Assembly: GCF_000513995.1 (NCBI RefSeq)
Contig: NZ_AZVB01000009.1
Coordinates: 1-64,000, forward strand
Length of the DNA: 64,000 bases
Direction: 5' to 3'
Source of the DNA: Pseudoxanthomonas sp. J35
GTDB lineage: Bacteria > Pseudomonadota > Gammaproteobacteria > Xanthomonadales > Xanthomonadaceae
How positions within the stretch are numbered: the stretch's first letter is position 1; each line of letters begins with the position of its first letter. The position numbers and the translations under genes are program-made. The notes under the pieces are model-generated. The model had not been told where the DNA came from and did not search any database. It was given only the letters and a program-made list of their open reading frames with translations. This document shows, piece after piece, positions 1 to 64,000 of this stretch.

Positions 1-231
1 CAGGCGCAGCCGTTGCACCCGCAGCTCCACCGACTCCTCGAACACCGGCAGGTCGCGGATCCGCCGCACCGCGCGGTCGTGGATCGCCGCCACGGGCTGG
101 CCGCAGCCGCTGCAGCAACGCCGCACGCCCTCCTGCGGATCAAGCTCGATCACCAGCCAGCGTTGGCCGCCGCGCGGCTCGCGATGCCAGCGGCTCACGC
201 CATATCCCGCCCAGCCTCCCAGCGGGAACAT
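1..231 (-). CDS. ISL3-family transposase, N-terminal fragment (runs off window)
   Basis: Reading leftward from ATG at 231, 77 residues are open to the window edge. The fragment has a zinc-finger-like cluster (Cys39, Cys40, Cys43), then HDR at 51-53 and RRIRDLP at 57-63. That order matches the N-terminal zinc-binding and helix-turn-helix part of ISL3-family transposases, which move a DNA element by a DDE mechanism. The catalytic domain lies outside the window, so I cannot tell whether the element is intact. The start is uncertain: a GTG at about 198 is also in frame and no good ribosome site precedes either. Confidence 0.75.
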   Translation of the reverse strand, partial: MFPLGGWAGYGVSRWHREPRGGQRWLVIELDPQEGVRRCCSGCGQPVAAIHDRAVRRIRDLPVFEESVELRVQRLRL

Positions 232-308
232 ACAATCCAACTCGGCCACGGCCGGCCCCAGTTTGTTGCTTCGACACCAGCAAGTCTGCCGGGTCGGCCG
301 TGCGCCTC

Positions 309-332
309 TCTCCCTCACTTGGGAGAAGAACC
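309..332. repeat. candidate terminal inverted repeat of the ISL3-type element
   Basis: Upstream of the transposase start the minus strand reads GGTTCTTCTCCCAAGTGAGG, which resembles ISL3-family termini (GG-C/T-TCTTC). It ends at 332 and is followed on the plus strand by TTTTTTGT (333-340), which would suit the AT-rich 8-bp target duplication typical of the family. The partner repeat lies outside the window. The stretch 341-494 holds no recognisable gene. Confidence 0.4.
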
Positions 333-494
333 TTTTTTGTGGCGACGCGCCGGCGGCGTGGCGGACGGGTCCGGGGCGGCATGCCGGTTTCGCCGGGACG
401 CACGCTGGCGACCCTTCACCGGGCGGCCGCCAGGGGTTCGTGCAGGAGCGATCGCGAAGAACGTCCGCGGGCAGGGCGCCCGCGGCCTGGCTGG

Positions 495-1877
495 TCAGCG
501 CGGCGAAGCGGTCGCCGTGGTGCCGGAGCTGCCGCGCTTGGCCGGGGCTTCCGGCTGTTCGGTGCTGCGCTCGACCATCAGGTTGTCGGCGCCGAACTCC
601 ACGTCCACGTCCAGCCAGCGTTCCGGCGGCAGGCCGAGGGCGCGGTCGAGGATGGTCGGCAGCAGGCCGCTGGGCAGCGAGCTCTCGCTGTTCCAGAGGA
701 TGGCGATGCCCAGGTCGCGGCCCGGCAGCATCGCGGTCATGCCGCGGTAGCCCTGCACCGCGCCGGCATGGAACACCAGCTCCTCGCCGGCGTAGTCGAA
801 CACGCGCCAGCCAAGCGCGTAGCTGGCCGCCTGCACGCGGTCGCGGCGCCAGCCGGAACGCAGCTCGCCCGGGGTCGACACCACCGGCGCGTGCAGCGTG
901 GCCAGCAGCGGCGCCGGCAGCACGTCCGGGCGATGGCCGGTATGGGCGAGCAGCCACTGCGCCATGTCGCTGATGCTGGCGTTGACGCCGGCCGCCGGCG
1001 GCAGGCGGTAGTAGGTGGGCTTGGGCCTCAGCGAGACCCAGCCGTTGCGGCTGCGCACGTGCGGGCGCGCCCAGCGCGGGCTGGATTCGATCCCGGCCAG
1101 GCCGAGGCTGGCGTCGTTCATGCCCAGCGGCTTGAACACGCGCCGCTGGACTTCCTGTTCGTAGAAATTGCCGGAGGCGGCGAAGACCACGTCGCCGATC
1201 AGGCTGAAGGCGACGTTCTGGTAGGCGTAGCACTCGCCCGGCGCGCAGGCCAGCTCGGCGCTGCCGAGCTTCTGCGAGACCGTGTAGTACTCGGCGTTGC
1301 CCTCGATGTCGCGGTCGAAGGCGTTGTGCGCCTTCAGGCCGACGCGGTGGCTGAGCAGGTCGGCGACCGTCACCTGGCGGGTGAGCTGCGGATCCTGCAG
1401 CTGGAAGCCGGGCACGTAGTCGGCCACGCGGCTGTCCCAGCGCAGGCTGCCGTCGTTGACCAGCAGGCCGGCCATGGTCCCGGCGAAGGCCTTGGACAGC
1501 GAGGCCAGGCGGAACACGGTGTGCGCGTCGACCGGCTGCGGGCGGACCACGTCGGTGACGCCGTAGCCGCGCGCGCTGAGGATGCGGCCCTCGTGCACGA
1601 TCGCCATCGCCAGGCCTGGCACGCGCTGGCCCTGGACCAGCTGTTCGGCCATCGCCTCGAACAGGGCGACATCGAAATCCGCCGCCAGCGGCTTGCGGGC
1701 GGTGGCGTCGTAGGTGCGATACGGAAGCGGCTGGGCCGGCGGCGGCAGCGCCCCCGGCGCAAGGGTAGGCGTGCGCGCGGTCGACGGCAGCGCCATGGCG
1801 AGCATCAGGGCGAGCGCACCCAAGGTCAGCGGTCGGATTCCCCGCGGCCGGTCCGGCCCCACGCGCCCGTCTTTCAT
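495..1877 (-). CDS. Serine hydrolase, beta-lactamase/esterase family (class C fold)
   Basis: 460 residues with a hydrophobic N-terminal export signal at about 18-35. The active-site motifs of the penicillin-binding-protein/beta-lactamase superfamily are visible: SLSK at 126-129 with nucleophile Ser126 and Lys129, YQN at 219-221, and an HAG triad near residue 370 in place of KTG. HAG or HTG is usual in class C-like esterases and D-aminopeptidases, so this is probably a periplasmic peptidase or esterase rather than a true resistance enzyme. The substrate cannot be deduced. It is divergent from lemA with a 79-bp gap. The C-terminal 30 residues are low complexity and may be disordered. Confidence 0.85.
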   Translation of the reverse strand: MKDGRVGPDRPRGIRPLTLGALALMLAMALPSTARTPTLAPGALPPPAQPLPYRTYDATARKPLAADFDVALFEAMAEQLVQGQRVPGLAMAIVHEGRILSARGYGVTDVVRPQPVDAHTVFRLASLSKAFAGTMAGLLVNDGSLRWDSRVADYVPGFQLQDPQLTRQVTVADLLSHRVGLKAHNAFDRDIEGNAEYYTVSQKLGSAELACAPGECYAYQNVAFSLIGDVVFAASGNFYEQEVQRRVFKPLGMNDASLGLAGIESSPRWARPHVRSRNGWVSLRPKPTYYRLPPAAGVNASISDMAQWLLAHTGHRPDVLPAPLLATLHAPVVSTPGELRSGWRRDRVQAASYALGWRVFDYAGEELVFHAGAVQGYRGMTAMLPGRDLGIAILWNSESSLPSGLLPTILDRALGLPPERWLDVDVEFGADNLMVERSTEQPEAPAKRGSSGTTATASPR

Positions 1878-1956
1878 GTATTTGATGCCTGTAAGCTACC
1901 GCTGCAACCGATTCTAGCGCCGGTTTCCGGGGAATGTACAAACCAGGAGAAGATGA

Positions 1957-2559
1957 ATGGGCACTATGTTGATCCTGTTGGTGTTTTTGGGTCTCGTCGT
2001 GGTCCTCGCCCTGTGGGCGGTGGGGGTCTACAACGGCCTGGTCACCAGCCGCAACGCGTGGAAGAACGCCTTCGCCCAGATCGACGTGCAGCTGCAGCGG
2101 CGCTTCGACCTGATCCCCAACCTGGTGGAGACCGCGCGCGCCTACATGGCCCATGAGCGCGAGACCCTCGAGGCGGTGGTCGCCGCGCGTTCGGCGGCGC
2201 AGGCCGGCCTGGCCGCGGCCAAGGCGCACCCGGGCGACGCGTCGGCGATGGCGGAACTGGCCTCCAGCCAGGGCCAGCTCAACGGCGTGCTCGGCCGCCT
2301 GCTGGCGGTGGCCGAGGCCTATCCGGACCTGAAGGCCAACCAGAACATGATGCAGCTCACCGAGGAGCTGTCCTCGACCGAGAACCGGGTGGCGTTCGCG
2401 CGCCAGGCCTACAACGACGCGGTGATGGCCTACAACAACAAGCGCGAGGTCTTCCCGTCGAGCGTGGTCGCCGGCATGTTCAACTTCGCCCCGGCGGCGC
2501 TGCTGGAGATCCCGGCGGACAAGACGCAGGTGCGCGAGGCGCCGAAGGTCCAGTTCTGA
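1957..2559 (+). CDS. lemA: LemA family protein
   Basis: 200 residues. A single N-terminal membrane anchor (about 3-25) is followed by the LemA helical domain, with the family segment F-D-L-I-P-N-L-V-E (about residues 49-57). LemA proteins are membrane-anchored helical bundles of uncertain biochemical role. The start at 1957 is chosen because AGGAG at 1945-1949 sits seven bases upstream; an out-of-frame ATG at 1953 is rejected. The gene precedes an M48 protease by 43 bp, a recurrent LemA/HtpX-type pairing that suggests a joint role in membrane protein quality control. A second, diverged LemA lipoprotein is at 33792-34433. Confidence 0.9.
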   Translation: MGTMLILLVFLGLVVVLALWAVGVYNGLVTSRNAWKNAFAQIDVQLQRRFDLIPNLVETARAYMAHERETLEAVVAARSAAQAGLAAAKAHPGDASAMAELASSQGQLNGVLGRLLAVAEAYPDLKANQNMMQLTEELSSTENRVAFARQAYNDAVMAYNNKREVFPSSVVAGMFNFAPAALLEIPADKTQVREAPKVQF

Positions 2560-2602
2560 CCGGCACGGACGGCCGACCAACCGGGACGTGGGGCAGGGGG
2601 CG

Positions 2603-4504
2603 ATGAACTTCTTCGAGCATCAGGCCGCGGCGCGCCGCGGCTCGGGGCGGCTGGTGCTGCTGTTCGCGGCGGCGGTGGTGGCGATCGTGCTGGCGGTGGA
2701 CCTGGTCACGCTGGTGCTGACCGGCAGCGTCGGCGCGACCGTGGCGGCGACCTTCGCCACGCTGGCGGTGATCGGGCTGGGATCGCTGTACCGGATCGCC
2801 TCGCTGCGCGGCGGCGGCGCGGTGGTCGCGGCGCAGATGGGCGGCACCTTCGTCCCGGAGGACACCCGCGACCCGTCGCTGCGCCGCCTGCGCAACGTGG
2901 TGGAGGAGATCGCGATCGCTTCCGGCGTGCCGGTGCCGGCGCTGTTCGTGCTGGAGAACGAGGCCGGCATCAACGCCTTCGCCGCCGGCTACGGCACTTC
3001 CGACGCGGCCATCGCGGTGACCCGCGGCGCGCTGGACCGGCTCAACCGCGACGAGCTGCAGGGCGTGATCGCGCACGAGTTCAGCCATGTGCTCAACGGC
3101 GACATGCGCCTGAACATCCGCCTGATCGGCCTGCTGTTCGGCATCCTCATGCTCAGCCTGATCGGCCAGCGCATCCTGGTCTACGGGCGCCTGGGCCGCT
3201 CGCGCGACGCCACCCCGCTGCTGGTGGCGGCGCTGGTGGCGATGGTGGTCGGCAGCATCGGCGTGTTCTTCGGGCGCATGATCAAGGCCGGCGTCAGCCG
3301 CCAGCGCGAGTACCTGGCCGATGCCTCGGCGGTGCAGTTCACCCGCCAGACCCGCGGCCTGGCCGGCGCGCTGAAGAAGATCGGCGGGCTGCAGTCCGGA
3401 TCGGCGCTGCAGGACCGCGCCGACGCCGAGGAGGTCAGCCACATGCTGTTCGGCCCGGGCGCGGCGCTGTCCGGGCTGTTCGCCACCCATCCGCCGCTGG
3501 TCGAGCGGATCCGCCGCCTCGAGCCGACCTTCGACGCCAGCCAGCTGCAGCAGCTGCAGGCGCGCTGGAAGATGGCGCCGCCCGACGGCCTGGCCGAGGA
3601 CGTGGCGCTGGGCCTGGCCGCGCGCGACGCCCAGGCCGGCGGTCCGCCGCCGCTGCCGCCGGCCGACGCCCAGCTGGTCGTCACCCCGCCGATGGTCGCC
3701 GGCCAGGTCGCGACGCCGGCCGAGGACGACTACCAGCGTGCCCACGACCTGGTGGAGGGCCTGCCGCCCGAACTGCGCGAGCTGGCGCGCCAGCGCGGCG
3801 CGGCGATGCCGCTGCTGCTGGGCATGCTGCTGGACGCCGACCCGGCCGTGGCCGCGCGCCAGCGCACCGAGATCGCCGCGCGCTGCGGCGCCGAACTGGC
3901 GCAGCAGGCCTTCGACCTGCGCGACCTCCACCTGCGCGGCCTGCACCCCTCGCTGCGCCTGCCGCTGGCTTCGCTGGCCTTCCCGGTACTGCGCCAGCGC
4001 CCGCGGCCGGAGCTGGACGCCTTCCTCGACGCGATCGAGGCGATGGTCCATGCCGACGGCCGCGTGTCGGTGTTCGAGTACTGCCTGTCCAAGCTGCTGC
4101 AGGTGCAGGTGCGCGAGGCGCTGGATCCGTCGCGCCACGCCCGCTTCGGCCGCAGCAAGGCGCCGGGCGTGCGCCAGGAATTCGCCACCCTGCTGGCGGC
4201 GGTCGCCGAGGCCGGGCATCCGGGCAAGCCGATGGACGCGCAGCGCGCCTACCTGGCCGGCCTGCAGCGGGTGCTGCCGCGCGACCACCTGCCGTACACG
4301 CCGCCGGCCGAGGGCGTGCGCGCGCTGGACGCGGTGTGGGAGCCGCTGGACGCGCTGGCGCCGCCTGCCAAGCAGGTGCTGGTGGAAGCGCTGGTCGACG
4401 CGGTCTCGCACGACCGCCGGGTCAGCGTGGCCGAGGCCGAGCTGCTGCGCACGGTGTGCGCGCTGCTGCACTGCCCGCTGCCGGCGATGCTGGAGCGGGC
4501 GTAG
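2603..4504 (+). CDS. M48 family zinc metalloprotease with C-terminal TerB-like region
   Basis: 633 residues from ATG 2603, which follows a GGGGG ribosome site; GTG at 2588 is a weaker alternative. Two N-terminal membrane segments (about 17-40 and 44-62) are followed by the protease domain with HEFSH at 158-162 (zinc ligands His158 and His162, catalytic Glu159), two further hydrophobic segments (about 171-190 and 205-225) and a probable third ligand in the REYLAD segment. A proline-rich linker (about 345-365) leads to an extra 250-residue cytoplasmic region with two acidic-helix stretches resembling TerB domains (D-G-R-V-S-V and D-R-R-V-S-V-A-E-A-E). This makes it twice the length of HtpX. It is likely cotranscribed with lemA. 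Confidence 0.85.
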   Translation: MNFFEHQAAARRGSGRLVLLFAAAVVAIVLAVDLVTLVLTGSVGATVAATFATLAVIGLGSLYRIASLRGGGAVVAAQMGGTFVPEDTRDPSLRRLRNVVEEIAIASGVPVPALFVLENEAGINAFAAGYGTSDAAIAVTRGALDRLNRDELQGVIAHEFSHVLNGDMRLNIRLIGLLFGILMLSLIGQRILVYGRLGRSRDATPLLVAALVAMVVGSIGVFFGRMIKAGVSRQREYLADASAVQFTRQTRGLAGALKKIGGLQSGSALQDRADAEEVSHMLFGPGAALSGLFATHPPLVERIRRLEPTFDASQLQQLQARWKMAPPDGLAEDVALGLAARDAQAGGPPPLPPADAQLVVTPPMVAGQVATPAEDDYQRAHDLVEGLPPELRELARQRGAAMPLLLGMLLDADPAVAARQRTEIAARCGAELAQQAFDLRDLHLRGLHPSLRLPLASLAFPVLRQRPRPELDAFLDAIEAMVHADGRVSVFEYCLSKLLQVQVREALDPSRHARFGRSKAPGVRQEFATLLAAVAEAGHPGKPMDAQRAYLAGLQRVLPRDHLPYTPPAEGVRALDAVWEPLDALAPPAKQVLVEALVDAVSHDRRVSVAEAELLRTVCALLHCPLPAMLERA

Positions 4505-4552
4505 GAGCCCGCGGGCGTCCACCGCGCCGGCGGTGGATGCGACGGCCGCCGT

Positions 4553-6190
4553 CTACGCGGCAGGTACGGCGAGCTGCGGCGGCGAGGCCGGGTCCGAGGC
4601 GATGGCCGGCACGCGCCCGCGCACGATGTCCGCCGCGCGTTCGGCCATCGCGATCACCGGCGCGTTGGTGTTGCCGCCGACCAGGGTCGGCATCACCGAG
4701 GCGTCGACCACGCGCAGTCCGTCCACACCGCGCACGCGCAGCTGCGGATCGACCACGGCGTGGTCGTCCACGCCCATGCGGCAGGTGCCGACCGGGTGGT
4801 AGATGGTCTCGGCCTTGGCGCGGACGAACTCGGCCAGGCCGGCGTCGTCCAGGTCCTCGCGCGCCGGGTGGATCGGCGCGCCGCGGTAGCGGTCGAACGC
4901 CGGTTGCGCCAGCAACTCGCGTGACAGCTTCGCGCACTCGGCCATCATGCGCAGGTCGAAGCCTCCAGGGTCGCTCAGGTAGTTGGCCTCGATCCGCGGC
5001 GCGCTGCGTGGATCGGCGTCGCGCAGGGCGATGCGGCCGCGGCTGCGCGGGCGCAGGAAGCAGGCGTGCACGGTCATGCCGTCGCCTTGCAGGCGGTTGC
5101 GGCCGTGGTCGTCGAGCATCGCCGGGACGAAGTGGAACTGCACGTCGGGGCGGTCGTCCGGCGCCAGCGCGGAGCGGACGAAGCCGCCGGCCTCGGCGAT
5201 GTTGCTGCTGCCGGCGCCGCGGCGCCCGCGCAGGAAGTAGTCGAAGGCGATCTTCAGCTCGCTGGCGCGGTCGTAGCTGAGGCCGGGCGGGCAGTGGTAC
5301 AGGGTGCAGATGTCCAGGTGGTCCTGCAGGTTGGCGCCGACGCCCGGCAGGTCGGCGTGCACCTGGATGCCGTGGCCGCGCAGCTGCGCCGCCGGGCCGA
5401 TGCCGGAGAGCATCAGCAGCTGCGGCGAGTTGATCGCGCCGGCGCTGAGCAGGATCTCGCCGGCGGCCCCGGCGCGGTGCAGGCGGCGCCCGGTGGCGTA
5501 CTCGACCGCGGTGGCGCGGCCGTGTTCGACCACGATCCGCCGCACCAGCGCGCCGGTGGCCACGTGCAGGTTCGGCCGCGCGCGCGCCGGCGCCAGGTAG
5601 GCGACCGCGGCCGAGCAACGCGCGCCGTCGCGCTGGGTCACCTGGTAGAAGCCGAAGCCGTCCTGGCGTGGGCCGTTGAAGTCGTCGTTGCGGCCCCAGC
5701 CGGCCTGCACGCCGGCCTCGACGAAGGCTTCCGAGAGCGGGTTGCGGTGACGCAGGTCGGAGACCCGCAGCGGGCCGCCGGTGCCGTGCAGCGGCGAGGC
5801 GCCGCGCGCGTTGTCTTCGGCGCGCAGGAAGTACGGCAGCAGCGCGTCCCAACTCCAGCCGGCCGCGCCGGCCCGCTCCCATTCGTCGTAGTCGCCGGGG
5901 ACGCCGCGGGTGTAGCACATCGCGTTGATCGAGCTGCAGCCGCCGAGCACCTTGCCGCGCGGCCACCACAGGCGGCGCCCGTGCAGCTGCGGCTCCGGCT
6001 CGGTGCTGTAGTTCCAGTTCACCGTGCGGTTGTTGGCCAGGCGGCCGAGGCCGGCGGGCATGTGGATCATCGGGTTCCAGTCGCGCGGCCCGGCTTCCAG
6101 CAGCAGCACCCGGCAGGCCGGGTCCTTGCTCAGCCGTGCGGCCAGCACGCAGCCGGCCGATCCGGCTCCGATCACGATGAAGTCGTACAT
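4553..6190 (-). CDS. GMC family FAD-dependent oxidoreductase (choline/alcohol dehydrogenase type)
   Basis: 545 residues from ATG 6190, preceded by GGGGGA, so the longer in-frame extension upstream is rejected. The N-terminal dinucleotide-binding motif GAGSAG follows the first beta strand (V-I-G-A-G-S-A-G). Other family marks are GGCSSINAM near residue 90, the C-terminal HPVGTCRMG with the catalytic His, and the GNTNAP block near the end. Family members oxidise alcohols or choline to aldehydes with flavin. BetA, AlkJ and polyethylene-glycol dehydrogenases are close in sequence and I cannot tell them apart. No betB or betI is adjacent, so an alcohol dehydrogenase role is somewhat more likely than glycine betaine synthesis. 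Confidence 0.88.
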   Translation of the reverse strand: MYDFIVIGAGSAGCVLAARLSKDPACRVLLLEAGPRDWNPMIHMPAGLGRLANNRTVNWNYSTEPEPQLHGRRLWWPRGKVLGGCSSINAMCYTRGVPGDYDEWERAGAAGWSWDALLPYFLRAEDNARGASPLHGTGGPLRVSDLRHRNPLSEAFVEAGVQAGWGRNDDFNGPRQDGFGFYQVTQRDGARCSAAVAYLAPARARPNLHVATGALVRRIVVEHGRATAVEYATGRRLHRAGAAGEILLSAGAINSPQLLMLSGIGPAAQLRGHGIQVHADLPGVGANLQDHLDICTLYHCPPGLSYDRASELKIAFDYFLRGRRGAGSSNIAEAGGFVRSALAPDDRPDVQFHFVPAMLDDHGRNRLQGDGMTVHACFLRPRSRGRIALRDADPRSAPRIEANYLSDPGGFDLRMMAECAKLSRELLAQPAFDRYRGAPIHPAREDLDDAGLAEFVRAKAETIYHPVGTCRMGVDDHAVVDPQLRVRGVDGLRVVDASVMPTLVGGNTNAPVIAMAERAADIVRGRVPAIASDPASPPQLAVPAA

Positions 6191-6366
6191 GGATCCCCCG
6201 TCGTCCGCCGCCATCGCGGCACCGGGATGCTGTGGGCAGGCGGCGCATGCACGCAAGGCCCCCGGGCGTACGGCGCGGGGCGCTCTGGCGATGTTGCGCT
6301 GCATCGTATACTTCGAGCCAAGGACGGACCGTGTGGGCCGGCCGGTTCTACACCCCGGGAACGCCC

Positions 6367-7731
6367 ATGACCCCTGCAGACACGGCGCCCAGCCGCCTCG
6401 GCCGTCTCCGCTCGGCGATGTCCGAATCGCCGCCGCTGGTCTGGGCGTTCGTGTACTTCTTCTGCCTGCTCAGCGGCTACTACGTGCTGCGCCCGGTGCG
6501 CGAGGCGATGGGCGCCTCGGCCGACGTGGAGGCGATCTTCCCGCCGGCGATGATCGGCTTCTTCGCCGAACGCGGCATCGCCCTGCGCGAGTTCACCCTG
6601 CAGGTACTGTTCACCTGCACCTTCCTGATCATGCTGGCGCTGCAGCCGGTGTACGGCTGGCTGGTCAGCCGCTTCCCGCGGCGGGTGTTCCTGCCGGTGG
6701 TGTACGGCTTCTTCATCGCCACCCTGCTGGGCTTCTACGTGCTGTTCGACAGCGGCGTGCCGGGGCGGGGCATGGCCTTCTTCCTCTGGATCACGGTGTT
6801 CAACCTGTTCGCGGTGGCCGTGTTCTGGAGTTTCATGGCCGACGTTTTCAGCAACGCCGAGGCGCGCGCCTACTACGGCTACATCGGCGCGGCCGGCACC
6901 CTGGGCGCCTTCCTCGGGCCGATCCTCACCCGCAGCCTGGTCGAGCGGGTCGGCATCGCCAACCTGATGCTGGTGTCGGCCGGGTTCCTGGCCATGTGCG
7001 TGGTCTGCCTGCTGCGGCTGCGGCTGTGGGCGGTGGCCCGCGAGCAGGCGCGCGGCGTGGCCAGCGGCGAGGTGCCGATGGGCGGCGAGGTGCTGGCCGG
7101 GCTCAAGCTGGTCCTGCGCGAGCCGCTGCTGCGCTGGATGGCGCTGATGGTGGTCGGCGGCGTCGGCGTGGGCACGCTGCTGTACAACGAGCAGGCGGCG
7201 ATCGTGCGCCGCGCCTACAGCGACCCGGCCGCGGCCACCGCGTTCTACGCGACCCTGGACCTGGCGGTGAACGCGCTGACCCTGGTGGTGCAGCTGCTGG
7301 TCACCCGCGGCCTGATGTCGCGCTTCGGCATCGCCCCGGCGCTGCTGATCCCCGGCTGCGCGATCATCGTCGGCTTCTCGGTGCTGGCCGCCTCGCCGCT
7401 GCCGCTGATCGTGGCGGTGGTGCAGGTGGTGACCCGCGCCAGCGAGTTCTCCCTGGCCAAGCCGGCGCGCGAGACGATCTATACCCGGGTCGGCCGCGAG
7501 TGGCGCTACAAGGCCGGCGCGGCCATCGATACGGTGATCTACCGCGGCGCCGACCTGAGCTTCGTCTGGCTGCACAAGCCGCTGTCGCTGATCGGTTCCA
7601 GCGCGGTGTTCGGCGCCGGCGCGCTGGTCGCCGCCGCGATGACCTTCTCCGCGTTGCGGCTGCTGCGCCAGGAGAAGAAGCTGCCCGACGAGCGCGGCGC
7701 GGCGGTGCCGGCGGCCGACGCGGCCGCCTGA
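6367..7731 (+). CDS. Polytopic carrier, ATP/ADP antiporter-like (NTP/NDP exchanger or MFS)
   Basis: 454 residues from ATG 6367; the extra 45 residues upstream are not protein-like. About 11-12 hydrophobic segments are visible. The N-terminal stretch Y-Y-V-L-R-P-V-R-E (about 38-46) and the S-F-M-A-D-V-F segment are typical of proteins annotated as MFS transporters that belong to the AAA (ATP:ADP antiporter) superfamily. True Tlc translocases occur in obligate intracellular bacteria; free-living bacteria carry homologues of unknown substrate. It is divergent from the GMC oxidoreductase, with a TATACT -10-like box at 6306-6311. Substrate unknown. Confidence 0.75.
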   Translation: MTPADTAPSRLGRLRSAMSESPPLVWAFVYFFCLLSGYYVLRPVREAMGASADVEAIFPPAMIGFFAERGIALREFTLQVLFTCTFLIMLALQPVYGWLVSRFPRRVFLPVVYGFFIATLLGFYVLFDSGVPGRGMAFFLWITVFNLFAVAVFWSFMADVFSNAEARAYYGYIGAAGTLGAFLGPILTRSLVERVGIANLMLVSAGFLAMCVVCLLRLRLWAVAREQARGVASGEVPMGGEVLAGLKLVLREPLLRWMALMVVGGVGVGTLLYNEQAAIVRRAYSDPAAATAFYATLDLAVNALTLVVQLLVTRGLMSRFGIAPALLIPGCAIIVGFSVLAASPLPLIVAVVQVVTRASEFSLAKPARETIYTRVGREWRYKAGAAIDTVIYRGADLSFVWLHKPLSLIGSSAVFGAGALVAAAMTFSALRLLRQEKKLPDERGAAVPAADAAA

Positions 7732-7750
7732 ACGGGCAGCCTCCCGCCCG

Positions 7751-8245
7751 TTACCGGCGGGACGCGACGGCCGGTCGCGCCGGCTTCGGCGAGATCCACA
7801 TCATCACCCGCGCGCGGAACACCACCTCGCCGGCCGGGTTGCGCGCCTCCACCGCCACCGGCAGCTCGTAGGCCTCGCCGGCCTCGACCAGCGCGCCTTC
7901 CGGGGTGGCGGTGGCATGGATGCTGCCCACGGCCTTCTTCAGGTACTCCACCGTCATCCCGCGCGGGATCCAGCGCATCGAAGCCGGCACGGTGGCGTCG
8001 GTCATCACCCCGGCGACCAGTTCGGCCAGGTTGCACAGCGCGATGGCGTGGACCGTGCCGAGGTGGTTGGTGACCTTGCGGCGGTGCCCGATCGTCGCCT
8101 CGCAGCGGCCCGGTTCGAGCACGGTGATGCGCGGGGCGATGGTGGCGAAGTAGGGCGCCTTGAAGCAGACCGCGCGCGAGAACAGCCAGCCTCCGGCCGG
8201 CCAGCGCTGCATGCGGCGCCAGGTGTCGAGCAGGCGGTTGGACAT
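7751..8245 (-). CDS. Hotdog-fold protein, DUF4442 / acyl-CoA thioesterase-like
   Basis: 164 residues. The central segment T-N-H-L-G-T-V-H-A-I-A (about 58-68) is the hotdog-fold region that binds acyl thioesters in PaaI/DUF4442 proteins, and a C-terminal strand carries A-R-V-M-M-W-I. Such proteins usually hydrolyse or bind acyl-CoA. It lies downstream of fadE on the same strand, 91 bp after its stop with a hairpin between them, so it may share fatty-acid metabolism without being in the same transcript. It is convergent with the carrier gene, 19 bp away. Confidence 0.75.
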   Translation of the reverse strand: MSNRLLDTWRRMQRWPAGGWLFSRAVCFKAPYFATIAPRITVLEPGRCEATIGHRRKVTNHLGTVHAIALCNLAELVAGVMTDATVPASMRWIPRGMTVEYLKKAVGSIHATATPEGALVEAGEAYELPVAVEARNPAGEVVFRARVMMWISPKPARPAVASRR

Positions 8246-8279
8246 CGGTTCGCTCCTGTTGCGTGGGTCCGGATATGCG

Positions 8280-8305
8280 GACGGCGGGCCCGGGGGCCCG
8301 CCGTC
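8280..8305 (-). terminator. hairpin between fadE and the hotdog gene
   Basis: Perfect 11-bp stem GACGGCGGGCC / GGCCCGCCGTC with a four-base loop. There is no long T run, so it may be a weak terminator or a transcript stabiliser at the fadE 3' end. Confidence 0.5.
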
Positions 8306-8336
8306 GTTGGTGTCGCTCTGCCGGTGTCGCGGCGGA

Positions 8337-10808
8337 TCAGGCCGCTTCGCGGGTACCCGGCTTGTGCTGGTCGTAGTAGCTGGCCGCGCGCAGCTCGTGG
8401 GCGTCGAAGTCGTCCACGGTGATCGCCTCGAGGGTGATCTGGCGCAGTTCTTCCAGCTGCTTGCGCTCTTCGGCGGTGATCACGCCCTCGCCCACGGCCT
8501 CGTCCAGCTGCGCCGGGAAGTCCAGCGCCTCGATGCCCTTGGTCTTGAGCGCCTTGAGGAACTTGCGCTCGACCGGCTCGGCGGCCACGGCCTTGGCCAG
8601 GTAGCTGTCGATGCGGCCACCCGGGTTGTTCTCGCACGGGGTCAGGAACACGCCCTGGCCCAGGCGGTCGCGCGCTTCGTTCGGCGACATCAGCAGCGAG
8701 GCCACGCGGTGGTTCAGGCGGTCGCCGGGGGCCTCGGCGCGACGGCCCAGCGGGAACACCAGCGCCCACAGCAGCCAGCCCACCGGGCGGATCGGGAAGT
8801 TGCGCAGCGCGTCGGACAGTGCCTTCTCGATCACGTAGAAGCTGTTGTACATGCTCCACGCCAGCAGCGGCTTGTCCGCTTCCGGGCAGCCCTCGTCGTG
8901 GTAGCGCTTGAGCACCGCGCCGGCCATGTACAGGTGGCTCAGCACGTCGCCCAGGCGGCCGGACAGCGATTCCTTGAACTTCAGCTTGCCGCCCAGCAGC
9001 AGCATCGACAGGTCGGTCATCAACGCCAGGTTGGCCGAGTACCGGTCGAGCTTGCGGAAGAACGGACGGGTGTAGTCGTCGCCCGGGACGCTGCCGAACC
9101 TGGAGCCGGTCAGGCCCATCCAGAACGAACGCACGGCGTTGGAGATGCCGTAGCGGACGTGGCCGGCCAGGCTCTCATCGAAGGATTCGACGGCGGCCTT
9201 GCGGTCCTTGTCCTGCGCCGCCTTCATTTCCTTCATCACCCACGGATGGCACAGGATCGCGCCCTGGCCGAAGATCAGCAGGCTGCGGGTCATGATGTTG
9301 GCGCCTTCCACGGTCACGCCGATCGGCGCAGCCTGCCAGGCGCGGCCGGCGAAGTTGCGCGGGCCGAGGATGATGCCCTTGCCGCCGATCACGTCCATCA
9401 CGTCGGTGATCACTTCGCGGCCCATGGTGGTGCAGTGGTACTTGGCGATCGCCGACGGCACCGACGGCACGTCGCCGCGGTCCACAGCCGCGGCGGTGGC
9501 CTGGGCCAGCGCGCTGGCGGTGTAGGCCTTGCCGCCGATGCGGGCCAGCGCTTCCTCGACGCCCTCGAAGCGGCCGACCGACAGGCCGAACTGCTTGCGG
9601 ATGCGGGCGTAGGCGCCGGTCACGCGGGCGCCGAACTTGGCACCGCCGGAAGCGGTGGAGGGCAGGGTGATCGAGCGGCCCACGGCCAGGCACTCGTTGA
9701 GCATGTTCCAGCCCTTGCCGGCCATCTCGGCGCCGCCGATCAACTGGCTCAGCGGGATGAACACGTCCTTGCCGCGGATCGGGCCGTTCTGGAACGGGGA
9801 GTTCAGCGGGAAGTGGCGGCGGCCGATCTCCACGCCGGCGGTGTCACGCGGCAGCAGCGCCAGGGTGATGCCGATGTCCTTGGTGTCGCCCAGCAGGCCG
9901 TCCGGGTCGTACATGCGGAAGGCCAGGCCGATCAGGGTCGCGACCGGGGCCAGGGTGATGTAGCGCTTGTCGAAGGTCAGGCGCACGCCGAGCACGTTGG
10001 CGCCATTCCACTCTCCCTTGCAGACGATGCCGTAGTCCGGGATCGAGGTCGCGTCGGAGCCGGCGAACGGGCCGGTCAGGCCGAAGCAGGGCACTTCCTG
10101 GCCGACGGCCAGGCGCGGCAGGTAGTACTCCTTCTGCTCCCTGGTGCCGTAGTGGTTGAGCAGCTCGCCCGGGCCCAGCGAGTTGGGCACACCGACGGTG
10201 GAGCTGACCACCGAGGAGACCGAGGCGATCTTCTGGATGACCTTGTGGTGGGCGAGGGCCGAGAAGCCCAGGCCGCCGTACTCCTTCGGGATGATCATGC
10301 CGAAGAACTTGTTCTTCTTGATGAAGTCCCACAGCTCCGGCGGCAGGTCCGCGTGGACGTGGGTGATCTCCCAGTCGTTGATCATCCTGCACAGCTCCTC
10401 GACCGGGCCGTCGAGGAAGGCCTGCTCTTCGGCGGTGAGCTGCGGCTTGGGATAGTCCAGCAGCTTCTGCCAGTCCGGATCGCCGGTGAACAGTTCGCCC
10501 TCGAAGCCGACCGAACCGGTCTCCAGGGCGATGCGCTCGGTCTGCGACAGCGGCGGCAGGATCTTGCGGAACACGTCCAGCAGCGGCGCCACCAGCAGCG
10601 GCTTGCGGATGAACGGCAGCAGCAGCGGCACGGCGATGACCGCTGCGACGATGGCCACGACCGCGGTGGCGGTCTGGTTGGCGCCGAGCAGCCAGCAGGC
10701 GACCAGGGCGGTGGCGAGGAGGGCTGCCCACGCGGCGAGGCGCCAGCGGTGGTATGCGGCGAATGCGCTGATCAGTATGAATGCCAGGATTGGCGCGGCG
10801 ATGCTCAT
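8337..10808 (-). CDS. fadE: Acyl-CoA dehydrogenase FadE
   Basis: 823 residues, close to the 814 of E. coli FadE. It catalyses the first oxidation step of fatty-acid beta-oxidation (acyl-CoA to trans-2-enoyl-CoA, FAD-linked). Two N-terminal hydrophobic segments (about 5-28 and 45-70) are followed by the acyl-CoA dehydrogenase N-terminal, middle and C-terminal domains, with E-Y-G-G-L-G-F-S, C-F-G-L-T-G-P-F-A-G-S-D and the G-G-K-G-I block recognisable, then the long FadE-specific C-terminal extension. Its ATG overlaps the stop of the upstream hydrolase gene by four bases (ATGA), indicating translational coupling. Control by the divergent TetR regulator is inferred. Confidence 0.95.
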   Translation of the reverse strand: MSIAAPILAFILISAFAAYHRWRLAAWAALLATALVACWLLGANQTATAVVAIVAAVIAVPLLLPFIRKPLLVAPLLDVFRKILPPLSQTERIALETGSVGFEGELFTGDPDWQKLLDYPKPQLTAEEQAFLDGPVEELCRMINDWEITHVHADLPPELWDFIKKNKFFGMIIPKEYGGLGFSALAHHKVIQKIASVSSVVSSTVGVPNSLGPGELLNHYGTREQKEYYLPRLAVGQEVPCFGLTGPFAGSDATSIPDYGIVCKGEWNGANVLGVRLTFDKRYITLAPVATLIGLAFRMYDPDGLLGDTKDIGITLALLPRDTAGVEIGRRHFPLNSPFQNGPIRGKDVFIPLSQLIGGAEMAGKGWNMLNECLAVGRSITLPSTASGGAKFGARVTGAYARIRKQFGLSVGRFEGVEEALARIGGKAYTASALAQATAAAVDRGDVPSVPSAIAKYHCTTMGREVITDVMDVIGGKGIILGPRNFAGRAWQAAPIGVTVEGANIMTRSLLIFGQGAILCHPWVMKEMKAAQDKDRKAAVESFDESLAGHVRYGISNAVRSFWMGLTGSRFGSVPGDDYTRPFFRKLDRYSANLALMTDLSMLLLGGKLKFKESLSGRLGDVLSHLYMAGAVLKRYHDEGCPEADKPLLAWSMYNSFYVIEKALSDALRNFPIRPVGWLLWALVFPLGRRAEAPGDRLNHRVASLLMSPNEARDRLGQGVFLTPCENNPGGRIDSYLAKAVAAEPVERKFLKALKTKGIEALDFPAQLDEAVGEGVITAEERKQLEELRQITLEAITVDDFDAHELRAASYYDQHKPGTREAA

Positions 10809-11746
10809 GGGTCTGCTCCGGTGACGGGCGCTGGAGCCCGGTCTGCGGTGGAAGTCCCGGAACTTTCGCTCCGGTCCAGTTCCGCCAGATATTCCAGCAC
10901 GGTGGCGGTAAAGCGGTCGTTGTCGTCGCCGGCCAGCATATGCGTGGCATCGGCGAGCTGCACATGGCGCGCGTGCGGCGCCAGTTCGAGGAAATGCCCG
11001 ATGGTCTGCGCGGACACCAGGTCGCTGCGGCCGCCGCTGACCAGCAGCAGCGGGCAGCGCACCGCGCGGGTGGCCGCGGCGATGTCGTCCTGGTGGCGTT
11101 CGGCGTCGCGCGCCAGCTCGTCGACCAGGCGCGGGTCCCAGTGCCAGCGCCAGCGGCCGTCTCCGCCCTGGCGCAGCAGTTCGCGCAGGGTTCCCGGCGA
11201 CTTGCGGCCGCGGCGGTGCGGCAGGTAGGCGGCGATCGCGTCGGCAGCCTCGTCCAGCGAGGCGAAGCCGTGCGGGAAGGCGGTCATGAAGCCGAGCACG
11301 CGCTCGACCCCGGCCGCTTCCCAGCGCGGGGTGATGTCGACCAGCACCATCGCCCGGAACAGGCCGGGCCAGCGCGCCTCGGCGAGCAGGCCGAACAGCC
11401 CGCCCATCGAGGCGGCGACCAGCACCGGCGGCTGCGGCAGTTCGCCGGCCAGCACGATCAGGTCGTCGGTGAACTGGTGCCCCGTGTAGGGCTCGCCCGG
11501 TGCATTGCGGTCCGAGCCGCCATGGCCGCGGGCGTCGTAGGCCAGGCCAGGGAGGCCATGCGCGGCGAGCGTGGCGGCGGTGGCCGACCAGGCGCCGCGG
11601 GTCTGGCCGAAGCCGTGCGCGTACACCACGGCGGGGGCCTCGTGGCCCTGCCCGGCGGCGTGGCAGCGGGTGGCAGCCAGCGCCAGTCCCGCGCCTTCAA
11701 GGCGCAGGTCGACGACCGTGGGGACGGTAGTGGCAGCCAAATCCAT
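10805..11746 (-). CDS. Alpha/beta hydrolase
   Basis: 313 residues from ATG 11746. An alpha/beta-hydrolase fold is supported by the oxyanion segment Y-A-H-G-F-G-Q (about 42-48), the nucleophile elbow A-A-S-M-G-G (G-x-S-x-G with Ala in the first position), and the catalytic His in A-T-H-M-L near residue 275. The segment Y-D-A-R-G-H-G-G-S-D is also characteristic. It probably cleaves an ester or thioester related to FadE substrates. It is the first gene of a two-gene operon with fadE. Its start codon lies inside an 18-bp palindrome (11743-11760), and in the 38 codons upstream I see nothing protein-like, so a leaderless transcript is possible. Confidence 0.8.
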   Translation of the reverse strand: MDLAATTVPTVVDLRLEGAGLALAATRCHAAGQGHEAPAVVYAHGFGQTRGAWSATAATLAAHGLPGLAYDARGHGGSDRNAPGEPYTGHQFTDDLIVLAGELPQPPVLVAASMGGLFGLLAEARWPGLFRAMVLVDITPRWEAAGVERVLGFMTAFPHGFASLDEAADAIAAYLPHRRGRKSPGTLRELLRQGGDGRWRWHWDPRLVDELARDAERHQDDIAAATRAVRCPLLLVSGGRSDLVSAQTIGHFLELAPHARHVQLADATHMLAGDDNDRFTATVLEYLAELDRSESSGTSTADRAPAPVTGADP

Positions 11747-11760
11747 ACCTGATGGTATGG
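11743..11760. promoter_or_regulatory. candidate TetR operator 1, overlapping the hydrolase start codon
   Basis: CCATACC-TGAT-GGTATGG, a perfect 7-bp inverted repeat with a four-base centre. It covers the hydrolase ATG (complement of 11744-11746). On the minus strand a TTGACT box lies about 17 bases before an ATACCA hexamer inside the palindrome, which would put transcription initiation at or near the start codon. Confidence 0.6.
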
Positions 11761-11778
11761 ACCGCGTCGACGGAAAGT

Positions 11779-11796
11779 CAATACGAAGGCGTATGG
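11779..11796. promoter_or_regulatory. candidate TetR operator 2
   Basis: CAATACG-AAGG-CGTATGG, a 5-bp perfect inverted core (ATACG/CGTAT) with the same size and half-site as the palindrome at 11743. The two sites are 36 bp apart start to start. Further single CGTATGG half-sites occur at 11812-11818 and 11871-11877, toward the regulator gene, consistent with binding that controls both directions. Confidence 0.55.
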
Positions 11797-11889
11797 CGGT
11801 GCAGCATCGGCCGTATGGTTCGTGATTGGCTGCAGTTTCCCGAGAAACCGCGTACTGCAACGCACTACTGCGTATGGTTAAATCGGGGA

Positions 11890-12483
11890 ATGAACACGAG
11901 CCCCGCCGCCCCGATGCCTTCCGCTCCCGCGCGCAGCAGTCGCCTCAGTGCTGCCGACTGGGCCCAGGTGGCCCTCGACGTGATCGCCGAGCAGGGCGTC
12001 GCCGCCGTGGCGGTCGAACCGCTCGCCCGCCGACTCGGCGTCACCAAGGGCAGCTTCTACTGGCACTTCCCGTCGCGTGACGCGCTGCTGCAGGCGGCGC
12101 TGGAACGCTGGGAAGAGGTCGAGCAGGAACAGGTCTTCGGCAGCCTGGAAGAGGTTCCCGATCCGCGTGAACGCCTGCGCCGCCTGTTCCAGCTGGTCGG
12201 CCACGAGACCAAGCCGCACGCGATCTACAGTGAACTGCTCAAGGCGCTCGAGCATCCGGCGGTGGGCCCGGTGATCCAGCGCGTGTCGCAGCGGCGCCTG
12301 GACTACCTCACCGCGTCTTTCCGCCAGGCCGGTCTGGGCCGCACCGAGGCGGTGAACCGCGCGCGCCTGACCTATGCGGCGTACGTCGGCTTCCTGCAGC
12401 TGCGCCCGCACCAGCCGAAGATGACCCACGAGGAGTTCGAGGAGTACCTCGAGCACGTGATCAACACGCTGATCCCGGTCTGA
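11890..12483 (+). CDS. TetR/AcrR family transcriptional regulator
   Basis: 197 residues from ATG 11890. The N-terminal DNA-binding domain has the standard TetR helix-turn-helix (L-A-R-R-L-G-V-T-K-G-S-F-Y-W-H-F, about 46-61). The remaining helical domain would bind a ligand. It is divergent from the hydrolase-fadE operon with palindromic sites in the shared spacer, so I infer a repressor of fatty-acid degradation, possibly acyl-CoA responsive as for other TetR regulators of fad genes; the ligand is unknown. GGGGA lies directly against the ATG, an unusual ribosome-site spacing. Confidence 0.88.
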   Translation: MNTSPAAPMPSAPARSSRLSAADWAQVALDVIAEQGVAAVAVEPLARRLGVTKGSFYWHFPSRDALLQAALERWEEVEQEQVFGSLEEVPDPRERLRRLFQLVGHETKPHAIYSELLKALEHPAVGPVIQRVSQRRLDYLTASFRQAGLGRTEAVNRARLTYAAYVGFLQLRPHQPKMTHEEFEEYLEHVINTLIPV

Positions 12484-12522
12484 GGCCGGGATCGCCCCGG
12501 CGCGCCGCGCGCCGGGACGCCT

Positions 12523-12544
12523 GGCCCCCGTGGGCGCGGGGGCC
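12523..12544. terminator. shared hairpin between the convergent TetR and pepQ genes
   Basis: GGCCCCC (12523-12529) pairs with GGGGGCC (12538-12544) across an eight-base loop. It lies in the 76-bp convergent gap and there is no clear U tract. A second GC-rich stem CCGGCGCG/CGCGCCGG precedes it. Confidence 0.45.
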
Positions 12545-12559
12545 TTCCACCGTCGCCGC

Positions 12560-13876
12560 TCAGGCGAAGGCCGGCCGGGTCAGGTTCTCCGGCGCGCCGT
12601 CGGTGCACACCACGTCGTCCTCGATGCGGATGCCGCCGTACGGGCGGAAATGGTCCACGCGCGCCCAGTCGACGCTGTCGGCGTGGCCGTTCTTCTTCAC
12701 CTCGTCCAGCAGCATGTCGATGAAGTAGATGCCCGGCTCGATGGTCACGACCATGCCCGGCTCCAGTACGCGGGTCATGCGCAGGTAGGGGTGCCCCTCC
12801 GGGCGCGGGATGGTGCCGCCGCGGTCGCTGGCGGCGAAGCCGGCCACGTCGTGCACCTGCAGGCCGATCGGGTGGCCCAGGCCGTGCGGGAAGAACGCCG
12901 CGCTCACGCCGGTGGCCAGCGCCGCCTCCGGCGAGACCTTGAGCACGCCGAAGTCGCGCAGGATGCCCATCAGCACCAGATGCGCGTCCAGGTGCAGCTG
13001 GCGGTAGTCGGCGCCGGCGCGCACCGCCGCGCACATGTCCTGCTGGGCGGCGTCGACCGCCTCGATCATCGCCTGGAACTCGCTGCCGCGGTCGGCCGCA
13101 TAGGTGCGGGTGATGTCGGCCGCGTAGCCGCAATGGCTGGCGCCGGCGTCGATCAGGAAGCTCAGCGATTCGGCCGGCGGGTCGCGGTCCAGCTCGGTGT
13201 AGTGCAGCACCGCGCCGTGGGTGTTGAGGGCGACGATGTTCTGGTAGGGGACCTCGGTCGCGTCCTGCTGCGCGGCGGCGCAGTAGGCCATGTGGATCTC
13301 GAACTCGCTGGCGCCGGCGCGGAACGCGCGCTCGGCGGCGCGGTGCGCGTGCGCGGCGCGGCGCTGGGCCAGGCGCATCAGCGCCAGCTCGTACGGGGTC
13401 TTGTACGAACGCTGGTAGTGCAGGTAGTCCAGCGCCGCGGCCGGGTTGTTCGGCGCGTAGTCGCCCAGGGTGCTGTTGGCCTCGCCGAGGATCGCGCAGC
13501 GCGCCGCCGGCGGCAGCAGCGGCAGCGCCTCCTCCGGGGTGCGGATCACGTGCACCTCGCAGTGCTCCACCCACCAGCCGGCGGGCGCCTCGGGCACCAC
13601 GTGCCAGTAGTCGAACGGCTGCAGGTAGATGACCTTCGGCCGCTGCCCGGGCGTGTACACCAGCCAGCTGTCGGTGACCGTGGTCAGCGGCAGCCAGTGC
13701 TTGAAGTGCGGGTTCACCGCGAACGGATAGTCGCGGTCGTCGAACAGCTGGTAGTGGCGCCGGCCGCTGGGGACCAGCAGGTGGTCGTGGCCGCTGCGCG
13801 CGAGCGCCTCGTCGGCGCGGGCCTTCAGCACGGCCAGGTGTTGGGGGTAGAGCAGGGCGGGATTGGCGGCGTCCAT
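12560..13876 (-). CDS. pepQ: Xaa-Pro dipeptidase (prolidase)
   Basis: 438 residues from ATG 13876, close to E. coli PepQ (443). It cleaves Xaa-Pro dipeptides in the cytosol with a two-metal centre. The pita-bread fold ligands are visible: Asp in F-L-I-D-A-G, Asp in A-A-D-I-T-R-T, His in F-P-H-G-L-G-H, Glu in I-E-P-G-I-Y and Glu in I-R-I-E-D-D. PepQ proteins also hydrolyse some organophosphates. An in-frame ATG 13 codons upstream is less likely because a palindrome sits there. Confidence 0.93.
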   Translation of the reverse strand: MDAANPALLYPQHLAVLKARADEALARSGHDHLLVPSGRRHYQLFDDRDYPFAVNPHFKHWLPLTTVTDSWLVYTPGQRPKVIYLQPFDYWHVVPEAPAGWWVEHCEVHVIRTPEEALPLLPPAARCAILGEANSTLGDYAPNNPAAALDYLHYQRSYKTPYELALMRLAQRRAAHAHRAAERAFRAGASEFEIHMAYCAAAQQDATEVPYQNIVALNTHGAVLHYTELDRDPPAESLSFLIDAGASHCGYAADITRTYAADRGSEFQAMIEAVDAAQQDMCAAVRAGADYRQLHLDAHLVLMGILRDFGVLKVSPEAALATGVSAAFFPHGLGHPIGLQVHDVAGFAASDRGGTIPRPEGHPYLRMTRVLEPGMVVTIEPGIYFIDMLLDEVKKNGHADSVDWARVDHFRPYGGIRIEDDVVCTDGAPENLTRPAFA

Positions 13877-13897
13877 GGCGGGAAGCAGGTGCGGAAA

Positions 13898-13913
13898 GGG
13901 GCAAGTTTGCCCC
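13898..13913. promoter_or_regulatory. 16-bp palindrome upstream of pepQ
   Basis: GGGGCAA-GT-TTGCCCC, a perfect 7-bp inverted repeat 22 bp upstream of the pepQ ATG. The half TTTGCCCC also occurs at about 16770-16777 upstream of the DUF1631 gene. It could be an operator; the protein is unknown. Confidence 0.35.
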
Positions 13914-14000
13914 ATCCGGCCTGTACCGGGACGGGCCGGCGGTCATGGTGCCGCGGCCAGCGACGCGGGACGCTGCGCCGCCGCGGGCGGCGCGGGAGGA

Positions 14001-14345
14001 TCAGCGCACCGTGGCCTCGTCGCCGGCGCGCACCCATTCGCGGATATGGCGGCGCTGTTCGTCGGCGATGGTCAGGAAGCGGAAGCCGCACCAGCTCTGG
14101 CCGGGGGTGTTGGCGTCGACCTTCCACAGCAGGTGCACGCCGACGTTGAGCGGCTGCGGCCGCCCGCCGAGGTGGAAGCGCAGCTGGTACAGCGCGTCTT
14201 CGACCAGCGGCGCCGTGGCGATCAACAGCATGCCGGTCTCGGAGAGGTTGCCCAGCTGGCCGACGACCTGGTCGGTCATGGTGTCGATCACCGGCACCAC
14301 CGTGGTGACGTGGCGGCGCGGCGCGCGGCGGGTGTCGTGGATCAT
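14001..14345 (-). CDS. PilZ domain protein
   Basis: 114 residues, essentially one PilZ domain. The arginine cluster R-R-A-P-R-R (6-11) and N-L-S-E-T-G-M (33-39) match the RxxxR and (D/N)xSxxG motifs that bind cyclic di-GMP. It likely acts as a single-domain c-di-GMP receptor. Its ATG overlaps the stop of the DUF1631 gene by four bases (ATGA), so the two are translationally coupled and probably act together. Confidence 0.85.
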   Translation of the reverse strand: MIHDTRRAPRRHVTTVVPVIDTMTDQVVGQLGNLSETGMLLIATAPLVEDALYQLRFHLGGRPQPLNVGVHLLWKVDANTPGQSWCGFRFLTIADEQRRHIREWVRAGDEATVR

Positions 14346-16735
14346 GCGCGGGCCCCCCCGGTGGTTTCGTTGCCCATCCCGGCCAGGCCGCGCAGCGCGC
14401 GCAAGGTGGCCTGCCAGGCCCGGTCGATCAGGCGGCCGCGGTCCTCGGTGACCACCCGCGCCTGGCCGCGGGCCACCAGCCGCGCAAGTGAATCCATCGA
14501 GTGTTCGCCGACCTTGTGGCCGCGCGCGTTCACGAACAGGGCGTTGTCGCTGACCGGGCTGTACCAGGACAGACGTTCGCGGTGCACGTGACCCTGCTGG
14601 TTGTGCACGAACTCGAACCAGGTGCCGAACGGCAGCGTGCGCAGGTACTCGTAGCAGGACTGCTCCTCGGCGGTGCGCGGCGGCAGCTTCGGCTTCTTGG
14701 TCTCGCCTTCGCCCTCGCCCAGGCGCGCGCGCGCCTTGAGCCGGGCGGTCAGCTCGGTGCGCGAGGTGGCCTCGTCGTCGTCGCTGCGCGCCAGGCGTCG
14801 CGCGATCGCGCTGGCCTCGTCCTCGTGGTAGCCGACCTGGCGCAGGGCGGTGTCGATCTGCGCGGCCAGCTCCGGATCCGGCGCCGCGTCGGGCGTGCAG
14901 GTCACCTCCAGGATGCGCTCGGTGGCCGCGTCGCGCTCGTGCCATTCCGGCGAGTCCTCGCCGTGGCGCAGCGCGGTCAGGGTCAGCGCGTCGGCCCAGG
15001 CCTGGTTGATCAGCGCGCGCACGAACTGCGGCGGATTGCGCCCTTCCAGGCGCGTGGCGATCGCCACCGAGGCGGCGCGCTTGGCCGTTTCCAGGCGGTC
15101 GCGGCCGCGCGCGGCCTCGACCTGGCGGCGTTCGGCGATCTCGGCCTTGCGCGCCTGCGCGCGGTAGTGTTCCTGCACCTCGCGGTTGGCGCGCTCGAAC
15201 ACGGTCTCGTCGCCGTCGTACTCCTCGACCACGCGGTCGACCGCCTGCTCCAGCTGCAGGACCAGCTGCGGGTCGTTGTCCTCTTCCGCCAGCCAGGTCG
15301 CGCCGGACTCGGCCACCGAGTTGAGCAGTTCGCGCGCCGGGTGCTGGTCGCGGACGAAGAAGCTGCGGTCCTGCACCGCCGCGCGCATCACCGGGACCTG
15401 CAGGCGTTCGAGCAGGTCCTGGGCCGGCGCGTCCTCGTGCACCTCGCGGCCGATCTCGCGGTACAGCATGCCCAGCAGGTCGAAGGTGTCGTTGTGCTCC
15501 TGCGACAGCCCGGCCTGCGGGCCATGCTGCTCGCGGGCGCGCGCCAGCATCGCCTGGCGCAGGTCGTCGAGGGTGCGGCGCGGCCGGCCCGGCGCGCGCT
15601 TCGGCGGCGGCGCCGCCTGCATCGCGCCCAGCGCGTTGACCACCGCGTCCAACTGCAGGATGTTGCCGGCGGGCGCCGCGGCGGGCGCCTGGCCGCTGGC
15701 GGCCCGGCGTTCGGAAAGCAGTTCCTGCAGCGCCGCGAACAGCGTCTCGGGCAGTTCGACGGTGGCGGGGGCGCCGGCGTGCGCGCCCGCTTCGTCCGGC
15801 GCCACGGCGGTGGCGGTCGCGGCGCCGCCTGCGCCGGCTCCCGTGGCCGCCGGCGATCCGGCTTCGCCGGTATCGCCGCCGTGGCGCGCGGCCAGCCCGG
15901 CCATCAGCGCGCCGCTCCAGGCCGAAGGCGCCGCCTGGCCGTGCCAGCCGGTCAGCGGGCGCTGGCCCGGCGTGCCGGTACCCGGCGGCGGCACGCGGCT
16001 GGCGCCCGCGGTGCGCGGGCGGTAGGGCATGTAGGCCAGCCCGGGGAGGATGTCCTCGTGGGCCAGCAGCACGTTGAGCCGCTCGACCAGTTCGCCGTAG
16101 CGCTCCATCACCTGGCGTTCGAACACCCGGTACAGCAGCAGCTGCGAATCCAGACTCAGTTCCAGCGCCTCGCCGGACTCGCGCAGGATCCGGCACAGCG
16201 CATGCGGACCGATCGGCAGGGTTTCCGGATCGTAGGCCGGGCGCGCGGCGAGCACGGCGAAGCGCTGGCCGAGCAGCAGCAGCGGGGTGCCGCCGCGCTG
16301 CGCCTCGCGGCGCGCGATCTCGTTGAGGACGATGTCGCGGTCCAGGTCGGTGTCCTCGACCAGGGTCAGGTGCTGGAACTGCAGCGACGGCGCCGTCGCC
16401 GGCGCGGCGGCCGGTTCCTGCGGATCGCGCAGGCAGGCCAGTTCCGCCTCCAGGCCGGCGAGGAAGCGCGGTACCAGGTCGGCGCGGTGCTTGCGCAGGT
16501 GCTGCAGTTCGGCGAAGTGCTCGGACTGGTCCTGGCTGCTGCGCGCGCGGTCGGCCTGCTTGAACAGCTGCCGTTCGAACTCGGCGAGGGCCAGGTTGAG
16601 CGAGGTGGTCAGCGCCTGCCCGGCGTGGGTGTTCACCGCCTCCAGGACGTGGCGGACGCGCGGCGGCAGCGGTGCACCCGCGAGCGTTCGCAGGCGCGCC
16701 CCGGCGTTGGAAACAGGCCGATCAGTCGCAGGCAT
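14342..16735 (-). CDS. DUF1631 family protein
   Basis: 797 residues from ATG 16735. The sequence matches the DUF1631 family, sometimes mislabelled thymidine phosphorylase, and has no visible catalytic motif. A helical N-terminal half (to about 230) is followed by an Ala/Gly/Pro-rich low-complexity linker (about 235-350) and a second helical half. The C-terminal section with Y-E-Y-L-R-T-L-P-F-G-T-W-F-E-F resembles a PilZ-like barrel, which would fit the coupled PilZ gene downstream. Some relatives are linked to motility or surface behaviour. The function is not established. Confidence 0.75.
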   Translation of the reverse strand: MPATDRPVSNAGARLRTLAGAPLPPRVRHVLEAVNTHAGQALTTSLNLALAEFERQLFKQADRARSSQDQSEHFAELQHLRKHRADLVPRFLAGLEAELACLRDPQEPAAAPATAPSLQFQHLTLVEDTDLDRDIVLNEIARREAQRGGTPLLLLGQRFAVLAARPAYDPETLPIGPHALCRILRESGEALELSLDSQLLLYRVFERQVMERYGELVERLNVLLAHEDILPGLAYMPYRPRTAGASRVPPPGTGTPGQRPLTGWHGQAAPSAWSGALMAGLAARHGGDTGEAGSPAATGAGAGGAATATAVAPDEAGAHAGAPATVELPETLFAALQELLSERRAASGQAPAAAPAGNILQLDAVVNALGAMQAAPPPKRAPGRPRRTLDDLRQAMLARAREQHGPQAGLSQEHNDTFDLLGMLYREIGREVHEDAPAQDLLERLQVPVMRAAVQDRSFFVRDQHPARELLNSVAESGATWLAEEDNDPQLVLQLEQAVDRVVEEYDGDETVFERANREVQEHYRAQARKAEIAERRQVEAARGRDRLETAKRAASVAIATRLEGRNPPQFVRALINQAWADALTLTALRHGEDSPEWHERDAATERILEVTCTPDAAPDPELAAQIDTALRQVGYHEDEASAIARRLARSDDDEATSRTELTARLKARARLGEGEGETKKPKLPPRTAEEQSCYEYLRTLPFGTWFEFVHNQQGHVHRERLSWYSPVSDNALFVNARGHKVGEHSMDSLARLVARGQARVVTEDRGRLIDRAWQATLRALRGLAGMGNETTGGARA

Positions 16736-16813
16736 CCGTGGTACCCCCTGTGGCGCGGTATTTAGCACGTTTGCCCCGGTGCGGCCACCGAACGGAGCAA
16801 GCGGGTCCCGGGC

Positions 16814-17968
16814 TCAGAGGAACAGGGCGATGACGTCGTTGGCGAAGCGGCGTCCCAGCACGGTCGGCGCCACCCGGTTGGCCTCGATCGACAGCCATTC
16901 CCGTTGCCGTGCCGTTTCCAGCGCCGGCGCGATGCTGTCCCGGGACAGCCCGGTCCGCACCTCGAAATCGGCCAGGTCGAAGCCCTCGTGCAGGCGCAGG
17001 GCGTTGAGCATGTATTCGAACGGGCGCTGCTCCGGGGCGATGCGGTCGTCGCCACCGATCGCCTGGTCGCTGCCGGCGGCGGCCATCCAGGTGGCCGGGT
17101 GCTTGTGCTTCCAGCGGCGCAGGATCGCCTGTTCGGCGCCCAGGGTAATCTTGCCGTGGGCGCCGGCGCCGATCCCCAGGTAGTCGCCGTAACGCCAGTA
17201 GTTGAGGTTGTGCGCGCACTGCCGGCCCGGGCGGGCGTAGGCGCTGGTCTCGTAGTGGCCGTAGCCGGCGTCGGCCAGCAGGGCCTGGCAACGTTCCTGG
17301 ATGTCCCAGGCGAGGTCGTCGTCCGGGATGCCCTGCGGCGGCCGGGCGTAGAACACCGTGTTCGGTTCCAGAGTCAGCTGGTAGTGGCTGATATGCGCCG
17401 GCTGCAGGGCGAAGGCGCGCTCCAGGTCGCGCTCGGCCATGGCCAGGTCCTGGCCGGGCAGGGCGTACATCAGGTCCAGGTTGAGGTTGTCGAAGCCGGC
17501 GTCCTGGGCCAGCTTCACCGCCGCCTCGGCCTCGGCGCTGTCGTGGATCCGGCCCAGGCGCTGCAGGCAGCCGTCGTCGAAGCTCTGGATGCCGAAGCTG
17601 ATCCGGTTGACCCCGGCGGCGCGGTAGTCCTCGAAGCGGTCGTGCTCGGCGGTGCCGGGATTGGCTTCCAGGGTGATCTCGGCATCGGGCGCGAAGCGCA
17701 GGCGCGCGGAGGCGGCCGACAGGATCGACTCGATCGCCGCGGCCGGGAACAGGCTCGGCGTGCCGCCGCCGAAGAACACGCTGTGCACGGTGCGGCCCCA
17801 GACCAGCGGCAGGTCGTGCTCGAGGTCGCGCACCAGCGCGGCGACGTAGTCGTCGAACGGCAGTTCGCCCCTGGCGCCGTGGGAGTTGAAGTCGCAGTAC
17901 GGGCATTTGCGCACGCACCAGGGCAGGTGCACGTACAGCGACAGCGGCGGCGGGATCAGGTCGGGCAT
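16814..17968 (-). CDS. hemW: Radical SAM protein HemW (heme chaperone)
   Basis: 384 residues. C-x3-C-x2-C at Cys18, Cys22 and Cys25 binds the 4Fe-4S cluster, and F-F-G-G-G-T-P-S (about 65-72) binds SAM. The fourth cysteine found after this motif in coproporphyrinogen III dehydrogenase HemN is absent (C-P-Y-C-D-F), which marks HemW, a heme-transfer protein. It follows rdgB by 20 bp, the same neighbour as in E. coli, on a rph-rdgB-hemW transcript. Confidence 0.93.
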   Translation of the reverse strand: MPDLIPPPLSLYVHLPWCVRKCPYCDFNSHGARGELPFDDYVAALVRDLEHDLPLVWGRTVHSVFFGGGTPSLFPAAAIESILSAASARLRFAPDAEITLEANPGTAEHDRFEDYRAAGVNRISFGIQSFDDGCLQRLGRIHDSAEAEAAVKLAQDAGFDNLNLDLMYALPGQDLAMAERDLERAFALQPAHISHYQLTLEPNTVFYARPPQGIPDDDLAWDIQERCQALLADAGYGHYETSAYARPGRQCAHNLNYWRYGDYLGIGAGAHGKITLGAEQAILRRWKHKHPATWMAAAGSDQAIGGDDRIAPEQRPFEYMLNALRLHEGFDLADFEVRTGLSRDSIAPALETARQREWLSIEANRVAPTVLGRRFANDVIALFL

Positions 17969-17988
17969 GGTTGGCTCGCGCCGGGCGC

Positions 17989-18585
17989 TCAGCCGAGTAC
18001 TTCGGGCAGGCGCGCGCGCAGCTGTTCCAGCGCCTTGCCGCGGTGGCTGATGCGGTTCTTCAGCGCCATCGGCATTTCCGCCGCGGTCTGCCCGTGCTCC
18101 GGGTCGAGGAACACCGGATCGTAGCCATGGCCGCCTTCGCCGCGGCGCTCACGGGTGATGCGGCCGCGCCACTGGCCCTCGACCAGCAGCGGCTGCGGGT
18201 CCCCGGCATGGCGCAGCACCACCAGCACGCACTGGAAGTGGGCGCCGCGGCGCGCGTCGTCGATGCCATCCAGCGCGGCCAGCAGCTTGTCGATGTTGCG
18301 CTGCGGATCGGCCGGCTCACCGGCGTAGCGCGCCGAGTACAGGCCCGGTGCGCCGCCGAGCGCGTCCACGCACAGGCCCGAATCGTCGGCCAGCGCCGGC
18401 AATCCGGTCACGCGGCTGGCGTGGCGCGCCTTGAGCAGCGCATTCTCGATGAAGGTCAGCCCGGTTTCCTCGGCGTCCTCGACGCCCAGGTCGGATTGCG
18501 CGAGCAGCTCGATGCCGCTGCCGCCCAGCAGGTGGTGCAGCTCCTCGAGCTTGCCGCGGTTGGAGGAGGCCAGGACCAGCTTCAT
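17989..18585 (-). CDS. rdgB: XTP/dITP pyrophosphatase
   Basis: 198 residues, Ham1/RdgB family. It hydrolyses non-canonical purine NTPs (dITP, dXTP) to monophosphates, keeping them out of DNA. Family marks are the N-terminal A-S-S-N-R-G-K (6-12), the A-D-D-S-G-L segment (66-71), and G-G-H-G-Y-D-P-V-F near 151-159. The ATG at 18585 lies 11 bp after the rph stop. Confidence 0.95.
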
Positions 18586-18596
18586 CGGCCGCGCCC

Positions 18597-19322
18597 TCAG
18601 CCGGCCAGGGCCTGGCGCTGCAGCTCCAGCAGCTGGCCGATGCCGCTCTCGGCCAGCGCCAGCAGCGCATCCAGTTCGTCGCGGCGGAAGGCATGGCCCT
18701 CGGCCGTGCCCTGCAGCTCGATGAAGCCGCCGCCGTCGTTCATCACCACGTTCATGTCGGTGTCGCAGTCGCTGTCCTCGGCGTAGTCCAGGTCCAGCAC
18801 CGGCACGCCCTTGTACACGCCGACCGAGACCGCGGCGACCGCGCCGAACACCGGGTCGCGCTTGATCTCGCCACGGCCCTGCAGCCAGCGCACCGCGTCG
18901 ACCAGGGCCACGTAGGCGCCGGTGATCGCCGCGGTGCGGGTGCCGCCGTCGGCCTGAAGCACGTCGCAGTCCAGGGTGATGGTGCGCTCGCCGAGGGCGC
19001 CGCGGTCGACGCAGGCGCGCAGGGTGCGGCCGATCAGGCGCTGGATCTCCAGGGTGCGGCCGCCCTGCTTGCCGCGCGAGGCCTCGCGGTCGGAGCGGGT
19101 ATGGGTGGAGCGCGGCAGCATGCCGTACTCGGCGGTCACCCAGCCCTCGCCCTTGCCACGCAGGAACGCCGGCACCTTGTTGTCGATGCTGGCGGTGCAC
19201 AGCACGCGGGTATCGCCGAAGCTCACCAGCACCGAGCCTTCGGCGTGGCGGGTGAAGCCGCGCTGGATGCGCACTTCGCGCAGCTGGTCGGGCGCGCGGC
19301 CACTGGGACGGACTACGGTCAT
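18597..19322 (-). CDS. rph: Ribonuclease PH
   Basis: 241 residues from ATG 19322, the usual length. It is a phosphorolytic 3'-5' exoribonuclease that trims tRNA 3' ends. Recognisable segments are [19 protein letters not shown] and [11 protein letters not shown] (phosphate binding). It is divergent from yicC, as in E. coli, and starts the rph-rdgB-hemW group. Confidence 0.95.
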
Positions 19323-19476
19323 TCGGGGGTTCCGGTCGGGAAGTACGGGGGGGCGCAACGGGCGCGCGGGCGGTCGCGGGCAGGCGGCCCGGGGTGCCGT
19401 GGCGGGCCGGCTAGATTACCATTCGCGCCTTGCCGCAGCGCCCGCGCGCCTGCGCCCCGTGACACAAGGACCCCGC

Positions 19477-20337
19477 ATGATCCGCAGCATGACCGCCTTC
19501 GCCAGCGGCGAACGCGCTACTCCCTGGGGCGTGCTGGCCTGCGAGCTGCGCTCGGTCAACCATCGCTTCCTCGAGACCGGCCTGCGCCTGTCCGACGAGC
19601 TGCGCGCGCTGGAACCGCTGCTGCGCGAGCGGGTCGCCGCCCGCATCCAGCGCGGCAAGCTCGACCTGGCGCTGCGCCTGCGCGCGCCGGAGTCGGCCGC
19701 CTCGCTGGTGGTGAACGAAGCGCTGCTCGGCCAGCTTGGCGAGCTGGCGGCGAAGCTCGACGGCCAGTTTCCCGGCCTGCGGGTCGAATTCACCCAGCTG
19801 CTGCAGGTGCCCGGCGTGATGCAGGTGCAGGCCGCCGACAGCGAGGCCCTGCAGGCCGAGGCGTTGTCGCTGCTGGACGAGGTGCTCGACGGCTTCGTCG
19901 CCGCGCGCGAGCGCGAGGGCGCCAAGCTGGCCGCGGCGATCGTCGAACGCGTCGACGGCATCGAGCGCATCGCCGCGCAGGTGCGCGAACTGATCCCGGC
20001 GATCCGCGAAGGCCAGCGCGCCAAGCTGGCCGCGCGCCTGGCCGACCTGCCGCACCCGGTCGAGCCCGGCCGCGCCGAGCAGGAACTGGTGCTGTGGCTG
20101 CAGAAGCTGGACGTGGACGAGGAGCTGGACCGCCTCGGCAGCCACATCGCCGAGATCCGCCGGGTCCTCGCCCAGCGCGAGCCGGTCGGCCGCCGCCTCG
20201 ACTTCCTGCTCCAGGAATTCAACCGCGAGGCGAATACCCTCGGCTCCAAGTCGGTGGACGCGCGCACCTCGGCCGCCGCGGTCGAGCTGAAGGTGCTGAT
20301 CGACCAGGTGCGCGAGCAGGCGCAGAACATTGAATGA
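19477..20337 (+). CDS. yicC: YicC family endoribonuclease-like protein
   Basis: 286 residues, matching E. coli YicC (287). The N-terminal M-T-A-F-A-S-G and the C-terminal F-L-L-Q-E-F-N-R-E-A-N-T-L-G-S-K-S block are diagnostic. YicC proteins are metal-dependent endoribonucleases involved in small-RNA turnover in E. coli. The start is supported by AAGGA at 19467-19471. Its downstream spacer to gmk carries a repeat. Confidence 0.93.
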   Translation: MIRSMTAFASGERATPWGVLACELRSVNHRFLETGLRLSDELRALEPLLRERVAARIQRGKLDLALRLRAPESAASLVVNEALLGQLGELAAKLDGQFPGLRVEFTQLLQVPGVMQVQAADSEALQAEALSLLDEVLDGFVAAREREGAKLAAAIVERVDGIERIAAQVRELIPAIREGQRAKLAARLADLPHPVEPGRAEQELVLWLQKLDVDEELDRLGSHIAEIRRVLAQREPVGRRLDFLLQEFNREANTLGSKSVDARTSAAAVELKVLIDQVREQAQNIE

Positions 20338-20342
20338 CAGCC

Positions 20343-20466
20343 GGGATTGGTGATTCGTGATTCGGGATTCGGGATTCGAGAAAGCAACGGCAACGGCAAC
20401 GGCAGGGGCGCGGGTGGGCGAGGGTGATGCTGTGACCAGTCCCCAATCCCCAATCCCGAATCCCGG
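20343..20466. repeat. REP-like inverted GATTCGG/CCGAATC repeat unit between yicC and gmk
   Basis: At 20343-20380 a 7-8 bp unit (GGGATTSG, GTGATTCG, GGGATTCG) is tandemly repeated five times. At 20438-20466 the complementary series CCCCAATC, CCCCAATC, CCCGAATC follows, so the two arms can fold into a long stem. Between the arms lies a (GCAACG) triplication at 20384-20402. The right arm ends four bases before the gmk ATG and replaces any Shine-Dalgarno site. Confidence 0.8.
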
Positions 20467-20470
20467 CCCG

Positions 20471-21091
20471 ATGCGGGGCACCCTGTTCGTCGTGGCCGCG
20501 CCTTCCGGGGCGGGCAAGTCGAGCATCGTCAACGCGGTGCTGGCCCGCGATCCGCAGATCCGCCTGTCGATCTCGTTCACCTCGCGCGGGCCGCGTCCGG
20601 GCGAACGCCACGCGCAGCACTACCACTTCGTGTCCGAGGAGGAGTTCCAGCGCATGATCGACGCCGGCGACTTCTTCGAGTACGCCCGCGTGCACGGCGA
20701 CTGGAAGGGCACGGCGCGGCAGTCGGTGGAGCCGCAGCTGGCCGCCGGCCACGACGTGCTGCTGGAGATCGACTGGCAGGGCGCGCTGCAGGTGCGGCAG
20801 AAGGTGCCGGACGCGGTCAGCCTGTTCATCCTGCCGCCGTCGCGCGAGGCGCTGGAGCAGCGCATGCGCGCCCGCGGCCAGGACACCGAGGAGGTCATCG
20901 CCCGCCGCCTGGCCGCCGCCCGCGAGGAGATGTCGCATTACAGCGACTTCGACTACGTGATCGTCAACGAGGTCTTCGAAACCGCGGTGGACGAGGCCTG
21001 CGCGGTGTTCACCGCCAGCCGCCTGCGCTGCGCCCAGCAGCAGCAGCGCCATGCCGCGCTGATCGAGGCGCTGCTGGCGCCGGAGGCCTGA
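20471..21091 (+). CDS. gmk: Guanylate kinase
   Basis: 206 residues from ATG 20471. It phosphorylates GMP to GDP. The P-loop A-P-S-G-A-G-K-S is at 10-17, and the GMP-binding segment includes S-F-T-S-R-G-P-R-P-G-E (about 35-45) with Y-H-F-V-S-E-E-E-F. The reading frame is open back to 20357 through the repeat, but that extension encodes repeat-derived residues only, so the internal ATG is chosen. No Shine-Dalgarno site precedes it. Confidence 0.95.
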   Translation: MRGTLFVVAAPSGAGKSSIVNAVLARDPQIRLSISFTSRGPRPGERHAQHYHFVSEEEFQRMIDAGDFFEYARVHGDWKGTARQSVEPQLAAGHDVLLEIDWQGALQVRQKVPDAVSLFILPPSREALEQRMRARGQDTEEVIARRLAAAREEMSHYSDFDYVIVNEVFETAVDEACAVFTASRLRCAQQQQRHAALIEALLAPEA

Positions 21092-21169
21092 GCCCGCCGT
21101 GCAAGGTCGGACTCGGCCCCTGCCTGCGGCCTAAGCGTTTGATTGCAAAGGTCCGTTCAGCCGGAAGGC

Positions 21170-21199
21170 TTGCCCGGACGGCCGGCCAGGGCGTACACT
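21170..21199 (+). promoter_or_regulatory. candidate sigma-70 promoter of rpoZ
   Basis: TTGCCC at 21170-21175 and TACACT at 21194-21199 with an 18-bp spacer, 52 bp before the rpoZ ATG. Confidence 0.5.
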
Positions 21200-21251
21200 C
21201 CGCGCCCGATCCCCCTTTCACGAGCGGCGACCGCAGTCGCCTGGAACCCCT

Positions 21252-21551
21252 ATGGCCCGTATCACCGTCGAAGATTGCCTGGAAGTGGTCAACAACCGCT
21301 TCGAACTGGTCATGATGGCCGCCAAGCGCGCCCGCCAGCTGGCCAATGGCGTGCCGGCCACCCTGGACAACAGCGAGAGCGACGACAAGCCGACCGTGCT
21401 GGCGCTGCGCGAGATCGCTGCCCGCACCATCGACAACGCCCTGATCGACGAGGTCGAGAAGGCCGAGCGCGAGCGTGCCGAGCGCGAAGCCCTGGAATGG
21501 GCCGCCGCCGAAGTGGTCGCCGACGAGGACATGTCCAAGGGCGACGACTGA
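21252..21551 (+). CDS. rpoZ: RNA polymerase omega subunit
   Basis: 99 residues. The N-terminal [10 protein letters not shown] and A-K-R-A-R-Q-L segments are diagnostic. Omega aids assembly of the core polymerase by chaperoning beta-prime and takes part in ppGpp binding. The acidic tail is usual. In many gammaproteobacteria spoT follows directly; here a TPR gene does. Confidence 0.96.
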
Positions 21552-21582
21552 CGCCGCGCCACCGCGCTGCCTGCTTCCCCGG

Positions 21583-21605
21583 ACGGCCCGCCTCGCGCGG
21601 GCCGT
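21583..21605 (+). terminator. hairpin downstream of rpoZ
   Basis: Perfect 9-bp stem ACGGCCCGC / GCGGGCCGT with a five-base loop, 32 bp after the rpoZ stop. The following CGCGTTTCC is only weakly T-rich. Confidence 0.5.
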
Positions 21606-21665
21606 TCGCGTTTCCGTGACCGCCGGCTGACGGCGCCTGCACGGGGCCGGGAGCAGGCTCCGCCC

Positions 21666-23198
21666 ATGGCCAGCCTCCCGATGGCGCACATGCGGTTACG
21701 CGAAGGCCCGCGCGGATTCCCGGCGATGGCCGCCGCCTGGCGGCGGCACTGGCAGGGCCTGCTCGGCGCGCTGGTGGTGTGCGCGGCGCTGCTGTTCGTC
21801 GTGCGACAGCCCCTGGCCGAACGCCTCTGGCCGCAGGCGCGGCTGGACCGGCTGCTGGCCGAAGCCGACGCGGCGCTCGCCGCCGGCTGGCTGGACGGCC
21901 CCGAGGAGCGTCCCGGCGCGCGGCAGAAGTTCGAGGCCGCGCTGGCCCTGGACAACGACCGCGGCGAGGCCCGCGACGGCCTGCTGCGGGTCGGGGGTGC
22001 CGCCCTGCTGCGCGCCAACGCCGCGATCCGTGCCGGGAATCTGGACGAGGCGCGGCGCTGGGTCACACTGGCCCGCGAGCTGCAGCTGCCGCGCAACCAG
22101 GTCGAGCCGGTGGCCGCCTGGCTGCACCGGGCCGAGGCCGCCGCCACCGACCTGGACGCGCTGCGCCAGCGCGCCGGCGCCGCGCTGGCCGCCGGCGACG
22201 TCGAAGCGGCGTTGCCGCTGTACGCGCGCTGGCTGGAGCTGCAGCCCGACGACGGCATGGCCCTGGAAGGCCGCGAGGATGCCCTGGCCCTGCTGCTGCA
22301 GCCGGTGCGCGCGGCGCTGCGCGACGGCGACCTGGCCGGCGCCGCGCAACGGCTGGCGCTGGCGCGGCGTTACGACCCCGGCTACATTGCCTTGCCGGAC
22401 CTGCAGGACGCCTATGCCCAGGCGCTGGCCGCGCAGGTCCGCGCCGCCGGCGAGGCGCTGCGCCGCGGACGCCTGGAACAGGCCGCGGGTGTCTTCCTGC
22501 GGTTGCAGCCGCTGGCGCCCGAGAACCCGGTGGTGCAGGATGGCGCGCGCGATACCGCGGTGGCGCTGGCGGCGCAGGCCCGGCGCGAGGCGGCCGGGTT
22601 CCGCTTCGAGGCGGCCGCCAGCCTGCTCGGCCAGGCCCGCGCGCTGGCCCCGGAGAACGCCGCGGTCGAGGCCGCCGCGCGCGCGGTCGAACAGGCGTGG
22701 CAGGCACGTTCGCGGATGCCGCCGGGGCAGGGCTCGGCGCGCGCCACGCGCGGCGCGGTGCGCCGTTCGCTGGGGGCCTTCGATGCGGCGCTGGAGCGCG
22801 GCGACTGGACCGATCCGCCCGGCGCCAGCGCCTACGACCACCTGCATGCCGCGCAGGCGCTGGCGCCGGCCGATCCGGACGTGCGCGCCGCGGCGAAGCG
22901 GATGCGCCGGGCGGCGGCGCAATGCGTCGATGCCGCGTTGCGCGACAACCGCCTGCGCCTGGGGCAGCGCTGCCTGGATGCCTGGCAGGCGCTGGCGCCG
23001 TCGGATCCGGCCCTGGCCACGGAACGCCAGCGCCTGGCCCAGCGCTGGCTGGCGGTGGGCGAGGAGCGCCTGCGTGCAGGCGAGGTCGACGTGGCCGCGC
23101 GCGCGCTGTCCTCGGCGCGCGGGCTGGACCCGGCCACGCCGGGGCTGGCCGAATTCGACGCGCGGATGGACCAGGCGCAGCAGGCGACGCCGCTGTAG
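21666..23198 (+). CDS. Membrane-anchored TPR-like repeat protein of unknown function
   Basis: 510 residues. One transmembrane segment (about 30-48) is followed by a long Ala/Leu/Arg-rich helical region with degenerate TPR units, for example A-A-L-A-L-D-N-D-R-G-E-A, L-E-L-Q-P-D-D-G-M-A and L-A-P-E-N-A-A-V-E, spaced about 70-90 residues apart. It looks like a periplasmic helical scaffold anchored in the inner membrane. I recognise no enzyme motif. Several ATG codons lie near the 5' end (21666, 21681, 21690, 21726) and none has a strong ribosome site, so the start is uncertain. It converges on the glycosyltransferase gene with an 11-bp gap. Confidence 0.65.
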   Translation: MASLPMAHMRLREGPRGFPAMAAAWRRHWQGLLGALVVCAALLFVVRQPLAERLWPQARLDRLLAEADAALAAGWLDGPEERPGARQKFEAALALDNDRGEARDGLLRVGGAALLRANAAIRAGNLDEARRWVTLARELQLPRNQVEPVAAWLHRAEAAATDLDALRQRAGAALAAGDVEAALPLYARWLELQPDDGMALEGREDALALLLQPVRAALRDGDLAGAAQRLALARRYDPGYIALPDLQDAYAQALAAQVRAAGEALRRGRLEQAAGVFLRLQPLAPENPVVQDGARDTAVALAAQARREAAGFRFEAAASLLGQARALAPENAAVEAAARAVEQAWQARSRMPPGQGSARATRGAVRRSLGAFDAALERGDWTDPPGASAYDHLHAAQALAPADPDVRAAAKRMRRAAAQCVDAALRDNRLRLGQRCLDAWQALAPSDPALATERQRLAQRWLAVGEERLRAGEVDVAARALSSARGLDPATPGLAEFDARMDQAQQATPL

Positions 23199-23209
23199 CC
23201 TGCGCGGCC

Positions 23210-25333
23210 TCAACCTGCGAAGAACACCCGCTGCACCGTGGCCCGCGCCGCGTCCAGCGAGAAGTGCCGGGCCACGTTGTCCAGGCCCGCGGCGGCCTGG
23301 CGTTCCCAGCGCTCGCGGTCGCCGTACAGCGACACCACCGCCTCGGCGAAGTCTTCCGGCGTATCGGCGACGGCCACGTCCACGCCGTCGTGCAGGTGCA
23401 TGCCTTCCACCGCGCACGAGGTGGCGACGACGGGCTGCCCGTGCGCCATGCTCAGGTTGACCTTGCCCTTCACCCCGGCGCCGAAGCGCAGCGGCGCCAC
23501 CGCGATCCGCACCTGGTCCATGTACGGATCGAGGTCCGGCACGTGGCCGTGCACCTCGATCCCCGGGATGTCCGCCAGGGCGCGGATTTCCGCGGTCGGG
23601 CCCGCGCCGATGCAGTGGAAGCGCACGTCCGGCAGGCGCAGGCGGATGCGGGGGAACACCTCGCGCCCGAACCACAGCACCGCGTCCACGTTCGGCGGAT
23701 GGCGGAAGCCGCCGACGAAAACCAGGTCGCGGCGCGACTCGAAGGGCGCACCGGGGCCGGCGACCTCGTGCAGGTTGGACAGCACTTCCACGCGCACGCC
23801 CGGCGCGTCGACCGCCAGCTGCGTGCGCTCCTCGTCGCTGACCACCAGGGTGAGGTCCGCCATCGCCATCGCCGCCAGTTCCGACGCGCGCGTGGCATCG
23901 GCCGTGCGCAGCGCCGTCGCGTCGCCGGCCAGCTGCGCGCCGCGGCGTTCGCGCACGTAATGCAGGTCGATGGTGTCGAACACCAGCCGCGCGCCTGGCG
24001 CGTGCCTGCGCAGCAATGGCAGCAGGGCCGAGGCGAGGTGGTGGCGGGTCACCACGATGACGTCGAAGCGCGAAGCGTTGGCGCGCAGCCAGCTCGCCGC
24101 GCTGCCGGCGAATGGCGCGTACCAGGTCTCCACGCCTAGCTGCTGCAACGCGACGGTGGCCGCGCCTTCGTGGGCCAGGCCGGTGGGGAGGAAGGCGACG
24201 TGCGCGCCGGCGTCGCGCAGCATGCGCAGCAGGTTGAACTGGCGCAGCGAAGCCGAGTCGCGGTCCGGATGCGGCACGCCCTCGTCGACCACCAGCACGC
24301 GCCGCTGCCGCGCGTGCAGCAGGGCCGGGCCGGGCACGCTGCCCGGCGGCGGATGCGCCTGCAGCGCCTCGGCCCACCTGGCGGCGAACACGCCGCGGTT
24401 GCGCACCTGGTAGGCCTTCACCCCGCTGCCGGTGTCGGTGCCGGCGGTGGTGCCTTCGTCGTGGACCACGCGCGCGGCCGGCTGGTAGCGCACCGCATGC
24501 CCGAGCGCGCGCACGGCGAAGGCCAGGTCGGTGTCCTCGTAATAGGCCGGCGCGTATCGCGTGTCGAAGCCGCCGGCGCGCACGAACAGCTCCCGCGGCA
24601 GCGCCAGCGCCGCGCCGGAGCCGTAGTCGCAGTCGCGCAGGTAGGCGTAGCGCGGGTCGTCGGCCGATTCGAAGCGGCCGTAGCTCCACGCGCTGCCGTC
24701 GGCGAACACCACGCCGCCGGCTTCCTGCAGGCGCCCGTCCGGGTACAGCAGCTGCGCCACCGCCATGCCGGTGCGCGGATGCGCGAAGGTCGCCAGCAGC
24801 GCGTCCAGCCAGCCCGGCTGCGGGAGGGTGTCGTTGTTGAGGAACACCAGGTATTCGCCGCGCGCCAGCGAGGCACCGTCATTGCAGGCGGCGATGAAAC
24901 CGCCATTCGATGCGCGCGGGTGGTAGCGCAGGCCTTCGACCTGGGACATCCACGTGGCGGTGTCGTCGCTGCTGCCGTCGTCGACCACGATCACCTCGCA
25001 GGCGGCGGCCGGCGGATGCGCGGCGAGGGCGCGCAGGCAGGCGAGGGTGGCCTCGCAGTGGTTGTAGACAGGGATGACGATGCTGGCCCGCGGCGTCGTG
25101 CCGGCGGCCGGGGCCGGCGCCGCGAACGGGGCGAACGGCGCCGGTTCCGGCAGGTACAGCGGGGTTCGCGGCGGCGGCGGGGGCGGGCGCAGGTGGACCA
25201 GCAGGCGCTGCCAGGTGGCGCGCCAGCCGCGGCTGCGCAGGCTCGACAGGCCGCGGCGCAGCAGGCCGCGCAGGTGGGCCAGCCAGTAACGGGGGACGGC
25301 GAGCCGGTCGGGGGACCGTGGCGTGGACGGCAT
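23210..25333 (-). CDS. Two-domain glycosyltransferase (GT2 plus GT4)
   Basis: 707 residues from ATG 25333. After a basic, proline-rich N-terminus, a GT-A domain begins at about 85 (S-I-V-I-P-V-Y-N-H), with D-D-G-S-S-D-D and the metal-binding region F-L-N-N-D-T-L-P-Q-P-G-W, then Y-E-D-T-D-L-A-F. From about 360 (R-V-L-V-V-D-E-G-V-P) a second, GT-B fold domain follows, ending with P-L-R-F-G-A-G-V-K-G-K and a retaining-type glutamate region. Such fusions build or elongate surface polysaccharide or glycosylate pilins and other surface proteins. The acceptor is unknown. It stands apart from any polysaccharide cluster, divergent from mrcB. Confidence 0.85.
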   Translation of the reverse strand: MPSTPRSPDRLAVPRYWLAHLRGLLRRGLSSLRSRGWRATWQRLLVHLRPPPPPPRTPLYLPEPAPFAPFAAPAPAAGTTPRASIVIPVYNHCEATLACLRALAAHPPAAACEVIVVDDGSSDDTATWMSQVEGLRYHPRASNGGFIAACNDGASLARGEYLVFLNNDTLPQPGWLDALLATFAHPRTGMAVAQLLYPDGRLQEAGGVVFADGSAWSYGRFESADDPRYAYLRDCDYGSGAALALPRELFVRAGGFDTRYAPAYYEDTDLAFAVRALGHAVRYQPAARVVHDEGTTAGTDTGSGVKAYQVRNRGVFAARWAEALQAHPPPGSVPGPALLHARQRRVLVVDEGVPHPDRDSASLRQFNLLRMLRDAGAHVAFLPTGLAHEGAATVALQQLGVETWYAPFAGSAASWLRANASRFDVIVVTRHHLASALLPLLRRHAPGARLVFDTIDLHYVRERRGAQLAGDATALRTADATRASELAAMAMADLTLVVSDEERTQLAVDAPGVRVEVLSNLHEVAGPGAPFESRRDLVFVGGFRHPPNVDAVLWFGREVFPRIRLRLPDVRFHCIGAGPTAEIRALADIPGIEVHGHVPDLDPYMDQVRIAVAPLRFGAGVKGKVNLSMAHGQPVVATSCAVEGMHLHDGVDVAVADTPEDFAEAVVSLYGDRERWERQAAAGLDNVARHFSLDAARATVQRVFFAG

Positions 25334-25430
25334 TCCGCTTCGCAACTCCGACTGAAGGGGGGGCGGCGGAGGCGCGGCACGGACGGGTGCGTGCGCTAGA
25401 CTCGGCCGACTGCAGCATTCTCGCATCCCC

Positions 25431-27884
25431 GTGCCCCGACGCCACGAGCCGGAAGACATCGACGATTTCGAGGACTCCCCCGACGCGCCCGCGCCGGCCT
25501 GGCGTCGCCACCTGCTGACCGCGGTCCTCGCCGCTGCGGCGCTGGCCGCCGGCTTCCTGATCCCCTACGTCCTGTACCTGAACCACCAGGTCAGCGAGCG
25601 CTTCGCCGCCCTGCAGTGGCAGATTCCCACGCGCGTCTATGCCCGCCCGCTCGAGCTCAAGCCGCAGCTGGCGATGGACGCGGGCACGCTGAAGACCGAG
25701 CTGGCCGCGGCGGGCTACCAGGAGGACGAGGCCGGCGAGCGTCCCGGCAGCTACCACGCCGACGGCGGCCGCTTCACCATCGCCAGCCGCGGCTACACCG
25801 ACGTCGACGGCGTGGTGCCGGCGCGGCGGATCGAGGTCACCCTGTCCGGCGGGCGGGTCAGCGCGCTGCGCGACGCGGCTACCCGCAAGTCGCTGAAGGC
25901 GGCCCGGCTCGACCCGGCGCGCATCGCCACCCTTTACGGCCAGCGCCAGGAAGAGCGGCGCCTGGTCCGCATCGAGGAGATGCCGGAACTGCTGGTGACC
26001 GGCCTGCAGGCGGTCGAGGACCGCGACTTCGCCCACCACCATGGCGTGGACCTGTCGGGCATGGCGCGCGCGGCCTGGGTCAACCTGCTCGCAGGCGAGA
26101 AGCGCCAGGGCGCCAGCACCCTGACCCAGCAGCTGGCCCGCAGCGGCCTGCTGGGCATCGGCAAGGAACAGACCTGGACCCGCAAGTTCAACGAGATCCT
26201 GTACGCGCTGATCCTGGAGGCGCGCTACGACAAGCGTACGATCCTGGAGACCTACCTCAACCAGGTCTACCTGGGCCAGCGCGGCAACCAGGCCATCCAC
26301 GGCGTCGCCTCCGGCGCCGAGTTCTGGTTCGGACGCGACCTGGGCGAGCTGAGCACCGAGCAGGTGGCGCTGCTGCTGGGCCTGGTCAAGGGCCCGTCCT
26401 ACTACGACCCGCGCAAGCACCCGGAGCGCGCGCTGGAACGGCGCAACGTCGCCCTGTCGATGGTCCACGCCACCGGCCTGATCGACGACGCCGAGTACGA
26501 ACGCGCGCGCAAGGCCCCCCTGGGGGTGACCGCGAATCCCGGCGTGGCCGCGGCCAACCGCTTCCCGGCCTACATCGACCTGGTCCGCCGCCAGCTGGCC
26601 AACGACTACCCGGAAAGCGCGCTGCAGGGCGCCGGCCTGACCGTGCTCACCGGGATGTCGCCGTCCGCGCAGGCCTATGCCGAAGGCGCCGTCGTGCGCG
26701 CCATCGAGGCGCTGCAGACCGGCAAGCGTCCGCCGCTGCAGGCCGGCGTGGTGGTCACCGACGTGCACGGCGGCGACGTGCTGGCGGTGGTCGGCGGCCG
26801 CGACGTGGCCGACCACGGTTTCAACCGCGCGGTCGAGGCCAGGCGCCCGGTCGGTTCGCTGCTCAAGCCCTACGTCTACCTGCTGGCGCTGGCGCAGCCG
26901 CAGCGCTGGTCGCTGGCCAGCTGGGTCGAGGACACCCCGGTGACCGTGCAGCTGTCGCGCGGCCGCACCTGGTCGCCGGACAACTCCGACCGAACCAGCC
27001 ACGGCACCGTGCGCGTGGTCGACGCGCTGGCCCATTCCTACAACCAGGCCACGGTGCGGATCGGCATGCAGGTCGGTCCGGAGCGCGTCGCCCAGCTGAT
27101 CCGCGTGCTGGCCGGGCTCAAGGCCGAGCCGAACCCGGCGCTGATCCTCGGCTCCACCGACCAGAGCCCGTACGGCATGGCGCAGCTGTACCAGTTCCTG
27201 GCCTCCGGCGGGCAGGTCCAGCCGCTGCGCGCGGTGCGCGGCGTGCTCGATCCCGAAGGCAGGCTGCTCAAGCGCTACGACACCGCGCCGGCACCGGCGC
27301 AGGAAGGCGATTCGATCGCCGCCAACCTGGTCACCGTGGCCCTGCAGCACGCGGTCAGCGAAGGCACCGGCCGGCGCCTGCTGTCGGACGGCCTGGGCCG
27401 CCTGCAGCCGGCCGGCAAGACCGGCACCAGCAACGACGGCCGCGACAGCTGGTTCGCCGGCTACACCGGCGACCACCTGGCGGTGGTGTGGATGGGCAAC
27501 GACCAGAACGCGCAGACCGGCCTGTACGGCGCCACCGGCGCGATGCGGGTGTGGTCGGGGCTGTTCGCGCGCCTGCCCAGCTCGCCGCTGCGCGTGCCCG
27601 GCAAGGGGCTGGACTGGCAGTGGGTGCACCCGCAGGGCAGCGCGATCACCGACGCCGACTGCCCCGGTGCGCGCCGCCTGCCGTTCGTGGCCGGCACCGC
27701 GCCGGGGTACCTGCCCTGCGCGCCGGCGTACTACGACCCCGCGGTCGGCGGCGAAGGCCAGGCGCAGCCCGGCCAGGAGCAGGGGCAGGGGCAGCGCGAA
27801 GGCGGTTTCTGGCGGCGCCTGTTCGGGCGCGACCGCCCCGCCGAGCCGCCGCCTTCGCAACCGGCCACGCCGCCTGCGCCATAA
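25431..27884 (+). CDS. mrcB: Penicillin-binding protein 1B
   Basis: 817 residues from GTG 25431. This bifunctional peptidoglycan synthase has a cytoplasmic N-terminus, one membrane segment (about 27-50), a UvrB-domain-2-like module, a glycosyltransferase domain with catalytic Glu in V-E-D-R-D-F-A-H-H-H-G and Q-G-A-S-T-L-T-Q-Q-L-A-R, then a transpeptidase domain with S-L-L-K (nucleophile Ser), S-Y-N and K-T-G-T-S. The tail is Gln/Gly/Pro-rich. The acidic D-D-F-E-D start supports the GTG. A TPR lipoprotein gene follows after 7 bp, suggesting cotranscription and a possible regulatory role like that of Lpo proteins, although it is not LpoB by sequence. Confidence 0.95.
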   Translation: MPRRHEPEDIDDFEDSPDAPAPAWRRHLLTAVLAAAALAAGFLIPYVLYLNHQVSERFAALQWQIPTRVYARPLELKPQLAMDAGTLKTELAAAGYQEDEAGERPGSYHADGGRFTIASRGYTDVDGVVPARRIEVTLSGGRVSALRDAATRKSLKAARLDPARIATLYGQRQEERRLVRIEEMPELLVTGLQAVEDRDFAHHHGVDLSGMARAAWVNLLAGEKRQGASTLTQQLARSGLLGIGKEQTWTRKFNEILYALILEARYDKRTILETYLNQVYLGQRGNQAIHGVASGAEFWFGRDLGELSTEQVALLLGLVKGPSYYDPRKHPERALERRNVALSMVHATGLIDDAEYERARKAPLGVTANPGVAAANRFPAYIDLVRRQLANDYPESALQGAGLTVLTGMSPSAQAYAEGAVVRAIEALQTGKRPPLQAGVVVTDVHGGDVLAVVGGRDVADHGFNRAVEARRPVGSLLKPYVYLLALAQPQRWSLASWVEDTPVTVQLSRGRTWSPDNSDRTSHGTVRVVDALAHSYNQATVRIGMQVGPERVAQLIRVLAGLKAEPNPALILGSTDQSPYGMAQLYQFLASGGQVQPLRAVRGVLDPEGRLLKRYDTAPAPAQEGDSIAANLVTVALQHAVSEGTGRRLLSDGLGRLQPAGKTGTSNDGRDSWFAGYTGDHLAVVWMGNDQNAQTGLYGATGAMRVWSGLFARLPSSPLRVPGKGLDWQWVHPQGSAITDADCPGARRLPFVAGTAPGYLPCAPAYYDPAVGGEGQAQPGQEQGQGQREGGFWRRLFGRDRPAEPPPSQPATPPAP

Positions 27885-27891
27885 TGCCGGC

Positions 27892-28410
27892 ATGAACTTC
27901 CGCTTCCGTTGCGCGGCGATTGCCGCGATGGGCCTGTGGCTGTCCGCATGCGCGCCGGTGTCGACCGCGCCGCCGCTGCCGGCCGGGCCGACCCCCCTGG
28001 AACGCCTGGCCGTGGTCGAGGCCGCCGGTGGCGTCGACGACACCGAGGTGGACGTGCAGCCGCTGGGCGATCCGCAGGTCGGCGACCTGCGCGAGCACGC
28101 CGCCCGTGCGCGCGCCGCCGGCGATGCCGCCGCCGCGGCGAAGGCGCTGGACCATGCGCTGCAGCTGGTGCCCGACGATCCGGCGGTGCTGCAGGAACGC
28201 GCCGAGATCGCCCTGCTGCAGGCCGACTACGCCACCGCCGAGCAGCTGGCGCGCCGCGCCTATGCGGGCGGCTCCAGGGTCGGCCCGCTATGCCGCCGCC
28301 ACTGGGCCACGATCGAGCAGGCCGCGCTGGCGCGCGGGCAGGCCGAGAACGCCGCTTCCGCGCGCGTCCAGATCGGCACCTGCACGGTGCCGGGCATCAA
28401 GCGGATGTAG
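27892..28410 (+). CDS. TPR-containing lipoprotein
   Basis: 172 residues. A signal peptide ends in the lipobox L-S-A-C, with the lipidated Cys at about residue 20. A short Pro/Ala linker follows, then one or two TPR-like repeats (L-Q-L-V-P-D-D-P-A-V-L-Q-E-R-A-E-I-A). It is an outer- or inner-membrane lipoprotein of unknown role. The gene starts seven bases after mrcB, so a link with cell-wall synthesis is plausible but unproven. Confidence 0.8.
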   Translation: MNFRFRCAAIAAMGLWLSACAPVSTAPPLPAGPTPLERLAVVEAAGGVDDTEVDVQPLGDPQVGDLREHAARARAAGDAAAAAKALDHALQLVPDDPAVLQERAEIALLQADYATAEQLARRAYAGGSRVGPLCRRHWATIEQAALARGQAENAASARVQIGTCTVPGIKRM

Positions 28411-28472
28411 GACGCAGCGGCGGTCCGCGGGGCGCGCGTCACGGTCCCGGTTCCTCCATCGCGCGTGCACCG

Positions 28473-30509
28473 ATGTCACGCCTTGCCCATGCCAGCCGCG
28501 AAGCGCTCAGCGAAGGCGGCGCGCTCGCCTCGCGCCTCGACGGTTTTGTCGCCCGTCCCGCGCAGCAGCGCCTGACCGCCGCGGTCGCCGAGGCGATCGA
28601 GCAGCGCGAAGTGCTGCTGGCCGAAGCCGGCACCGGCACCGGCAAGACCTACGCGTATCTGGTCCCGGCGCTGCTGTCGGGGCTGAAGACCATCGTCAGC
28701 ACCGGCACCCGCGCGCTGCAGGACCAGCTCTACCACCGCGACCTGCCGCGCGTGCGCGAGGCGCTGGGCGTGGGCCTGCGCAGCGCCCTGCTCAAGGGCC
28801 GCGCCAACTACCTGTGCCACTACCGGCTCAACCAGGCCAAGGGCGACGCGCGCTTCGCCACGCCCGAGCAGGCCAGCCAGTTCCAGCGCATCGTCGCCTG
28901 GTCCGGGCGCACCCGTGCCGGCGACATGGCCGAGCTGGAAAGCCTGCCGGACGATTCGCCGCTGCTGCCGCTGGTCACCTCCACGGTCGACAACTGCCTC
29001 GGCAGCGAATGCCCGTTCTACGAGGACTGCTTCGTGGTCGCCGCGCGCCAGCGCGCGCAGGCGGCCGACCTGGTGGTGGTCAACCACCACCTGCTGCTGG
29101 CCGACCTGGCGCTCAAGCAGGAGGGCTTCGGCGAGATCCTGCCCGGGGCGCAGGCCTTCGTGATCGACGAAGCGCACCAGCTGCCGGAGCTGGCCGCCAG
29201 CTTCTTCGGCGAAGGCTTTGGCATGCGCCAGCTCCAGGAACTGGGTCGCGACTGCCTGGCCGAATGCAAGCAGACCACCGGCGCGCTGGCCGTGGTGCAG
29301 GCGCCGGTGCGCGAGCTGGAGCAGGCGCTGCGCAGCCTGCGCGCGGCGATGGAAGCGCTGCCGCCGCGCGGCACCCGCTATCGCGCGCTGACCCTGCCGG
29401 CGGTGGTCGATGCCTTCGACGTGCTGGCCGACGCACTGGCTGCGCTGGAGCATGCGATGGAGCCGCTGGCGCAGACCTCGCCGGGCTTCGATGCCTGCGT
29501 GGCGCGGGCGCGCGACCTCGGCGAACGGCTGGGCCGCTGGCGCGACGGCGGCGATGCGTCCGATGCCTTCGACGACGAGGCGCCGGAGGAGGAAGAGCAG
29601 GCCACGCTGGCGGCGCTGGGCGACGACGGCACGCCGCTGGATGCCACCGCGCTGGCCCGCGTCACCGCCCGCGGCGGGGAGGTCTACTGGTACGAACTGA
29701 GCGCGCGCGGCTTCCGCTGCCAGCGCACGCCGCTGGACGTGTCCGCGCCGCTGCGCGCGCACCGCGAGCGTTCGCAGGCGGCGTGGATCTTCACCTCGGC
29801 CACGCTGGCGGTGGGTGGCGGGTTCACCCATGTCTCGCGCAAGCTCGGCCTGTTCGATCCGGACACGCTGCTGGAGCCCAGCCCGTTCGACTGGCAGCGC
29901 CAGGCGCTGTGCTACCTGCCGCGCAACCTGCCCGAACCGAACAGCCGCGAGTTCGGCGGCGCGATGATGGCCGCGGTGCGGCCGGTGCTGGAGGCTTCCG
30001 GCGGCCGCGCGTTCCTGCTGTTCGCCTCGCACCGCGCGCTGCGCGAGGCGGCCGAGGCGCTGCGCGGCGGGCCGTGGCCGCTGTTCGTGCAGGGCGAGTC
30101 GCCGAAGGCCGAGCTGCTGCGTCGCTTCCGCGAATCCGGCAACGGCGTGCTGCTGGGCTCGGCCACCTTCCGCGAAGGCGTGGACGTGGCCGGCGACGCG
30201 CTGAGCGTGGTGGTGATCGACAAGCTGCCGTTCGCCGCGCCGGACGACCCGGTGTTCGAAGCGCGCCTGGAAGCGGTGCGCCGCCGTGGCGGCAATCCGT
30301 TCCGCGACGAGCAGCTGCCGCAGGCGGTGATCGCGCTCAAGCAGGGCGTGGGCCGGCTGATCCGCACCGAGTCCGACCGCGGCGTGCTGGTGCTGTGCGA
30401 CCCGCGCATCACCGGCAAGCCCTACGGCCGTGTGTTCATGCACTCGCTGCCGAAGTTCGCGGTGACCCGCCGCATCGAGGACGTGCAGGCCTTCTTCGCG
30501 GGGGCGTGA
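28473..30509 (+). CDS. yoaA: ATP-dependent helicase, YoaA/DinG type (XPD-like)
   Basis: 678 residues from ATG 28473. It is a superfamily 2 iron-sulfur helicase that unwinds DNA 5' to 3'. Walker A is A-G-T-G-T-G-K-T near 53-60 and the DEAH box is I-D-E-A-H near 232. Four cysteines in Y-L-C-H-Y and N-C-L-G-S-E-C-P-F-Y-E-D-C supply the 4Fe-4S site. The C-terminal motif V-G-R-L-I-R-T is motif VI. YoaA, rather than DinG, is supported by length and the lack of an exonuclease domain. YoaA supports replication-fork repair. It lies upstream of tsaB. Confidence 0.9.
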   Translation: MSRLAHASREALSEGGALASRLDGFVARPAQQRLTAAVAEAIEQREVLLAEAGTGTGKTYAYLVPALLSGLKTIVSTGTRALQDQLYHRDLPRVREALGVGLRSALLKGRANYLCHYRLNQAKGDARFATPEQASQFQRIVAWSGRTRAGDMAELESLPDDSPLLPLVTSTVDNCLGSECPFYEDCFVVAARQRAQAADLVVVNHHLLLADLALKQEGFGEILPGAQAFVIDEAHQLPELAASFFGEGFGMRQLQELGRDCLAECKQTTGALAVVQAPVRELEQALRSLRAAMEALPPRGTRYRALTLPAVVDAFDVLADALAALEHAMEPLAQTSPGFDACVARARDLGERLGRWRDGGDASDAFDDEAPEEEEQATLAALGDDGTPLDATALARVTARGGEVYWYELSARGFRCQRTPLDVSAPLRAHRERSQAAWIFTSATLAVGGGFTHVSRKLGLFDPDTLLEPSPFDWQRQALCYLPRNLPEPNSREFGGAMMAAVRPVLEASGGRAFLLFASHRALREAAEALRGGPWPLFVQGESPKAELLRRFRESGNGVLLGSATFREGVDVAGDALSVVVIDKLPFAAPDDPVFEARLEAVRRRGGNPFRDEQLPQAVIALKQGVGRLIRTESDRGVLVLCDPRITGKPYGRVFMHSLPKFAVTRRIEDVQAFFAGA

Positions 30510-30567
30510 TCCGCGCCGCCGGGACCGCATCGTTTACCCTTCCGCTCCAAGCCGTGATCCGCCCGCC

Positions 30568-31275
30568 ATGAAGCTGCTCGCCTTCGAGACCTCCACCGAA
30601 GCCTGTTCGGTCGCCCTGTACCTGGACGGGGAGGTGCGCGAGCGCTTCGACATCGCCCCGCGCCGCCACGCCGAGCTGGCCCTGCCCTGGGCCGGGGCGC
30701 TGCTGGCCGAGGCCGGGGTGGCGCGCGCGCAGCTGGACGCCATCGCCGTGGGCCGCGGCCCCGGTGCCTTCACCGGCGTGCGCCTGGCCATCGCCCTGGC
30801 GCAGGGCGTGGCGCTGGCGCTGGAGCGGCCGGTGGTGGCGCTGTCGACCCTGCAGGTACTCGCCGCCGGCGCGCCCGCGGACGGCCCGGAGCACATCCTG
30901 GCCGCGATCGACGCGCGCATGGGCGAGGTCTATGCCGCCGCGTTCCGGCGCGAAGGCGCGGCGCTGTTCGCGCTGGATGCCGAGCGGGTGCTGCCGCCCG
31001 AGGCCGTGGAGCTGCCAGCCGGCCTTGCCGGCCCGTGGCAGGGCGTGGGCACCGGCTTCGCCGCCGCCGGCGGGGCGCTGGCCCGGCGCCTCGGCGACGC
31101 CGTGGCCCCGATCGATGCCGCGGCGCTGCCGCGCGCGGGCGAGCTGGCCCGGCTGGCCGCGGCCGCGTTCGCACGCGGCGAAGCGGTGGTCCCGGAACGG
31201 ATCGAGCCGGCCTACCTGCGCGACAACGTCGCCCTGACCCTGGCCGAGCAGCAGGCGCTGCGCGCCAGGCGCTAG
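30568..31275 (+). CDS. tsaB: tRNA N6-threonylcarbamoyladenosine factor TsaB
   Basis: 235 residues. TsaB is the regulatory partner of TsaD in t6A37 tRNA modification. The ASKHA-fold N-terminus (L-A-F-E-T-S-T-E-A-C-S-V-A) and G-R-G-P-G-A-F-T-G-V-R (about 62-72) are diagnostic. Linkage with the YoaA-type helicase is as in E. coli. An 11-bp gap leads to the sigma-factor-like gene. Confidence 0.95.
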   Translation: MKLLAFETSTEACSVALYLDGEVRERFDIAPRRHAELALPWAGALLAEAGVARAQLDAIAVGRGPGAFTGVRLAIALAQGVALALERPVVALSTLQVLAAGAPADGPEHILAAIDARMGEVYAAAFRREGAALFALDAERVLPPEAVELPAGLAGPWQGVGTGFAAAGGALARRLGDAVAPIDAAALPRAGELARLAAAAFARGEAVVPERIEPAYLRDNVALTLAEQQALRARR

Positions 31276-31285
31276 GCCACCCACC

Positions 31286-31909
31286 GTGGACCGGCAGGCC
31301 TACAGCGCCCTGCTTGCCCACGCCCGGCGCCCGGCCGGCAACGCCGAGGACGCCCGCGACCTGGTCCAGGACACCTTGCTGGTGGCGGTGGAGAACGGCC
31401 GCCTGGGTCTGCGCGGGGACGCCGCCTGGCTGGCCGGGGTGCTGCGCCGGCAGGCCGCGCTGCGGTTCCGCCGCGACGGGCGGCGGCGCCGCCGGGAGGC
31501 GCTGGCGGCAGAGACCGGTGCCATGGCTGCCACGGCGTGCGCCCCGCCGCTTCCGGGCCACGCCAGCTTCCTGCGTACCCAGTCGCCGGCCTCGCGGCAG
31601 CTGGCGGTGCTGGCCCTGCACGGCCTGCAGCCGGCCGAGATCCGTTGGGTCCTCGGCCTCGACGCGGCGGCGCTGCGCCAGCGGATCGCGCGCTTGCGGC
31701 GCGCCCTGGCCGCGCTGGAGCCGGACCTGCGCGAGGAGGCACAAGCCCTCGCCGCCGCGCCGCCGGCCCGGCTGGAGACCCACCACGGCGCCCGCCTGCG
31801 CCGGCGGCTGCGCCAGGCACTGGGCGCGGGCACCCTGGCCACGCACGATCCGGACGGCCACCTGCTGGTGCTGCGCGGCGGTCACGCCCGCGCCTCCGGC
31901 GGCAACTGA
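31286..31909 (+). CDS. ECF-like RNA polymerase sigma factor
   Basis: 207 residues from GTG 31286. A region-2-like stretch D-A-R-D-L-V-Q-D-T-L-L (about 22-32) is followed by an arginine-rich segment (residues 55-70) and a region-4-like helix-turn-helix L-H-G-L-Q-P-A-E-I-R-W-V-L (about 112-124). It is shorter and more diverged than standard ECF factors, and no anti-sigma gene is adjacent. The C-terminal 60 residues are basic and not assigned. It may be a true sigma factor or a degenerate one. It is probably cotranscribed with tsaB. Confidence 0.65.
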   Translation: MDRQAYSALLAHARRPAGNAEDARDLVQDTLLVAVENGRLGLRGDAAWLAGVLRRQAALRFRRDGRRRRREALAAETGAMAATACAPPLPGHASFLRTQSPASRQLAVLALHGLQPAEIRWVLGLDAAALRQRIARLRRALAALEPDLREEAQALAAAPPARLETHHGARLRRRLRQALGAGTLATHDPDGHLLVLRGGHARASGGN

Positions 31910-31987
31910 CACAGGGCCAGGGCGGCATGCGGCCGCCCGGTCCGGCGCCCCGGCGCCGGTCCCCAGTTCCCTCCAGGGAGAGTCCCG

Positions 31988-32361
31988 ATGCTCGCGCAGT
32001 CCCGCCTCGATACCGTGGTCCTGTTCGTTTCCAGCCTCGCCCGCAGCGTGGCCTTCTACCGCGACACCCTGGGGCTGGCGGTCACCCGCCCGCCGAAGGC
32101 CACGAGGGCCCCTACGCCACGGCCACCGCCGGCGCGGTGACCCTGGTGTTCATCCAACGCCCGGCCCGCGCCGGCGAATCGCCGGTGCTGGTGTTCGGCC
32201 TGGATGGCGGCATCGACCGCTGCGCCGAACGCCTGGCCGGACAGGGCATGGAGATCGTGGTGCCGGTGAGCGAGGCTCCCGACGGCGGCCTGACCCTGGA
32301 CTTCCTGGACCCCGACGGCACCGTGCTGAGCCTGTACCAGCCGCCCGGCGCGCCGCGCTGA
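31988..32361 (+). pseudogene. Glyoxalase/VOC family protein, frameshifted
   Basis: From ATG 31988 (ribosome site GGGAGAG upstream) the product begins as a normal VOC protein: V-V-L-F-V-S-S-L-A-R-S-V-A-F-Y-R-D-T-L-G-L. It loses homology after about residue 35 and stops at 32138-32140. The remaining half continues in another frame from about 32095 (E-G-H-E-G-P-Y-A-T) to 32361, ending with D-F-L-D-P-D-G-T-V-L-S-L-Y-Q. One base is missing, or two are extra, in the GC-rich run at about 32084-32096. Restoring the frame gives a complete protein of about 124 residues. It is either a genuine pseudogene or an assembly error. Confidence 0.8.
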
Positions 32362-32525
32362 CGGCCGGCCGGACGCCGGGTTGTCAGGGTGGCGACGGAG
32401 GGGATGTGGCAAAATTGCGGCTTCCGTTTCCTCGAACCCGCGCATGCCGTCCCAGCCCCAAGCCTGGCCCAGCCAGCAGCAGCGGTTCCCCGAAAACGCC
32501 CCGGCGGGTGCGCGGAGCGCGGCCC

Positions 32526-32906
32526 ATGGCTGACATCACCGGGCACCTGCCGCGTGGTCCGGGCAGGATGTTCAAGGCGCTGAAGTGGTCCTTGAAGGGC
32601 CTGGCCGCGGCCTGGCGCCACGAGTCCTCGTTCCGCCTGGAGGTCTACCTGTTCGTGGTCCTGGCGCCGCTGGCGCTGTGGCTGGGACGGGACGGGATCG
32701 AACGCGCGCTGCTGGTCGGCTCGATGCTGCTGGTGCTGTCGGCCGAGCTGCTGAACTCGGCGATCGAGGCGGTGATCGAGCGCTACGGCGCCGAACACCA
32801 CGAACTCGCCGGCCGGGCCAAGGACATGGGCTCGGCCGCGGTGTTCGTGCTGATGATGAACGTGCTGCTGGTGTGGGGCCTGGTACTGGTCCCGCGCGTG
32901 CTCTGA
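32526..32906 (+). CDS. dgkA: Diacylglycerol kinase (integral membrane)
   Basis: 126 residues, near E. coli DgkA (122). It phosphorylates diacylglycerol to phosphatidic acid, recycling lipid from membrane-derived oligosaccharide synthesis. Three membrane helices are visible, plus the catalytic E-L-L-N-S-A-I-E-A-V-I-E-R segment and the N-terminal amphipathic helix with W-R-H-E-S-S-F-R. A 29-codon open frame (ATG 32444 to TGA 32533) overlaps its start by eight bases and could be a coupling leader, but is unproven. Confidence 0.93.
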   Translation: MADITGHLPRGPGRMFKALKWSLKGLAAAWRHESSFRLEVYLFVVLAPLALWLGRDGIERALLVGSMLLVLSAELLNSAIEAVIERYGAEHHELAGRAKDMGSAAVFVLMMNVLLVWGLVLVPRVL

Positions 32907-32933
32907 ACCCCGCTGTGAAGGATTGACCCCCCG

Positions 32934-33683
32934 ATGAATCTGGAATTCCTGGCCGACCCGAACGTCTGGCTGACCCTGGTGACCCTCAGTGCCCTGGAGA
33001 TCGTCCTGGGCATCGACAACCTGGTGTTCATCTCGATCGCGGTCAGCCGCCTGCCGCCGGAGCAGCGCGCCTTCGCGCGCAAGTTCGGCATCGCCGTGGC
33101 CTGCATCACCCGCATCTGCCTGCTGGTCTCGCTGGCGTTCCTGGCGCGGATGCAGACCGACCTGTTCTCCGTCGCCGGCATGGGCATCTCGGTGCGCGAC
33201 CTGGTGCTGGTCATCGGCGGCGCTTTCCTGCTGGTGAAGGGCATCATGGAGATCCGCGAGATGATCTCCGGCGGCGAGGACGAGGACCCGCGCACCACCA
33301 AGAGCTCGCAGGTGTTCTGGATCGTGATCGCGCAGATCGCGGTGATCGACATCGTGTTCTCACTGGACTCGGTGATCACCGCGGTCGGCATCGCCGAGCA
33401 CATCCCGGTGATGATCGTGGCGATCCTGGCGGCGGTAGCGATCATGCTGCTGGCGGCCAACCCGCTGGGCCGCTTCATCGACGCCAACCCGACCATCAAG
33501 ATGCTGGCGCTGGCCTTCATCCTGCTGATCGGCGTGGTGCTGATCCTGGACGGCTTCGACGTGCACGTGCCCAAGCCGTACATCTACTTCGCCATGGCGT
33601 TCTCGGTGCTGGTGGAGGTCCTCAACCTGCTGATGCGCCGCCGCGCCGCGCAGAAGCGCGTGCCGGGCGCCGGCGAGTGGTGA
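32934..33683 (+). CDS. TerC family integral membrane protein
   Basis: 249 residues with about seven transmembrane segments. The family signature L-G-I-D-N-L-V-F-I (about 24-32) and its internal repeat F-S-L-D-S-V-I-T (about 142-149) carry conserved acidic residues inside the membrane. TerC relatives such as Alx and MeeF export manganese or supply metal to secreted proteins; others are linked to tellurite resistance. No ter operon is present here and no yybP-type riboswitch was recognised upstream. Confidence 0.9.
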   Translation: MNLEFLADPNVWLTLVTLSALEIVLGIDNLVFISIAVSRLPPEQRAFARKFGIAVACITRICLLVSLAFLARMQTDLFSVAGMGISVRDLVLVIGGAFLLVKGIMEIREMISGGEDEDPRTTKSSQVFWIVIAQIAVIDIVFSLDSVITAVGIAEHIPVMIVAILAAVAIMLLAANPLGRFIDANPTIKMLALAFILLIGVVLILDGFDVHVPKPYIYFAMAFSVLVEVLNLLMRRRAAQKRVPGAGEW

Positions 33684-33791
33684 TCGCCGCCTGAACCCGG
33701 CGTGGAGACGGGCCCGGCAGCTCGCTTGCGTGGCTTCCGGGCCGGTGCTGGAATGCCCCGGAGCGGCGGTCCGCCGCGCAGGAGCAATGCC

Positions 33792-34433
33792 ATGCAGGGA
33801 ATCGTCCGCAGGTCCTTGGCCGTCCTGGCCATGCTCGCCGCCGCCGTGCTGCTCTCCGGCTGCGGCTACAACGACATCCAGCAGAAGGACGAGGCGACCA
33901 AGGCCGCCTGGTCCGAGGTGCTCAACCAGTACCAGCGCCGCGCCGACCTGGTGCCGAACCTGGTCAACACGGTCAAGGGCTACGCCGCGCACGAGAGCCA
34001 GGTGCTGGCCGAAGTCACCGAGGCGCGCGCCCGCGTCGGCCAGGTCCAGGTCAACGCCGACGATCCCGAGTCCCTGCAGCGTTTCCAGGCCGCGCAGGGC
34101 GAACTGTCCTCGGCCCTGTCGCGGCTGCTGGTCGTCAGCGAGAACTACCCGACGTTGAAGGCCGACCAGTCCTTCCGCGACCTGCAGGCGCAGCTGGAAG
34201 GCACCGAGAACCGGATCACCGTCGCCCGCGGCCGCTACATCGCCGCGGTGCAGGACTACAACACCTACATCCGTTCGTTCCCGCAGCTGGTCACCGCCAA
34301 GGTGTTTGGCTACGCGGCCAAGCCGAACTTCAGCGTGGAGAACGAGGCGCAGATCACGCGCGCGCCCACGGTCGACTTCGGCACGGCGCCGCCCGCGCCG
34401 GCGCAGCCGCAGCCGCCCGTGCCGGGCAACTGA
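33792..34433 (+). CDS. LemA family lipoprotein
   Basis: 213 residues from ATG 33792, with AGGAGC at 33780-33785. The signal peptide ends with L-S-G-C, so the mature protein is lipidated at about Cys21, unlike the membrane-anchored LemA at 1957. The LemA core R-R-A-D-L-V-P-N-L-V is at about 48-57. The C-terminus is Pro/Ala-rich. It heads a three-gene set with two TPM-domain proteins, a common gene association whose biochemical role is unknown. Confidence 0.9.
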   Translation: MQGIVRRSLAVLAMLAAAVLLSGCGYNDIQQKDEATKAAWSEVLNQYQRRADLVPNLVNTVKGYAAHESQVLAEVTEARARVGQVQVNADDPESLQRFQAAQGELSSALSRLLVVSENYPTLKADQSFRDLQAQLEGTENRITVARGRYIAAVQDYNTYIRSFPQLVTAKVFGYAAKPNFSVENEAQITRAPTVDFGTAPPAPAQPQPPVPGN

Positions 34434-34447
34434 GCCCGCCCGTCCCG

Positions 34448-35398
34448 ATGCACGCACCGCTGCTGTTTCGCCTGTGCGGGCTGTGGCTGCTGCTGGCCAG
34501 CGCGCCTGCGTTCGCGCAGGCGCCGGCCGCGGCGATCCCGCCGCTGGACGCGCCCGTGGTCGACACCACCGGCACCCTGGACCCTGCCACCGTGCAGCGC
34601 CTCGATGCGCAGGCGCGCGCGCTGCAGCAGCGCAAGGGCAGCCAGCTGCAGGTGCTCGTCGTGGCGTCGACCCGGCCGGAGAGCATCGAGCAGTACGCGG
34701 TGCGCGTGTTCGAGGCCTGGAAACCGGGGCGCGCGGGCGTCGACGACGGCGTGCTGCTGCTGGTGGCCAGGGACGACCGCGCGGTGCGCATCGAGACCGG
34801 CTACGGCCTGGAGGGCGCGATCCCCGACGCGGTGGCCAACCGGGTGATCCAGGAGTACCTGGTGCCGAAGTTCCGCGACGGCGACTACGACGGCGGCATC
34901 GAGGACGCCACCGCGGTGCTGGTGAAGCTGGTCGATGGCGAACCGTTGCCGGCGCCGGTCAGCCGCAACACGCCGCGGCCTTCGCCGGGCGGCGCCCTGT
35001 TCCTGCCGGCGCTGTTCGTCGCCTTCGTCGTCGCCCAGGTCGCGCGCGGCCTGCTCGGCCGCCTGCCGCTGGGCCTGCGGGGCCTGCTCAGCGCCATCGC
35101 CGCGGGCGCAGCGGCCTGGGCGGTGTCGTCGATCGTGCTGGCCGGGCTGGCCGGCGCGGTGCTCGGCGCGCTGGTGGGCATGGTCAGCTTCGGCGGCGGC
35201 CGCTACGTCGGCCGGGGCGGCAGCGACTGGGGCGACTGGGGCGGCGGCTTCGGCGGGATGGGGAGCATGGGCGGCATTGGCCGCGGGGCGGGGCGCGGCA
35301 TGGGCGGTGGTCGCCGCTCCGGCGGTTTCGGTGGTGCCGGCGGCTGGTCGGGCGGCGGCGGTCGCTCCGGCGGCGGCGGCGCGTCGGGGCGCTGGTGA
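34448..35398 (+). CDS. TPM domain protein, YgcG type
   Basis: 316 residues. A signal peptide (to about 23, A-F-A-Q-A) precedes a TPM domain (about 35-170) with V-V-D-T-T-G-T-L-D and I-E-T-G-Y-G-L-E-G-A-I-P-D, the family core. Hydrophobic segments follow (about 182-205 and 215-245), then an extreme Gly/Ser/Trp-rich tail (about 250-316). The TPM fold was first described in thylakoid proteins with acid phosphatase activity; bacterial roles are unclear. The stop overlaps the next ATG (TGATG at 35396-35400). Confidence 0.88.
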   Translation: MHAPLLFRLCGLWLLLASAPAFAQAPAAAIPPLDAPVVDTTGTLDPATVQRLDAQARALQQRKGSQLQVLVVASTRPESIEQYAVRVFEAWKPGRAGVDDGVLLLVARDDRAVRIETGYGLEGAIPDAVANRVIQEYLVPKFRDGDYDGGIEDATAVLVKLVDGEPLPAPVSRNTPRPSPGGALFLPALFVAFVVAQVARGLLGRLPLGLRGLLSAIAAGAAAWAVSSIVLAGLAGAVLGALVGMVSFGGGRYVGRGGSDWGDWGGGFGGMGSMGGIGRGAGRGMGGGRRSGGFGGAGGWSGGGGRSGGGGASGRW

Positions 35399-35880
35399 TG
35401 CGCTGGCTCCGCCACCTGTCCGCGCCCCCGGCGGCGCGGCGCTTCCCGGCCGCCAGCCTGGAGCGCATCGCCGCGGCGATCGCCGAGGGCGAGCGCCGGC
35501 ACGACGGCGAGGTGGTGTTCGCGGTCGAGGCCGGGCTGCCGCCGGGCGAGCTGTGGCGCGGCGGTACGCCGCGCGAGCGCGCGCACGAGGTCTTCGCCCG
35601 GCTGCGGGTCTGGGACACGCGCGACAGCAATGGCGTGCTGCTGTACCTGCTGCTGGCCGACCACGCCATCGAGATCGTCGCCGACCGCGGCCTGCACGAC
35701 TGCGTCGTCGCCCGGGAATGGCAGGCGGTGTGCGAAGCGGTGGAGGCCGGGCTGCGTGCCGGCGACGCCGAAGCGGCGGTGATCGACGGCATCCACCGCA
35801 TCTCCACGCTGCTGGCCGCGCACTTTCCGGCCGGCGCGGAAAACCGCGACGAACTTCCCGACCGCCCGGTGCTGCTGTGA
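35398..35880 (+). CDS. TPM domain protein, cytosolic
   Basis: 160 residues with no signal peptide. The TPM domain includes G-V-L-L-Y-L-L-L-A-D-H-A-I-E-I-V-A-D-R-G-L, matching the core of the upstream YgcG-type protein. The start overlaps the stop of the preceding gene by one base, so translation is likely coupled. LemA lipoprotein, exported TPM protein and soluble TPM protein probably act as one system across the membrane; the reaction is unknown. Confidence 0.85.
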   Translation: MRWLRHLSAPPAARRFPAASLERIAAAIAEGERRHDGEVVFAVEAGLPPGELWRGGTPRERAHEVFARLRVWDTRDSNGVLLYLLLADHAIEIVADRGLHDCVVAREWQAVCEAVEAGLRAGDAEAAVIDGIHRISTLLAAHFPAGAENRDELPDRPVLL

Positions 35881-35943
35881 GGCCGGCGCGCCGCAGCGGC
35901 CGGGTCGGGCACAATAGGCCACGATGACCCGGAACCCGGCACC

Positions 35944-36828
35944 ATGATCGTCCTGCACCAGATCGACCCGATCGCGTTCTCGCTGGGCCCGCTGCGCGTG
36001 CACTGGTACGGACTGATGTACGCGGTCGGCTTCCTGGTGGCCTGGTGGCTGGGCCGGCTGCGGATCCGCGCCGGGCGCCTGCCGGGCGTCGACGGCGACG
36101 CCTTCGCCGACCTGCTGTTCTATTCGATGCTCGGCGTGATCCTGGGCGGACGCCTGGGCTGGGTGCTGTTCTACGGCCTGGGCGAGCTGGTCCGCGATCC
36201 GCTGATGATCGTCCGCGTCTGGGACGGCGGCATGAGCTTCCACGGCGGCCTGCTCGGCGTGCTGCTGGCCTCGTGGCTGTGGTCCCGCAGGCACCGGCTG
36301 CACTTCTTCGACACCATGGACTTCGTCGCGCCACTGGTGCCGCCGGGGCTGGGCTTCGGCCGCATCGGCAACTACATCGGCGGCGAGTTGTGGGGCAAGT
36401 ACACCGAGGCCGGCTGGGGCGTCGTGTTCCCCAGCGGGTTGCCGCGCGAGCTGCAGGGGATGGAGCCGGCGATGCTGCGCGCGCAGTTCGAGGCCGGGGC
36501 GCTGGACGCGTACGCGCGCCATCCTTCGCAGCTGTACCAGGCCGTGCTGGAGGGGCTGGTGATGTTCTGCGTGCTGTGGTGGTTCTCGTCCACGCCGCGG
36601 CCGCGCTACGCGGTGTCGGGGATGTTCGCGCTGCTGTACGGGCTGTTCCGTTTCGCGGTGGAGTTCGTGCGCGTGCCGGATGCGCAGCTGGGCTACCTGG
36701 CCTTCGGCTGGCTGACCATGGGCCAGGTGCTGAGCCTGCCGCTGGTCGCGCTGGGCCTGTTCCTGCTGTGGCGGTCGCGCGGCGCGCCGGTGCTGCAGTC
36801 GCAGCCGGTGGTGGAGGAGGCACGATGA
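35944..36828 (+). CDS. lgt: Prolipoprotein diacylglyceryl transferase
   Basis: 294 residues, seven transmembrane segments. Lgt adds diacylglycerol to the lipobox cysteine of prolipoproteins. Key marks are H-W-Y-G-L-M-Y near residue 21, S-F-H-G-G-L-L-G (near 100) with the essential His, and [13 protein letters not shown] (near 140). It overlaps thyA by four bases (ATGA), the same order as lgt-thyA in E. coli. Confidence 0.96.
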
Positions 36829-37619
36829 GGCAGTATCTGGATCTGCTCGGGCACGTGCTCGAGCACGGCACCGAGAAGTCCGACCGCACCGGCACAGGCA
36901 CGCGCAGCGTGTTCGGCTGGCAGATGCGCTTCGACCTGGCCGAAGGTTTCCCGCTGGTCACTACCAAGAAGCTGCACCTGCGCTCGATCATCCACGAGCT
37001 GCTGTGGTTCCTGAAGGGCGAGACCAACATCGCCTACCTGAAGGACAACAAGGTCAGCATCTGGGACGAGTGGGCCGACGAGGACGGCGAGCTGGGCCCG
37101 GTGTACGGCAAGCAGTGGCGGCGCTGGACCGGCAGCGACGGCAGCGAGATCGACCAGATCCGCTGGGTGGTCGACGAGATCCGCCGCAACCCGGATTCGC
37201 GCCGGCTGGTGGTCAGCGCCTGGAACGTGGCCGACCTGCCGAAGATGGCGCTCATGCCGTGCCACACCATGTTCCAGTTCTACGTGGCCGGCGGGAAGCT
37301 GAGCTGCCAGCTGTACCAGCGCAGCGGCGACATCTTCCTCGGCGTGCCGTTCAACATCGCCAGCTATGCGCTGCTGACCCACATGGTCGCGCAGGTGACC
37401 GGGCTGCAACCGGGCGACTTCGTCCACACCCTGGGCGATGCGCACCTGTATTCGAACCACTACGAGCAGGCGCGCGAGCAGCTGTCGCGCACGCCGCGTG
37501 CGTTGCCGCGGCTGCGGCTCAACCCGGAAGTGGGCGACCTGTTCGCCTTCGGCTTCGACGACATCGCCATCGAAGGCTACGACCCGGCGCCGGCGATCAA
37601 GGCGCCGGTGGCGGTCTGA
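36825..37619 (+). CDS. thyA: Thymidylate synthase
   Basis: 264 residues, identical in length to E. coli ThyA. It methylates dUMP to dTMP using methylene-tetrahydrofolate. The nucleophile is Cys146 in [10 protein letters not shown], with substrate-binding S-R-R-L (about 125-128) and [13 protein letters not shown]. It is coupled to lgt upstream and followed five bases later by folA, which regenerates tetrahydrofolate. Confidence 0.98.
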
Positions 37620-37624
37620 GCGCG

Positions 37625-38134
37625 ATGCGCCTGGTCCTCGTCGCCGCGCTGGACCGCGACCGCGCGATCGGCCGCGGCAACGACCTGCCGTGGCGGCTGC
37701 CCGACGACCTCAAGCGCTTCAAGGCGCTGACCCTGGGCCGGCCGGTGCTGATGGGCCGGCGCACCGCCCAGTCGCTGGGCCGCGCCCTGCCGGGGCGGAC
37801 CAACCTGGTACTGACTTCCAGTGGCGCCGTGCCGTTCGAAGGCATGCGCGCGGTGGCCTCGCTGGACGAGGCGATCGTGGCCGCCGCCGCCGAAGGCGCG
37901 GACGAGCTGTGCGTGATCGGCGGCGGCAAGGTCTACGCGCTTACCCTGCCGCACGCCGACGTGCTGCAGCTCACCCACGTCGATACCCGCGTCGAGGCGG
38001 CCGACACCTGGTTCCCGGCATGGGACCCGGCGCAGTGGCAGGCTGTGTGGCGCGAGGCGCATCCGGCCGACGCGCGGCATGCGCATGCGTTCGAGTTCGT
38101 CGAATACCACCGGGTCGCCGGCGGCGACCGCTAG
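37625..38134 (+). CDS. folA: Dihydrofolate reductase
   Basis: 169 residues. It reduces dihydrofolate with NADPH, completing the thymidylate cycle started by ThyA. Signatures are I-G-R-G-N-D-L-P-W-R-L-P-D-D-L with catalytic Asp (about 27), M-G-R-R-T (about 43-47) and V-I-G-G-G-K-V-Y (about 97-104). It converges on apaH with a 7-bp gap. Confidence 0.97.
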   Translation: MRLVLVAALDRDRAIGRGNDLPWRLPDDLKRFKALTLGRPVLMGRRTAQSLGRALPGRTNLVLTSSGAVPFEGMRAVASLDEAIVAAAAEGADELCVIGGGKVYALTLPHADVLQLTHVDTRVEAADTWFPAWDPAQWQAVWREAHPADARHAHAFEFVEYHRVAGGDR

Positions 38135-38141
38135 CCCCGCC

Positions 38142-38999
38142 TCAGTCCTTGTCCTTGCGCAGGTGCGGCGGCAGCGCGGCCACGTCGCGGCCCGGCACCT
38201 GCAGCACGCGCAGTTCCTCGCTGTCGAGCTGCAGGGCGGTCAGGCGCCCGCCCCAGACCGCACCGGTGTCGATCGCGTGCACGCCCTGGGTGATGGTCAG
38301 GCCCAGGGTCGACCAGTGGCCGCAGACGATCTTCAGGTCGCGCCCGGCGCGGCCCGGTGCCTCGTACCAGGGATACAGGCCCGCCGCCTGGGTGCCCGGT
38401 GGGCCCTTCTCGTCGATGGCGATGCGCCCGCGCGGCGTGCAGTAGCGCGCGCGGGTGAGCCAGTTGATGATCGAGCGCCAGCGGTCGTGGCCGCGCAGGC
38501 CCGGCGACCAGTTCGGCTTGTCGCCGTACATGTTGCGCAGCAGCCCGCGGTAGCCGTCGCCGCGCAGCTGGCGCTCGACTTCGGCGGCGTACTGTTCGGC
38601 CTGCTGGGTGGTCCACTGTGGCGCAAGGCCGGCGTGGATCATCATCCAGCCCAGTTCGCGGTCGGCGTGCAGCAGCTTCTGCCGGCGCAGCCAGCCCAGC
38701 AGCTCGGTGCTGTCGTCGGCGAACACCACCCGCTGCAGGTCCGGGTTGACCTTGCGCCGCTCGGCCGGGGTGCGTTCGCCGATCGCCAGCAGCGACAGGT
38801 CGTGGTTGCCCAGCACCACCACGCTGCGCTCGCGCAGCGAATGGACCAGGCGCAGCGTTTCCAGCGACTGGCCGCCGCGGTTGACCAGGTCGCCGCAGAA
38901 CCACAGCGTGTCGGCGGCCGGATCGAAGCGGATCTTTTCCAGCAGGCGCTGGGTGGCGTCGTAGCAGCCCTGCAGGTCGCCGATGGCCCAGATGCTCAT
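38142..38999 (-). CDS. apaH: Symmetrical bis(5'-nucleosyl)-tetraphosphatase
   Basis: 285 residues. It hydrolyses Ap4A (and Np4-capped RNA) to two ADP. Metallophosphoesterase motifs are G-D-L-Q-G-C (7-12), G-D-L-V-N-R-G (36-42) and G-N-H-D (64-67). It is the last gene of rsmA-apaG-apaH, the order known from E. coli. Confidence 0.96.
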   Translation of the reverse strand: MSIWAIGDLQGCYDATQRLLEKIRFDPAADTLWFCGDLVNRGGQSLETLRLVHSLRERSVVVLGNHDLSLLAIGERTPAERRKVNPDLQRVVFADDSTELLGWLRRQKLLHADRELGWMMIHAGLAPQWTTQQAEQYAAEVERQLRGDGYRGLLRNMYGDKPNWSPGLRGHDRWRSIINWLTRARYCTPRGRIAIDEKGPPGTQAAGLYPWYEAPGRAGRDLKIVCGHWSTLGLTITQGVHAIDTGAVWGGRLTALQLDSEELRVLQVPGRDVAALPPHLRKDKD

Positions 39000-39008
39000 C
39001 GTGTGGCC

Positions 39009-39395
39009 TCAGTGCAGGGTGCGCGGGATGGTGAGCAGGAACGGAGCGATGGGCGCGTCGAAGCGGGTGCCGTCTGCGGCGAGCATGTCGTAGCGTCCCT
39101 GCATCGCGCCTTCGCCGGTCTCCAGCACCACGCCGGAGGTGTATTCGTAGTCCTCGCCGGGCTCCAGCCACGGCTGTTCGCCGACCACGCCGTCGCCGTG
39201 CACTTCCTCGGTGCGGCCGTTGCCGTCGGTGATCTGCCAGTGGCGCGCCAGCAGGCGCGCGGCGACCCGGCCGCGGTTGTGGATGCGGATCGTGTAGGCG
39301 AAGACGTAGCGGCCGGCTTCCGGCGCGGACTGCTCCGCGAGGAAGCGCGGTTCCACTTCCACGTCGATCGAGTAGGGCGGCACCGGTTGCTGCAT
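39009..39395 (-). CDS. apaG: ApaG protein
   Basis: 128 residues, an immunoglobulin-like fold protein of unclear biochemical role. Family segments are [21 protein letters not shown] and G-x-M-Q-G-R-Y. It lies nine bases upstream of apaH and 71 bases downstream of rsmA. Confidence 0.95.
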
Positions 39396-39466
39396 GGCCG
39401 ACAGTGTAAGCAAAAAGCGCGTGATGGCCGAGGCGAGGGCCCCGGCGGCGTGACGCAGGCGCGGTT

Positions 39467-40246
39467 TCAGGCGCCGGCGTTGGCCAGGCGGATGAAGGCG
39501 GCCACGTCGATCTGCTCGGCGCGGGCGTCGGCGGAGACACCGGCGGCGTCGAACTGCGCCGCGTCGCAGACGCCGTTCAGCGCGTTGCGCAGGGTCTTGC
39601 GGCGCTGGCCGAACGCGGCGCGGACCACGTTGGCGAAGCGCTCGCGGTCGCGGATGGCGATGGTGGCCGGATCGCGCGGCACCAGCCGCACCACCGCCGA
39701 GTCCACCTTCGGCGCCGGGCGGAACGCACCGGGCGGCACCACGAACAGCGGCGTGACCGTGCAGTAGGCCTGCAGCATCACGCTCAGCCGCCCGTAGACC
39801 TTGCTGCCCGGGCCGGCGCCCATGCGGTCGACCACTTCCTTCTGCAGCATGAAGACCATGTCGCGGATCGCCGCGGCGTGCTCCAGGGCATGGAACAGGA
39901 TCGGCGAGGAGATGTTGTAGGGCAGGTTGCCGGCCAGCTTGATCCGTTCGCCGCCGGCCAGCGCGGTCAGGTCCACCTGCAGCACGTCGCGGTGGACGAT
40001 GGCCAGCTCGCCGACGCCTTCGGCCATCGCCGCCAGCGGCCCGACCAGGTCGCGGTCGAACTCGATCACGGTCAGCGCGCCGTGGCGGCGCAGCAGCGGC
40101 AAGGTCAGGGCGCCCTGGCCGGGGCCGATCTCGACCACCCGGTCGCCGGGTTGCGGGTCGATGGCCTGGACGATCCGCTCGATGTAGCTGCGGTCGTGCA
40201 GGAAGTTCTGGCCCAGCGACTTCTTGGGCGTGTGGTTCGAGGTCAT
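39467..40246 (-). CDS. rsmA: 16S rRNA (adenine1518/1519-N6)-dimethyltransferase
   Basis: 259 residues. It dimethylates two adjacent adenosines near the 3' end of 16S rRNA. The N-terminal K-S-L-G-Q-N-F-L (about 9-16), the SAM loop [11 protein letters not shown] (about 38-48) and the catalytic N-L-P-Y-N (about 109-113) are all present. Also called KsgA; loss gives kasugamycin resistance. It heads the apaG-apaH group. Confidence 0.97.
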
Positions 40247-40322
40247 GCGCCATTATCACTGCTGGCGGGGCGGTGGCGCAGCCGATGGGCCGTCCGGTGC
40301 GGGAAGGCGGCGCGCGGCCGCC

Positions 40323-41723
40323 TCAGTCCATGCCCAGTTTCTTGAGCTTGTAGCGCAGGGCACGGAAGGTGATGCCCAGCTGCGCCGCGGTGCGGGTCTT
40401 GTTCCAGCGGTTCTCTTCCAGCGCCTTCTGGATCGCCGCCCGCTCCAGCTGCTCGATGTAGGAGGGCAGGGCGCCGGTGCCCGGATCCAGGTCGATCACC
40501 GCCTCGGCCTGCACCGGTGCGGCGGGGTTGCCGCTGGTCGTCGCGGCGGCGGTGCGCGGCGCCGGCTGCGGGAGGTGCAGGTCGGGTGCGTCGATGCTGT
40601 CGCCCTCGGCCAGGGCCAGGGCGCGCTCGAGGATGTTCTCCAGCTCGCGCACGTTGCCCGGGAAGGCGTACCCGGCCAGCGCGGCCAGCGCGGCCGGGGT
40701 CAGTTCGGGGCTGGGGCGGCCCTGCCCGGCGGACAGGCGTTGCAGGATCGCGTCGGCCAGCTGCGGCAGGTCGGCGGTGCGTTCGCGCAGGGGCGGCACG
40801 CGCAGCTCGATCACGTTGATCCGGTAATAGAGGTCGTGGCGGAAGCGGCCGTCGGCGACCAGGCCGGACAGGTCCTTGTGCGTGGCCGAGAGGATGCGCA
40901 CGTCCACCGGCACCTCGCTGGAGGCACCGACCGGGCGCACCGACTTCTCCTGGATCGCGCGCAGCAGCTTGACCTGCATCGGCAGCGGCAGCTCGGCGAC
41001 TTCGTCCAGGAACAGGGTGCCGCCGCTGGCGGCCTGGAACAGGCCGGGCTTGTCGGCATGGGCGCCGGTGAAGCTGCCCTTCTTGTGGCCGAAGAACTCG
41101 CTTTCCATCAGCTCGGCCGGGATCGCGCCGCAGTTGACCGGCACGAACGGCCCGGCCGCGCGCGCCCCCTGCTCGTGGATGGTGCGGGCGACCAGCTCCT
41201 TGCCCACGCCGGACTCGCCGAGGATGTAGACCGGGGCCTGGCTGCGGGCGACCTTGGCGATGGTCGCGCGCAAGGTGGCCATCGCCGGCGACTCGCCGCG
41301 CAGGCGGCTGGCCTGCTCCGGCGGGGTCGGCGGCGGCTTCGGCCGCTCGGCGTTGTTGAGTTCCAGCGCGTGGCGGACCAGGCCGCGAAGCACGTTGATG
41401 TCGACCGGCTTGCTGACGAAGTCGAAGGCGCCGGCCTTCAGCGCTTCCACCGCCAGGTCCATGTTGCCGAAGGCGGTGATCATCGCCACCGGCGTCTGCG
41501 GGTGGTGGCGGGCGATCTCCCCGACCAGCTCGATGCCATTGCCGTCGGGCAGGCGCATGTCGGTGAAGCAGAGGTCGTAGCGGTTGCCGGAAAGCAGCTC
41601 GCGCGCCTCGGTCAGGTTGGCCGCGGTGTCGACCCGCAACCCCATCCGCCCGAGCGTCAGTACCAGCAGTTCGCGGATATCGCGCTCGTCATCGACGATG
41701 AGGGCACTGCGATTGGGCGTCAT
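40323..41723 (-). CDS. pilR: Sigma-54 dependent response regulator PilR
   Basis: 466 residues from ATG 41723. Receiver domain with phospho-acceptor Asp55 (F-T-D-M-R), AAA+ domain with Walker A G-E-S-G-V-G-K-E, the sigma-54 contact loop G-S-F-T-G-A and Walker B F-L-D-E-V, and a Fis-type helix-turn-helix at the end ([12 protein letters not shown]). PilR activates pilin transcription. It lies 52 bp downstream of pilS on the same strand. Confidence 0.95.
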
Positions 41724-41775
41724 GCCTGAACGATAGCCGACCAGGGCCGCCGCGGCCAAGCCCGCGAAGGCCCGG

Positions 41776-43377
41776 TCATGGCGGCAGGATGGTATTGGGG
41801 CCCTGCATGGCGACCCGGAAGCAGGCGCCGCCGCCGGGGACCGGCACGTACTCGAGCGTGGCCTGGTTGGCCCGGCACAGCTCGCGGGCGATGTACAGGC
41901 CCAGGCCGGTGCCGTGCTCGGAGGTGGTGAAGAACGGCCGGAACAGCTGCGCGGCCACGCCCTCGGCGATGCCTGGGCCGCGGTCGAGCACGTCGACGAA
42001 GGCGTTGCGGCCGTCCTGGAACACCCGCAGGCGCACCCGCGCCGGTTCGTCCATCAGCCGTCCGTACTTGAGCGCGTTGTGGACCAGCGCGGTCAGCAGC
42101 TGCTGCAGGTGGCGCGGGTCGACCATGGCCGGCACCGGCTGCGCCGGGACCACCGCCTCCAGGCTGTCGGTCTCGATCGACAGGGTCAGCCGGTAGTCGT
42201 CGACGAAGCGGCGCACGAAGGCGCACAGGTCCAGGTTCTCCGGGTTGGCGCGCTCGCGCCGCGCCAGCCCGAGCACACTCTCGACGATGCCGTTGGTGCG
42301 CTGGCACTGCTGGTGGATGATCTGCAGCAGGCGGCGGTCGGCCTCGTCGATGTTGCGCGACTCCTCCAGCAACTGGGCGGCGTAGTTGATCGCCGCCAGC
42401 GGGTTGCGGATCTCGTGGGCGAGGCTGGCCGAGAAGCGGCCCAGCGCGGCGAGGGTCAGCGATTCGGCGCGGCGCGAGACCACGGTGGTGTCGTCCAGGA
42501 ACACCAGGGTCAGGTCGCTGTCGGCCAGCAGCCGGGCGAAGCGCGGCTGCACTTCCGGCTGGTCCGGCTGCAGCTGCATCGGCGTCTCGTCCACCTGCCA
42601 GCCGTTGCGCCAGCGCTGCAGGCGGCGGGCCAGTTCCGGCGCGATCTGGTTGAGGTCCATGCTCGCGGCCTGGCTGCCTTCGCCCAGCAGCAGCGCGGCG
42701 GCCTCGTTGGCCAGGGTGATCCGGTTGTCGGCATCGACCACCAGCACGCCGGTGCGCATGCGCCGGATCACCAGCTCGTTGATCTCCACGAGGTTGGCGA
42801 CTTCGGCGGTGCGCTTCTCGGCCAGCTGCTGGCTGGACCGGGCGCGCTGGCCGATCCGGTAGCCCAGCCAGGCCAGGGCCAGGTAGCTGGTGACGAACAT
42901 GCTCAGCTCGGCCAGGGTGCGCGGCGCGCCGCCGTCGACCAGGCTGCTGAGGATGTATTCGCCGACCAGCGCCGCGCTGGCCAGCAGCGCCACCACCAGG
43001 CCCTGGCGCAGCGGCAGCAGCATGGAGGCGGCGGCCACGTTGAACAGCAGCATCATCGCGATGCCGGCGGCCACCGTGGGCAGGGCGTGGGTGGCCAGGG
43101 AGGCGGCGAGGATGTCGATGCAGGCCCCGCCGAACACCAGCTGGGCGAACCAGCGCTCGTTGCGCCCCAGCACCAGCAGGACCACCGCCACGACCAGGTA
43201 GGCCACGGCCACCGTCGAGGCCAGCCCGGGGTTGCGTGGAGCACCAATGAGTTCCGCCATCGGGCTGAATACGAGGGCGGCGATGATCCCGGCTTCCAGG
43301 GTCCGGTACAGGCCGAAGAAATAGAGTTCCCGCCGCGGAATCGACTCGATGCGATCTATGAGCGAAGCGTTCGGCAA
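41776..43377 (-). CDS. pilS: Sensor histidine kinase PilS
   Basis: 533 residues. About six N-terminal transmembrane helices (to about 180), a short coiled segment, a PAS-like domain (about 200-310), the phospho-acceptor motif S-L-A-H-E-I-R-N-P (near 330) and an ATPase domain with H-N-A-L-K-Y, D-R-G-P-G-I-A and G-T-G-L-G-L-Y. It phosphorylates PilR in response to inner-membrane pilin level. It is divergent from sucC. A minus-strand TATACT (complement of 43408-43413) could be its -10 box; no good -35 is visible. Confidence 0.95.
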
Positions 43378-43455
43378 GCCCTGATCTCCCCGGTCCCGGC
43401 CGGGGCCAGTATAGGCTCAGGCGGGGCGGGGGAGCCGGGGATTCCCGGGGGCGTT

Positions 43456-43485
43456 TTGCACCGCCGAGGCCTTGTCGGCGACAAT
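43456..43485 (+). promoter_or_regulatory. candidate sigma-70 promoter of sucC
   Basis: TTGCAC (43456-43461) and GACAAT (43480-43485) with an 18-bp spacer, 85 bp before the sucC ATG. Confidence 0.5.
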
Positions 43486-43570
43486 ATCGCCCCCGCCCGC
43501 CAGCCCCCCCCTGGCCGCAAGGCCCCGGCCGGACCAGCGTGGCGGCGTCCCTCTCCTCCACTGGTGAAGC

Positions 43571-44734
<1,164 letters not shown>

Positions 44735-44765
44735 TCCCCGACGGCGACCGGATGGCGTGAATCCC

Positions 44766-44859
44766 GACCCCATCCCCCTTGAGTCGAGGGGGTGGCCCGC
44801 CGCGAAGCGGCGGGATAGGGGATCTGGAGGCACGCTGCGGGGCATCGGCGCAGCCGATG
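44766..44859. repeat. structured repeat in the sucC-sucD spacer
   Basis: Three stem-loops in tandem: CCCCCT/AGGGGG (44774-44792), CCCGCCG/CGGCGGG with a five-base loop (44796-44814) and CATCGGC/GCCGATG with a three-base loop (44843-44859). The first two are enclosed by GACCCC...GGGGATC arms (44766 to about 44824). The layout looks like a REP or small mobile cassette. It leaves sucD with its own leader, CTAAGGACTAAAG. Confidence 0.65.
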
Positions 44860-44909
44860 TCCGGTCTCCGGAGCCGGCGTCCAATACGAACTACTAAGGA
44901 CTAAAGAAC

Positions 44910-45785
44910 ATGTCCGTTCTGGTTAACAAGAATACGAAGGTGATCGTGCAGGGCTTCACCGGCCAGCAGGGCACCTTCCACGCCGAGCAGATGGTCGAAT
45001 ACGGGACCAAGGTCGTCGGCGGCGTCACCCCGGGCAAGGGCGGCCAGGAACACATCGGCCTGCCGGTTTTCAACACCGTCGCCGACGCGGTCGCCGAGAC
45101 CGGCGCCGACGCTTCGGTCATCTACGTCCCGCCGCCGTTCGCGGCCGACGCGATCCTGGAAGCGGCCGCGGCCGGCATCAAGGTCATCGTCGCCATCACC
45201 GAGGGCATCCCGGTGCTGGACATGCTGCGCGTGAAGAACGTGCTGAAGGGCTACGACGACGTGGTCCTGATCGGCCCGAACTGCCCCGGCATCATCACCC
45301 CGGGCGAGTGCAAGATCGGCATCATGCCGGGCCACATCCACAAGCCGGGCAAGATCGGCATCGTCTCGCGTTCGGGCACGCTGACCTATGAAGCGGTCAA
45401 GCAGACCACCGACGCGGGCCTGGGCCAGTCGACCTGTATTGGTATTGGCGGCGACCCGATCAACGGCCTGAACTTCGTCGACTGCCTCAAGCTGTTCAAC
45501 GAGGACCCGCAGACCGAGGGCATCATCATGGTCGGCGAGATCGGCGGCAGCGCCGAGGAAGAAGGCGCCGAGTACATCAAGAACCACGTCAGGAAGCCGG
45601 TCGTCGGCTTCATCGCCGGCGCTTCGGCCCCTCCGGGCAAGCGCATGGGCCACGCCGGCGCGATCGCGTCGGGCGGCCAGGGCACGGCCGAGGGCAAGTT
45701 CGCGGCGATGGAAGCGGCGGGCATCACCACCGTCCGTTCGCCGGGCGACCTGGGCGCGGCCATGAAGGCCCGCCTGGGCGGCTGA
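44910..45785 (+). CDS. sucD: Succinyl-CoA synthetase alpha subunit
   Basis: 291 residues. The subunit carries the phosphohistidine and binds CoA. The Rossmann-like N-terminus has [11 protein letters not shown], then G-P-N-C-P-G-I-I (about 125-132), and the active-site His lies in R-M-G-H-A-G-A-I near 248. AAGGA at 44897-44901 serves as ribosome site. A strong terminator follows. Confidence 0.98.
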
Positions 45786-45807
45786 CCCAGCCGACCGCGT
45801 CACACGG

Positions 45808-45837
45808 AAAGGCCGCCTCCGGGCGGCCTTTTCTTTT
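45808..45837 (+). terminator. rho-independent terminator of sucCD
   Basis: AAAGGCCGCC-TCCG-GGCGGCCTTT, a perfect stem with a four-base loop, followed by a T-rich tail to 45837. It is the strongest terminator in the window and isolates the following island. Confidence 0.9.
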
Positions 45838-45866
45838 GACCTTCGCGCGGCCCTTTCCGAAGTGGT

Positions 45867-45884
45867 TATCGGACTTTCCCGATA
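45867..45884. promoter_or_regulatory. inverted repeat upstream of the double-glycine peptide gene
   Basis: TATCGG-ACTTTC-CCGATA, a perfect 6-bp inverted repeat 98 bp before the peptide start, in an AT-richer stretch than the surroundings. It is a possible operator for the peptide/membrane-protein pair. Confidence 0.35.
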
Positions 45885-45981
45885 GACGTCCAGCGAGCCA
45901 TGCGTTGGGATTGTGGTGCGCGGGACACTTGCGTTCCGGCCCCGGTGCGCAGGGCATCGCGCCAAGTACCCTGAGGAGGCA

Positions 45982-46155
45982 ATGGAAATGCGCGAACTTG
46001 AATCCGATGAGACCCACGGTGTCGAGGGAGGCCTGGGCACGTTTGTCCGCCTCGTGGGCGGCGCAGTGGTGAGATACATCCTGACCGGAGACAACTCGGG
46101 AAACTCGTTCGAACAAGGGGACCCGTCGATCGTTTCCAACGTATACGGGGCATGA
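45982..46155 (+). CDS. Small peptide with double-glycine leader (bacteriocin-like)
   Basis: 57 residues from ATG 45982, with a near-perfect AGGAGG at 45974-45979. The N-terminal 17 residues read M-R-E-L-(x)2-D-E-(x)3-V-E-G-G from residue 3, which matches the double-glycine leader of class II bacteriocins and microcins cleaved by C39 peptidase exporters. The predicted mature part is 40 residues with no cysteine. Its first half is hydrophobic (F-V-R-L-V-G-G-A-V-V-R-Y-I-L) and its tail polar (T-G-D-N-S-G-N-S, ending Y-G-A). GC is about 59% by hand count against about 77% in neighbours. I do not recognise a close relative. It could also be a quorum or competence-type peptide. The membrane protein gene follows after 71 bp. 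Confidence 0.65.
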   Translation: MEMRELESDETHGVEGGLGTFVRLVGGAVVRYILTGDNSGNSFEQGDPSIVSNVYGA

Positions 46156-46176
46156 GCTTGGCTTGTACGCGACGGC

Positions 46177-46198
46177 GGGCGGGGTTGGGGTCCCGCCC
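46177..46198 (+). other. hairpin between peptide and membrane-protein genes
   Basis: GGGCGGG (46177-46183) pairs with CCCGCCC (46192-46198) across an eight-base loop. No T run follows. In a peptide/immunity operon this could act as an attenuator that lowers expression of the second gene, or as an mRNA stabiliser. Confidence 0.4.
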
Positions 46199-46226
46199 GT
46201 CACCTGCAAGAAGATCGGGAGTGCAT

Positions 46227-46712
46227 ATGCTGGACGAGGCAGTACGCTTCCTCAGGCATTACAGGTTCCCTTTTCCATCGATTCCGGCCTGGAGTCTGGC
46301 GACTTTCCTCGCCGGCCTGCTCGTCTCCGGGGTTCTGTATCTTTCCGGTGTGGAGATTCCGGAAGACCTGGTGGATCGTCTCTGGACCAGTCCGGCCCTC
46401 GACTTTGCCCTCGATGTGGTCGTGGTGCCACTACTGGAGACGCTTCTGCTCCTCGGCCTGTTCGGCCTGCTGTCGCTTGGTCTCAAACCCCTCGCTGCCG
46501 CCCTGGCGAGCGCCTTGGTGATGGCCGGCCTGCACGCCGTGGTGTGGTGGGGATGGGGGGTGATTTCCCTCCTCCCGTTCCTTGCCTTCTCGCTGCCGAT
46601 GGCCGCGCGCATCAGGAGGGGCAGGGCGTTCCTGGTCTCGGCCTCGATGCACGGCTTCCACAACCTCTACGTGCTGCTCCTGTCGGGGCTGATGCTCCGG
46701 TTCGGCATCTAG
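46227..46712 (+). CDS. Small CPBP (Abi)-like integral membrane protein, possible immunity partner
   Basis: 161 residues from ATG 46227, with CGGGAG at 46216-46221. Four to five transmembrane helices are visible (about 22-40, 60-85, 88-110, 112-127, 134-157). CPBP protease signatures are partly kept: Glu71 in P-L-L-E-T (motif 1, but without the second Glu and Arg), His103 in the x3-H motif, and H-G-F-H-N (142-146) fitting HxxxN. CPBP proteins include bacteriocin self-immunity factors and prenyl-protein-type proteases. With the degenerate motif 1, catalysis is doubtful. An in-frame ATG at 46152 overlaps the peptide stop (ATGA), but the added residues are not protein-like. GC is near 59% in the first 90 bases. 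Confidence 0.65.
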   Translation: MLDEAVRFLRHYRFPFPSIPAWSLATFLAGLLVSGVLYLSGVEIPEDLVDRLWTSPALDFALDVVVVPLLETLLLLGLFGLLSLGLKPLAAALASALVMAGLHAVVWWGWGVISLLPFLAFSLPMAARIRRGRAFLVSASMHGFHNLYVLLLSGLMLRFGI

Positions 46713-46838
46713 GCCCAGGTCCCGCTAACCCTGTCGTGCAGTGTGGTGGGGTGGCGGCGCGTGGCATCAAGGACCGTTCACTGCGCCGCCTCCGGGCCGA
46801 CCGGTATCATGGCCGCGCCCCCACGAACGGTAGTCGCC

Positions 46839-48476
46839 ATGAAGGATTCCCTGCGCATCGCCCTGGCCCAGTTCGACTTCCCGGTCGGCGCGGTGGCCGG
46901 CAACGCGGAGCGGATCGCCGAGATGATCGTCGACGCGCGCGACGAGTACGGCGCCGACATCGTCCTGTTCCCGGAGCTGGCGCTCAGCGGCTACCCGCCG
47001 GAGGACCTGCTGCTGCGGCCGTCGTTCCTGGCCGAATGCGAGGCGGCGCTGCAGCGCATCGCCGCCGGCGTGCACGGCATCGTCGCGGTGGTGGGCTGGC
47101 CGGAGTCGGCCGGCCCGGTGCTGTACAACTCCGCCAGCGTGCTGCGCGACGGTCGCATCGAGGTGACCTACCGCAAGCGCGAGCTGCCCAACTACGCGGT
47201 GTTCGACGAGCGCCGCTACTTCGAGGTCGATCCGGACGGCGGCCCCTGCGTGTTCGAAGTGGAAGGCGTGCCGGTGGGCGTGGTGGTGTGCGAGGACCTG
47301 TGGTTCCCCGAGCCGCTGGCCGACACGGTGAAGGCCGGCGCGCAGCTGGTCCTGGTGCCCAACGCCTCGCCGTTCGAGCGCGGCAAGCACGCCCAGCGCG
47401 ATGCGCTGCTGGCCGAACGCACCCGCGAGACCGGCGCGGCGCTGGCCTACCTCAACCTGGTCGGTGGCCAGGACTCGGTGGTGTTCGACGGGGCCTCGGT
47501 GGTCGCCGACGGCGACGGCACCGTGCACCCGGCCGCGGCCGCCTTCACCGACCAGTGGCTGCTGGTCGACTACGACACCGCCGGACGCCGCTTCGTCCCG
47601 GTGCAGTGGATGGACGACGGCGACGAGAGCATGGACGCGCTGGCCTGGCGCGCCATCGTGCGCGGCATCCAGGACTACTTCCGCAAGAACGGTTTCTCGC
47701 GCGCCTGGCTGGGCCTGTCCGGCGGCATCGACTCGGCGCTGGTGCTGGCGCTGGCGGTGGACGCGCTGGGCGCGGAGAACGTCACCGCGGTGCGCCTGCC
47801 TTCGCGCTATACCGCCGACCTGTCCAACGACCTGGCCGCCGAGCAGTGCGCGGCGCTGGGAGTGAGGCTGGAGACGGTGGCGATCGAGCCGGCGTTCCAG
47901 GGCTTCCTGCAGGCGCTGGAACCGCTGTTCGCCGGCCACGGGGTCGACACCACCGAGGAGAACCTGCAGTCGCGCAGCCGCGGCGCGATCCTGATGGCGC
48001 TGTCGAACAAGTTCGGCGGGCTGCTGCTGACCACCGGCAACAAGAGCGAGTACGCGGTCGGTTACGCCACCATCTACGGCGACATGTGCGGCGGCTACGC
48101 GCCGCTGAAGGACCTGTACAAGACCGAGGTGTTCGGCCTGGCCAAGTGGCGCAACACGGTCGGCGGGGCGCCGGTGATCCCGCCGGCGGTGATCTCGCGG
48201 CCGCCCTCGGCCGAGTTGCGCGCCAACCAGTTGGACCAGGACTCGCTGCCGGCCTATGACGTGCTCGACGGCATCCTCTACCGCTACGTGGACCAGGAAC
48301 AGTCGCGCGGGGAGATCGTCGCCGCCGGCTATGCGCCGGAGGTGGTGGACCGGGTGCTGCGCCTGGTGCGGACCAGCGAATGGAAGCGCCACCAGGCCGC
48401 GCCGGGGCCGAAGGTCTCGCGGCGCGCGTTCGGACGCGAGCGCCGCTATCCGATCAGCAACGGCTTCCGCCACTGA
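46839..48476 (+). CDS. nadE: NAD+ synthase, glutamine-hydrolysing
   Basis: 545 residues from ATG 46839; upstream in-frame ATGs lack protein-like sequence. The N-terminal nitrilase-fold glutaminase has the triad Glu (F-P-E-L-A-L-S-G-Y), Lys (Y-R-K-R-E-L-P-N-Y) and Cys (V-V-C-E-D-L-W-F). The C-terminal synthetase has the PP-loop S-G-G-I-D-S-A-L (near 285). It converts nicotinate adenine dinucleotide to NAD with glutamine or ammonia. A GGTATCAT element at 46802-46809 may be its -10 region. Confidence 0.96.
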   Translation: MKDSLRIALAQFDFPVGAVAGNAERIAEMIVDARDEYGADIVLFPELALSGYPPEDLLLRPSFLAECEAALQRIAAGVHGIVAVVGWPESAGPVLYNSASVLRDGRIEVTYRKRELPNYAVFDERRYFEVDPDGGPCVFEVEGVPVGVVVCEDLWFPEPLADTVKAGAQLVLVPNASPFERGKHAQRDALLAERTRETGAALAYLNLVGGQDSVVFDGASVVADGDGTVHPAAAAFTDQWLLVDYDTAGRRFVPVQWMDDGDESMDALAWRAIVRGIQDYFRKNGFSRAWLGLSGGIDSALVLALAVDALGAENVTAVRLPSRYTADLSNDLAAEQCAALGVRLETVAIEPAFQGFLQALEPLFAGHGVDTTEENLQSRSRGAILMALSNKFGGLLLTTGNKSEYAVGYATIYGDMCGGYAPLKDLYKTEVFGLAKWRNTVGGAPVIPPAVISRPPSAELRANQLDQDSLPAYDVLDGILYRYVDQEQSRGEIVAAGYAPEVVDRVLRLVRTSEWKRHQAAPGPKVSRRAFGRERRYPISNGFRH

Positions 48477-48531
48477 CGGCCCGGCCGGTCGCCCGTCGGC
48501 CGGCCGTCCTGCTTCGGACACCGGAAACGGA

Positions 48532-48557
48532 AAGGGCGCGCCTCGCGGCGCGCCCTT
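48532..48557. terminator. convergent terminator between nadE and bamD
   Basis: AAGGGCGCGCC-TCGC-GGCGCGCCCTT, a perfect 11-bp stem with AA at the 5' end and TT at the 3' end, so it can work in both directions. Confidence 0.8.
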
Positions 48558-48579
48558 CGTGCCTGCTGCGGCGTGGCGC

Positions 48580-49455
48580 TTACTGGCGCTGCGCGTTGCG
48601 CTCGCCGGTCGGCGACTTCTCGCCGGCGAACGGGTTGAGGCGGCGGATCGCCCACGGGTAGTCGGGCCACTTGCCCTGCAGGGCCGGGTGCGACGGGTCG
48701 TTCAGGCGCAGCACGCGCTCGGCGTCGGCGGCCAGGGTTGCGTTGTCCAGTTCGCGGTAGGACACGGCCAGCACCGCGACGGCGTCGTTCTGGAACTCGC
48801 TCTGCGGGTAGGTCTCGAGGATGTACTGGGCGCGGGCGATCGCCGACAGCCAGGCGCCGCGGCGCATGTAGTACAGCGCCGTGTCCAGCTCGTGGCGGGC
48901 GAACATGTTGCGCAGCTGGACCATGCGCTGGCGCGCGTCGGTGGCGTAGCGGCTGTTCGGGTAGCGCTGCACCACGCGCGAGAAGTCGTCGTAGGCCTGC
49001 TGCGGCGAGGCCAGGTCGCGGCGGGCCGGGTCCAGCGACCAGACGCGCTGCAGGAACACCGCGTCGCGGTTGGAGTTGGACAGGCCGCGCAGGTAGTAGA
49101 AGTAGGCGATGTTGCGGTGGGTCGGGTAGGTGCGGATGAAGCGGTCGATGGTCGAGACCGCGTCCTCGTGCTTGCCGGCCTTGAACTGGGCGTAGGCGGT
49201 TTCCATCAGCGCCTGCTCGGTGTGCGGCCCGTACGGGTACTGCGCGACCAGGCGCTTGAAGGTCTTCTCGGCGCCGGCCCAGTCGCCGCGCTGCATCTGC
49301 GAGTGGCCCTTGTCGTACAGCTCGGTGACCGGCAGGCCCTCGTCGGCGTCCTTCTTGCTGTTGCGGCCGCAGCCGGTGGCGACGATGACCACGGCCAGCA
49401 GCAGGGCGGCCAGGCGCAGCGGGGCGGGGAAGATGGAGCGGGAGCGGTGGGCCAT
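48580..49455 (-). CDS. bamD: Outer membrane assembly lipoprotein BamD
   Basis: 291 residues. The signal peptide ends with A-T-G-C (Cys29 lipidated), followed by TPR helices (about 45-255), for example Y-D-K-G-H-S-Q-M-Q-R-G-D-W and Y-P-N-S-R-Y-A-T-D-A. BamD is the essential BamA partner in beta-barrel insertion. The C-terminus is longer and polar. It is divergent from rluD with a 99-bp gap, as commonly seen. Confidence 0.95.
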   Translation of the reverse strand: MAHRSRSIFPAPLRLAALLLAVVIVATGCGRNSKKDADEGLPVTELYDKGHSQMQRGDWAGAEKTFKRLVAQYPYGPHTEQALMETAYAQFKAGKHEDAVSTIDRFIRTYPTHRNIAYFYYLRGLSNSNRDAVFLQRVWSLDPARRDLASPQQAYDDFSRVVQRYPNSRYATDARQRMVQLRNMFARHELDTALYYMRRGAWLSAIARAQYILETYPQSEFQNDAVAVLAVSYRELDNATLAADAERVLRLNDPSHPALQGKWPDYPWAIRRLNPFAGEKSPTGERNAQRQ

Positions 49456-49554
49456 CGGAGGCTGCGGCACGTATAAACGGAAGGCCGATGATAGCCTAGT
49501 GGCCTGTCCGGCGACTGACTCCAGCCGCCGGCCGTCCCCCGCAGCGACTTTCAC

Positions 49555-50535
<981 letters not shown>

Positions 50536-50552
50536 GCGCCCTGGGCGAGGCC

Positions 50553-51377
50553 ATGGCCGGTTCCGCTTCGACGCACGACCTTGCCACCGATCCGGCCCTG
50601 CTGCCGGCGGACTGGCCGTCGCCGCCGGGCGTGGTCGCCTTCACCACCCTGCGCCACGGCGCGGGCGTGTCGGCGGCACCGTTCGCGACGTTCAACCTGG
50701 GCACGCGCAGCGGCGACGATCCGGCCGCCGCGATGGCCAACCGCGCCGAACTGGTGCGCCGGGCCGGCCTGCCGTCGACGCCGCACTGGCTGCGCCAGGT
50801 GCACGGCACCGGCGTACTGGGTTTCGATACGCCGGCGCGGCCCGAGGCCGCCGAGGCCGCGGAACCGCAAGCCGATGCGTCGGTGACCTCCGCCCCAGGC
50901 GTGGTCCTGGCCATCCTCACCGCCGACTGCCTGCCGGTCGTGTTCGCCGCGGCCGACGGCAGGGAGGTCGGCGCGGCCCATGCCGGCTGGCGCGGGCTGG
51001 CCGGCGGGGTGCTGGAAGCGACGGTGGCGGCGATGCGCACGCCGCCGGCACGGCTGCAGGCCTGGCTGGGCCCGGCCGCGGGGCCGCAGGCCTACGAGAT
51101 CGGCGCGGAAGTGCGCGACGCCTTCGTCGGTCCCGACGAAGCAGCGGCATCGGCCTTCGTGGCCACGCGCCCGGGCCACTGGAAGGTGGACCTGTACGCG
51201 CTGGCGCGGCGACGGCTGCAGGCCGCGGGCCTGGCGCCGCGGGCCATCCACGGCGGCGGCCTGTGCACGATCTCCGATCCGGCGCGCTTCTATTCGCACC
51301 GTCGCGACCAGCGCACCGGGCGCATGGCCACGCTGGTGTTCATCGCGCCGGGCGCCGCGAAAGGCGCACGCGGCTGA
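50553..51377 (+). CDS. pgeF: Purine nucleoside phosphorylase / cell-wall editing factor PgeF (YfiH, DUF152)
   Basis: 274 residues from ATG 50553. The multicopper-oxidase-like (laccase domain) family marks are L-T-A-D-C-L-P-V (near 130), A-A-H-A-G-W-R-G-L (near 147) and G-G-L-C-T-I-S-D-P-A-R-F-Y-S-H-R-R-D near the end. Cys and two His residues coordinate zinc. Homologues correct peptidoglycan precursors or act on purine nucleosides (FAMIN type). In E. coli it is followed by clpB, whereas here clpB is 11.6 kb further. Confidence 0.92.
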   Translation: MAGSASTHDLATDPALLPADWPSPPGVVAFTTLRHGAGVSAAPFATFNLGTRSGDDPAAAMANRAELVRRAGLPSTPHWLRQVHGTGVLGFDTPARPEAAEAAEPQADASVTSAPGVVLAILTADCLPVVFAAADGREVGAAHAGWRGLAGGVLEATVAAMRTPPARLQAWLGPAAGPQAYEIGAEVRDAFVGPDEAAASAFVATRPGHWKVDLYALARRRLQAAGLAPRAIHGGGLCTISDPARFYSHRRDQRTGRMATLVFIAPGAAKGARG

Positions 51378-51435
51378 CGCGCGCGCTGCGCGTGCCGGCC
51401 GGGGCGTGCCGAAGCCGGCGCAGGCAGGGGCGGCT

Positions 51436-52206
51436 TCAGCGGAAGGTGTAGACCAGGTTCACCGTGGTCAGCGTGTCGGTGCGGCGGGTCGCCGGGTCCT
51501 CGACCTCGGTGTTGTGCCGCGCCTGCAGGCCGGCCTTCAGCGCGAAGCGCTCGTTCATCGCCACCGACACGCCCAGGTCGTTCTGGGCGAAGGTGTTGTC
51601 CTTGCCCGATTCCACCAGCAGGGTGTTGGACAGCTCGGTGTTGCCGGTGAGCTGGTGGCGGAGCTCGAGCATGGCGCGGCCGATCAGGCTGCTCTGGAGT
51701 TCGCGGTCGACCGAGGTGCGCGCGCGGCGGTAGCCGGGACCGATCTCGCCGCTGAACCGGGTGCGCTCGCTGTCGATGAAGCGGCGGCCGTAGCCCAGCG
51801 CGACGGTGCCCTGGTAGTCGAATGACGAGAAGTCGTCGTGTTCGTAGCGGGCATTGCCCGAGAGGTGGTTGCGCTCGTTGAAGCGGTAGGCGGTGGAACC
51901 GGCCAGGTCGTAGCGGTTGGCGCTGGTCTCGTAGCGGCGTTCCTCGACGCCGTCGCCGTCGAAGTCGCCGCTGACCTCGGCGCGCGAGCGCAGCGCCGAC
52001 AGGCCGAAGCTGTTCTTCCACTGCTCGTCCTCGCGGGCGAAGCGCAGGCGGGTGTTGAGGCTTTCCGAGCGCGAGTTGCCGCGTGTCATGGCCAGGCCGA
52101 GCTCGCCGGTGCCGGTCCAGCCGTTGGGGGATTCGGCCAGTTCCTGGGCGTGGATGCCCAGCGGGACAAGGGCGGCGAGGAGGAGCAGGGTGGAGTGGCG
52201 TTGCAT
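51436..52206 (-). CDS. DUF481 outer membrane protein (YdiY-like)
   Basis: 256 residues. The signal peptide ends around residue 20 (G-I-H-A-Q). The rest is a beta-strand-rich sequence with alternating aromatic residues, F-E-x and Y-x-Y patterns, and a terminal Y-T-F-R typical of outer-membrane barrels. DUF481 proteins have no established substrate. The promoter region contains an 11-base homopolymer at 52252-52262. Confidence 0.88.
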   Translation of the reverse strand: MQRHSTLLLLAALVPLGIHAQELAESPNGWTGTGELGLAMTRGNSRSESLNTRLRFAREDEQWKNSFGLSALRSRAEVSGDFDGDGVEERRYETSANRYDLAGSTAYRFNERNHLSGNARYEHDDFSSFDYQGTVALGYGRRFIDSERTRFSGEIGPGYRRARTSVDRELQSSLIGRAMLELRHQLTGNTELSNTLLVESGKDNTFAQNDLGVSVAMNERFALKAGLQARHNTEVEDPATRRTDTLTTVNLVYTFR

Positions 52207-52251
52207 GCGGGGGAGCCTCTTTGCGGATGGAGGCGCGTACCGGCGTGCCGC

Positions 52252-52262
52252 GGGGGGGGGGG
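52252..52262. repeat. 11-base poly-G (C on the coding strand) upstream of the DUF481 gene
   Basis: An uninterrupted run of 11 G residues 46 bp upstream of the DUF481 start. Such long homopolymers are much rarer here than the common runs of 5-7. Slipped-strand length changes at this position could alter promoter spacing. Confidence 0.85.
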
Positions 52263-52322
52263 CGTGGCACCGACCGGTGCGCGCGGACGCCCATCATCCA
52301 CATCCCGCCTGAGGGGAACCTG

Positions 52323-53690
52323 TCAGGCCGATTCCAGCGCGGCCAGGTAGTCCTTGCGCCACGCGTTGATATCGTGCTTCCGCAGGTGTTCCATCATCGC
52401 GTGCCAGCGTTCCTTGCGCCGCGCCAGCGGCATCGTCGCCGCCGAGGCGATCGCGTCGGCCACGCCGTCCAGGTCGTGCGGGTTGACCAGCAGCGCCTCG
52501 CGCAGTTCGTCGGCGGCGCCGGCCAGCAGCGACAGCACCAGCACGCCCGGGTTCTCCGGGTCCTGCGAAGCGACGTATTCCTTGGCCACCAGGTTCATCC
52601 CGTCGCGCAGCGGCGTGACCAGGCCGACCCGCGCGCTGCGGTAGAAGCCGGTGAGGGTGGCATGCGGGAAGTTGCGGTTGACGTAGCGCAGCGGGGTCCA
52701 GTCCGGCTCGGCGTGGGCGCCGTTGATGTGGCCGGCGATCTGCTCGAGCTGGTTGCGCAGCAGCTGGTATTCGTTGACCTCGCCGCGCGACACCGGCGCC
52801 AGCTGCAGGTAGGTCAGGCTGCCCTTCTGGTCGGGATGGCGCTGCAGGTAGCGCTCGAAGCCGTGGAAGCGCTCGGGCAGACCCTTGGAGTAGTCGAGGC
52901 GGTCCACGCCTATCGCCAGCAGGCGGTCCTCCAGGCTGGTACGCAGCCCTCGCACGGCCGGTTTGTTGACCGCGGCGGCGGCCTGCGCCGCGATGTGCGC
53001 GGTATCGATGCTGATCGGGAACACGCCGGTGCGGAAGCGGTGTCCGCCCGGCGCCTGCAGCAGGTCCTTGCCGACCACCTCGCCGCCGCCGTACAGGCGC
53101 ACGTACGACTGGAAGCGGTCGTTGTCGCGGCGGGTCTGGAAGCCGAGCAGGTCGTAGGCGTACAGCCCGGAGAACAGCCGCTGGTGGTCGGGCATGGCCA
53201 TCAGCAGGTCGGCCGAGGGCATCGGCACGTGCAGGAAGAAGCCGATCCGGCAACCAATCCCGCGCTCGCGCAGCAGCGACGCCAGCGGGATCAGGTGGTA
53301 GTCGTGCACCCAGACCGTGTCGTCATCGCGCAGCATCGGCGCCAGCCGGTCGGCGAACATGGCGTTGACCCGGCGGTAGCCCTCGCGGGTGGCGCGGTCG
53401 TAGTCGACCAGGTCCAGGCGGAAGTGCAGCAGCGGCCACAGCGTGCGGTTGGAGAAGCCGTTGTAGTAGGCGTCCAGGTCGGCGCGACCGAGGTCGACGG
53501 TGGCATAGCGGATGTTGCCTTCGGCCTGCTCCTCCAGGTTGCCGCCGGGCCCGCGCACGGCCTTGCCGTTCCAGCCGAACCACAGCCCGCCGCGCTCGCG
53601 CAGCGCGGCCTGCAGCGCCACCGCCAGGCCGCCGGCCATGCTCTGGCCGGGCAGGGCGACGCGGTTGGACACCACCACCAGCCGGCTCAT
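52323..53690 (-). CDS. otsA: Trehalose-6-phosphate synthase
   Basis: 455 residues, GT20. It joins UDP-glucose and glucose-6-phosphate to trehalose-6-phosphate. Marks are S-N-R-V-A-L-P (7-13) with G-G-L-A-V-A, W-V-H-D-Y-H-L (near 120), [14 protein letters not shown] (near 250) and [10 protein letters not shown]. Its ATG overlaps the GH15 stop (ATGA at 53687-53690), and it is the last gene of otsB-GH15-otsA. Confidence 0.97.
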
Positions 53691-55477
53691 GAAGCCTCCT
53701 GCCAGGAGCGCGACAGGCGCATCGCGGCGATGATCAGGCCCACGTGCGAGTAGGTCTGTGGGAAGTTGCCCCAGCCTTCGCCGTCCTCGAAGGCCATGTC
53801 CTCCGAAAGCAGGCCCAGGTGGTTGCGCCGCGCCAGCACCCGCTCGAACAGTTCGCGCGCCTCGTCCTTGCGGCCGATCGCCGCCAGCGCGTCGATGTAC
53901 CAGAAGGTGCAGATGGTGAAGCTGGTCTCCGGCGTGCCGAAGTCGTCCGGTGCGACGTAGCGGAACATGCCGTCGCCGTGGCGCAGCTCGCGGCCGATGG
54001 CCTCGACCGTGGCTACGTAGCGCGGGTCCTTCGCCTCGAGGAAGCCGAACTTGGCCAGCAGCAGCAGCGAGGCGTCCAGGTAGTCGCTCTGGAACGAGGC
54101 GCTGAAGTGGTTGCTCTGCGGGCGCCAGGCGCGCTCCACGGTGGCGGCGTGGATGATGTCGGCGCGTTCCCGCCAGTATGCCGCGCGGTCCTCCAGACCC
54201 AGCCGCAGCGCGATCTTGGCCAGGCGGTCGCAGGCGACCCAGCACATCGCCGCGGTGTAGGTATGGACCTCGGCGCGGTTGCGGAACTCCCACAGGCCCG
54301 AATCGGGCACGTCGTACAGGGCGAAGGCGCGCTCGCCCAGCGGTTCCAGGCGGGAGAACGTGTTGATGTCGCCCGGGTCGGCCAGGCGCTGGTCGAAGAA
54401 CAGCTGGGTCGAGGCCAGCACCACGCTGCCGTAGACGTCGTGCTGCTTCTGCATCCACGCCAGGTTGCCGCGCCGCACCGGGCCCATGCCGCGGTAGCCG
54501 AGCAGCGAGGGCACCTCGTGCTCCTCCAGGCGTTCCTCGAAGCCGATGCCGTACAGCGGTTGCAGGTGGCCGTCGTGGGTGGCGATGTTGAAGATGTAGC
54601 GCAGGAACTCCTCCATGGTCCGCGTCGCGCCCAGGCGGTTGAGCGCGCGCACCACGAAGGCCGCGTCGCGCAGCCAGCAGTAGCGGTAGTCCCAGTTGCG
54701 CGAGGAACCCGGCGCCTCCGGGATGGAGGTGGTCATCGCCGCGATGATCGCGCCGCTGTCCTCGTACTGGCACAGCTTGAGGGTGATGGCGCTGCGGATC
54801 ACCGCTTCCTGCCAGTCCAGCGGGATGGACAGGTAGCGCACCCATTCGCGCCAGTACTCGGTGGTCTGGGCCAGCGCCTCGGTGACGTAGCCGGAGATCG
54901 AGCGAGCCAGCGGCTCGTCCGGACCCATCACCAGGTGCACGGGGTGGGTGAGCACGAACGGCAGGCCGTCGCGCACGAAGCGCACCGGCATGTCGGTGGT
55001 CAGGCGCAGGGTGAATTCCGGCAGCAGCCAGCGGATGTGGTTGCTGCCCCAGGTCCGTTCGGGCACGCGCGCGCCCCAGTCGGCCAGCGGCCGCACCCGC
55101 ACGCGGATGCGCGGGTTGCCGGACAGCGGGGTGAGCCGGCGGATGATCGAGACCGGCCGGTAGAAGCGGCTGTTCTGGCGCCAGCGCGGGGCGAAATCGA
55201 GGATCTCCACCGAGCCGCCATGGCTGTCGTGCAGCACCGTACGCAGGATCGCGGTGTTGGGCACGTAGGCCTGTTCGGAACGGGAAAAATCCTCCAGCTC
55301 GATGCCGTAGTCGCCGCCCTCCTGCACCGGCGTCAGCAGTCTGCAGAAGGCCGGGTCGCCGTCGAAGGCCGGCAGGCACGACCACACCACGCATCCGCGT
55401 TCGTCGACCAGTGCGCCGAAGCTGCCGTTGCCGATCACGCCGAGCTGGAGGTTGGAATCGTGTACGGGTACTTGCAT
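53687..55477 (-). CDS. Glycoside hydrolase family 15 protein (glucoamylase/trehalase-like)
   Basis: 596 residues, no signal peptide. The N-terminal beta domain has L-G-V-I-G-N-G-S-F-G-A-L-V-D. The (alpha/alpha)6 barrel has N-W-D-Y-R-Y-C-W-L-R-D (near 260), and the C-terminal part has E-D-G-E-G-W-G-N-F-P-Q-T-Y-S-H-V-G with the catalytic Glu pair of GH15. It is probably a cytosolic hydrolase of trehalose or of short alpha-glucans. It lies between otsB and otsA in one operon, suggesting control of trehalose pool or glucan supply. Confidence 0.9.
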   Translation of the reverse strand: MQVPVHDSNLQLGVIGNGSFGALVDERGCVVWSCLPAFDGDPAFCRLLTPVQEGGDYGIELEDFSRSEQAYVPNTAILRTVLHDSHGGSVEILDFAPRWRQNSRFYRPVSIIRRLTPLSGNPRIRVRVRPLADWGARVPERTWGSNHIRWLLPEFTLRLTTDMPVRFVRDGLPFVLTHPVHLVMGPDEPLARSISGYVTEALAQTTEYWREWVRYLSIPLDWQEAVIRSAITLKLCQYEDSGAIIAAMTTSIPEAPGSSRNWDYRYCWLRDAAFVVRALNRLGATRTMEEFLRYIFNIATHDGHLQPLYGIGFEERLEEHEVPSLLGYRGMGPVRRGNLAWMQKQHDVYGSVVLASTQLFFDQRLADPGDINTFSRLEPLGERAFALYDVPDSGLWEFRNRAEVHTYTAAMCWVACDRLAKIALRLGLEDRAAYWRERADIIHAATVERAWRPQSNHFSASFQSDYLDASLLLLAKFGFLEAKDPRYVATVEAIGRELRHGDGMFRYVAPDDFGTPETSFTICTFWYIDALAAIGRKDEARELFERVLARRNHLGLLSEDMAFEDGEGWGNFPQTYSHVGLIIAAMRLSRSWQEAS

Positions 55478-55509
55478 GCGTGCTCCTCGTCCCTGGTGCA
55501 GGTGCGCGG

Positions 55510-56298
55510 CTATCCGGCGCCGGCGAGCGGCAGCGCCGCGCTGGCGCGCAGCCAGGCGTGCACCGCGTGAATGTCCGGCAGCGCGTGGCGGGCAACGCTG
55601 GCGGCGCGCCCGCCGACCAGCACGCTCCAGCCGCCGGCGCGATGGGCCGCGGCGAAGCCGAATTCGTCGGTCAGGTCGTCGCCGACGAACACCGGCACGC
55701 GGCCGGCGAAGGGCGGGCGCGCCATCAGCCGCTCGACCGCGCGGCCCTTGTCGCTGCCTTCCGGGACGAACTCGACCACATGGTCGCCCGGCTGCAGGCG
55801 GTAGCCGGGCAGGCCATCGATGCGCTCGCGGGCAAAACCGGTCACGACCTCGGCCGCATGCGGTGCTGCCCGCCAGTGCAGGGCCAGGCTGCTGCCCTTG
55901 TCCTCCACCAGCACGCCTGGATGGGCGGCGGCCAGGTGCGCGGCGGCGCGATGCAGCTCGTGCAGGAAAGCGGAGGTGTCGTCGGGGATCGCCGCCGCGG
56001 CCTCCGCATCGCCACGGATCTGGTGGCCATGCAGGCCGGCGGCGGGCAGCCGCAGCGGCGCGAACAGCGCGTCGAGCTGTTCCAGCGGGCGGCCGCTGAC
56101 CAGCGCAACCGCGCCATGCAGGCGGTCGCTGACCGCGCCGATGGCCTCGAGCACTGTCGGGGGCACGCGTACGGCGGCCGGATCGGTGGTGAAGCCGACC
56201 AGGGTGCCGTCGACGTCGAGGAACAGGGCGCAGGCGTCGTCGATGGGGGGCGGCGGCATGCGCCGGGGGGTCGCGTCGACCATGGGGGGATTGTGCAT
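55510..56298 (-). CDS. otsB: Trehalose-6-phosphate phosphatase
   Basis: 262 residues, HAD superfamily. Nucleophile Asp in F-L-D-V-D-G-T-L (near 26-33) and the metal-binding G-D-D-L-T-D-E near 218. It removes phosphate from trehalose-6-phosphate. The first ATG at 56298 or the next at 56283 may be used, as both lie in a G-rich stretch. Divergent from the DUF3574 gene; 32 bp upstream of GH15. Confidence 0.95.
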   Translation of the reverse strand: MHNPPMVDATPRRMPPPPIDDACALFLDVDGTLVGFTTDPAAVRVPPTVLEAIGAVSDRLHGAVALVSGRPLEQLDALFAPLRLPAAGLHGHQIRGDAEAAAAIPDDTSAFLHELHRAAAHLAAAHPGVLVEDKGSSLALHWRAAPHAAEVVTGFARERIDGLPGYRLQPGDHVVEFVPEGSDKGRAVERLMARPPFAGRVPVFVGDDLTDEFGFAAAHRAGGWSVLVGGRAASVARHALPDIHAVHAWLRASAALPLAGAG

Positions 56299-56508
56299 GG
56301 CGTGCCATGATGTCCGGGTTATACGGGTGCGTGCGCCGCGGCGGGCGATGAGCAGGGATCGGCGATGGCCGGTGCGGCGGCAGCTCCGTGGCAGGCTATC
56401 ATCCGCCTGCGTCCGGCGCGACCGCGCCGTGGCATATGCTCATTACGCGGCGTTGTTTGCCGCCATGCAACCCGGACCGACACCCTGCGGAGCCCCTGGA
56501 ACCGCGCC

Positions 56509-56973
56509 ATGTGCATCCGATCCGCCCTGCTGTCCGTACTGGTGCTCGCCGCCTGCGCGGGTGGACCGCCTGTCGTCGCCGGCGGCCATGCCACGGGGCA
56601 GGGCGCGGCGCCGGTCGCCGCATCCGCGTCCGGATGGGTGCGCAGCGAGCTGTATTTCGGGCTCGGCAGCGAAGAGGGCGGGGCCGCCGACGCGCGCACC
56701 GCGCGGATCGACGAGGCCGGCTGGCGCGAGTTCCTCGACCGCGAGGTGACGCCGCGTTTCCCCGACGGCCTGACCGTGTTCGATGCCTACGGCCAGTGGC
56801 GCTTCCGCGATGGCGAGGCGCCGGAGCGGCTGCGCACGCGCGTGCTGGTGATCCTGCACGAAGACAGCGCGCCGCGCCTGGCCGACATCGAGGCCATCCG
56901 CCAGGCCTGGCTGCGCGCCACCGGGCACGAATCGGTGCTGTGGTCGAGGCACCCCGTGGAGGTTTCCTTCTGA
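56509..56973 (+). CDS. DUF3574 lipoprotein
   Basis: 154 residues from ATG 56509. The signal peptide ends with the lipobox L-A-A-C (Cys near 16). The C-terminal domain contains E-L-Y-F-G-L-G, V-T-P-R-F-P-D-G-L-T-V and G-Q-W-R-F, the DUF3574 core, which in other proteobacteria is a small secreted domain of unknown function. The region 56299-56508 upstream has no further gene. The TonB-dependent receptor gene follows after 66 bp. Confidence 0.85.
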   Translation: MCIRSALLSVLVLAACAGGPPVVAGGHATGQGAAPVAASASGWVRSELYFGLGSEEGGAADARTARIDEAGWREFLDREVTPRFPDGLTVFDAYGQWRFRDGEAPERLRTRVLVILHEDSAPRLADIEAIRQAWLRATGHESVLWSRHPVEVSF

Positions 56974-57039
56974 CCCGGCGCTGTCGGGCAGCTTTGCACC
57001 ATCGTTGTGCCGTCCGCTCCCCACCCCGAGGACATGCCG

Positions 57040-59304
57040 ATGAACCCGAGGTCTACCGTATTCCACCGCCCCTTGCCACGCCGCCGTGCGCTGGCCACCA
57101 CGCTCGCCGCCCTCCTGCCGCTGGCCGCCGCGGCGCAGGACAGTCCCACCACCCTCGACGCGGTGCAGGTCACCGCCCAGCGCAAGGTCGAGAACATCCA
57201 GGACGTGCCGGTGTCGATCACCAGCATCGACCCGGAAAAGCTGCACGTGCTCGGCTCCGGCGGCAACGACATCCGCTTCCTGTCCGGGCGCGTGCCCAGC
57301 CTCAACATCGAATCCTCGTACGGCCGCGCCTTCCCGCGCTTCTACATCCGCGGCCTCGGCAATACCGACTTCGACCTCAATGCCTCGCAGCCGGTGTCGC
57401 TGGTATACGACGACGTGGTCCAGGAGAACCCGCTGCTCAAGGGCTTCCCGCTGTTCGACATCGAGCGGGTGGAAGTGCTGCGCGGGCCTCAGGGGACGCT
57501 GTTCGGCCGCAACACCCCGGCCGGCGTGGTCAAGTTCGACTCGGTGCGGCCGTCGCAGGAGTTCGGCGGCTACGCGCAGCTGGCCGTCGGCAACGATGCC
57601 ATGGTCAACTTCGAGGGCGCGGTGGGCGGGCCGCTGGGCGCAGGGTGGTCCGGGCGCGTGTCGGCGCTGTACCAGCGTCGCGACGACTGGGTCAGCAATA
57701 CCTATCCCGGCCCGAACGACGGATTCGAGGGTTACGACGAGTCCGCCGCACGCGTGCAGATGCTGTACGAAGGCGACGGGTTCGAGGCGCTGTTCAACCT
57801 GCACCGGCGCGACCTCAATGGCACCGCGCGGCTGTTCCGCGCAAACATCATCCAGCCGGGCAGCAACCGCTTCGTCCCCGGCTTCGACCGCGACAAGGTC
57901 GCGCTGGACGGCGTCAACTTCTCCGACCTGGAGACCTGGGGCGGCAGCGCACGCCTGCGCTGGGACTTCGGCGACCTGAGCCTGCATTCGATCACCGGCT
58001 ACGAGACCCTGGAATCGCTCAACCGCGGCGACATCGATGGCGGTTACGGCGCGGTGTTCCTGCCCGATTCCGGCCCGGGCCTGATCCCGTTCGCCTCCGA
58101 GTCCGCCGACGGCATCCCCGACCACAAGCAGGTGAGCCAGGAGTTCCGCCTCGAGTCCGACTACGGCGGCCGCTTCGACTGGCAGGCCGGCCTGTTCTGG
58201 TACCGCGAGGAGCTGACCATCGACAGCTTCAACTACGACTCGCTGGCTCCGGGCAATCCGCTGGCCGGCCACGCCGTGCAGGAGCAGGAGAACACCGCTT
58301 GGGCGGTGTTCGCTTCCGGCGAGTACGCGGCCACCGAGCAGCTGAAGTTGCGCGCCGGTGTGCGCTACACCAAGGACGAGAAGGACTTCTCGGCCAGCGT
58401 GCTGGAGCCGGCGCCGTTCGGCGCGCCGGCCGGCGGCCCGTACACGGTGGACACCAGCGTCGACGACGTCAGCTGGGATGCCAGCGCGGTCTATTCGGCC
58501 AACGACGATGTCAACCTCTATGCGCGCGTCGCGAAGGGCTTCCGCGCCCCGTCGATCCAGGGGCGGTTGCTGTTCGCCGCGCCGGGCGCGCCCAATGGAG
58601 GCGTGTCCACCGCCGATTCGGAGAAGGTGATCTCGTACGAGATCGGCGTGAAGGCGGACCTGTGGGACCGCCGCGCGCGGGTGGGGTTCAACGTGTTCCG
58701 CTACGAGGTCAGCGACCAGCAGCTGATCGCGGTCGGCGGCGGCTCCAACATCGCCACCCTGCTCAACGCCGACAAGACCCGCGGCCAGGGGGTGGAGCTG
58801 GACCTGCAGGCGTGGCTGGCTGAAGGCCTGCTGCTCACCTGGGGCACCAGCTACAACGACACCCGCATCGACGACCCGGGCCTGGCGGTGGCGATCTGCG
58901 GCGGCGGCTGCACCATTACCGACCCGACCACGGTGATCGCCGGTGCGACCTATGCGCTGATCGACGGCAACCCGCTGCCGCAGGCGCCGGAGTGGATCCA
59001 CAACCTGACCCTGCGCTACGGCGTGCCGGTGGGCGACGGCGAGTTCTACGCCTTCACCGACTGGGCCTACCGCAGCGCGGTCAACTTCTTCCTGTACGAG
59101 TCGCCGGAGTTCCGCGGCCGCTCCTCGCTGGAAGGCGGCCTGCGCGTGGGTTACGGCTGGGGCGATGGCGCCTACGACCTGGCGGTGTTCGGCCGCAACA
59201 TCACCGACCAGACCCGGATCGTCGGCGGCATCGACTTCAACAACCTCACCGGCTTCATCAACGAGCCGCGCACCTGGGGCGTGGAGTTCCGCTACGGGTT
59301 CTGA
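57040..59304 (+). CDS. TonB-dependent outer membrane receptor
   Basis: 754 residues from ATG 57040, chosen because CGAGGA at 57027-57032 is seven bases upstream; ATG 57034 is too close. The signal peptide ends near residue 32 (A-A-A-Q-D). A TonB-box-like segment T-L-D-A-V-Q-V-T-A lies at about 37-45, the plug domain has R-V-E-V-L-R-G-P-Q-G-T-L-F-G-R-N, and a 22-strand type barrel ends with V-E-F-R-Y-G-F. It imports a ligand not deducible from sequence. The downstream permease could move the same ligand across the inner membrane. Confidence 0.93.
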   Translation: MNPRSTVFHRPLPRRRALATTLAALLPLAAAAQDSPTTLDAVQVTAQRKVENIQDVPVSITSIDPEKLHVLGSGGNDIRFLSGRVPSLNIESSYGRAFPRFYIRGLGNTDFDLNASQPVSLVYDDVVQENPLLKGFPLFDIERVEVLRGPQGTLFGRNTPAGVVKFDSVRPSQEFGGYAQLAVGNDAMVNFEGAVGGPLGAGWSGRVSALYQRRDDWVSNTYPGPNDGFEGYDESAARVQMLYEGDGFEALFNLHRRDLNGTARLFRANIIQPGSNRFVPGFDRDKVALDGVNFSDLETWGGSARLRWDFGDLSLHSITGYETLESLNRGDIDGGYGAVFLPDSGPGLIPFASESADGIPDHKQVSQEFRLESDYGGRFDWQAGLFWYREELTIDSFNYDSLAPGNPLAGHAVQEQENTAWAVFASGEYAATEQLKLRAGVRYTKDEKDFSASVLEPAPFGAPAGGPYTVDTSVDDVSWDASAVYSANDDVNLYARVAKGFRAPSIQGRLLFAAPGAPNGGVSTADSEKVISYEIGVKADLWDRRARVGFNVFRYEVSDQQLIAVGGGSNIATLLNADKTRGQGVELDLQAWLAEGLLLTWGTSYNDTRIDDPGLAVAICGGGCTITDPTTVIAGATYALIDGNPLPQAPEWIHNLTLRYGVPVGDGEFYAFTDWAYRSAVNFFLYESPEFRGRSSLEGGLRVGYGWGDGAYDLAVFGRNITDQTRIVGGIDFNNLTGFINEPRTWGVEFRYGF

Positions 59305-59426
59305 TGGGGCGAGGCGGGGCGCCACCGGGGCGCCCCGCCGTCGCGTTCGTCCACAATTGCCCGCTTCGTGCCGGCCCATGCGCGGGCCGGCCAGCGCCTG
59401 CCCGAAGCCCGTTACCAGGACCTGAC

Positions 59427-61046
59427 ATGCCGATATCCACGCAGTCTTCCCGCCGCCTGCCCTGGTTCGTCGCCGGCGACCTCAACGGCTTCTTCGGCCT
59501 GGTGGTCGACAACCTGTCCATCCTCGGCTTCATTGCCGCGGCGCTGGTCGGGATCTTCGGGTTCCCGGCGGAGGTGGTGTTCCTGCGCATGTTCCCCGGC
59601 ACCGCGCTGGGCGTGCTGCTGGGCAACCTGATGTACACGGTGATGGCGCGGCGCCTGGCCATGCGCAGCGGTCGCGACGACGTGACCGCGATGCCGCTGG
59701 GCCTGGACGCGCCGACCAGCATCGGCATGGCCCTGCTGGTGCTGGGCCCGGCTTTCGCCGGCTTCCGCCAGCAGGGCATGGACGAACAGGCCGCGGCGTT
59801 GGCGACCTGGCAGCTGGGCATGGCCTCGCTGGTGGTGATGGGGCTGCTGAAGCTGGCGCTGTCCTTCGCCGGCGACTGGATCACCCGGATGCTGCCACGG
59901 GCGGCCCTGCTGGGCTCGATCGGCGGCGCGGCGCTGGCGCTGCTGGGCTTCCTGCCGCTGCTGGAGACCTTGCGCAACCCGGTGGTCGGCATGGCCAGCT
60001 TCGGCGTGCTGCTGTACGTGCTGCTCGGCCGGGGCCGGCTGCCCTGGCGGGTACCCGGCGTGCTCGCCGCGTTCGTCGTCGGCACCGCGCTGTACTACGG
60101 CCTGGGCCTGGCCGGCCTGGGCCTGCCCGGCTTCGCCGTGCCGCAGCCGCAGCCGCTGCAGGCGGTGCTGCCGTTGCCGGACGCCGGCTTCATCACCGGG
60201 CTGCCCTACACCGTACCCTACCTGCCGCTGCTGCTGCCGTTCGGGCTGCTGATGGTGATCGGCGGGATCAATGTGGCCGAAAGCGCGCGTGCGGCCGGCG
60301 ACGACTACCGCACCCGTGACGTGCTGCTGGTGGAGGCGGTGGCGACGTTGCTGGCCGGGATCTGCGGAGGCGTGGCGCAGACCACGCCGTACATCGGCCA
60401 GCCGGCGTACAAGCACATGGGCGCGCGCCACGGCTATACGCTGCTGACGGGACTGTTCATCGGCCTGGGCGGCATGCTCGGCTACGTCTCGCTGCTGGTG
60501 CAGTGGCTGCCGGTGCCGGTGCTGGCGCCGATCATCGTCTACGTCGGCCTGGGCATCACCGTACAGGCCTTCCAGGCCAGTCCCCGCCAGCACGCGCCGG
60601 CGGTGGCGCTGGCGTTCCTGCCGGCGCTGGCCTACCTGCTGGTGATCAAGCTGGGCAACCCGGCGTGGATCGCGCCGGACAGCTTCGCCGCACTGTACGC
60701 GGGTATCGATGCGCACGGCCTGTCCGACCTGGCCGCGATCGTGAGCCTGGGCAACGGCTTCATCATCACCGCGATGCTGTGGGGCACCGCGCTGGTGGCG
60801 ATCATCGACCGGCACCCGCGCCGGGCCGCGGCGGTCCTGCTGCTGGCGGGCGTGCTCACCCTCTTCGGCGTGATCCATTCGGTCGATCCGCGTGGCGGCA
60901 TCTACCTGCCGTGGATGCTGGAAGGCGTACGCGCGACCATCGCCTGGCAGTTCGCCGCCGGCTATGCCGTGCTGGCGCTGCTGCTGGGCCTGCTCTCGCT
61001 GCAGCGTCCCGTCGCGGAAGAAACGGAAGCGCGCGATCCGCATTGA
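59427..61046 (+). CDS. NCS2-like nucleobase permease
   Basis: 539 residues from ATG 59427. About 13-14 transmembrane helices, with a hydrophobic core rich in Gly, Leu and Pro. The start (F-V-A-G-D-L-N-G-F-F-G-L-V-V-D-N-L) and a later G-G-I-N-V-A-E-S-A-R-A-A-G-D-D-Y resemble the xanthine/uracil/AzgA permease superfamily, where the acidic residue in the second segment takes part in binding. It is likely a proton-driven purine or pyrimidine importer; the exact base is unknown. It follows the TonB receptor after 122 bp. Confidence 0.65.
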   Translation: MPISTQSSRRLPWFVAGDLNGFFGLVVDNLSILGFIAAALVGIFGFPAEVVFLRMFPGTALGVLLGNLMYTVMARRLAMRSGRDDVTAMPLGLDAPTSIGMALLVLGPAFAGFRQQGMDEQAAALATWQLGMASLVVMGLLKLALSFAGDWITRMLPRAALLGSIGGAALALLGFLPLLETLRNPVVGMASFGVLLYVLLGRGRLPWRVPGVLAAFVVGTALYYGLGLAGLGLPGFAVPQPQPLQAVLPLPDAGFITGLPYTVPYLPLLLPFGLLMVIGGINVAESARAAGDDYRTRDVLLVEAVATLLAGICGGVAQTTPYIGQPAYKHMGARHGYTLLTGLFIGLGGMLGYVSLLVQWLPVPVLAPIIVYVGLGITVQAFQASPRQHAPAVALAFLPALAYLLVIKLGNPAWIAPDSFAALYAGIDAHGLSDLAAIVSLGNGFIITAMLWGTALVAIIDRHPRRAAAVLLLAGVLTLFGVIHSVDPRGGIYLPWMLEGVRATIAWQFAAGYAVLALLLGLLSLQRPVAEETEARDPH

Positions 61047-61116
61047 GCACGGAGGCCGGGGAACCCCCGGCGCACCCGGCTGTCACAGCTGCATGTCCGG
61101 AGCAGAAGGAGACGAC

Positions 61117-61938
61117 ATGCAGCAGGTACGCAAGCCGCCGGCACGATGGCCCTGGCTGGTGGTTGCCGTGGTGGCAGGGGCGGCCGGCTGGTGGCTGTTG
61201 CGGCCGGCGATGCCGGTGCACCAGGCGCCGGCGTCGGCGGAAACAGCCGCGCCCGGGGGCGCGCCGCCGCCGCCGGTCGCGACGGGCAGCGATGCCCCCC
61301 GCATCCAGCATCCGCTGGAGCCGCTGCCGGACGCCGCCGACGAAGCGATCCCCGCGCTGGCCGACAGCGATGCGCTCGTGTTCGGGGAGCTGGAAGCCCT
61401 GTCCGGCGATCCTTCGCTGCTGGGCCTGCTGATCCGCGAGCACCTGGTGCAGCGGCTGGTGGTGATGGTCGACAACCTCACCGAACCGCGCGTGCAAACC
61501 TCGGTGATGGCCCTGCGCAGTCCGCCGGGGCAGTACGCGGTGGTCGAAGGCGAGGGGGCGGCCGTGGACGACATGCAGGCCAACACGGCGCGCTATGCGC
61601 CGTACGTGGCCGCGTTCACCGGTGCCGAGCCGCAGCGCCTGGCCAATACCTACCGCCGGCTGTATCCGCTGTTCCAGCAGGCCTATGCCGAGATCGGCGG
61701 TCCGGATGCCTACTTCAACGACCGCCTGGTGCAGGTGATCGACCACCTCCTGCAGGCGCCGCCTCCGCCGTCCGCCGCCGCCCTGGTGCGCGACGAGCGC
61801 GGTCGCTGGCGCCACGTCGATCCGGCGCTGGAGTCGGCCTCGGTCGGGCACAAGGCGTTGATGCGGCTGTCGCCCGGGCAGCAGACTGCGGTCAAGCAGC
61901 AGCTGCGTGCGCTGCGGCGGGCGCTGGCCCGGCCCTGA
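61117..61938 (+). CDS. DUF3014 family membrane-anchored protein
   Basis: 273 residues from ATG 61117 with AAGGAG upstream. One N-terminal membrane segment (about 12-30) is followed by a Pro/Ala-rich linker and a conserved domain with L-P-x-L-x-D-S-D (about 87-95), G-x-L-x-R-E-H-L-V-Q-R-L-V-V-M-V-D-N-L and Y-R-R-L-Y-P-L-F-Q-Q-A-Y. DUF3014 is a periplasmic domain of unknown function in Xanthomonas and Pseudomonas relatives. No link to neighbours is known. Confidence 0.88.
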   Translation: MQQVRKPPARWPWLVVAVVAGAAGWWLLRPAMPVHQAPASAETAAPGGAPPPPVATGSDAPRIQHPLEPLPDAADEAIPALADSDALVFGELEALSGDPSLLGLLIREHLVQRLVVMVDNLTEPRVQTSVMALRSPPGQYAVVEGEGAAVDDMQANTARYAPYVAAFTGAEPQRLANTYRRLYPLFQQAYAEIGGPDAYFNDRLVQVIDHLLQAPPPPSAAALVRDERGRWRHVDPALESASVGHKALMRLSPGQQTAVKQQLRALRRALARP

Positions 61939-61999
61939 GTGGTCCACGCGGGGGCGTTGCGGGAGTATCCTGCGCGCCCTCCCGTGCCTGCCTCGCCCG

Positions 62000-62569
62000 A
62001 TGACCGGCGTCCCGCGTCCGCTGCCCCTGTCCACCGCCGCCGAGCCCACCGTGTTCCAGCAGGTGCTGGGCGCGCCGTTCTTCAAGCTGCCCGACAGCCT
62101 GCGCGCGCTGCATTCGATCCGCGGCCACGGCGCGTATGCGGGGCGGGTGGAGATCGAGCGCGGCGCAGGGCTGCCGGCGCGGCTGTGCGGCGCCATCGCC
62201 GGCCTGCCGCCATCGATGCGCGACGCGCCACTGCGGGTGGAATTCGAGGCCAGTCCGCGCATGGAGACCTGGCGCCGCGACTTCGGCGGGCACCGCCTGG
62301 TCTCGCGCCTGCGCTGCCGCAAGGGCCTGCTGCGGGAACGGATGGGGCCGCTGCAGTTCCGCTTCGCCCTGCATACCGCCGGCGGCGCGATCTACTGGAA
62401 CGTGGTCGGTGTGCGCCTGCTGGGCATCCTGCCGTTGCCGGCGCGGTTGTTCGCCGGCGTGCAGTGCCGCGAGCGCGAACAGGCCGGGCGCTACGAGTTC
62501 CAGGTCGAGGCCCGGCTGCCCCTGGTCGGCCGCCTGGTCCGCTACGAGGGCTGGCTGGAGCCGGCCTGA
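62000..62569 (+). CDS. DUF4166 family protein
   Basis: 189 residues from ATG 62000. The segments F-Q-Q-V-L-G-x-x-F-x-x-L-P and [10 protein letters not shown]-x-x-x-S and the terminal Y-E-G-W-L are the conserved blocks of DUF4166, found alone or fused to dehydrogenases. No catalytic residue is known. Its last 28 bases overlap the convergent GIY-YIG gene. Confidence 0.85.
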
Positions 62570-62850
62570 GAGGCCATGCCCGGCCCGTCCGGCGGGCCTT
62601 CCAGCAGGAACGCCAGCTTGTGTTCGCGCGGCAGGCGCTTGATCTCCCACTCGGCCCGCGAAGCCGCGGCCCGGTCCGGAAAGGCGCGGCTGCCGAGCAG
62701 GCGCAGCGGCGGGTTGGCACGGGTGTAGCGCGCGCCCTTGCCGGCCAGATGGGCCTGGAAACGGGCGTCCACGTCGGTGCTGATGCCGGCGTACCAGGCG
62801 CCGTTGCGGCATTCGAGCAGGTACAGGAACCAGGGGCGCGGGGCGGTCAT
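62542..62850 (-). CDS. GIY-YIG domain protein (UPF0213/YhbQ type)
   Basis: 102 residues from ATG 62850. The GIY-YIG fold is indicated by Y-L-L-E-C (about 9-13), W-Y-A-G-I-S-T-D-V (about 18-26) with the conserved Arg in A-R-F-Q-x-H, and E-W-x-I-K-R-L (about 70). Single-domain members are predicted nucleases whose targets are unknown. The 3' end overlaps the DUF4166 gene by 28 bases. Confidence 0.9.
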
Positions 62851-62908
62851 GGCGGGATTATCCGCCGGCGGAGGACTTTCCCGCGCTTGAACGGCCGTCG
62901 CATCCGGG

Positions 62909-62936
62909 CTTGAAACCCCCGCCGACAACCGCATCT
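62909..62936 (+). promoter_or_regulatory. sigma-32 (heat-shock) type promoter of clpB
   Basis: CTTGAA (62909-62914), a 14-bp spacer and CCGCATCT (62929-62936), against the RpoH consensus CTTGAA-N13..15-CCCCATNT: 6/6 and 6/7 fixed positions. It lies 48 bp before clpB. A second CTTGAA at 62886-62891 is not followed by a good -10. Confidence 0.75.
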
Positions 62937-62984
62937 GGAGGATATCGCCGGCGTGGCCGGCCACCACCTTCGGGGGACCAATCG

Positions 62985-64000
62985 ATGCGGATGGACAAGC
63001 TCACCTCGCGTTTCCAGCAGGCGCTGGCCGACGCGCAGTCGCTGGCCGTGGGCCGCGACCACAACCTGCTCGAGCCGGTGCACGTGCTCGTGGCCCTGCT
63101 GGACCAGGCCGGCGGCAGCACCCGGCCGCTGCTGGCCCAGGCCGGCGTCAACGTGCCGCTGCTGCGCGAGCGCCTGGGCGAGGCCCTGGAAAAGCTGCCG
63201 AAGGTATCCGGCCAGGCCGGCAACCTCTCCGTCGGCAACGACCTGACCCGCCTGCTCAACCTCACCGACAAGCTGGCCCAGCAGCATGGCGACCAGTTCA
63301 TCGCCAGCGAGTGGTTCGTGCTGGCCGCGCTGGAAGGCGGCGGCGAGACCGCGCGGGCACTGAAGGCCGCCGGCGCCGACAAGGCGAAGCTGGAGGCGGC
63401 GATCGCGAAGATCCGTGGAGGCGAGACCGTGCAGTCGGAGAATGCAGAAGACCAGCGCCAGGCGCTGGAGAAGTACACCATCGACCTGACCGCCCGTGCC
63501 GAGTCCGGCAAGCTGGACCCGGTGATCGGCCGCGACGAGGAGATCCGCCGCACCATCCAGGTCCTGCAGCGCCGCACCAAGAACAACCCGGTGCTGATCG
63601 GCGAACCGGGCGTGGGCAAGACCGCGATCGTCGAAGGCCTGGCCCAGCGCATCGTCAAGGGCGAGGTGCCCGAGCAGCTCAAGGGCAAGCGCGTGCTGAG
63701 CCTGGACATGGGCGCGCTGATCGCCGGCGCCAAGTTCCGCGGCGAGTTCGAGGAGCGGCTCAAGGCCGTGCTCAACGACCTGGCCAAGAACGAAGGCCAG
63801 ATCATCCTGTTCATCGACGAACTGCACACCATGGTCGGCGCCGGCAAGGCCGAGGGTGCCATGGACGCGGGCAACATGCTCAAGCCGGCGCTGGCGCGCG
63901 GCGAGCTGCACTGCATCGGCGCCACCACCCTGGACGAGTACCGCCAGTACATCGAGAAGGACGCCGCGCTGGAGCGCCGCTTCCAGAAGGTGTTCGTGGG
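62985..64000 (+). CDS. clpB: ATP-dependent disaggregase ClpB, 5' part
   Basis: The first 338 codons are in the window. The start at 62985 gives [19 protein letters not shown], as in E. coli ClpB. An N-terminal domain (about 1-145) is followed by the first AAA+ domain with Walker A G-E-P-G-V-G-K-T (near 206-213), the substrate-pore loop K-F-R-G-E-F-E-E-R near 251 and Walker B I-L-F-I-D-E-L. ClpB dissolves aggregates with DnaK. The promoter supports heat induction. Confidence 0.97.

Follow-up and report, generated by a model that had tools for sequence, protein, structure and literature searches.

Class II microcins such as MccV and MccH47 are encoded by loci that combine a peptide with a leader ending in GG or GA, a C39 ABC protein with a membrane fusion protein, and an adjacent immunity gene, and one exporter can serve several peptides (PMC10233263, PMC9746304). 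In the accessible text of these accounts, conserved sequence features do not serve to locate the immunity genes, and those that have been verified are without obvious similarity (PMC10233263, PMC9746304). The mcbABCI locus of Moraxella catarrhalis, also Gram-negative, encodes an adaptor, an ABC protein and a GG peptide, together with an adjacent immunity protein of 74 aa that has been verified and for which the available part of the report gives no significant similarity to others (PMC2761928). CdzCDI of Caulobacter uses type I secretion for two proteins with RTX-like N-terminal regions, and its small inner-membrane immunity protein, CdzI, has three predicted spans and, as stated in the accessible excerpt, no obvious homologues (PMC5380434). 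In Gram-positive hosts, bacteriocin loci such as pln contain Abi proteins with a CAAX-protease motif, several of which help to protect the producer itself (Kjos 2010, cited in PMC4467070).

The locus described here, which lies within a 64,000-nt stretch of DNA (the window), is similar to each of these systems in some respects and different in others. As in the class II microcins, there is an N-terminal leader ending in a double glycine (MRELESDETHGVEGG), which relatives of the peptide share in type, and a gene for a small membrane protein (161 aa) lies 71 nt from the peptide gene. The partner is CPBP-like, however, and the peptides of this group end in [ASQ]N[VT]YG[AT] rather than in the Gly/Ser-rich tail of class IIb microcins. 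The likeness to mcbABCI lies in a Gram-negative host and in a set of secretion genes, GG peptide and putative immunity gene, but the mcbABCI exporter is adjacent whereas the window pair is an orphan with no adjacent exporter. With CdzCDI the shared elements are a Gram-negative host, type I secretion and a small membrane protein as the candidate for immunity. The Abi/CPBP proteins of the pln loci differ in belonging to Gram-positive hosts and in the first motif, where the window protein has Glu-Thr without Arg instead of EExxxR. We take EExxxR to be the motif of the CPBP/Abi family.

A sequence-only reading of this DNA had stated that no pair of this kind was described. That was too strong, since Abi/CPBP self-immunity beside bacteriocins is known in Gram-positives, at least as summarized in the accessible text of PMC4467070. 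For CPBP immunity to a Gram-negative GG peptide, we recognised no paper in a literature search conducted largely without full texts. Xylella fastidiosa belongs, we assume, to the same bacterial family as the host of the window. Putative MccV-like GG-leader microcins have been described for X. fastidiosa (PMC10233263), with leaders in XF1219 and XF1694 (PMC2761928), and a 2026 study presents Xanthomonas microcin candidates with CPBP absent from its main text (PMC13174018).

The insert between sucD and nadE

Table 1. Features of the sucD–nadE region of the window, and exporter genes on another contig of the same genome.
Feature	Position	Strand	Basis
sucD, left flank, host core gene	44910-45785	+	ORF; Pfam CoA_binding and Ligase_CoA
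Hairpin after sucD, probable terminator, left border of insert	45806-45833	+	-24.9 kcal/mol, z -3.94; similar sequence by eye in relatives' sucD-nadE gaps
Inserted unit, approximate limits	45838-46795	+	Pair present only in the window's sucD locus (n=12 with nadE in reach); GC3 below flanks
AGGAGG ribosome-binding site	45974-45979	+	8 nt upstream of ATG 45988
GG-leader peptide precursor, preferred start	45988-46155	+	AGGAGG spacing and start of relatives; start 45982 of the sequence-only reading is in frame
Leader MRELESDETHGVEGG	45988-46032	+	Leader type of seven tail-sharing peptides, mean pairwise identity 51%
Mature peptide, 40 residues (predicted)	46033-46152	+	Tail common to seven pair loci
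Conserved tail SNVYGA	46135-46152	+	Tail common to seven pair loci
11-pair GC-rich hairpin between peptide and membrane gene	46174-46201	+	Folding; similarly placed hairpin in 11/11 close type A pairs
CPBP-like membrane protein, 161 aa	46227-46712	+	PF02517 E 0.0028, 18.3 bits, cut-off 22.4 bits
CPBP-like residues E71; H103; H142; N146	46437-46439; 46533-46535; 46650-46652; 46662-46664	+	Sequence reading
nadE, right flank, host core gene	46839-48476	+	ORF; Pfam NAD_synthase and CN_hydrolase
C39 ABC protein; HlyD-type adaptor (own-genome contig C33, L014)	9211-11325; 6180-7415		QSEAAECG read in sequence

The peptide and membrane ORFs reported by the sequence-only reading are both present; their frames are intact and lie on the same strand, with the membrane gene starting 71 nt 3′ of the peptide stop. 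The frame 45982-46155 translates as MEMRELESDETHGVEGG followed by LGTF...SNVYGA. The ribosome-binding site proposed for it is also there, but it lies 2 nt from the ATG at 45982, the start then chosen, and 8 nt from the ATG at 45988, so the MREL start at 45988, giving a precursor of 55 aa, is the likelier of the two. The pair is lower in GC than its surroundings (peptide 59.1% and membrane gene 64.0%, compared with 67.5% for sucD, 71.4% for nadE and 71.9% for the window), although the earlier contrast of 59% with 77% was overstated. At third codon positions, the values are 70% for the peptide and 81% for the membrane gene, against 93-96% in the flanks. A pattern scan of 45000-48000 listed no sigma-70-like promoter. 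The strong terminator said to precede the pair is borne out by folding (z -3.94, with none of 200 shuffles equally stable) but not by a simple pattern scan of the same interval, which listed no terminator-like site despite the strong fold of the sucD hairpin.

The two-gene unit is an insertion between sucD and nadE. sucD was matched in all 17 genomes of the genus at E <= 0.001 and strongly in 16; these 16 sucD loci, the window included, were examined, with the weakly matching G272 left out, and nadE was in reach in 12 of them. The sucD–nadE gap measures 1053 nt in the window, 109-534 nt in ten relatives and 968 nt in G251, and the peptide–CPBP pair is absent from the 11 readable loci of the genus other than that of the window. 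This distribution, together with GC3 values below those of the flanks, agrees with the earlier view of an acquired unit. The G251 gap (L084) contains a 271-aa ORF; the strict leader detector described below found no GG leader in it, and CPBP profile A1 found no CPBP in the G251 genome. In G136, G060, G203 and G010 (L082, L083, L087 and L091), nadE is out of reach downstream of sucD, and an ORF there recalls a sigma factor by eye. The sucD–nadE interval may be an insertion hot spot.

Peptide–CPBP pairs in related genomes

All four residues that the sequence-only reading had assigned to the CPBP/Abi signature are found in the window protein. In an alignment of 17 rows, E71 and N146 are invariant, H142 is present in 16 and H103 in 15; the exceptions are G091:C14, with Gln for H103, and G579:C46, with Gln for both H103 and H142. 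We take the conserved Glu, His, His and Asn to be the catalytic residues of CPBP/Abi proteins (PF02517). The first motif reads PLLETLLLLG in the window, with Glu-Thr and no Arg, and the second Glu is absent from all 17 rows, so that EExxxR is not found in any of them. Paired CPBPs are 14-33% identical to the window protein, and 13 of 17 relatives match PF02517 at E <= 1 (best 3.9e-7). The window protein is thus best described as CPBP-like, on the grounds of its descent and core residues, and it is not a formal Pfam member because its score (18.3 bits, E 0.0028) is below the gathering cut-off of 22.4 bits. A fold model based on three sequences is helical (pLDDT 77.5, pTM 0.64; pTM 0.39 for the single-sequence model). 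Foldseek gave no match to the membrane protein in the PDB at E <= 0.001, and a profile search of PDB sequences gave 0 matches.

Two arrangements of such pairs were distinguished. In type A loci, one or more GG peptides precede a CPBP gene whose first motif reads Glu-Thr, Glu-Ala or Glu-Ser; 12 such loci were identified in ten genomes, with both genes on the same strand (window, G091:C8, G091:C14, G274, G016, G293, G215, G579:C46, G579:C188, G495, G491 and G172:C2), that is, 11 loci in nine genomes of two families besides the window's. Type B loci have a pair of GG peptides, of which the first ends in LGAMQYGA and the second has GA instead in some loci, and then a CPBP with Glu-Asn; they occur in G136, G203, G227 and on contig C17 of the window's own genome, where there are two tandem CPBPs. 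The C17 locus (L056, 8016-9541, minus strand) looks like a second bacteriocin-like locus, in which a hairpin and the tandem CPBP-like genes accompany two GG/GA peptides. The strict detector revealed a further pair in G188, a member of the window's genus, where VSGS stands at the position of GG; on the reverse strand of L141 (G188:C104), its peptide (740-940, leader MRELSSLEVSSVSGS, end GLGA) overlaps the CPBP-like frame (867-1409).

Several further arrangements were seen at these loci. On the reverse strand of L168 (G172:C2, 7847-8961), five successive GG-leader peptides lie 3′ of one C39 exporter and are followed by the CPBP gene. For two CPBPs outside the paired set (G106 and G261), the locus also encodes GG peptides and a C39 exporter, in a different gene order. 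In G261 (L164, 6226-6840), the CPBP-containing ORF opens with a stretch (QSEVSECALASLA) that resembles a C39 exporter N-terminus, and downstream of it come a GG peptide and a complete C39 exporter; this ORF is possibly an exporter remnant fused to a CPBP gene. A similar gene with CKIGFS..PL.RI.ALHPRWFE, which by eye recalls GIY-YIG-like proteins, is present beside CPBPs in the type B locus L056 (7334-8023, minus strand) and in G262 (L012).

The searches began with the window protein and went on to profile A1, built from 8 rows, and profile A3, built from 17; A1 excluded L009-L011 after no peptide was seen beside them, and A3 consists of paired CPBPs only. The window protein alone had matches in 10 of 297 genomes of the family and A3 in 21 of 297 (E <= 1e-6). 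Related CPBP-like genes are found in 28 of 397 genomes of the order, many of these being distant CPBPs, in 6 of 38 and 9 of 17 genomes of two genera, and in 10 of 369 genomes of the class (E <= 1e-5). In a second family, matches were obtained in 21 of 233 genomes, and only two reach at least 141 bits, both of them paired and both members of A3. A first scan of genome contigs and a search of viral contigs gave no relative, and a search of plasmids gave no match for P0001 or P0002.

Seven peptides share the [ASQ]N[VT]YG[AT] ending. On average, any two of them are identical at 51% of leader positions, 30% of middle positions and 60% of the last ten residues, and the common leader and tail show that the peptide frame is conserved among related loci, a point on which the sequence-only reading depended. 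Four type A pairs (G293, G016, G091:C14 and G579:C46) have a CPBP and no YGA tail. A profile of the YGA peptides gave 12 matches in 10 of 297 genomes of the family: four are full-length, all adjoin a CPBP gene and all are members of the profile (profile A4 contains these four), and the remaining eight, one of which is the G091:C14 pair, extend over no more than the first 40-51 of the 64 positions. The window peptide matched no Pfam or NCBIfam model at E <= 10, including TIGR03949 (class IIb bacteriocin lactobin A/cerein 7B), which one of seven peptides from relatives does match (E 0.0022).

The intergenic hairpin of the window is modest when considered alone (z -0.31 for a 74-nt segment; z -1.80 for a 60-nt segment, where 10 of 200 shuffles folded as stably). 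In each of the 11 close type A pairs (G172:C2 is the one left out), however, a GC-rich hairpin of at least nine pairs starts 6-20 nt past the peptide stop, with z from -0.04 (G579:C46) to -5.40 (window -1.80) and no apparent sequence relation between the stems. The hairpins 3′ of the second peptide in the four type B loci have z values of -4.90, -2.38, -0.12 and -3.80. A clear simple hairpin also follows two of four GG peptides of other operons (that of G106 and the third peptide of G293), so the feature is not peculiar to the cassette. It could act as an attenuator or mRNA stabiliser, which would hold peptide expression above immunity expression.

Several comparisons bear on whether the pairing exceeds chance. 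Among CPBP matches above 60 bits outside profile A1, GG peptides are found upstream in 9 of 10, G172:C19 being the one without. On a tree of 58 CPBP rows, the paired label requires 5 changes, compared with a mean of 15.0 for shuffled labels (none of 500 as low); paired CPBPs are clustered but do not form one clade, and G188 was entered as unpaired. A strict leader detector, devised once the pairs had been recognised, flagged a peptide within 750 nt upstream of 17/17 paired rows, 1/58 others (G188) and nothing on 247,494 nt of reverse strand; the 17/17 is true by definition, because the paired rows were in part picked by hand once peptides had been seen. Two of the 17 rows are less direct, being the second tandem CPBP of C17 and G172:C2, where the nearest peptide ends 449 nt before the match. 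A loose detector flagged 17/17 paired rows and 5/41 others, including G188, which it picked at a later start without a leader. Among distant CPBPs of the second family it flagged 6 of 17, five of these being one recurring membrane ORF, and no GG leader was seen by eye in any of the six or, at first, in the 5/41. The earliest detectors overlooked true pairs, and no leader detector is blind because all were tuned after pairs had been seen.

Judged by these sequences, the window pair does exceed chance, because its frame and pairing recur at related loci and the strict detector found nothing on the reverse strand. A chance ORF in place of the peptide was rejected on the recurrence of frame and tail in relatives, and the combination of an ordinary CPBP gene with a random upstream ORF was rejected on the strict detector (17/17 versus 1/58). 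Does the membrane gene regularly occur without a peptide, as the sequence-only reading thought might be the case if it were wrong? No GG peptide is visible at G262, G935 and G172:C19, in or near the CPBP group; within the pair-linked group only G262 lacks one, but more distant CPBPs do stand alone.

Exporters beside the pairs and on other contigs

Seven of the 12 type A loci contain hlyD and a C39-peptidase ABC gene. The order is hlyD-peptide-CPBP-ABC in G274 and G495 and hlyD-peptide-CPBP-peptides-ABC in G293; in G091:C14, G491 and G579:C46, hlyD, another peptide and ABC precede the peptide and CPBP, and in G172:C2 hlyD and ABC are followed by the five peptides and the CPBP gene. Neither hlyD nor ABC was matched in the stretches around G091:C8, G016, G215, G579:C188 and the four type B loci. 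In G293 (L016), a copy of the hlyD 3′ end lies 3′ of the CPBP gene, with 147 of 168 columns identical, so that the duplicated end (6591-6758 and 7592-7760) is present on both sides of the peptide–CPBP cassette. This duplication is likely the recombination scar of an inserted cassette comprising the hlyD end, the peptide and the CPBP gene. Around the window insert, no hlyD or ABC remnant was found (best E 0.70).

The sequence-only reading had supposed an exporter elsewhere in the genome, and one is found on another contig. A C39 domain scan of 15 genomes (13 bearing pairs, G262 and G935) gave an open frame of at least 700 aa in 14, and in the nine where it was compared by similarity this frame is an ABC exporter; the remaining genome, G016, has a short C39 match only, and its pair lies at a contig edge. 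In the window's own genome, contig C33 carries hlyD, two other GG peptides and a 704-aa C39 ABC protein. The C33 ABC protein is 80% identical to that of G274, whose operon holds a pair of this kind, and the HlyD proteins are 65% identical; with both genes in the same genome, export of the window peptide in trans by the C33 exporter is plausible. The two GG-leader peptides of this operon (L014, 6180-11325) are of another kind, and between them are small ORFs with signal-like N-termini by eye. LysR-like and trpB-like ORFs lie 3′ of the C33 exporter, and a LysR-like ORF is also seen in G172 (L168), in each case by eye.

Function of the pair

We consider the insert to be, with good probability, a horizontally acquired class II microcin-like bacteriocin cassette with a cognate CPBP-like immunity protein and export in trans. 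Cleavage, export, killing and immunity, as well as the roles of the hairpin and tail, are what we infer from comparison of the loci. In this model, a precursor peptide with a leader ending in GG would be cut after the double glycine and exported, as a peptide of ~40 residues, by the C39-peptidase ABC protein and HlyD-like adaptor encoded on C33, and cognate immunity would be conferred by the neighbouring CPBP-like membrane protein. The peptide may be modular, with a leader for the exporter, a tail perhaps for uptake and a middle for killing and matched immunity; such a design fits because the middle and the CPBPs are divergent while the leader and tail are conserved.

A more detailed scheme can be offered tentatively, and we think it somewhat doubtful as a whole. 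Mobile peptide–hairpin–CPBP cassettes, with a common leader and a C-terminal uptake tail, would share an exporter in trans, and immunity would come from a CPBP-type glutamic protease that cleaves its cognate peptide within the membrane, a few members having turned into non-proteolytic binders. That two members have lost a catalytic His is a hint that proteolysis is not required for immunity throughout the group. To go by its title, a 2024 report by Kim et al. reportedly concerns a Vibrio cholerae microcin with 'proteolytic immunity'.

The sequence-only reading allowed for either a peptide/immunity or a peptide/processing unit, and a unit of this sort is supported, since none of the three refuting conditions it named held in these data. 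Of the two, peptide/immunity appears favoured because of the synteny with peptide exporters and because catalytic residues are lost in two members. A processing protease would act in maturation, for example at the conserved tail, and the product could be a bacteriocin or some other secreted peptide with immunity encoded elsewhere or unneeded. Retention of the Glu/His/His/Asn core in most members is in keeping with such a role, as are the conservation of the tail beside highly divergent CPBPs and the matches of some members to intramembrane proteases of sorting systems (MrtS, best E 2.6e-7; MrtJ, best E 1.9e-4). We nevertheless regard maturation as unlikely: His103 is replaced by Gln in two paired members, one of which has also lost His142, the four type A pairs without a YGA tail keep their CPBP, and the peptide tails are short, polar by eye and without a membrane span.

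It is also rather improbable that the peptide serves as a pheromone after secretion, with the CPBP-like protein regulating a sensor from within the membrane, since inspection of the loci surveyed by eye turned up no sensor gene and the peptide middle and CPBPs vary as in matched toxin/immunity pairs. There is a possible parallel for signalling in Abx1, an Abi-domain protein of group B Streptococcus that is said to act on a sensor kinase; in addition, a weak resemblance to BlpC (E 0.051) was seen for one type B peptide, and the LysR-like ORFs on C33 and in G172 adjoin exporters. The lack of an adjacent exporter and the presence of the pair in one of the 12 readable intervals of the genus would suit a relic, a cassette that has decayed, lacks an active exporter and persists by chance. 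Both frames are intact, however, with the ribosome-binding site and conserved residues in place, and the exporter and adaptor frames elsewhere in the genome are intact as well, which makes a relic very unlikely.

If the insert is indeed a microcin-like cassette with CPBP-like immunity, its partner gene, which can be found by profile, would provide a handle on such peptides in the Lysobacteraceae (Xanthomonadaceae), including orphans located far from exporters. The natural catalytic-site variants among the paired CPBPs would bear on the question of whether CPBP immunity needs proteolysis.
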